Source: a virus
Length of the DNA stretch: 25,958 bases
Reading direction: 5' to 3' (one strand)
Virus record (IMG/VR): IMGVR_UViG_3300048588_000333
Location: 1-25,958 of that record
This document shows positions 1-25,958 of this stretch, one piece after another. The stretch's first letter is position 1; each line of letters starts with the position of its first letter. The notes under the pieces were generated by a model. That model was not told the origin of the DNA, searched no databases, and was given only the letters and a program-made list of their open reading frames with translations. Both the position numbers and the translations under genes were made by a program.

Positions 1-118
1 TTCAGAGCATGCTTTGCTGGCTTGGGTTCCATTGTTGGCACCCAAAAGTAGCGTGGTACGAAACCAGTTCTGCTTCAAAAACCGAACTGATCTGCGTGCA
101 CTGTGGCAGGGAGGGTGC

Positions 119-991
119 ATGAGCCTAGGCAGCGGCATTGAATGGACCGACGCCACCTGGAACCCCGTCACAGGGTGCACCAAGGTCAGCCCTGGGTGCG
201 TGAACTGCTACGCCGAGGCCTTCGCCGAGCGGTGGCGTGGTGTGCCTGGGCATCACTTTGAGAAGGGCTTTGACGTGCAGCTGAGGCCTGAACGGCTCAG
301 CCTGCCCCTGAAGTGGCGGAAGTCGCAGCGCATCTTCGTCAACAGCATGTCCGACCTGTTCCACGAGGCGGTCCCGGATGACTTTATCCAAGCCGTCTTC
401 ACCACCATGGCCCAGGCCACCCACCACACCTTCCAGGTCCTGACCAAACGGGCAGCCCGGATGAACACTCTCTTGAGCCGATGGGCTGGGGAGGGTCTGA
501 CCCTGCGATCGGGCTACGGCGTTAAGCTTCCCAACGTGTGGCTGGGCGTGTCAGTCGAGAACCAGGTCACGGCCAACGAGCGCATCCCGCTGCTGCTGAA
601 CACCCCGGCGGCCGTGCGGTTCCTGAGCTGTGAGCCGCTGTTGGGGCCGGTGGACCTTCTCCAGCTCCCTGAACTTCTGCGCCCCGACCATGGCCTGCAC
701 TGGGTCATTGTCGGCGGCGAGAGCGGGCCAAAGGCACGGCCTATGGACCCAGACTGGGTGCGGCTGATCAGGGACCAGGTGGCGCCCGCCGAGCCCAAGG
801 TGGCCTTTTTCTTCAAGCAGTGGGGCGAGTTTGTCCAGTTGGGCCAGGCGCCAGACGACACCGCCACAGCGATTGACGCTGGGGCTCCAGGCGGGATGAC
901 CGACACCGACCTCTTCAGGGTAGGGAAGAAGAAGGCGGGCCGCCTGCTGGATGGCCGCACTTGGGACGAGTTTCCTGGGGGTGCCGCGTGA
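119..991 (+). CDS. DUF5131 family protein (phage Gp37/Gp68-like)
   Basis: This 290-residue protein matches the DUF5131 (phage Gp37/Gp68) family by its N-terminal signature: IEWTDATWNPVTGC, then CX6CX2C (Cys20, Cys27, Cys30), then YAE. Further family landmarks are FVNSMSDLFH, FQVLTKR, WLGVSVENQ and VGGESGPKARPM. The three-cysteine cluster suggests a metal or iron-sulfur site. The biochemical role of the family is not established, and members recur in phage DNA-metabolism cassettes. I chose ATG 119 because a strong purine-rich ribosome site (GGCAGGGAGGG) lies just before it and family homology starts there. The reading frame is open back to position 14, but those 35 residues look non-coding. 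Its stop overlaps the GTG start of the methyltransferase by four bases, so the two are probably co-translated. Confidence 0.85.
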   Translation: MSLGSGIEWTDATWNPVTGCTKVSPGCVNCYAEAFAERWRGVPGHHFEKGFDVQLRPERLSLPLKWRKSQRIFVNSMSDLFHEAVPDDFIQAVFTTMAQATHHTFQVLTKRAARMNTLLSRWAGEGLTLRSGYGVKLPNVWLGVSVENQVTANERIPLLLNTPAAVRFLSCEPLLGPVDLLQLPELLRPDHGLHWVIVGGESGPKARPMDPDWVRLIRDQVAPAEPKVAFFFKQWGEFVQLGQAPDDTATAIDAGAPGGMTDTDLFRVGKKKAGRLLDGRTWDEFPGGAA

Positions 992-2742
992 CTGAGCTGA
1001 TCAAGGGCCCGGCCCGCTGGTTCAAGGGCCTTCTCCAGCGCGCGGCCGGCCGCGGCGAATTCGTCGTGGACATGTTCGCCGGCGGAGGGGGCACGTCCAA
1101 GGGCATTGAGGCCGCCCTGGGCGCGGCCGTGGACATCGCCATCAACCACGACCCGCACGCCATCGCCATCCACAAGGCCAACCACCCCAACACCTACCAC
1201 TTCCTGACCGATGTGCGCGAGGTGGACCCCCGCAAGGTCCTGCCTGGACGCCCGGTGGGCCTGCTCTGGCTGAGCCCGGACTGCACCCATCACAGCCGGG
1301 CCAAGGGCGGCAAGCCGGTGAAGCGCAACCGGCGGGCCTTGGCCAACGTCGGCATCGTCTGGGTCCAGACCCGCCGGCCACGGGTCATCATCCTTGAGAA
1401 CGTCACCGAGTTTGAGGGCTGGGGGCCGCTGCGGGCGGACGGGCTGCCCGACAAGTCCAAGGCGGGACAGAGCTTCAAGCGCTACGTGGCCAAGCTGCGG
1501 CGCCTGGGCTACCAGGTCGAATGGAAGCACCTGGTGGCCGCCGACTACGGGGCCCCCACCATCCGCAAGCGCCTCTTCCTGATCGCCCGGCGGGACGGGC
1601 GACCCATCGTCTGGCCCCACAAGACCCACGCCCCCCTGGACCTGTACCAGATGCTGGGCCTCAAGCCCTGGCGGTCCGCGGCCGAGTGCATCGACTGGGA
1701 CCTGCCGGCGCGGTCCATCTTCGACCGCAAGAAGCCCCTGGCCGAGGCCACGCTACGCCGGATCCACGCCGGCGTGGTGCGCTACGTTCTGGGCGGGGAT
1801 CCCTTCATCGTCACCCCAGGCCACCAGGGCGACGGGTTCCGGGGCCAGGGCGTCGACCAGCCCATGAAGACCATCACCGCCAGCCGGGACTTCGGGGCCG
1901 TGGTGACGCCCTTCCTGAGCCCCTACTACAACCCCAACAGCGAGGGCAACGTGCGGGCCCACGACCTGCGGAAGCCCGCGCCGACTATCCCTAGCCGGAA
2001 CAACCAGCACGCCCTGGTCGAGGCCTTCTTGCTAGGCGCCGGCGGCCCGGCCCAGTCGGGCAAGCCCCGGTCCAAGAAGGACCCCCTGGGAACTGTTTTA
2101 GGCCAGAACCACCGAGCCGTAGCCTTGGCCTTTTTGAACAAGCACTACACGGGCGTCGTAGGCAGCGCCCTTCCAGACCCGCTGGGCACGGTGACGGCCC
2201 AGGACCACCACAGCCTGACCACGGCCCACCTAGTCCACGCCCGCGGCGAGAGCACGGCCAGGGACCCAAGGGAGCCCCTGCCTACCCAGACGGCCAAGCC
2301 CCACGACGCCCTGGTCGCTGCCCACCTGACCACCCTGCGCGGCACCTCCAAAGCTGGCCGGGACGCCAGGCAGCCCATGCCCGGCATCACCGCCGGCGGC
2401 ACCCACGTGGGCGAGGTCCGGGCCTTCCTGGTCAAGTACTTCAGGACCGGCGTGCCCCAGTCCATGCGCAAGCCGGCGCCGACCCTGACGGCCAAGCAGC
2501 GCCTGGGCCTGGTCGAGGTCCACGGCACCACCTACCAGATCCAGGACATCCGCCTGCGCATGCTCACGCCCACCGAGCTGCTGCGGGCCCAGTTCGGCCG
2601 CCATGCCGAGGGCTACGTCCTGCTGGGCAGCCAGGAGAAGCAGATCAAGGCCATCGGCAACAGCGTCCCGCCCGAGGTGGCCGAGGCCCTGGTGCGGGCC
2701 AATTACAGGGCGGACGAGGCAGCGGTGGAGGTGGCGGCGTGA
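988..2742 (+). CDS. Phage C5 cytosine-specific DNA methyltransferase with internal repeats
   Basis: This 584-residue protein carries C5-methyltransferase motifs in order. Motif I is DMFAGGGGTSKGIE (about 28-41, S-adenosylmethionine binding). Motif IV is SPDCTHHSRAKGG, with Cys99 as the expected nucleophile. Motif VI is ENV (137-139), motif VIII is RKRLFLIARR (about 193-202), and the C-terminal motif X is AIGNSVPP (555-562). The PDC variant of the usual PPC is common in phage relatives. Between residues 290 and 510, where the target-recognition region should lie, the protein is built of about seven copies of a P-x-P/G-T-x-T-A ... L-x-x-A-F/H-L unit. The GTG start overlaps the preceding stop (GTGA), and G-rich sequence upstream can serve as a ribosome site. 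It probably protects phage DNA from restriction or marks it for regulation. No partner restriction enzyme is visible, so an orphan enzyme is likely. Confidence 0.9.
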   Translation: MTELIKGPARWFKGLLQRAAGRGEFVVDMFAGGGGTSKGIEAALGAAVDIAINHDPHAIAIHKANHPNTYHFLTDVREVDPRKVLPGRPVGLLWLSPDCTHHSRAKGGKPVKRNRRALANVGIVWVQTRRPRVIILENVTEFEGWGPLRADGLPDKSKAGQSFKRYVAKLRRLGYQVEWKHLVAADYGAPTIRKRLFLIARRDGRPIVWPHKTHAPLDLYQMLGLKPWRSAAECIDWDLPARSIFDRKKPLAEATLRRIHAGVVRYVLGGDPFIVTPGHQGDGFRGQGVDQPMKTITASRDFGAVVTPFLSPYYNPNSEGNVRAHDLRKPAPTIPSRNNQHALVEAFLLGAGGPAQSGKPRSKKDPLGTVLGQNHRAVALAFLNKHYTGVVGSALPDPLGTVTAQDHHSLTTAHLVHARGESTARDPREPLPTQTAKPHDALVAAHLTTLRGTSKAGRDARQPMPGITAGGTHVGEVRAFLVKYFRTGVPQSMRKPAPTLTAKQRLGLVEVHGTTYQIQDIRLRMLTPTELLRAQFGRHAEGYVLLGSQEKQIKAIGNSVPPEVAEALVRANYRADEAAVEVAA

Positions 2743-3401
2743 AAGAGCGACCGATCCTGATGTCAGCACCGATGGTGCGCGCCACATTGAGGACACATGA
2801 CCCCAAGACGCAGACTCGGCGGGTGGTGAAGGGCCTGGCGGGCCTTGGGCGCCGGCTGACCGAGGTGACGGAATTTCAACCGACCGACACTCCGGGCTAC
2901 GACTTCATCATGCGAGACCGGAACGGCCTTTGGAATGATTTCAGGCTTAGCGAACTTTTGAAGGCATGCCCCTATGGCCAGCCCGGCGAAGGGCTCTGGG
3001 TGCGAGAGACGTTTCTGGTTCAGCCAGAAATTTGGATGGGCGGCCATGGCCCCCAGCCGATCCACTATGCCGCCAGCACCGAGGATCGCCGACAGGTCGA
3101 GGACTACGTAGGCAAGCCCAGCATCCACATGCCCCGCTGGGCCAGCCGCATCACCTTGGAGGTGACCGAGGTCCGGGTGGAGCGGCTTCAGGACATCAGC
3201 GAGGAAGACGCCAAGGCGGAGGGCATCATTCAGGCCGAAGGCTTTGACCTTTGGGCCACAAAAGAAGGCGGCCGACTTTACGAGAGCCCGCGCTTGGCCT
3301 TCATGGCCCTCTGGGACAGCATCAACGGCCAGCGGCCCGGCATGGACTGGCAGAGCAACCCGTGGGTCTGGGCCGTCAGCTTTAAGAGGATCACGCCATG
3401 A
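2739..3401 (+). CDS. ASCH-domain-like phage protein
   Basis: The 220-residue product begins with PILMSAPMVRATLRTHDPKT followed by QTRR, the typical opening of phage ASCH/PUA-like proteins (often loosely named morphogenetic proteins). It continues with CPYGQPGEGLWVRETF, IHMPRWASRITLEVTEVRVE and RLQDISEEDAKAEGI, and ends NPWVWAVSFKRI. The ASCH fold is thought to bind RNA or modified nucleic acid, but the substrate here is unknown. The GTG start is fixed by a four-base GTGA overlap with the methyltransferase stop and by the upstream GGAGGTG ribosome site. Being coupled to a methyltransferase fits a role connected with modified bases, but that is inference. Confidence 0.75.
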   Translation: MKERPILMSAPMVRATLRTHDPKTQTRRVVKGLAGLGRRLTEVTEFQPTDTPGYDFIMRDRNGLWNDFRLSELLKACPYGQPGEGLWVRETFLVQPEIWMGGHGPQPIHYAASTEDRRQVEDYVGKPSIHMPRWASRITLEVTEVRVERLQDISEEDAKAEGIIQAEGFDLWATKEGGRLYESPRLAFMALWDSINGQRPGMDWQSNPWVWAVSFKRITP

Positions 3402-3625
3402 GCCAAATTCTTTGCAAGTGCGGGCACGCCGACCACGACCACTATAGGGATGGCGACAGACGCTGTGCCCTCTGCAGCTGTCAGTCTTGGCGCCCAACTC
3501 GACTGACCATGGATCGGGTCAGGCAGATAAAGGCCATAGGCTTTGACCGGCCTTTTGGGCGCGACTCCTTCCAGTCTTGGGAATTGGAAGCCCTCTGCGA
3601 CATGATCTTGTCTACGGAGGCCTGA
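3398..3625 (+). CDS. Small Cys/His-rich protein, putative zinc binder
   Basis: This 75-residue protein starts at an ATG overlapping the preceding stop (ATGA). Its first 30 residues contain C6, C8, H10, H13, H15 and then C23, C26 and C28, a CxCGHxxHxH ... CxxCxC arrangement consistent with one compact metal site. Comparable short CxCGH proteins are frequent in phage genomes, and their function is not known. The C-terminal half is predicted to be a short helical tail. Position in the cassette suggests a nucleic-acid-linked accessory role, but there is no direct evidence. Confidence 0.65.
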   Translation: MSQILCKCGHADHDHYRDGDRRCALCSCQSWRPTRLTMDRVRQIKAIGFDRPFGRDSFQSWELEALCDMILSTEA

Positions 3626-3627
3626 CC

Positions 3628-4092
3628 ATGGGCGCTGAAGAAAATGCCGTCCAGAACGGCTGCATCGAGTACCTGGCCCGCGTGCCCGGCGTGCTCAAAG
3701 TCGGCCGACTGAACAACAACGCGGTGTTCGACAAAAAGGAGAACGTGCACCGGGCCTTCGGCAAGTACGCGATGCTGGGTCTGGCTGACATCCAGGTCCT
3801 GGCCAAGCCCGGCGTGCTGCCGGCGGGCACCCTGGGCGTCATCGAGGCCAAGACCTGGACGGGCACCACCAGCCCAGAGCAGAAGGACTACCTGACAGTG
3901 GTCGCGGCCAGCGGCAACACGGCCGTGCTGGCGCGCAGCTTGGCCGAGTTGGTCCAGGTCATCGAGCGCCGGATCCAGCCCGAAGCAGAGACTGGCGTCT
4001 ACCTGCCCTCGGGTCTCTGGCGCCTGACCAAGAGCAAGGCCAAGGTAAAGCCCCCGGTCTACGGCAGCATGGGCCGCTGGGGCCGTCGATAA
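3628..4092 (+). CDS. VRR-NUC-like nuclease
   Basis: The 154-residue product fits the VRR-NUC (PD-(D/E)xK superfamily) pattern. An N-terminal helix EENAVQNGCIEYLARVPGV leads into VGRLNNNAVF. The presumed catalytic elements follow: GLADIQVL (Asp in a GxxD-type motif) and LGVIEAKTW (ExK), then SPEQKDYLTVVAASGNTAVL and a helix LAELVQVIERR. I chose ATG 3628, not the longer open frame to 3577, because GGAGG at 3616-3620 is well spaced before it and family homology begins at MGAEEN. It starts two bases after the previous gene's stop. Such phage nucleases are thought to act on branched or free-ended DNA in replication or recombination. It is the last gene of the cassette. Confidence 0.75.
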   Translation: MGAEENAVQNGCIEYLARVPGVLKVGRLNNNAVFDKKENVHRAFGKYAMLGLADIQVLAKPGVLPAGTLGVIEAKTWTGTTSPEQKDYLTVVAASGNTAVLARSLAELVQVIERRIQPEAETGVYLPSGLWRLTKSKAKVKPPVYGSMGRWGRR

Positions 4093-4180
4093 GGACCAGG
4101 CTCTCGCTCCGCTCGACTCCAGCGCGCGACGCGCGCGGCTCCAGCAAGGCTCGCTTCGCTCGCAGTTCAAGGGCACTCTT

Positions 4181-4209
4181 AGCCTGCCCCAATGGACCTG
4201 GGGCAGGCT
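4181..4209. repeat. Perfect 11-bp hairpin, no U-tract
   Basis: AGCCTGCCCCA (4181-4191) pairs perfectly with TGGGGCAGGCT (4199-4209) across a 7-base loop. No run of T follows on either strand, so it is not a classical intrinsic terminator. It lies about 90 bases after the nuclease gene and could stabilise or attenuate that transcript. Confidence 0.55.
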
Positions 4210-4291
4210 TGCGGCGGGCTTTCGACCCTTCGGGCTCCGCCAGCATGGGGACGCTGGCTCCGGCCTTGACGGACGGTGCAGGGAAGCTTTC

Positions 4292-4386
4292 ATGGGGCCA
4301 GCCCAGGTCGGGCAGTCGGGTTTATATCCAAAACTGTGGGGTTCGATTCCCCCTGGCTCCAATTTCTTGCCCTGGGCTGGCCCCAT
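4292..4386. repeat. Perfect 16-bp inverted repeat around a tRNA-like segment
   Basis: ATGGGGCCAGCCCAGG (4292-4307) is the exact reverse complement of CCTGGGCTGGCCCCAT (4371-4386), with 63 bases between. Pairing does not extend on either side. The right arm overlaps the spacer of the promoter-like site at 4367-4396. The left arm also supplies the 5' strand of the tRNA-like acceptor stem, so two structures compete for it. It might be a protein-binding site, a long RNA hairpin or part of an attachment site. The sequence alone does not decide. Confidence 0.7.
4294..4361 (+). other. tRNA-like acceptor stem and T-arm; possible attachment-site core
   Basis: TGGGGTTCGATTCCCCC (4337-4353) is a typical T-arm with a TTCGATT loop and four G-C pairs. 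TGGCTCC and an unpaired A follow it (4354-4361). The seven bases GGGGCCA at 4294-4300 pair with TGGCTCC with only one G-U, giving an acceptor-like stem 68 bases end to end. The D-arm and anticodon arm are not normal: the interval is too short and no standard 5-bp anticodon stem with a proper variable region can be drawn. No CCA is encoded. It may be a decayed tRNA, or the 3' end of a host tRNA or tmRNA gene carried as a phage attachment core. No integrase lies in the window to support the second reading. Confidence 0.4.
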
Positions 4387-4396
4387 CTGATATGAT
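4367..4396 (+). promoter_or_regulatory. Promoter-like site with extended -10
   Basis: TTGCCC (4367-4372) as a weak -35 is followed after 18 bases by TATGAT (4391-4396). TG at 4388-4389 gives the extended -10 form TGnTATGAT. It points rightward toward the candidate RNA that ends at the terminator at 4561-4596. Its spacer contains the right arm of the 16-bp inverted repeat. The assignment assumes a sigma70-like consensus in an unknown host. Confidence 0.45.
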
Positions 4397-4402
4397 GCAC
4401 CA

Positions 4403-4595
4403 TCCATCAAGGCTCTACACCCCGCCGCAACAAGGGGGCGGGCAAAGGCCACCCCAAGGGCACGGGCCCCTGGCGGGGCCCCGCAAGACCGCCCCATCGG
4501 CCTGGACGGCCTCGGGGCCCGCGTGGTAGACTGGTCCTGGATGTAAACCCGGCTCGACCCAGGGGCCCGCGCTTCGGTGCGGGCCCCTGTTTTTT
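4403..4595 (+). ncRNA. Candidate structured small RNA or leader
   Basis: The interval lies between a promoter-like site and a strong intrinsic terminator and holds no plausible coding frame. Predicted hairpins are CCCGCC/GGCGGG (4421-4426 with 4437-4442), GGGCCCC/GGGGCCC with a TGGC loop (4464-4481), a short GGCC/GGCC stem (4499-4511), and the terminator. GGGGCCCGC occurs twice, at 4514-4522 and in the left arm of the terminator at 4562-4570. The right terminator arm can therefore pair with either copy. The transcript would be roughly 190 nt. It resembles no RNA family I can name. It could instead be the 3' untranslated region of the upstream operon. Confidence 0.4.
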
Positions 4596-4596
4596 G
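4561..4596 (+). terminator. Strong intrinsic terminator
   Basis: AGGGGCCCGC (4561-4570) pairs with GCGGGCCCCT (4579-4588). The inner bases extend the stem around a TTCG tetraloop, and GTTTTTT follows directly. It is a textbook rightward terminator ending either the candidate RNA or read-through from the early cassette. Confidence 0.9.
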
Positions 4597-4620
4597 GGCG
4601 GTTCGGAAATAGACTAAAAG

Positions 4621-4677
4621 TGTCACATTTTTGACAGTTAGGGCCAAATCTGACCATTTTCTATGCGGAAATCCGCA
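4621..4677. promoter_or_regulatory. Operator-like palindromes upstream of the HicB-like gene
   Basis: Two dyads sit in AT-rich sequence before the TTGACA promoter. TGTCA (4621-4625) faces TGACA (4632-4636) with 6 bases between. TGCGGA (4664-4669) faces TCCGCA (4672-4677) with 2 bases between. The second ends 7 bases before the -35 box, a usual position for autoregulators of toxin-antitoxin operons. Binding by the HicB-like protein is inference. Confidence 0.4.
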
Positions 4678-4684
4678 CAACCCT

Positions 4685-4714
4685 TTGACACTAAAGTCGA
4701 AAAGCCATTGTAAG
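4685..4714 (+). promoter_or_regulatory. Promoter for the HicB/HicA-like module
   Basis: A perfect TTGACA (4685-4690) is followed after 18 bases by TGTAAG (4709-4714), a 4-of-6 match to TATAAT, in locally AT-rich DNA. A dyad AAGAGA/TCTCTT (4759-4764 and 4771-4776) lies in the predicted leader and may be an operator or RNA hairpin. It points to the gene starting at 4833. Confidence 0.5.
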
Positions 4715-4832
4715 CTAAAGTTTTTCCAAACATTTCATTGGACACGGCGTATGCTTGTAAGAGATATTCGTCTCTTCACTGCCGAGGGTGACGACCAACC
4801 CCTGACTTAGAGGCAGCACTCGGGAGAACGCC

Positions 4833-5318
4833 GTGGCCGATTTCGCTCTCATCTTCAAATTCCGCGACACCATCGAGGACAAGCGCTTCAAGGCGGGGAT
4901 TTGCGTCGAGGGTCGTGTGTTGCTACGCCAAGAGTCCAGCGACGACGGTGAATTCTGGATGTACGGAGTTAATCCCGGCGGCATGGCCGAACATGGGGCC
5001 ACACCCGAAGCCGCCTACGGGGCTTTCCGCCAGTTCTTCAAGGGCATTTTGCTGGATATGGCTGAGGAAAGCGCCAATTTTACCGATTTCTGCGCCAAAG
5101 TGGATGCCTACATGAAGGACACCTGTACCGAAGACGCTGCGGCATGGGAAGCGGCCCGCGCCGCCCGGCGGGCTGGACAGAGCGCTGACGGGGTCTTCCA
5201 CAACAGTCCCAAGGTGCTGGAAGCTGGCGAGCCCCGCCTGGTGGAATGCGAGGATCTGACCAAACCCACGTTGCCCCAGCCCAAGGCGGAAGCCGAAGGC
5301 CTGCTTCTGGCGGCCTAG
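4833..5318 (+). CDS. HicB-like antitoxin
   Basis: This 161-residue protein resembles the HicB/DUF1902-type ferredoxin-like fold. Strands FALIFKFRD, FKAGICVEGRVLL and FWMYGVNPGGMAEHG lead into the helix ATPEAAYGAFRQFFKGILLD. The phrase W/VYGVNPGG followed by T.EAA..F+..F+GIL is characteristic of this antitoxin group. An acidic, helical middle and a proline/glutamate-rich tail follow, and no clear DNA-binding domain is visible at the C-terminus. The GTG start has GGGAG at 4822-4826 six bases upstream. It has its own promoter and palindromes upstream and is followed six bases later by a HicA-like gene. HicB normally neutralises HicA and represses the operon. The order here is antitoxin first. 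Confidence 0.6.
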   Translation: MADFALIFKFRDTIEDKRFKAGICVEGRVLLRQESSDDGEFWMYGVNPGGMAEHGATPEAAYGAFRQFFKGILLDMAEESANFTDFCAKVDAYMKDTCTEDAAAWEAARAARRAGQSADGVFHNSPKVLEAGEPRLVECEDLTKPTLPQPKAEAEGLLLAA

Positions 5319-5324
5319 CCCCTC

Positions 5325-5597
5325 ATGGTCAAGGAGCAGCCCCTCAGCCTCATCGTCAAAATGTTGGACAGCTGCGCGCCAGGCTATCGCATAGTGCTTG
5401 GAAACCATTGTCGGAAAGTGTTTTTCAATGGCGGGTCCTGTGAACTCCAGCGAGGCGACACAGGGAAGAGGGACCCGGATATCAAGATGGGCCACGTGCG
5501 GCACATGGTCAGGAAGCTGGGCATCAACAAGCTTTGCGTAAACGGCCACTTTCCTGGCCAGTTCAACGACCCGGCACCGGCGGCGACACCAGCCTAA
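5325..5597 (+). CDS. HicA-like mRNA interferase toxin
   Basis: The 90-residue protein has the small double-stranded-RNA-binding-like layout of HicA. A first helix (SLIVKMLDSC) is followed by LGNHCRKVFFNG, which parallels the GSNHLKLRFHG strand of E. coli HicA and keeps the presumed catalytic His (His28). Then comes a loop, and DIKMGHVRHMVRKLGI corresponds to the C-terminal helix ending in a conserved L-G. HicA toxins cleave mRNA during translation. The gene begins six bases after the HicB-like stop without a good ribosome site of its own, so it is probably translated by coupling. It ends just before a hairpin terminator. Its tail (about residues 70-90) extends past the usual HicA length. Confidence 0.55.
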   Translation: MVKEQPLSLIVKMLDSCAPGYRIVLGNHCRKVFFNGGSCELQRGDTGKRDPDIKMGHVRHMVRKLGINKLCVNGHFPGQFNDPAPAATPA

Positions 5598-5626
5598 ATT
5601 CTCGGTCGGTAACATCCATAAATCAG

Positions 5627-5654
5627 AAGGGCCACCCCTCGCAGGGTGGCCCTT
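5627..5654. terminator. Bidirectional terminator-like hairpin between convergent operons
   Basis: AAGGGCCACCC (5627-5637) pairs perfectly with GGGTGGCCCTT (5644-5654) over a 6-base loop. CGTCTTT follows on the + strand, so the U-tract is weak. Its position 30 bases after the HicA-like gene and 66 bases past the stop of the last late gene fits a shared terminator for both directions. Confidence 0.75.
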
Positions 5655-5719
5655 CGTCTTTCAAGAGCCCGTCCCAGGCCCTAACTGCTCAAGGCGGTCA
5701 GGAGCACCGGGCTCCCGAA

Positions 5720-6151
5720 TCACGGGGCGGGTGGCCGAGCAGCTGGCGGGCCTGGCACCTCGGCCGCCGGCAGGCTGGCGCAGCCGTCCACGGCCGCCTT
5801 CAGGCGTGCCCGGTCGGCCGCCAGGATTCGCAGGCTGGCCGCGGCGCGGTCGGCCAAGATGGCCCAATTGCCCGACTGACCCAGGGCCGCGGCCTCGGCC
5901 CTGCTGGTGCTGGCCAGGGGCACGGCCGTCAGGGTGGGTGGCCGCTCCAGGCAGGGTACCGGAACAGGCACCTTGACTTGGCGCACGCCCCAGGGGGCGC
6001 AGCTGGTCAGCCACATCAGGGCCATAAGGCCGATAGCCAGGGCCAGCAGGCGCTCGACCAGGCTCCAGGGCCGGGGATGGCGCTTAAAGGGGCCGTGGAG
6101 CCAGCGTCTGGCGGGCCCCCTGGGCGCAGGAATAGGCTTGTGGGGCTTCAT
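5720..6151 (-). CDS. Outer-membrane spanin (Rz1-like lipoprotein)
   Basis: The 143-residue protein has a basic N-terminus, a hydrophobic stretch (about 32-49, ending ALMWLTS) and a lipobox LTSC with Cys51 as the lipidation site. A short soluble part and a very proline-rich tail (PGPPAARPPAP) follow. Together with its position directly after an i-spanin gene and the four-base ATGA overlap, this fits the o-spanin role: an outer-membrane lipoprotein that joins the i-spanin across the periplasm to fuse membranes at lysis. The stretch before the lipobox is unusually long for a lipoprotein signal, but no later start fits better. A GGAGG site precedes the ATG. It is the last gene of the late operon. 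Confidence 0.65.
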   Translation of the reverse strand: MKPHKPIPAPRGPARRWLHGPFKRHPRPWSLVERLLALAIGLMALMWLTSCAPWGVRQVKVPVPVPCLERPPTLTAVPLASTSRAEAAALGQSGNWAILADRAAASLRILAADRARLKAAVDGCASLPAAEVPGPPAARPPAP

Positions 6152-6603
6152 GGGGCCTCCTGGTAGTTGAGGCCCTCCAGGGCCTGGAAAAGGCGGTCCC
6201 AGGCCTCAGGACACCCGATAGGGTCTTTGGGCCGCTCCAGCAGCTCCCTGGCGCGATCCAGCTGCACCTGGTAGGCCGCCTCAGCAGCCGCTTGCAGGCT
6301 GCGGGCCCGGTGCTGGGCGGCCTGGGCCTGCAGGCGCCAGTTGTCCACGGCCGCGTTCTGGGCCTCCAGCTCGGCGTCCAGGCGCTCAGCCCAGGCTACG
6401 GCGCGGACAGTGCGGCCCTGGGCTGTGGCCTCGCCTGCCCGGGCGGCGCGCAGTCGCCACCCGGTCCACAGCAGGCACAGCGCCAGCGCCAGCACCACGG
6501 CCCTCCAAGGCTGGGCCTTGACCCACTTCCATGCGCCGGGCAGCAGGCCGGGGAGCTTCAGCAGCCAGCCGACGATGGTCAAAAGGGGCACAGGGAGGGC
6601 CAT
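6148..6603 (-). CDS. Inner-membrane spanin (Rz-like)
   Basis: The 151-residue product has one strong transmembrane segment (about 34-51, RAVVLALALCLLWTGWRL). A long alanine-rich, coiled-coil-forming helix (about 52-130) follows, and the end carries a single Cys-Pro (GCPEAWDRLF). This is the usual architecture of an i-spanin anchored in the inner membrane with a periplasmic coiled coil. The lipoprotein gene overlaps its 3' end. An N-terminal hydrophobic patch (LTIVGWLLKLPGLL) may add a membrane-associated helix. No sequence-level family match was tested; the call rests on architecture and position. Confidence 0.65.
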   Translation of the reverse strand: MALPVPLLTIVGWLLKLPGLLPGAWKWVKAQPWRAVVLALALCLLWTGWRLRAARAGEATAQGRTVRAVAWAERLDAELEAQNAAVDNWRLQAQAAQHRARSLQAAAEAAYQVQLDRARELLERPKDPIGCPEAWDRLFQALEGLNYQEAP

Positions 6604-6604
6604 A

Positions 6605-6994
6605 TCAGCCCCCTGTGGTGGGATTTGGGCGGGTCAACAGCTCGGTTTTGTCGCTGCTGCCCTTGGACGTGCCGTACCAGTAGCCCAGGACCATGCCGGC
6701 GGCCAGATCGGCCGATCGGACGGCACCGCCGATCAGGGTCAGCACCTGGGCCTGGGTGGCCGGGTCCATGCCGACCAGGTTGGGCGGCCGCAGCAGGATG
6801 ATGAAGCTGATGGAGATGTCCCAGGCCAGGATGACCAGCGCCAGCAGGAACATGAACAGGCGCTCGGTGTCCTTCCAGCGCCAGTTCCCCATCTGAGGGG
6901 TCCAGCCCTTGTACAGGCGCCAGCTGACGACTGCCAGCAGCAGGCAGAGGATCAGGCGGAAGGTCAGCTCCGCGATGTCGTTGAACAGGAACAT
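6605..6994 (-). CDS. Small membrane protein, putative holin
   Basis: This 129-residue protein has hydrophobic segments at about 10-27 (TFRLILCLLLAVVSW), 46-68 (LFMFLLALVILAWDISISFI) and possibly 85-106. It closes with GMVLGYWYGTSKGSSDKTEL, a GYxxGSSxGSxxKTE-type ending seen in several phage holin or holin-associated families. It lies between the endolysin and the spanins, where a holin is expected. Holins form timed lesions in the inner membrane that release the endolysin or let spanins act. A good ribosome site (AAGGAGG) precedes the ATG. The neighbouring membrane protein at 7653-8066 is an alternative holin candidate. Confidence 0.6.
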   Translation of the reverse strand: MFLFNDIAELTFRLILCLLLAVVSWRLYKGWTPQMGNWRWKDTERLFMFLLALVILAWDISISFIILLRPPNLVGMDPATQAQVLTLIGGAVRSADLAAGMVLGYWYGTSKGSSDKTELLTRPNPTTGG

Positions 6995-7021
6995 AGTGCC
7001 TCCTTGAGGTCTGAGAGAGTT

Positions 7022-7642
7022 TTAGGCTTTGCCGACCTTGACCCGCTGGCCGATCCAGCCGGGGATGTAGACGCGCTGCGTGGGGCTGCGCCGAGCGATG
7101 TTGATGTAGTCCTCGGCCTGCAGGCTGTTGATCACGTCCATGACAGCGCGTAGGCGGCCGCCGGCGTGACATGCTTGCAAGGCTTGGTGTGTGGCGGGCC
7201 CGATCTGGCCGTCCAGGGCCAGGTCGGGCCAGAGCTGGACCGGTCCATTGGGGCCCAGGCGGGTGTTGCAAAGGTTCAGGGCCTCCTGCAGGTTGGTGGC
7301 CGCCACTCGGCCGCCCATGTTGGTCGCCTGCTCGTAGACCTCCTCGGCCAGGTCCTGGTCGGGCATGTCGTCCAGGTTGAAGGGATCCCAAAAGGCCTTC
7401 TTGAAGGCTTCGGCGGCGCGGGACTGCAGAACCTGGTCGGCCTTCAAGCGGGCCTTCAAGATCCCGCTGTCGCCGTTGGCAATGGCCTTGTGCGCAGCCA
7501 CGGCCTGCCAGAAGCCGATCAGGTGCTTGAAGTCCCGATAACAGAGGCCGAAGACGGTCTCGCCGCCCCGGTCGGTGCTTTCGTTGCTGTAGATGCCCTC
7601 GACCTGGCGGCGAAAGCGGTCGGCGTGCTCAAAGTTGGCCAT
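7022..7642 (-). CDS. Endolysin, GH108-type N-acetylmuramidase
   Basis: The 206-residue enzyme starts with an EGIYSNESTDRGGETVFGL motif, which matches the EGGYxNDPxDPGGxTxxGI signature of glycosyl hydrolase family 108. Glu15 is the expected catalytic acid. The family's conserved central part follows (about 100-140, including FWDPFNLDDMPDQDLAEEVY and NMGGRVAATNLQEALN). The last third, with LALDGQIGPATHQALQA, resembles the peptidoglycan-binding domain commonly fused in these enzymes. It cleaves the glycan strands of peptidoglycan. No signal peptide is visible, so export needs a holin. AAAGGAG precedes the ATG. Confidence 0.85.
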   Translation of the reverse strand: MANFEHADRFRRQVEGIYSNESTDRGGETVFGLCYRDFKHLIGFWQAVAAHKAIANGDSGILKARLKADQVLQSRAAEAFKKAFWDPFNLDDMPDQDLAEEVYEQATNMGGRVAATNLQEALNLCNTRLGPNGPVQLWPDLALDGQIGPATHQALQACHAGGRLRAVMDVINSLQAEDYINIARRSPTQRVYIPGWIGQRVKVGKA

Positions 7643-7652
7643 GGTGCTCCTT

Positions 7653-8066
7653 TCAGGCCGTGGGGCGGCCGTGCTGGGCCACGTGGTCGTCGATGCGGGC
7701 GTGTAGCCTGGCTACACGCCGCTCGCCGGCGTCCTCCAGGCGCTTGAGGCCTCCCTCCAGGCGCTCGACTAGGTCTCGCAGGTCTTCTTTGGTGGGCATG
7801 GCGCGCAGCTGGTCCCGCACCTCGGCGATCTCCTCAGACACCCTTTGATACAGGTGACCCAGGCCCGCGATCTGGTTCCCCTGGTCGCCGACCTGCTGGG
7901 CAAGGGTGGGGCCGGGCGCGGCTGCGGGCTTGGTCCCGCGGCCGGCAATGCGGCGCCAGGCTAGGCCGATGGCCGCGATCAGCGCCGCCCAGGCGCCAAG
8001 CGTGGCGGGGTCAGTGGCCACCGAGGCGGCTTGGTGGGCCTGGTGGGCGGCTGAAGGGTCAGGCAT
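7653..8066 (-). CDS. Small membrane-anchored coiled-coil protein
   Basis: The 137-residue product has one hydrophobic segment (about 22-38, LGAWAALIAAIGLAWRR). A Pro/Ala linker and a long charged helix with heptad-like Leu/Val spacing (about 55-130) follow. I do not recognise a family. The position just upstream of the endolysin gene, ten bases from its start, puts it in the lysis block. It could be a holin accessory, a spanin-like factor or a superinfection-exclusion protein. A GAGGAG site precedes the ATG. Confidence 0.6.
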   Translation of the reverse strand: MPDPSAAHQAHQAASVATDPATLGAWAALIAAIGLAWRRIAGRGTKPAAAPGPTLAQQVGDQGNQIAGLGHLYQRVSEEIAEVRDQLRAMPTKEDLRDLVERLEGGLKRLEDAGERRVARLHARIDDHVAQHGRPTA

Positions 8067-8078
8067 GGGCGCGGCTCC

Positions 8079-9428
8079 TCAGTGGGTGCACTCGTCGATG
8101 TAGATGCTGTAGGTGTACTTGTTGGGATAGACGATGCCCGTCGGCGTCAAGGGAGGGCTGCCCATGGTCGTGGGCGTGCGCTGGACAAAGAGGTCGGCCC
8201 CAGGCCGCCCCCAGACACGGCTGGTCAGGTTGTTGGCCTGCACGGTGATCCAGTAGGTGCCCGCGCTGAAAGTGGTTCCGCTGGCCACTGCCAAGGTGTT
8301 CCACCCGGCCGTAGCTGTGGCCGTGACGCTGCGGGCCACCCGGGTGCCAGGGCGGCCGTTGTTGTTGGTGTAGAGGACCGCCTGTATGGTGCTGCCGGCG
8401 GCTGATGTGTAGACCGAGAAGCTGTTCACCCGGGTGCCGGCCAGGCTGTAGGCGTTGCCAGTCAGCATGGGCATGCCATAGACACCGCCGGCCTCGGGGG
8501 TCTGGTTGCCCTTGGGGGCACATACGGGCGTGGTGGTGGTGGTCGGGCTGGGGGTGATGGTGGGGGTCCGGGTTCGCGTGGCCGTAAGCGTGGCCGTGGG
8601 CGTCCCGGTCGGGGTGGCCGTAAGCGTGGCCGTGGGCGTCCCGGTCGGGGTGGCCGTAAGCGTAGCCGTGGGCGTCCCGGTCGGGGTGGCCGTAAGCGTA
8701 GCCGTGGGCGTCCCAGTCGGGGTGGCCGTGGGCGTTGGTGTAGCTGCAGGCGTGTTGGTCTGCGTGATGGTCGGCGTGCCCGTGGGCGTGGGCGTGACAC
8801 CATCATCGACCACAATGTCGTCTATCCAATAGGTGGTGCCGATATTCAGCCAGCCCAGGCCGCCAGTGTTGTAAGCTGCACTAGAGCACAGAACGTCCCC
8901 GGTGAAATCCCACGTCGCTCCGGAGACCAGGACGCTGTCGACGTAGACCTCGGTGATCTCCAGCCCGTCGATGATGATGCGGACCTCGACGTCCGAGGCC
9001 GTATAGGTGACGCTGCCGCTGGTCTTCTGGAAGACGTTGCCGCCGCAGATTTTGCCGATTGACCAGCTCGTGCCACTCAGGAGCCGGAAGTAGTAACCCG
9101 GCGAGAAGATGCCCGTCACGTTCTGCTGCCGGACGATGACATACTGGGGGTTGGCCAGCCTGAAGGTCGCGTCTGTGTAGGCGAAGCCGCCCTGGTAGGC
9201 CGAGTGGTACCACAGGCCGGGGCTGGTGACCACCCGGGCGGCTTGACTACTCCAAGTGCCGTTCGTCTGGACCTGAAACGTGGCAGAGCTTCCTTGGTCG
9301 CCACCCTGCCAGTTGGCGGTCGTCGTCAGGGGGTGCCCGGCCGAGAAACCTTCAAAGTCTTCGCTGTAGACAACCTGGGCGGCCGCTGGGGCCGATAATA
9401 GGGCAAGGAGAAGCAGGAACAGGCGCAT
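8079..9428 (-). CDS. Exported multi-domain protein with TP-rich linker
   Basis: The start is ATG 9428, which shares a base with the preceding stop (TAATG). It gives a clear signal peptide, [18 protein letters not shown], probably cut after AAA. Residues about 20-210 look like a beta-sandwich (concanavalin or carbohydrate-binding type) beginning [15 protein letters not shown]. Next comes a linker of [16 protein letters not shown]-type repeats (about 215-295). The C-terminal domain (about 300-449, with [23 protein letters not shown] and [10 protein letters not shown]) is a second beta-sandwich of a kind frequent in secreted proteins. The mature protein has 449 residues minus the signal. A secretion signal is unusual in a late structural operon; it may be displayed on the host surface or packaged. 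The function is not known. Confidence 0.7.
8578..8721 (-). repeat. Four 36-bp tandem repeats encoding the TP linker
   Basis: Four near-identical 36-base units (8578-8613, 8614-8649, 8650-8685, 8686-8721) each encode the 12-residue unit [12 protein letters not shown]. They differ at only a few bases, which suggests recent slippage or unequal recombination. They lie wholly inside the reading frame of the exported protein. Confidence 0.9.
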
Positions 9429-9838
9429 TAGGACACCCTCCCGGCCGACAGCTCTGTCTGCAGCTGCTCCACTGTGACCGCCTGGCATCCAGGGGTAGCA
9501 TCACACTCAGCCTGTAGCTGGGCTGAGATGTCCGTGGCGGAAAGCACCCTCACGTACTGCAGGGAGGCGTCGGCATTGTAGAAGACCTGCTGCCGTAGGG
9601 CGGCTGTTTTAAAAGGTGAGGCGTAGAAGCGTCGTCCGCCCTCGGTTTTGTAGTGCGCGTCCACGCGGAAACAGTAGGAGAACTTGGCCGTCGCCCGGTC
9701 AAAGTTCAGGCGGCTCGCGCTGGTGACCACGGCCGTGGGGCTTGGGGCTGGTGTCATTGTCGGGTTTGGCTTGGCGGTAGCCGTCTCCAGCCCAGCGCCC
9801 AGCATCAGCGTCAGCACTAATCCAAGAGCTGCTTTCAT
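9428..9838 (-). CDS. Small exported protein of unknown function
   Basis: This 136-residue protein opens with a signal peptide ([20 protein letters not shown]). A Pro/Thr-rich stretch ([14 protein letters not shown]) and a folded-looking domain of about 95 residues with three cysteines (in [17 protein letters not shown]) follow. The three cysteines could form at least one disulfide outside the cytoplasm. I recognise no family. AAAGGAA precedes the ATG, and its stop overlaps the start of the larger exported gene, so the two are translationally coupled and may work together on the cell or virion surface. Confidence 0.65.
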
Positions 9839-9861
9839 GGCGTTCCTTTGGTGTGGGTGGG

Positions 9862-10890
9862 CTAGATCTTGATCTGGTAGTTGAGCACTAGTGAGGGCTG
9901 CATGTTGCCAGCATTGCCAGCACCGGTGGTGTTGGTGGTGACAGTGCTGACCGCCGCGTTGGAGGTATTGCGGCGCACAGTGACGTCACTCCCGAGGTCG
10001 GAGTTGTCGGTATTTATCGTATGACTGTGGCTCTGCAATTGCTCGTGACCCGGGCTCTGGCCCAGCGTCCTGGCCGTCAGCCCAGCCCCTGTCCCGGCGC
10101 CGATGCCTGTGCGGCCGCGCTTGTCAGGCAGGTTGAAGGTGGTGCTGCCATCGCCGACGCCAAAGGTGGTGCCGATGACCGCAAAAAGGGCTGCGTACTC
10201 GGTGCGACTGATAGCTGAGCCGTCGCAGTTGAGATAGCCGACCGGGACTGTCGAGCCGGCGTACTCTTTGATCGAGCCCACAGGGCAGTTGATGTTGGAT
10301 TGCACATCAAAGCCGTCCCAATAGGCGGTGCCGGCCGTGGTGCTGTTGACGCCCTCGATGATGATCTTGAAGTAGCGGGCGTTGGCGGGCGGGATCAGCG
10401 AAAAGGCCTTCTGGGTCCAGCTGGTGGGGTTGGCCGTGGCGCTGGACCAGACCGTGACCGTGCTGACCAGGGTCTCGGTGCGGTCAAAAAAGCGCACCTT
10501 CACCGCGTTGGTCACCGTGGCCACGGTGGACTTCATCCACCAACTCAGGGTGAAGCTGACACCTTCGGCGATGGCGATAAAGTCCAGGGAGGTCAAGACC
10601 ACGCCCCCTGAGGATCCGCCAGGGTTGGTCATGGCAAAGGCCTGAGCGCCGTGCGTAGGGTCGCCCGTCTCAAAGGCGGACGAATTGCCGGCGCCGATGC
10701 TGATCTCCCAGGCGGAAGGCGCGGTGTCGGCCCCACTGCCGACTTCAAAGCTGCCGTTGAACAAGCCCAGGGTGCTGACAGAGCCGCCCGACTGTCCGTT
10801 GAGAAAGTCGATAGCCTCCTTCAGCATCAGGGCAAAGCTGCGCCTGGTCGGTGCGCCTAAGGCTGGGGTCGTTGGTGTGATAGGGGGCAT
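9862..10890 (-). CDS. Tail fibre with carbohydrate-binding-like and tail-collar domains
   Basis: The 342-residue protein has a short N-terminal helix (SFALMLKEAIDFLNGQ) that may attach it to the tail. Next comes a beta-sandwich resembling carbohydrate-binding modules (about 40-200, NGSFEVGSGADTAPSAWEIS through AYWDGFDVQSN). The C-terminal part is a phage tail-collar domain (about 203-342), with VGSIKEYAGSTVPVGYLNCD, GTTFGVGDGSTTFNLPDKRG, SHSHTI and the closing NMQPSLVLNYQIKI. Collar-domain proteins sit at the distal fibre end and help recognise the host. It begins one base after the hub-like gene's stop. The fusion of a sugar-binding-like module to the collar suggests glycan recognition, which is inference. 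Confidence 0.8.
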   Translation of the reverse strand: MPPITPTTPALGAPTRRSFALMLKEAIDFLNGQSGGSVSTLGLFNGSFEVGSGADTAPSAWEISIGAGNSSAFETGDPTHGAQAFAMTNPGGSSGGVVLTSLDFIAIAEGVSFTLSWWMKSTVATVTNAVKVRFFDRTETLVSTVTVWSSATANPTSWTQKAFSLIPPANARYFKIIIEGVNSTTAGTAYWDGFDVQSNINCPVGSIKEYAGSTVPVGYLNCDGSAISRTEYAALFAVIGTTFGVGDGSTTFNLPDKRGRTGIGAGTGAGLTARTLGQSPGHEQLQSHSHTINTDNSDLGSDVTVRRNTSNAAVSTVTTNTTGAGNAGNMQPSLVLNYQIKI

Positions 10891-10891
10891 G

Positions 10892-12904
10892 TCACTGCCA
10901 GAGTGAGACGGCGCGGTCCTGCGCCGTCAGTGGGGTGTCCGTGGCCATGTCCAGGTCGTTGTGCCAGATGCCGGTCTGATGGCGCTTGTACTGGCTCTCG
11001 TCGCCGGGCACCTGGCCGCCGGCGGGCCAGCTGAGGTCATCGCCCATTGGCGTCTCGTCGGCGTCGTCCGTCCAGAAGCCCGCGGCCTCCTCGAAGCCGC
11101 GAAGGTTTCCCAGGGTCAGGGCCACAGTGCGAGCCTTCAGGTTCAGGCTGACGCCCAGGATCTCCATGACCACGTCCAGGCCGCGGCGTTCCGAGATCAT
11201 GTGGATGTGCTGACCCACCCTCAGCCGCCAGAAGCGCCACTTGGCGGTCATGGTGTAGGTGGCCGGGTCCACCCTGTGCTCGTTCACGAGGCACTGGGCC
11301 AGCCATTGGGCATCCCTCTGGTCGGTGAACGGGGCCTCCACCGTCTCCACCACCGGGGTCAGGCCACGGCGCTTGTACTGGTTGGCCGGGACCTCGTAGG
11401 TCTCAACTGAGCGGATGTCCTCTTGCGGCCGCAGGGCATAGTAGACCACCGCCTTGGACACCCGGGTCTGGGTCGAGTGGGGCTCCCGCTTCAGGCCGGC
11501 GTCCAGCGTGTCCACCTCATCACGCACCAGGGGCAGCTCGGAGGCCTGATAATTGCGGAAGGGCTTCAGCTCGATCTCCCCCAGGGCGTTCACCACCAGG
11601 TACGCCCGGATGTGGCGGCACATCTCCTCCAGTGTCTCCAGGGCGCTGGCCTGGGTGTCCAGGTACAGGCTGGGTGAATGGATGGTGTAGCGCCGGTCCT
11701 CGTTGAAGCTGTAGTAGCCCATGTCGTACCACAGCCGGGCCTCCTCCAGCGCCGCGGCGTTGTAGGCCTGGCCCAGGTCGTTCAGCAGGGCAATGGCATA
11801 CTCGGCTGGGTTGTCGGCCATCAGGCCGTTGTCCCGGACCCACCCCGAGAAATCGACGGCCACGTCCTGGCCGTCGCTCCAGTCGGCGGCGTCTAGGGTG
11901 AAGATGCCGTTGGGCTCATCCACGTGCAGGAAGTCCACCTCCACCCACACGCCCAGCTCGTTGTCCTTCACCCGCACGCCGTCAAAGCTGCGGATCGGGT
12001 GGCCTGCCACCTTGAACTCGCGGGTCAGGGTGTTGATGCAGACGGGGTTCACGCCCAGGATCCGGCCAAAGGCCACCTGCACGGCCCGGCCCTCGTCCTG
12101 CTCCCGCATGGCAGGGAACTCGTCGCGGGTGTAGACCGCGAAGGGATAGGGCTTGTCCATCAGGGCCTTGGCCTCCCTCAAGTCCAAGATGGCACCACCC
12201 TCTTCCACCGCCAGGCCGCCGTTAGCCAGGGTGCCCAGGACCTCAAAGGCATTCAGGGGCATGCTGGCTGCGCCCATGTACAGGGTCGTGGTGCCGGCGG
12301 ACCAGTTCTGACGCAGGCGGCCGGGCATGCTCACGGCGCTGGTGTAGATGCCATCGCCTGGGCTGGCGTTGTACTCGGCGTCAAAGAAGTTGTCCTCGTT
12401 CTTCAGGCCCAGGCGGCCTCCGCCGACCTGAGACACGCCCTTGAAGCTGTCGGGAATGCGCGACGACAGGCCAGGCAGGTCGTCAATGCGGATGTCCCAG
12501 GCGTAGCCGCCCACGTCCGTGGGAACATCGCTCAGCCGGTAGATCAACAGGGCTTCGACCGAGTAAGCGGGGTCGTTGGGGTCTCCGCTGTCAGGCAGCT
12601 GCATCCACAGGACCTTAGCGCTGCGATCCCACCACCACTCACCAGGGGTGGTGATCACCTCCGTCAAGGCGTCGATCAAGGTGGTTGCAGATGCCTTGGT
12701 CAAAGCCGTTCCATTGACAGAAACGCTATGAACTTCGTCCACGCAGGGGGTCGAGTAGAGCGTTCCAATCAGCTGGCGCCAGACAGGCAGGCTCAGGCCG
12801 CAGGTGATCTCCGCCAGGAAGACCGGGGCGACGACTGCCCGCTCCAGCGCCTCGTCCAGGTCCGCCGGCGGGTTGGGGTCGACGACCGCGCCGGGCAGCG
12901 TCAT
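10892..12904 (-). CDS. Tail hub/baseplate-like protein
   Basis: The 670-residue protein lies between the distal-tail candidate and the fibre, where siphovirus hub or tail-tip proteins are encoded. The C-terminal half (HIRAYLVVNALGEIELKPF, then WLAQCLVNEHRVDPATYTM and LRVGQHIHMISERRGL) resembles the beta-barrel pattern of gp27-like hub proteins. The N-terminal half has a long beta-rich region with no motif I can name. The start codon overlaps the preceding stop (ATGA). The assignment rests mainly on size and gene order. Confidence 0.5.
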   Translation of the reverse strand: MTLPGAVVDPNPPADLDEALERAVVAPVFLAEITCGLSLPVWRQLIGTLYSTPCVDEVHSVSVNGTALTKASATTLIDALTEVITTPGEWWWDRSAKVLWMQLPDSGDPNDPAYSVEALLIYRLSDVPTDVGGYAWDIRIDDLPGLSSRIPDSFKGVSQVGGGRLGLKNEDNFFDAEYNASPGDGIYTSAVSMPGRLRQNWSAGTTTLYMGAASMPLNAFEVLGTLANGGLAVEEGGAILDLREAKALMDKPYPFAVYTRDEFPAMREQDEGRAVQVAFGRILGVNPVCINTLTREFKVAGHPIRSFDGVRVKDNELGVWVEVDFLHVDEPNGIFTLDAADWSDGQDVAVDFSGWVRDNGLMADNPAEYAIALLNDLGQAYNAAALEEARLWYDMGYYSFNEDRRYTIHSPSLYLDTQASALETLEEMCRHIRAYLVVNALGEIELKPFRNYQASELPLVRDEVDTLDAGLKREPHSTQTRVSKAVVYYALRPQEDIRSVETYEVPANQYKRRGLTPVVETVEAPFTDQRDAQWLAQCLVNEHRVDPATYTMTAKWRFWRLRVGQHIHMISERRGLDVVMEILGVSLNLKARTVALTLGNLRGFEEAAGFWTDDADETPMGDDLSWPAGGQVPGDESQYKRHQTGIWHNDLDMATDTPLTAQDRAVSLWQ

Positions 12905-13698
12905 AACTGCTGCTCCAGGCTCAGGCGGTGGTCCCAGTAGTAGTCAGACCCGTAGGCCACCACCTTTTCAGGGAAATTGGAGGCAAAGCCCATGTAGTAG
13001 GCTCGGTTCAAGGTCCCTGTGGGGTCGATCTGCAGGAAAAAGGGGGTCCCTTTGCCCAGGCTGTAGTAGATGTCGCGCAGCTGGTCGATGACCGCCTCGG
13101 GCATGTAGCTGAAGTCCAGGGCCACCATGTCAAACTGGGCCTTGCGCTCCACAAAACGCTGATGGCCGGGGCTGTAGGACACCGGGCTGGGGTCCACGCG
13201 CTCACGGCTGACACCGGTGTAGTCGGGCCGCCCGTCCACTCCAGCGTCGTAGGCCTCGCCCACATAGACCCGGCCCACCTGGGCGATGCTGGACGCGGCG
13301 GGCTTGGTGATGGTGATCTGGATGTACTGGTAGGGCTGCATGGCCTCATCGGCCGGGATGCTCAGAAAGATGGTGCCGTCGGGGTAGTCGGACGGGTCCA
13401 GCGCCCCGGAGTCGTAGACGAAGCTGGCAAAGGTATTGTCGTTGCCGGCCTCCACCTTCACCGACCAGGTCGAGTCGAAGTTGTGGCCGTGGATGATGAC
13501 GCGGGTGATCTTGTCATCCAGCTCTGCGTACTCGGCGCCCAGGCTTAGGCGCAGCTTCTCGGTCGCGGCCGCGCCCAGGCTCTTCCACACCTTGTACGTC
13601 TGCTCGTGCTGTATGTTGGCAACGGGATAATAGGGGTCCGAGCCTTCAACGCTCGCCCAGGTACCCAGGTCGGCCAGGTTGCGGGTCATCCACAGCAT
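12901..13698 (-). CDS. Distal-tail-like structural protein
   Basis: I chose ATG 13698, which overlaps the tape-measure stop as TGATG, giving 265 residues. The frame is open much further upstream, but that part is low-complexity Arg/Pro/Gly sequence shadowing the tape-measure gene. The product contains a discoidin/beta-sandwich-like first part (WASVEGSDPYYPVANIQHEQ, TRVIIHGHNFDSTWSV, YIQITITKPA) and a second part with DFSYMPEAVIDQLRDIYY and PFFLQIDPTG. Its place directly after the tape measure fits a distal tail protein that forms the adaptor ring. The family was not recognised by motif. Confidence 0.5.
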   Translation of the reverse strand: MLWMTRNLADLGTWASVEGSDPYYPVANIQHEQTYKVWKSLGAAATEKLRLSLGAEYAELDDKITRVIIHGHNFDSTWSVKVEAGNDNTFASFVYDSGALDPSDYPDGTIFLSIPADEAMQPYQYIQITITKPAASSIAQVGRVYVGEAYDAGVDGRPDYTGVSRERVDPSPVSYSPGHQRFVERKAQFDMVALDFSYMPEAVIDQLRDIYYSLGKGTPFFLQIDPTGTLNRAYYMGFASNFPEKVVAYGSDYYWDHRLSLEQQL

Positions 13699-15506
13699 CA
13701 GGCCCTCAAAGCGCGAGGGTGGATCTGGATGGTGCCGTCCATGGTGCCTTGGAAGATCACCTCGCCCAGGGTGCGCTTGTCCAGCTGCAGCACGGCCCGG
13801 CCACCTCCACCGCCACCCCCGCCGCGCAGAGCCTGCAGGGCGCCAAGCAGGGCAGCTGTGGTGTCGCGGCGGTCCTGGGTGGTCATGACCTCCTCTTGGG
13901 AGTTCACGCGGATCAGGCGGCGGTCGCCCGTCAGGTCGGTGCCCGGCACCACGCCGCCGGCGGCGAAGCCTGGGACGCCAGCGATCTGGGCCACGTTGGC
14001 GAGGCCGGCGGTGACGATTGCGGCCGCAGCTGCGAGGTTTAGTGGGAAGGGAATTCCTGAATTCATCGCCTTGTTGGCACCACCCCAAGTGTCGATAGTG
14101 GCTTGTGCAATGGCAGCCGTCTTACCAATGGCGACCAGGGTGGAGTTCTTGCTTTGGCTTAGTGAAATTAAGCTGGACCACATTTGATCCATGACCTGCT
14201 GCCGCTGCTCAGCCTGTTTCTTCGCAGCAAGCTCAGCTTTTTTTGTGTCCTGGTTATCCAGTTGACGCAGGGTTGCCTGCAGCGCCCGATAGTCTTCGGC
14301 CTCCTTTTGGTTTAAAAAGCGCTTCTGATTTAACGCAAAAAGGCGGCTTTCAACCGTGGCCCGGTCAAGGGATTGAATCGCGTCCAGCTCAGCCTGGCGC
14401 TGAGTGTCCAAGGCGACCTTGGCCTCTTCGTTCTGCTTCAGCACCTCCTCAAAGCCGATCTTGTTCTTGACCGGGTCAGGCGGCGGCGGGCCCGGGGTCA
14501 CGCCCGTCCAGATGGCCTTGTGGCGGTCCTTCGCCGCCGAGTTGATGCGGTCGATCTCCTCGTTGCCGGCCTTCCAGGCGTTCACCGCGCCGCGCCACCC
14601 GTCCACGGCCAGGGCCGCGACCGTGGCCATGGTGCGGGCAAGACGGGCGCCGAGCTTCTCGATGGCCCGGTCCACCTCCACAACGATGGACATCAAGACC
14701 TTGAAGATGGCCACCAGGGTCACGCCCAAGGCCTTCAAGATGCTGTTCCAGGCGGTGCCCAGGCCCTGGCCCTTGAGAAAACCGTCCACCAGGGTGTTCA
14801 GACCAGGCAGCACTTCTGCGATAAAGGTGCGGCCCAGGCCGGCGCTCGAGTCCTTAAGCTGGTCCATGTTGTCGTTGAACTGGGCCGCGGCCGCGGCCGT
14901 GGAACCGCTGATCTCCAACCCCAGCTCGCGGGCCCTGGCCTGCAACTGCTCAATGCCGGCCGAGCCCTTGTTCAGCATGGGGATCAACTCGACACCAGCC
15001 TTGCCGAACAGCTGAAACGCCATCTGGGCCTTGGCGGCGTTGTCGGGCATCACCTGGAAGCGGTCCGCCACCCGCAGCAGGACCTGGTCCATGGGCAGCA
15101 TGCGTCCGTGGGCATCCGTCACATCCACGCCCACAGCCTTGAACGAGTCCGCAGCCGCCTTGTTGCCCATGGCCGCCTGACTGGCGATCATGGCCATCTT
15201 CTCCATGCCCGCCTGGAACCTCTCAACCGAGGTCCCTGACTGCGTTGCCGCAAAGTCCAGGGTGGTGATGGCCTCCGCGGACAAGCCCAGCTTCTGGGCC
15301 ATGTCATCGGCCCGGGCGGCGGCGTCCATGGCCTGCTTGGCGATGACAGTCCCAGCAGCCAAAGCCGCCGTGCCCGCGGCCGCCCACAAAGCGCTGGCGC
15401 CGACCAAGGCCCCTTTGAGGTCGGTCAGGTCGTTGATAGGCTCCCGCAAGGCCTGCCTGGTCTTGTTGGTCGCCCGGATGATGATGTCGATGATGTTGCT
15501 CGCCAC
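13698..15506 (-). CDS. Tail tape measure protein
   Basis: The 602-residue protein opens with ASNIIDIIIRATNKTRQAL and has hydrophobic helices near residues 35-57 and 262-280 and again near 470-500. Long alanine- and glutamine-rich helical regions and the GRMLPMDQVLLRVADRFQ segment typical of tape-measure proteins lie between them. A glycine run precedes the last 35 residues. It sets tail length and is injected or rearranged during DNA delivery. It follows the tail assembly chaperone genes as in lambda-like phages. The start is GTG 15506, one base after the chaperone extension's stop, with AGAGGGG upstream. For a siphovirus it is short, which implies a fairly short tail. Confidence 0.9.
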   Translation of the reverse strand: MASNIIDIIIRATNKTRQALREPINDLTDLKGALVGASALWAAAGTAALAAGTVIAKQAMDAAARADDMAQKLGLSAEAITTLDFAATQSGTSVERFQAGMEKMAMIASQAAMGNKAAADSFKAVGVDVTDAHGRMLPMDQVLLRVADRFQVMPDNAAKAQMAFQLFGKAGVELIPMLNKGSAGIEQLQARARELGLEISGSTAAAAAQFNDNMDQLKDSSAGLGRTFIAEVLPGLNTLVDGFLKGQGLGTAWNSILKALGVTLVAIFKVLMSIVVEVDRAIEKLGARLARTMATVAALAVDGWRGAVNAWKAGNEEIDRINSAAKDRHKAIWTGVTPGPPPPDPVKNKIGFEEVLKQNEEAKVALDTQRQAELDAIQSLDRATVESRLFALNQKRFLNQKEAEDYRALQATLRQLDNQDTKKAELAAKKQAEQRQQVMDQMWSSLISLSQSKNSTLVAIGKTAAIAQATIDTWGGANKAMNSGIPFPLNLAAAAAIVTAGLANVAQIAGVPGFAAGGVVPGTDLTGDRRLIRVNSQEEVMTTQDRRDTTAALLGALQALRGGGGGGGGRAVLQLDKRTLGEVIFQGTMDGTIQIHPRALRA

Positions 15507-15507
15507 C

Positions 15508-15726
15508 TTAGCCCCTCTGCTTGGCGTTCTTCTTGGCTTCGATTTCTTCGGCCTTCTGGCCAGCGATCAGAACCTTCAGGTTGAAGCTGTAGTCCACGGG
15601 GCTGCACTCCCTGAAGATCTGATGGGGCAGCTTTCCGTAGGTCTTAGCCATCACGTGCAGGTTGACAACGTCGGTCTTATTGCGCCTCAGGAAAGGTAGC
15701 GGCCGAAGCCTTGCCCTCCCCCACAA
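15508..15726 (-). CDS. Tail assembly chaperone frameshift extension (gpT-like)
   Basis: This frame is open from at least 15726 through the 3' end of the chaperone gene and continues to 15508. It encodes a charged tail: FLRRNKTDVVNLHVMAKTYG, then KLPHQIFRECSPVDYSFNLK, ending with a helix rich in Lys/Glu. It is one base forward of the chaperone frame, so it is reached by a +1 (or -2) shift. An internal ATG at 15651 has no ribosome site before it, which argues against independent translation. In lambda-like phages the extended product (gpG-T) joins the tape measure to tail tube subunits. The gene sits directly before the tape measure, as expected. The exact junction is not proven. Confidence 0.65.
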   Translation of the reverse strand: MWGRARLRPLPFLRRNKTDVVNLHVMAKTYGKLPHQIFRECSPVDYSFNLKVLIAGQKAEEIEAKKNAKQRG

Positions 15727-16084
15727 GCTTAAAGGCCTCGCCGATCAGGCATTGCTGGTCGTCCTGGGTCAGGTCGTAGAAGCTGAACTCCTTGGCGGCT
15801 TCGTCGCAGTGCTCGGGCCGCTTGTAGACGATGCGGCCCTCCTCGGGGTGCTTGAAGATCGCCTTGACCGCCAGCTCTTGGGTAAAGGCCAGGGACTTGG
15901 GGTCCAGGGACTTTAGGTCCTGGACCCCAAGGGCTTGGCCCTGCATCTGCCTGGCGGCCAGGTCCACCAGCATGTCGGGCATGTTCCCGCCTTCGGCGAA
16001 GTCGGGCATGCTCAGGCGGCGCAGGACCAGCTTGGCGCCGCTGTCGGGCAGGGTGATCGTCTTGCGGGGGGCTGTTAGGGCCAT
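15677..16084 (-). CDS. Tail assembly chaperone (gpG-like)
   Basis: The 135-residue product begins MALTAPRKTITLPDSGAKLV, a short beta element, and then becomes mostly helical with acidic patches (KRPEHCDEAAKEFSFYDLTQ). It ends ATFPEAQ. It lies between the tail tube and the tape measure and is overlapped at its 3' end by an open frame in a different register, the classic layout of gpG/gpGT tail chaperones. I chose ATG 16084 because it follows the tube gene's stop by two bases; the open frame to 16162 lies inside the tube gene. Chaperones of this kind coat the tape measure before tube assembly and are absent from the virion. Confidence 0.75.
   Translation of the reverse strand: MALTAPRKTITLPDSGAKLVLRRLSMPDFAEGGNMPDMLVDLAARQMQGQALGVQDLKSLDPKSLAFTQELAVKAIFKHPEEGRIVYKRPEHCDEAAKEFSFYDLTQDDQQCLIGEAFKLVGEGKASAATFPEAQ
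15691..15697 (-). promoter_or_regulatory. Candidate +1 translational frameshift site
   Basis: On the coding strand the chaperone gene reads ACC TTT CCT GAG GCG CAA TAA. A Phe tRNA on TTT can re-pair with the overlapping TTC one base ahead, moving translation into the extension frame five codons before the stop. CC-TTT-C resembles the UCC-UUU-CGU site used by influenza PA-X. A G-run about 20-30 bases upstream (complement of 15713-15724) is a weaker -2 candidate. Confidence 0.5.
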
Positions 16085-16086
16085 GG

Positions 16087-17052
16087 TTAGCTCACCGAGG
16101 TCAAGAGGTTGTCGATGATGATGCTCAGCTCGTCGTTGGTGCCGTCGTAGAAGGCTTCCCACGGCAGCTCCACCTTCACCGGGCCGTGGCCGTCCACCGA
16201 CGGCGGCGAGCCCTGGATCACCGCCCGGGGCACGCTCAGCGCCAGGCGGTAGTTGCTGGTTCCGGCGGCGATGGGCCCGGTCCAGATGAAGCTCAGCGCC
16301 ACCTCGCTGAGGTTGGCGTGCAGCTCGTACAGGGCGATGGCGTCCAGCCAGGCCGTGAACTTGCCCGACACCTTGCGGGGGCTCTTGCGGCCCAGCAGGG
16401 TGCGGGTGCGCAGGCCCAGCTTGTAGCCGTCGGTCTCCAGCGGGTTCTCCAGCACCACCTCGCAGCTCTCAATGGTGTAGGCGCTGCCCCCGATGGTCAG
16501 GGTCCCCAGCATGGTGTAGTCCACGCCGAAGAAGGTGGGGTAGGTGGGCGACGTGGCGCTGCTGGGCATGGTCTCGTTCATGCCCGTGAACTCGAAGCCC
16601 AGCTTCAGGAACTCTTCGAGCTCCTGGGTGAAGGTCATCTTCTGGATCATGCAGCCGTTGTGGCTGAACAGCTTGCTCAGCGCCGTGAAGTCGGGGCTGT
16701 GGTACAGGCTGTAGCTGGGCAGGTTGTCGCCCAGGGCGAAGGTGTGGCGGTAGAGGCCGTCCCCGCCTTGCGCGGCCGAGGCCACGGCGCCGCCCGTAGC
16801 GCCGATGATCAGCTCCTCAGCGCCCTGGAAGGGCATATGGAACTCGACGCTGGGGTTGACATCCACCTTGCTGGGCACCGTACGCCGGGTGCGGCTGCTG
16901 GCGTTGGTGGGCTTGCCCATGGCCGACTGGCCCAGGCCGCCCTTGTAGCCGCCGGGCAGGATCTCCAGGAACTTGTCGGGCACCACCCGGGTGCCCGGCG
17001 TGACCTCGCGGTCCCAGCCGAAGACGCTCTTGAAGCCGTAAGCCTGTGCCAT
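16087..17052 (-). CDS. Major tail tube protein
   Basis: The 321-residue protein has the beta-rich composition and landmarks of the phage tail-tube family: GFKSVFGWDREVTPGTRVVP near the N-terminus, SVEFHMPFQGAEELI, IQKMTFTQELEEFLKLGFEF, IESCEVVLENPL and the closing segment on DELSIIIDN. It forms the stacked hexameric tube through which DNA passes. It is followed at once by the tail chaperone gene and preceded by neck genes. AAGGAGC lies ahead of the ATG, fitting a highly expressed gene. Confidence 0.8.
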   Translation of the reverse strand: MAQAYGFKSVFGWDREVTPGTRVVPDKFLEILPGGYKGGLGQSAMGKPTNASSRTRRTVPSKVDVNPSVEFHMPFQGAEELIIGATGGAVASAAQGGDGLYRHTFALGDNLPSYSLYHSPDFTALSKLFSHNGCMIQKMTFTQELEEFLKLGFEFTGMNETMPSSATSPTYPTFFGVDYTMLGTLTIGGSAYTIESCEVVLENPLETDGYKLGLRTRTLLGRKSPRKVSGKFTAWLDAIALYELHANLSEVALSFIWTGPIAAGTSNYRLALSVPRAVIQGSPPSVDGHGPVKVELPWEAFYDGTNDELSIIIDNLLTSVS

Positions 17053-17061
17053 GGTCGCTCC

Positions 17062-17289
17062 TTACTTCGAGGGTTTGGCCGGGGCATCGGCCTTAGGGGT
17101 ATCTTTGGCGCTGGACTGGGGCTCGGTGACGGACTCCCACATAGGCTTGCCGTTCTGGCGGCGGCGCAGCAGGTCCGTGGCGATGTCGTCGGGCACCTTG
17201 TCGACCACCGTCCCAGCCTTGACCGGGACGACTCGCGACTCGATGTGCTGCTCAAACGTGCCTTGGCCGATGAACTTAAGGGTCTTCAT
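17062..17289 (-). CDS. Small hypothetical protein in the neck/tail block
   Basis: This 75-residue protein opens MKTLKFIGQGTFEQHIESRV, continues VPDDIATDLLRRRQ and ends in a lysine/proline/alanine-rich tail. It lies between the tail-terminator candidate and the tube gene, with a good AGGAG site. Short proteins with a hydrophobic-beta start and charged tail at this spot occur in many siphoviruses, but their role is unclear. I do not assign a function. Confidence 0.65.
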   Translation of the reverse strand: MKTLKFIGQGTFEQHIESRVVPVKAGTVVDKVPDDIATDLLRRRQNGKPMWESVTEPQSSAKDTPKADAPAKPSK

Positions 17290-17298
17290 GGTCTGCTC

Positions 17299-17790
17299 CT
17301 AGTTCGCGTAGTCGAATCGGTTGTGCGGCACCCGCACTTCCAGCTTCAGGTAGGCGAAAGCCACCTTCTTATTGCCGGGCTCCACGGCCAGGTCCTTGTC
17401 CACCACCTGGGTGTAGGTATTGGTCACGCCCCAGCTTTGATCGGTGCTGATGCACTTGATCAGGTCGGCCAGCAGCTTGCGGGCCAGTTCGGCCACGTCC
17501 TCGGCCGTGGCGTTGGCTTCTGAGGACTTCACGTAGGCGAACCACTCGATGCTGATGCGGCCATCGACCGTGCCCCCACCCGCGCCGCCCGTGCTGCGGC
17601 CCTCGGTGGGCTCAGCGCCATCGCGGATGACCACGCAAGGGATCTCGTGGTCCTGTACCGGGGTGTCCTTCCAGATGAACACCCTGGCCGACGTGAAGGT
17701 GTTCCAGTAGTCCTCGCCGGCGGTGATGGCCAGGATGCGGGCCTTCATGGCCTCGATGATGAGCTGCCGTTTCGGCTTAGTAAGGGGCAT
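17299..17790 (-). CDS. Tail terminator-like minor tail protein
   Basis: The 163-residue product has an alpha/beta pattern: helix (KPKRQLIIEAMKARILAIT), strand (PCVVIRDGAEPT), then VDGRISIEWFAYVKS, a helix (DVAELARKLLADLIKCI) and a final strand KVAFAYLKLEVRVP. This matches the fold layout of gpU-type tail terminators, which cap the tail tube and join it to the head. Gene order (after the head-tail joining protein, before the tube) agrees. It overlaps the previous gene by 14 bases. Confidence 0.6.
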   Translation of the reverse strand: MPLTKPKRQLIIEAMKARILAITAGEDYWNTFTSARVFIWKDTPVQDHEIPCVVIRDGAEPTEGRSTGGAGGGTVDGRISIEWFAYVKSSEANATAEDVAELARKLLADLIKCISTDQSWGVTNTYTQVVDKDLAVEPGNKKVAFAYLKLEVRVPHNRFDYAN

Positions 17791-18415
17791 CTTTGCTCAG
17801 CCTCAGCACGGTCAGCCCGGCGCCGTCAGGTTCCACGCCGGTGACGTAGTAGGTCAGGCCCGCCAGCACCAGGCTGTCCTGGGTGCTGGCGTACTCGGTG
17901 TCGGATGTGGCACAGGTGAACTGGGGCCCGCTGTTGCTCACCTCGTGGCCGCCCCGGTCCTTCGAGTTCTCGGTGCTGTTGTCGAACCAGCCCTTGATGG
18001 TGGCCGGCGCATGCCCGAAGCGGGTGTAGCTGGCCTCCTTGGCCAAGGGGTCGAACTCCAGCATGCTCTGGATGTCGGACTCGAAGTCCCCGCCCACCCG
18101 GGCGGCCTCGGCCACAAAGCTGGCCGCCACCACGTTGCCTCCGACGCTCTCGTCCCCGCCGTCCACGGTGGTGACGTAGTAGGCGTAGGCGGCATTTGCC
18201 TCGGGGTCTGGGGTGCTGTTGGCGGCGTTGTCGGTGTAGGTGGTGGCCGCCACAGGCGCGTCATTGATCTTCACGAAGGCCGACCAGCCCCCGCCGACCT
18301 GGGCCTGGGCCCGGTACACGTTGTAGCTGTCGGCACCGACCACAGCAGACCAGGACAGGGCTACGGCGGTGGCAGAGAAGCTTGAGACGGTCAGGTCGCT
18401 GGGGGCGTCGGGCAT
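17777..18415 (-). CDS. Head-tail joining protein (FII-like) with N-terminal Fn3 domain
   Basis: Two parts are visible in 212 residues. Residues about 1-100 form a fibronectin type III domain: PSDLTVSSFSATAVALSWSA, DSYNVYRA and NAAYAYYVTTVDG. From about residue 108 the sequence FESDIQSMLEFDPLAKEASY, then GWFDNSTENSKDRG and GLTYYVTGVEPDGAGLTVLR, follows the pattern of lambda gpFII-type joining proteins that bridge portal complex and tail. Fn3 domains on virions often act as weak surface adhesins, so this one may project from the neck. It follows the small virion genes and overlaps the terminator-like gene. GAGGAGAGC lies before the ATG. Confidence 0.65.
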   Translation of the reverse strand: MPDAPSDLTVSSFSATAVALSWSAVVGADSYNVYRAQAQVGGGWSAFVKINDAPVAATTYTDNAANSTPDPEANAAYAYYVTTVDGGDESVGGNVVAASFVAEAARVGGDFESDIQSMLEFDPLAKEASYTRFGHAPATIKGWFDNSTENSKDRGGHEVSNSGPQFTCATSDTEYASTQDSLVLAGLTYYVTGVEPDGAGLTVLRLSKDAPY

Positions 18416-18442
18416 GCTCTCCTCGTCAAGGCGCTAGGGATG

Positions 18443-18464
18443 GGGCCCAGCCGGAGCTGGGCCC
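18443..18464. repeat. GC hairpin between virion genes
   Basis: GGGCCCAGC (18443-18451) pairs with GCTGGGCCC (18456-18464) over a CGGA loop. It lies in the untranslated gap between the gene ending at 18483 and the one starting at 18415. No T-run follows on the coding strand. Confidence 0.7.
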
Positions 18465-18482
18465 ACACCCTTGGGCGTTGAC

Positions 18483-18878
18483 TTACTGGACCTGCTTGCG
18501 GCCGATCACCACCACGGAGACCACGTAGGCCGGGTTGTCCGTGCCGCCGATGGTGCCGTGGATGTTGACGTACTTGCCCAGCGTCATCGCGGCCGTGTCC
18601 AGCTCCATGGTCTGGACGCCGTTGACGTTGGTCGTGGTGAGGCCGGTGAAGGCCTTGCCGCTGATGTCGGCCTGGCCCGTATCCGCTGCGGCGCTGTTCT
18701 GCACCTTCAGCGCCAGGGTAGGGTTGGTGCCGGCCGTGTTGCGGGCGGTCAAGACCAGCAGGACCTTGCCGATGTACTGGCCCAGGTCCACGCTGGCGAT
18801 GGCCGCCGTGCTGGTGACCGCTGACGGCGCCACCAGGTTGGTGGCAACGACACCGGCTGTGATGTCCGCGTTGCGCAT
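18483..18878 (-). CDS. Small virion/decoration-like protein
   Basis: The 131-residue protein is rich in small and beta-forming residues (NLVAPSAVTSTAAIASVDLG, KVLLVLTARNTAGTN, TLALKVQNSAA, VNIHGTIGGTDNPAYVVSVV). It has no charged clusters, which fits a capsid-surface or fibre subunit. It lies among the head genes downstream of the capsid gene. I do not recognise a specific family; decoration protein is the likeliest role from position. GAGGT precedes the ATG, and hairpins flank the gene on both sides. Confidence 0.6.
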   Translation of the reverse strand: MRNADITAGVVATNLVAPSAVTSTAAIASVDLGQYIGKVLLVLTARNTAGTNPTLALKVQNSAAADTGQADISGKAFTGLTTTNVNGVQTMELDTAAMTLGKYVNIHGTIGGTDNPAYVVSVVVIGRKQVQ

Positions 18879-18919
18879 GCGTACCTCGCTTTCAATGCCC
18901 TATAAGGGCGTTCTGTGGT

Positions 18920-18941
18920 CCTGGGCCCACGCGGGCCCAGG
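18920..18941. repeat. GC hairpin between virion genes
   Basis: CCTGGGCCC (18920-18928) pairs perfectly with GGGCCCAGG (18933-18941) over an ACGC loop. It begins two bases after the stop of the gene ending at 18944. A second small dyad (GCCCT/AGGGC, 18897-18909) lies beyond. No U-tract follows. Confidence 0.7.
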
Positions 18942-18943
18942 CT

Positions 18944-19360
18944 TTACTTCTTGGCGGCCTTGAGGGCCTCTTCGACCTGCTTTTTCACTTCGGCGGCCAT
19001 GCCGGCCTTGAGCTCCTCCACCGAGTCTTTCAGCTCGGCGGAAAGGGCCTCACGGACCGACTTGGTGACCTCGGCGACCAGGGCTTTGACGTCCACATTC
19101 CCGCCACGTACGGCGGGCGTGGCCGCGGCCTCCAGGCGCTTGCTGCGCTCAGCGGCTTCAGCCTTAGCGGCGGCGGCCTTTTTGCGGCCCTCGTCCGTGG
19201 CTTCGACCGCCTTGTTGCAGGCGATGATGTGCTTGGCATCGCCCTTCGGCAGGCTGATCTCGTCGCCGATGGAAACGGTCTTGCTGGCGTGCATGAAGGG
19301 CCGCAGCGCGATGATGGCCATGTTGCCGCTGGCCTGCGTGTTGAGTTCAACAGGGGGCAT
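18944..19360 (-). CDS. Small coiled-coil structural protein
   Basis: The 138-residue product has a beta-like first third (SGNMAIIALRPFMHASKTVS, IGDEISLPKGDAKHIIAC). A Lys/Glu/Ala-rich region then forms a long coiled-coil helix ending VKKQVEEALKAAKK. It comes directly after the fused capsid gene. I know no named family; it might be a head completion, head fibre or assembly factor. AAAGGAAC is the ribosome site before the ATG. Confidence 0.6.
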   Translation of the reverse strand: MPPVELNTQASGNMAIIALRPFMHASKTVSIGDEISLPKGDAKHIIACNKAVEATDEGRKKAAAAKAEAAERSKRLEAAATPAVRGGNVDVKALVAEVTKSVREALSAELKDSVEELKAGMAAEVKKQVEEALKAAKK

Positions 19361-19381
19361 TGCAAGTTCCTTTCTAGGCGT

Positions 19382-19437
19382 GCCAGGGGCCCCGATGGCC
19401 CCTGGCTGGGCGGCTCCTCAAAGGAGGGGCCGCCCAG
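19382..19437. repeat. Two tandem strong hairpins after the capsid gene
   Basis: GCCAGGGGCC (19382-19391) pairs perfectly with GGCCCCTGGC (19397-19406). Immediately next, CTGGGCGGCTCCTC (19406-19419) pairs with GAGGGGCCGCCCAG (19424-19437) around an AAAG loop, with one wobble. Both fill the gap between the capsid stop and the ribosome site of the next gene. They lack the U-run of a terminator and may stabilise or partly terminate the capsid mRNA. Confidence 0.8.
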
Positions 19438-19447
19438 GGGGCTGATC

Positions 19448-21466
19448 TTAGGCCGTGCAGTTGCTGTTGAGGGTGATGGCACCGACCTGGCGCAGGGCGT
19501 TGTCCATCTGGATCCAGACCTGGTAGTCCACCAAGCCCGTGTTGCTGTTGCGCCAGGGGTTGACCACCAGCTCCACGCCGGGGCCCCAGACGCCGACCAC
19601 GTCCTGGGTCAGGTCGCCAAAGAGCAGGTGCGAGGCCGGCAGCTGGTTGCTCACCAGGCCCTCGTACCCGATCATGCGGCCGTCGTCGGTCCACAGCGGG
19701 GTGTCCGTGCTGCTGAAGCGCTGCTTGGCCTTCAGGATCTCGCGCACGCCCGGCGTGGTCAGCCAGCGCAGCACCGCGTCGTCGGCGTTGGCCGTGGCGA
19801 TGTCGGCCTCGGCGTTCAGCATGTGCGCCAGGGTGGCCGCGCCGCCGCCGAAGGACCCGATGCCCGACCAGTTGATGATGCCGCGGGGGACACCGCTGAT
19901 GCCCGACCCGTTGATGATGGCCGAATCCATGCCCAGAGCCGTCACGGCCAGCAGGTCATTGGTCAGCAGCGCGTCGATGCTGGGGTCGCTCTGCATCAGC
20001 AGCTGGCGGCTGGCCTGAGCCAGGGCCGACCCGGTCTTCGGGGTCATCTGGATCTGACCAAAAGCCGCGTCGCTCTCGGTCGGGGCAACGCCTTCACCCA
20101 CCCAATAGAGGGTGGTAGCACCCGTCTGGCGGCCCATGTAGACGTCGCCCTTCAGGCCGCTGATCATCTGCACGCCGGCCCGGAAGGCGACCGACTTGTT
20201 GCGCAGCAGGGGGACCCAGCCGATCAAGTCGCTGCCGACCAAGGCACCGCCGGCGGCAAAGCTGCCGACCGTCATGTCCCGGCGCATGCCCAGCACGTCG
20301 AAGGGCACCACCATGCCGCCGTTGGACGCCACAGCGCCCCGCTTCAGGGCTTCCGTGTGCGCCTCGGCTTCCAGGCCGTCCAGCTTGCCCTCCATGGCCT
20401 GTTGCATGGCCTTGCGCAGGCTGTAGCGCTGGATGTCCTTGTCGCTCAGGCCGATGGTCTGGTTGGCCGCGCGGCTGGCCGCGTCCACCTTCTTGGCCTT
20501 GCCCAAGGCCTCCAGGGCACGGAGGTAGACGTCGCTGGGGTCGTTGCCTTCCTTGATGCCCTGGCGAACGAGCTCGGCGACCTTGTCGTTGTTGGGGAAC
20601 GCTTCGGCGATGGCGTTGATCTTGGCCACGCGCTCACGCTCGGCCTCCACCGCCTTGTTGCGGGCGCCGGCCAGGTCCACCGTCGCCGGGGCGGCCGGAT
20701 CAGGGCTGGCCGTGCGGGTCGGCTCGGCCGTACGAGCCGAGGCCTGCCCCGCTTCGTAGATCGAAAGGGCATTGCTCTCTTCGGCCGTCAGCTGCTCGCC
20801 GGCGTCGCGGCGGGCCTGCAGGGCCTTCAGCTGCTTCTCGTTCATGGGTCTCTCCTGCGGGGTGGCCTGGTCGTTCATGGAACGGCCAAGGCCTACGGTG
20901 ATGTCCGCCGGCACCGTCACACTGGAACCCTCATAGGGCATCCAGCGCACGACCCGGAAGACTCGGGGGGCATCTCGGGGGGCGTCCTTGGGCGTGACCT
21001 CCTTGACCTTCTCGATCATGTAGCCGACGGAGGTGTTGGGCGTGATGCCGTCCACCATGTCGCGTAGGAGCTCCTCGCCCTTGGGGTTGCGGCTCAGCCG
21101 CACCTTCACCCTCAGCTTCTTGTCCTTGACTTCCCAGGAGGCAATGACGCCCCGCTGGTCCAGCCAGTCGTGCATCCACAGCCAGGGGGCCGAAGCCTCT
21201 AGGCGTGAGCTGTCGATCTCGGTCGGATCGTGCCCCAGGACCTCAATGCCGAAGAACCGTTCCACCGGCTCCTCTGAACTGAGGCTCAGGGTCACTTCCC
21301 GCTTTTCTTCATCCACCGCCTCCCTGGTGAGCTTGACCACCCTTTCCAGGGGGTGATCCAGCTTCAGGGTGCGGTAGAAGTCCTGCTTGACCTTTTCGAG
21401 CTCGGCCGGGTTCTTCTCGGCCAGCTCCTTGTAAAAGCGGATGTTGGGACGGGATTTCTCAGGCAT
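19448..21466 (-). CDS. Fused HK97-type prohead protease, scaffold and major capsid protein
   Basis: The 672-residue protein has three parts. Residues about 40-195 are an HK97 (S78) prohead protease, with His99 in LWMHDWLDQRG and Ser146 in ITPNTSVGYMIEK as catalytic residues. Residues about 205-375 are a charged, coiled-coil-rich scaffold (delta-like) segment. From about residue 378 (AVASNGGMVVPFDVLGMRRD) to the end lies an HK97 major capsid protein. In most phages these are separate genes. The protease would cut the scaffold during head maturation and free mature capsid. An internal ATG at codon 208, with its own ribosome site, may make scaffold-capsid alone. The start overlaps the portal stop by eight bases. 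Confidence 0.85.
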   Translation of the reverse strand: MPEKSRPNIRFYKELAEKNPAELEKVKQDFYRTLKLDHPLERVVKLTREAVDEEKREVTLSLSSEEPVERFFGIEVLGHDPTEIDSSRLEASAPWLWMHDWLDQRGVIASWEVKDKKLRVKVRLSRNPKGEELLRDMVDGITPNTSVGYMIEKVKEVTPKDAPRDAPRVFRVVRWMPYEGSSVTVPADITVGLGRSMNDQATPQERPMNEKQLKALQARRDAGEQLTAEESNALSIYEAGQASARTAEPTRTASPDPAAPATVDLAGARNKAVEAERERVAKINAIAEAFPNNDKVAELVRQGIKEGNDPSDVYLRALEALGKAKKVDAASRAANQTIGLSDKDIQRYSLRKAMQQAMEGKLDGLEAEAHTEALKRGAVASNGGMVVPFDVLGMRRDMTVGSFAAGGALVGSDLIGWVPLLRNKSVAFRAGVQMISGLKGDVYMGRQTGATTLYWVGEGVAPTESDAAFGQIQMTPKTGSALAQASRQLLMQSDPSIDALLTNDLLAVTALGMDSAIINGSGISGVPRGIINWSGIGSFGGGAATLAHMLNAEADIATANADDAVLRWLTTPGVREILKAKQRFSSTDTPLWTDDGRMIGYEGLVSNQLPASHLLFGDLTQDVVGVWGPGVELVVNPWRNSNTGLVDYQVWIQMDNALRQVGAITLNSNCTA
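20843..20858 (-). promoter_or_regulatory. Internal ribosome site and ATG within the protease-capsid gene
   Basis: On the coding strand, GCAGGAGAGACCC lies directly before ATG (20845-20843), codon 208 of the fusion. AGGAG sits at ideal spacing, better than the site before the full-length start. Translation from here would give a 465-residue scaffold-capsid protein without the protease, parallel to the lambda C/Nu3 nesting. Confidence 0.6.
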
Positions 21467-22979
21467 CTTCGTCCTCGCTTTCGGTGGCCTTGGGCGGCGG
21501 GGCCGGCGCCTGCGGCTTGGTGAACGTCGCCACTTTTATCTTCAGCTCGGCGGCCAACTGCTGCTCATGGGCGTACTGGATCCACACATCGCGCAGGTCC
21601 TTGCCCTTCTCGCTTAGGACTTCCGAGTGGGTCGTCAGGCCCAGGGCCAAGGACTCCTTGATGGCCTGCACATCCTTGTAAGGGTCCACCCAATCCCAGC
21701 GGCGGGGGCTGAAGACTGGCTTGTTGAACTTGTCAAACTTGGTCAGCGGCAGGGGCACCGTGCCCTTTAGCATTGAGGCGCGCAGCCAGTTCTCAAAGAC
21801 TGGGGTCAGCAGGTGTGTGACCAGCAGGGCTTGTAGCTGCTTGAAGGCTTCTCGGTTCTCCAGCTCGCCGGCACGGATGGAGCTGTAGTTCACGTTCTCC
21901 AGGTCGTTGGCCAGCGAGTGATAGGACAGGTTCAAGCCTGACGCGATCGCCCGGATCAAAGCCTTGGTGAACGGGTCAAAGGCCGTGGTCGGATGCTGAG
22001 GGTCAAAGGGCTTGAACTCGTAACCATGAGGCAGCTCCTCGACAATGCCTGGGGCCACCTCGAACGAGTGCCCGACCTTGCTGCCATCGTCGCTGGTGGT
22101 CTCGCCGTCGCCTGTGTACTCCGACCCGCTCGGGGTCTGCATAAACCCGGCTTTGGCGGCGCCCAAACGGGCCGCGGTGACCTCAGCCTCGTAGTAGCCG
22201 TCCAGCATCTTCATGTCCATCAGCACCGGGGCGGCGTGTGGGTAGCCCCTGAACTGGTCCACGCGCTGCGGGACGAAGATGTGGATGATTTCCTCAGCGG
22301 GGATGCGGATGCGCTCGTATCCCTCGCCGTACTGCGTGCGGGTCTTGAACCAGTAGGCGACGGCCTTATCGTCCTCATCGACCTCGATGCCGTTGACCAC
22401 CTCATTCTTGCCGCGCTCCCGGGGCAGGTTGTGGGCCTCGTCCAACAGCGAGGGGTCCATCACCTGTAGGGAGTAGCCGTGCTTAAACTGGGAGCCGTAG
22501 CGATGCCGCATGATGGCCTCGCCGTCGCCCACCAGGTGCGTAACGGCCAAGTCGCAGACATCCTTGAAGGCGTAGCGGCCCTGGACTGTGCAGTTCTCCT
22601 TGCGGCACCAATCCTTCCAAGCTGTCTCGATCTTGGTGTTGGCGGCATCGTCATACACCATCTTGTTGCCCTGCATCTCCTGGACCTGCATCTGCAGGAC
22701 AATGCCTTTGGAGCCGACCACGTTGGTGCGGAAGAGGCTGATGGCCCTTGCGCCAAAGCTGGTGTTCAACACCAGGTCGCGGGCGCGGGCCCGCAGGGGG
22801 CCCAGCTGGCCGCGCAGATCCTGGTGGAGGCTGGTTCCGGTCGTCGTCCAGCCATGCGCAAGGCGGCTGCTCACTGCCGCGGTGAAGTTGCGCATGAAGT
22901 GCTGGGTCGGGCGACGACGGCCCGGGCCCTTGACGGGCTCAGGCTCAGGACCGCGCTGACGGGCCGGCAGCTTCTTCAT
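21459..22979 (-). CDS. Lambda-family portal protein
   Basis: The 506-residue product has the lambda gpB-type portal core: VVGSKGIVLQMQVQ, TAWKDWCRKENCTVQGRYAF, CDLAVTHLVGDGEAIMRHRY, then EIIHIFVPQRVDQFRGYPHA and GLNLSYHSLANDLENVNYSS, IRAGELENREAFKQLQALLV and PRRWDWVDPYKDVQAIKESL. It forms the dodecameric ring at the capsid vertex for DNA entry and exit. A proline/acid-rich tail ends the protein. GGGAGGTT is its ribosome site, and the start overlaps the connector's stop (ATGA). Confidence 0.9.
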   Translation of the reverse strand: MKKLPARQRGPEPEPVKGPGRRRPTQHFMRNFTAAVSSRLAHGWTTTGTSLHQDLRGQLGPLRARARDLVLNTSFGARAISLFRTNVVGSKGIVLQMQVQEMQGNKMVYDDAANTKIETAWKDWCRKENCTVQGRYAFKDVCDLAVTHLVGDGEAIMRHRYGSQFKHGYSLQVMDPSLLDEAHNLPRERGKNEVVNGIEVDEDDKAVAYWFKTRTQYGEGYERIRIPAEEIIHIFVPQRVDQFRGYPHAAPVLMDMKMLDGYYEAEVTAARLGAAKAGFMQTPSGSEYTGDGETTSDDGSKVGHSFEVAPGIVEELPHGYEFKPFDPQHPTTAFDPFTKALIRAIASGLNLSYHSLANDLENVNYSSIRAGELENREAFKQLQALLVTHLLTPVFENWLRASMLKGTVPLPLTKFDKFNKPVFSPRRWDWVDPYKDVQAIKESLALGLTTHSEVLSEKGKDLRDVWIQYAHEQQLAAELKIKVATFTKPQAPAPPPKATESEDEDA

Positions 22980-23539
22980 GCTGGGAACCTCCCGTACAGG
23001 ATGTTGGTGCGGCCCCGCGCGCCGCGTTCTTCCTGAGCCACCAGGTACTTGTAGCGGCTATGCGCCTCGATGAGCTGCTCGAGGGTCATGCTCTTGAGCT
23101 TCCGGGTCGTGGCCCCGGTGTTGATCTCGGTCTCCAACATCAGGTTGGTGGCCCTCTCTTCAAGCCTAGCCTCGATGGCGTCCAGCATGATGCGGTTGTG
23201 ACTGCGCTGGTCGCTGGCCGCGGCAATGGTGGCGAGATCTACCAAGACCTCGACCTGGCCCTTTTCCACGGTGACCACTTCGCCAGCCTTGGCGGCGCGG
23301 GCCTCATAGAACCAGACCCCGGCGGCCTTGCTTGAAGAGGTGGCTGCCGAGAGCTCCATCAGGTGGTCATCCCCGACGGCCGAGCAGAGCACATTGAAAG
23401 GACTGGCCGCGGAGTGCACGAAGTAGAAGGTGACGACCCAGCTGTCGCCGGCGGGGTAGTCGGCGTAGCTGCGCTGGACCTTCCAGGTGGTGCCCGCATT
23501 GAGAGTGGCAGGCATCTCCGTCAACGCTTCGATGGCCAT
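22976..23539 (-). CDS. gpW-like head-tail connector
   Basis: I chose ATG 23539, right after GGAGGTGAG; the frame is open further upstream but inside the terminase gene. The protein has 187 residues. Its first two-thirds are beta-rich (GTTWKVQRSYADYPAGDSWV, VTFYFVHSA). The last third, DQRSHNRIMLDAIEARLEER followed by LKSMTLEQLIEAHSRYKYLV, recalls the gpW-type stopper segment found between terminase and portal genes of lambda-like phages. gpW stabilises packaged DNA and prepares the head for the tail. It is longer than lambda gpW, so it may be a related two-domain protein. Confidence 0.6.
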   Translation of the reverse strand: MAIEALTEMPATLNAGTTWKVQRSYADYPAGDSWVVTFYFVHSAASPFNVLCSAVGDDHLMELSAATSSSKAAGVWFYEARAAKAGEVVTVEKGQVEVLVDLATIAAASDQRSHNRIMLDAIEARLEERATNLMLETEINTGATTRKLKSMTLEQLIEAHSRYKYLVAQEERGARGRTNILYGRFPA

Positions 23540-23540
23540 C

Positions 23541-25520
23541 TCACCTCCAACTGTTGACCCAGCCGCGGCGCGGGGGGGCTGTCTGCTTCTTGCGGGCTGA
23601 AGCTGGGCTGGCCGAGGCCGGTCGGGTCGCAGGTTCGGCCGCAGGTTCGCCACCCGAGGCCTCGTTGGCAGCCGACCTTTGGGCTCGTAGCTCTTGCCCC
23701 CGCTTCAACGCCCCCCAGTCAGGGCGCAGATTGAACAGGATGCAGTAGTTGTAGACCTGCAGGTCCAAGGCCTCGTTTCTTGCTGCGTTCCGTTTCTTCT
23801 TCCAGGCCCAGGTCGCCAGGCCCTGGACGTACTTCAGGTAGCGCTCTTCTGAGGTCAGCTGCTCAAAGTGATCCTGGTCGTATCCGTGTCCCTGGGGGTA
23901 GTGCTGGTACCCGGGCCCAGGGTCCTTCAGGTTCAGGAAGGCGTAGAGCTGGCTCTTCGCCTCATCCACGCCCAAGGGCAACAGCACTGCGCCCGTGGCG
24001 GCATCCTTGCTGGGCCGCATGATCAGCGGCTTGTTGGGCCCGCCGACGCCCTTGATGGCCCAGACCCGGCGGCTCTCTCGGCGCCGGCACCAGCGGTAGA
24101 CCTGCTGGGTGTGGTGTCCGCCTGAGTCAACCGCCATGGTGGCGATGCGCATGTCCACGCCAAGCTCGGACCGGTACACCTTGGCCAAGACCTTCTCTAG
24201 GTCTTCCCAGACCGGGGGCAGGGCCGGATCTCCGGGCAGCACCAGTTTCTCGATGCCCCACGATTCTTCGTGGGGGCCCCAGCCCCGCACCTCAACTTCA
24301 ATGCGGGTATCCTGCACATCCGCCGCGGCCGTCAGGACCAGGGCGCCGGCCGGGATCGTGGTGGGGCTGTAGGACTCGCGGCGGCCCAGCAAACTGGCCA
24401 GCTCGATGCCTTGGGCATCGTCTTCCCACACCTCGCCTAGCACGGTGTTGACGAAGACTTTGCGGCGTTCACGGTTCCGGCTCCGCTTCGCTGCGATGTG
24501 CTCAGCCGCGATCTCGGCCAAGGTGGACCAGGGCGAGTACAGCTGGTTGATCCGAAACCCTGCCACCCCGTCAAAGGGCTTGGCAGCGACCCAGCCCTCG
24601 GCGCCAGCTTTTCGAACTGCCTCACGCAGGTCGGCGTCGGTCAGCTGGGCTTGACAGTGCTGGCACTTGTAGTAGGCCTGCTCCGTCAGGTGCTCGCCCT
24701 TTTCGCCTTTGGGCCACTTCACCTGGGCCCACTTCAATGGCTGGGCCTTCTTGCAGTCCCGGCAGGGGACGTAGAACTCGCGCTGGTCGCTCTCTTGATA
24801 GGCAGCCCAGATGCGGCTGGTGGAGGCGTCGGTCGGCGTCGAGATCAGGAAGACCTTCTTGTCGTGGAAGGTCTGGGTCCGGCGCTTAGCCAGGTCGACC
24901 GGGTCACCTTCGCCGCCGGCACTGGCCTCATAGCGGTCGATCTCGTCCGCCAAGACCCGCTTGATCGGGCGGCTGGCCAGGCCAGCGGGGCTATTGGCGC
25001 CCACCATGGTGATGTGCCCGCCAGGGTAGGACTTGTGCAGGATGGTGTTGTTGCTGTCCTTTTTCTTGGGCTCGGCCACCTTGCCGCGCAGGCAGGGGGT
25101 GTCCCGCAGCATCGGCGCCAGGCGGTCCTTGCTCCACGTGTGGGCCATCTCCAGGGTGGGCTGGATGACCAAAAGCGGGGCTGGGTCCTGGTCGATGGTG
25201 TAGCCGACCAGGTTGTTGACCATCTCGGTCTTGCCGATCTGGGCCGAAGCCACCACCACCACGGTGTGGATGGTGGGGTCGTTGAGGGCATCCATGATGC
25301 CCTTCTGGTACATGGCCCTGTCGGTGGACCATTGGCCGGGCTCAGCGCTGGCCTCCTCGCTCAGGCGGCGGTTGGCGTCAGCCCACTCGCTGACAGTCAA
25401 CTTGGGAGGCGGTGCCAGGAGCCTCAAGGCCCTCTGCATGTGCCAGGCTAAGCCGGTCTTGGCCTTGGGCTTGGACTTGGCCTTTTTGGGCCGGGGCTTG
25501 ACCTTCTTGCGCCGCTTCAA
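23541..25520 (-). CDS. Terminase large subunit, GpA family
   Basis: The 659-residue enzyme begins with a very basic leader. It carries a Walker A-like SAQIGKT (92-98), VIQPTLEMAHTWSKDRLAPM, and Walker B-like RVLADEID (188-195). A zinc-binding pair follows (CRDC 253-256 and CQHC 286-289), with the nuclease acid Asp401 in AAADVQDTRIEVEV. These features define the GpA packaging terminase, which cuts concatemers at cos-like sites and pumps DNA into the prohead. Lambda-type neighbours (gpW, portal, FII-like) agree. The start is TTG overlapping the small subunit's stop, with AGGAGG ahead of it. Confidence 0.9.
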   Translation of the reverse strand: MKRRKKVKPRPKKAKSKPKAKTGLAWHMQRALRLLAPPPKLTVSEWADANRRLSEEASAEPGQWSTDRAMYQKGIMDALNDPTIHTVVVVASAQIGKTEMVNNLVGYTIDQDPAPLLVIQPTLEMAHTWSKDRLAPMLRDTPCLRGKVAEPKKKDSNNTILHKSYPGGHITMVGANSPAGLASRPIKRVLADEIDRYEASAGGEGDPVDLAKRRTQTFHDKKVFLISTPTDASTSRIWAAYQESDQREFYVPCRDCKKAQPLKWAQVKWPKGEKGEHLTEQAYYKCQHCQAQLTDADLREAVRKAGAEGWVAAKPFDGVAGFRINQLYSPWSTLAEIAAEHIAAKRSRNRERRKVFVNTVLGEVWEDDAQGIELASLLGRRESYSPTTIPAGALVLTAAADVQDTRIEVEVRGWGPHEESWGIEKLVLPGDPALPPVWEDLEKVLAKVYRSELGVDMRIATMAVDSGGHHTQQVYRWCRRRESRRVWAIKGVGGPNKPLIMRPSKDAATGAVLLPLGVDEAKSQLYAFLNLKDPGPGYQHYPQGHGYDQDHFEQLTSEERYLKYVQGLATWAWKKKRNAARNEALDLQVYNYCILFNLRPDWGALKRGQELRAQRSAANEASGGEPAAEPATRPASASPASARKKQTAPPRRGWVNSWR

Positions 25521-25957
25521 GGCTGGGCCTCTTGGCCATCCCCGTCCGGGGCGGTGGCGTAGCGCTTGCGCAGCGTCTTTAGGATCTCGTCCGGGTCCAT
25601 CTGAGCCAGCTCGGCGAGTGCCTGGTGGACGTCCTTCTCAAGCTTTGCTTGGATCTCGGCGGGCTTTTTGAGCCCCGCCACCACCGGGGCCATTCGCTTG
25701 GGCAGGGCCAGCAACCGGGACCGCAGTGCCATCAGGACTGAGGTGACCGCGTTGCCGACATCCACCGCCGAAGCCAACTCCCCGCGCCGCATGGCGAGGT
25801 CCAGCTCCTTGAGGTCGGCCTGGGCCTTCTTGAGCCGGGCGTCCTCTTGCGTCCGGTCTAGCTTGGCGTGGTCTCCGCTCTCGTTGAGGTGCTTGACCAC
25901 TCGGGCCATGGTCCAGCGCTTGCCGGCCTTGCCGTCCTCTTGGTCGGGGGCCAGGCC
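25517..25957 (-). CDS. Terminase small subunit, Nu1-like (5' end outside the window)
   Basis: The frame is open from the right edge of the window, so the start may lie beyond it; an ATG at 25909 exists but has no clear ribosome site. The N-terminal visible part, GKRWTMARVVKHLNES, suits the end of a winged-helix DNA-recognition domain. A long helical region follows (KLDRTQEDARLKKAQADLKE) together with LALPKRMAPVVAGLKKPAEI, which recall small-terminase proteins. It stops by overlapping the large subunit's TTG start. It would bind the cos site and guide the large subunit. The family call is by position and layout, with the N-terminus missing. Confidence 0.6.
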   Translation of the reverse strand, partial: GLAPDQEDGKAGKRWTMARVVKHLNESGDHAKLDRTQEDARLKKAQADLKELDLAMRRGELASAVDVGNAVTSVLMALRSRLLALPKRMAPVVAGLKKPAEIQAKLEKDVHQALAELAQMDPDEILKTLRKRYATAPDGDGQEAQP

Positions 25958-25958
25958 A

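Follow-up and report, generated by a model that had tools for sequence, protein, structure and literature searches.

We propose that the tail assembly chaperone gene of this virus is probably expressed as two protein forms through a +1 programmed frameshift, in which the ribosome slips in the P site on a UUU_C sequence (15694-15691, minus strand). The window analyzed is the whole 25,958-nt virus record, a single contig, whose structural genes are encoded on the minus strand: a GpA-type terminase, a lambda-type portal, the capsid, a head-tail attachment protein, the tail tube, and the tape measure. The tail tube (major tail) protein is encoded at 17052-16087 (PHROG phrog_290, E = 1.4e-25; Pfam Phage_tube_2, E = 1.3e-18), directly upstream of an ORF at 16084-15677 that starts with ATG 16084, ends with TAA 15679-15677, and is predicted to encode the zero-frame, gpG-like form of the chaperone (135 aa). 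Overlapping the end of this ORF is a second frame, free of stops from 15744 to 15511, closed by a stop at 15510-15508, and offset from the first by +1 (equivalently -2). The tape measure protein (TMP; 15506-13698, minus strand) begins with GTG 15506, 2 nt past that stop; several tape measure families, phrog_9483 among them, match it at E = 4.7e-39 or weaker, and its Shine-Dalgarno (SD) pairing is -7.4 kcal/mol. The interval between the tube and TMP genes holds only the 135-codon ORF and the overlapping start-less frame. The coordinates, the strand, and the +1 frame relation given in a preliminary description of this DNA were all recovered.

No match to a chaperone family was found for either ORF in PHROGs, Pfam, or NCBIfam at E values up to 10, and an AlphaFold single-sequence model of the fused protein (pLDDT 37.5) was set aside as useless. 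The best reading of the locus is a gpG/gpGT-type tail assembly chaperone, a label drawn from synteny and from the two-frame architecture, with no sequence match behind it. Indeed, both the order tube-chaperone-TMP and a coding downstream frame that runs over the end of the first ORF and lacks a start of its own were found, as in the gpG/gpGT pair of phage lambda, a tail assembly chaperone frameshift that is conserved across long-tailed phages (Xu, Hendrix and Duda 2004; PMC5009743). As in lambda, the downstream frame is start-less and the long product would extend the short one. Unlike lambda, which shifts by -1 on a heptamer, the two frames stand here in a +1 relation, no sequence similarity is detectable, and the function is a predicted one.

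Codon use was scored as the log-odds of in-frame versus out-of-frame use in 16 further ORFs of the record (5,653 codons), a small training set, with the TTT and TTC codons themselves feeding into the scores. On this scale, the zero-frame ORF scored +0.72 per codon. The extension (15690-15508, minus strand), a predicted gpT-like domain of 60 aa after the slip (LRRNKTDVV...NAKQRG), scored +0.86 per codon past the zero-frame stop, compared with 0.49-0.97 for the other genes and with -0.71 and -0.75 for the remaining two frames over the same region. That the extension frame is open says little by itself, since 24% of the wrong-frame windows of 56 codons in this GC-rich genome are also stop-free, and this frequency would fit an extension that is merely a coding-like sequence arisen by chance and not expressed. 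We regard such an origin as extremely unlikely, as the total score of the extension (48.2) was reached by none of the out-of-frame 56-codon windows and as the frame exactly fills the gap up to the TMP start. Judged by its codon score against the other frames and the out-of-frame windows, the extension frame is therefore protein-coding.

The point at which the coding signal changes frame was scanned by taking, for every codon, the zero-frame score of the sequence up to that codon plus the +1-frame score of the sequence beyond. The likelihood is highest at 15688 (52.7), followed by 15697 (52.5), 15685 (52.3), and the TTT at 15694 (51.7), and allowing about 3 nats gives a switch interval of 15700-15682. 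The frame switch is located at or beside TTT-C, which is the only site of perfect +1 re-pairing in this interval. The TTT (15694-15692) is followed by CCT GAG GCG CAA TAA, the zero-frame stop being the fifth codon after it. At the predicted slip site, UUU would occupy the P site and ACC the E site, with CCU as the zero-frame and CUG as the +1 A-site codon, giving the predicted junction ATF/LRR (...SAATF then LRRNKTDVV...). In-frame TTT-C occurs in the phage's genes at 7 of 5,637 codons, and the chance of one in seven codons is low (P about 0.009), while some homotriplet +1 site would be expected by chance in a seven-codon stretch with P about 0.27. The site call thus rests on the coding switch and on the lack of other options. 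Avoidance of TTT-Y in the phage's genes was not significant (P 0.21).

Codon-by-codon inspection of the whole overlap found two sites where a single tRNA could re-pair perfectly at +1, namely TTT_C and GGG_G (15721-15718, minus strand). The preliminary description had taken CC-TTT-C as the only convincing slip; the stop in the fifth codon and the position inside the switch interval stood up, but GGG-G re-pairs as well, and it is excluded because of the coding signal, not because of its own sequence. A switch at GGG_G scores 36.8, against 51.7 at TTT and 52.7 at the best position, about 16 nats below the latter. The segment between GGG_G and TTT is coding-like in the zero frame (4.8) and non-coding in the +1 frame (-11.0; 0.09% of in-frame windows score this low). 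A -2 shift at the upstream G-run, which the preliminary description had raised against its own reading, has a parallel in Mu, which shifts by -2 in the same gene (PMC3498833). It is nonetheless disfavored, since no codon of the overlap permits -2 re-pairing without a mismatch at the first or second position. A shift at either of these other places is therefore highly improbable. Tandem -1 slippage (X_XXY_YYZ) was ruled out, as the downstream frame sits at +1/-2.

The extension might instead be a separate protein, made by internal initiation or reinitiation at GTG 15654 or ATG 15651 (a GTG-ATG pair at 15654-15649, minus strand), in which case no LRRNKTDVVNLHV peptide joined to the chaperone would be produced. 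Both start codons are in the extension frame, and a terminating ribosome would be near, the TAA lying 25-28 nt upstream. However, no SD sequence precedes them, in agreement with the earlier claim that the extension lacks a ribosome site: anti-SD pairing is 0.0 kcal/mol for GTG 15654 and +1.2 kcal/mol for ATG 15651, versus -2.1 to -11.0 for the other genes. In addition, the nine codons upstream of the pair (15681-15655) are already coding-like in the extension frame, with a score of 9.45 that is reached by 0.06% of out-of-frame windows. With no SD and a coding signal that begins upstream, independent initiation at ATG 15651, which had also been named as an objection to the frameshift, is disfavored, and we consider a separately started protein improbable. 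Farther upstream, TTG 15726 has an SD-like element (-6.5) and is not a credible start, because the frame directly after it looks non-coding.

A single-base indel near 15697-15680, whether a base-call or assembly error or a recent mutation, could split one fused ORF or mask another frame relation. Only one virus contig supports the sequence and no relative confirms the arrangement; a TTTCC run also lies inside the switch interval, where a one-base difference would fuse the frames. Against this, none of 16 further ORFs, which cover about 17 kb of the record, is interrupted by a stop, two-frame chaperones at exactly the same position are the rule in relatives, and a TTT-C within the switch interval has the low chance probability given above. 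We consider an indel, which is the main rival reading, unlikely. A chaperone with a +1 frameshift, as put forward in the preliminary description, is supported by the gene order, by the coding signal, by the fact that no internal start is present, and by where TTT-C lies.

No homolog of the chaperone ORF or of the extension was found in the viral contigs, species genomes, phages, and plasmids searched. The viral contigs were queried with the chaperone, tube, TMP, TerL, and downstream tail protein as well as with TMP, MCP, and TerL alignments, and the genome contigs with the chaperone and a TerL alignment; tblastn was run with the chaperone and extension on the phages and with the extension on the plasmids. 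Neither the fused protein, compared with 398 genomes of one phylum, nor the tube, compared with 1,188 genomes of three phyla, led to a chaperone/extension homolog. In one sequence (L011) the terminase is 69% identical, and this sequence ends ahead of the tail genes.

Phages related by tube or tape measure carry different chaperones, mostly with -1 A_AAA_AAC sites, and this counts against the +1 reading. Those that were read individually have the -1 relation, with A_AAA_AAC in S-LBS1, L211, L225, L278, and L286 and a T-run in Elanor. A mechanical survey yielded 66 rows of -1 frames with a heptamer, and most of its +1 rows came from loci that also have a -1 solution; a search for -1 sites only, which is no census of direction, gave 65 non-redundant cases, 41 of them A_AAA_AAC. 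Upstream of TMP in L079, L080, L107, L108, and L111 there are also two-ORF chaperone arrangements at whose junction the survey detected no standard -1 heptamer. When the short extensions of 19 relatives were compared with the window extension using hhalign, they aligned from the junction onward (LRxDP... with LRRNKTD...), at a level that was not significant (P 0.12), and a comparison of the same kind with a PSSM and shuffles detected nothing.

Frameshifts in tail chaperones are mostly -1 and other directions are rarer, as the preliminary description had stated: besides the -2 shift of Mu, HSTV-2 is thought to use +1 (PMC5009743), and the HF1-group haloviruses have the +1 relation, the first chaperone ORF ending in 15 bp that are perfectly conserved and contain TTT-CGC, the site predicted in 2020 (PMC7230728). 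The SEA-PHAGES training set of PRFect contains 350 forward sites, which are experimentally untested (PMC10885494). In the Halorubrum phage HF2 (AF222060, our L277; record positions 61340-61810), the chaperone ends with GAG AAG TTT CGC AGA TAG and the second ORF is at +1. The HF2 sequence agrees with the published HF1-group prediction, so that a PA-X-like site in a tail gene is not without precedent. The HF1 group resembles the window in gene position, in the +1 relation, in a TTT-C a few codons before the zero-frame stop, and in having no conventional slippery sequence, and its site is likewise a prediction. It differs in that these are contractile-tailed archaeal viruses, in which the stop is the third codon after TTT-CGC rather than the fifth after TTT-CCT, and in that their site is conserved in six genomes, whereas the window site is known from one sequence.

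In influenza A, PA-X is made by a +1 shift at UCC_UUU_CGU, for which movement of the P-site tRNA-Phe from UUU to UUC has been proposed (PMC3498833). The preliminary description had found this similarity striking for a phage tail gene. CC_UUU_C and the proposed mechanism are indeed common to both, but the E-site codon is UCC in one and ACC in the other, the A-site codon is CGU versus CCU, and the TTT-CGC of the HF1 group is the earlier case in a tail gene. PA-X is also produced on eukaryotic ribosomes and there is no evolutionary link; the resemblance is a mechanistic parallel only. The Listeria phages PSA, A118, and A500 also show +1 slippage in a phage tail gene, namely a tail shaft frameshift at CCC_UGA (PMC5009743). 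They differ in the proline codon, in the stop codon in the A site, and in the product, which is a second major tail protein instead of a chaperone.

In the mechanism that we propose, which is the simplest scheme, most ribosomes would terminate at TAA 15679 and release the 135-aa gpG-like protein. In a minority of them, peptidyl-tRNA-Phe on UUU (15694-15692), with CCU in the A site, would move one base forward and pair with UUC; these ribosomes would read CUG next and stay in the +1 frame to 15508, producing a 191-aa gpGT-like protein. If the roles are as in lambda, coating of the tape measure protein would fall to the short form and recruitment of the tail tube protein to the extension, at a short-to-long ratio set by the efficiency of the shift. 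We infer that ribosomes shift at TTT-C, and the shift efficiency and the chaperone function of the products are predictions of the same kind. Reportedly, Schwartz and Curran found in 1997 that UUU-pyrimidine sites are prone to +1 shifting in E. coli.

For PA-X, Firth et al. noted that one tRNA serves both UUU and UUC, with a higher affinity for UUC (PMC3498833). PRFect requires for forward shifts that the A0 codon be rarer than the A1 codon (PMC10885494), and this relation holds here by the codon use of the phage's own genes, in which the A0 codon CCU is moderately rare (44 occurrences, rank 34 of 61) and the A1 codon CUG occurs 302 times. A stimulator was looked for and not found: the RNA downstream of the site is no more stable than its shuffled versions (z +2.1 and +1.4), and the slip site itself has neither an A-site stop nor an SD-like element at the prfB spacing. 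Shifting may be inefficient, and this would suit a gpG:gpGT ratio like that of lambda, reported as 30:1 (PMC5009743).

A forward slip in a tail chaperone has already been proposed for haloarchaeal viruses, and the site in the window is an uncommon instance of a mechanism already described. We give about even credence to a broader reading, in which a phage, probably a bacterial one judging by its SD-led genes, whose tube and TMP relatives use a -1 shift on A_AAA_AAC carries instead a minimal +1 UUU_C slip with no recognizable stimulator. If so, tail chaperones could exchange one direction of frameshifting for another, and tailed viruses of archaea and bacteria would have arrived repeatedly at UUU_C as a +1 solution. 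The gene, if the site is real, would be a second tail chaperone gene with a +1 UUU_C site, and no relation between it and the haloviral gene is detectable; this would argue that tailed viruses conserve the pair of short and long chaperones rather than the way in which, or the direction in which, the ribosome slips. In that case the locus would also offer a simple, stimulator-poor +1 site, suited to an ordinary reporter, and a warning that annotation tools built around -1 heptamers overlook genes of this kind.

Several other features of the record were observed. The chaperone coding sequence contains a 54-nt near-perfect inverted repeat (15887-15940; 22-nt arms, 86% complementary, 10-nt loop), which precedes the slip site by about 190 nt and whose mRNA folds at -38.9 kcal/mol (z -5.2), with no shuffle equally stable. 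It has no Rfam match, and the exact core of its arms occurs nowhere else in the window; it is possibly a small palindromic insertion. Another strong inverted repeat (18425-18482; 27-nt arms, 78% complementary, 4-nt loop) occupies the gap between a gene that ends at 18483 and the head-tail gene, whose start is at 18415, and it may be a terminator or a regulatory hairpin. At the start of the record, on the strand opposite to the structural genes, a DUF5131 protein (E = 2.9e-100) and a C5 cytosine DNA methyltransferase (E = 2.9e-27) are encoded at 2-3401 (plus strand). The product of 7022-7642 is a probable endolysin, as judged by domain matches to glycosyl hydrolase 108 and a peptidoglycan-binding domain. 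Finally, a protein with a threonine/proline repeat tract (8079-9488) lies close to a Phage Tail Collar protein (9862-10890) that also shows a weak match to a carbohydrate-binding domain, and the region 8079-10890 probably encodes tail fibers or adhesins.
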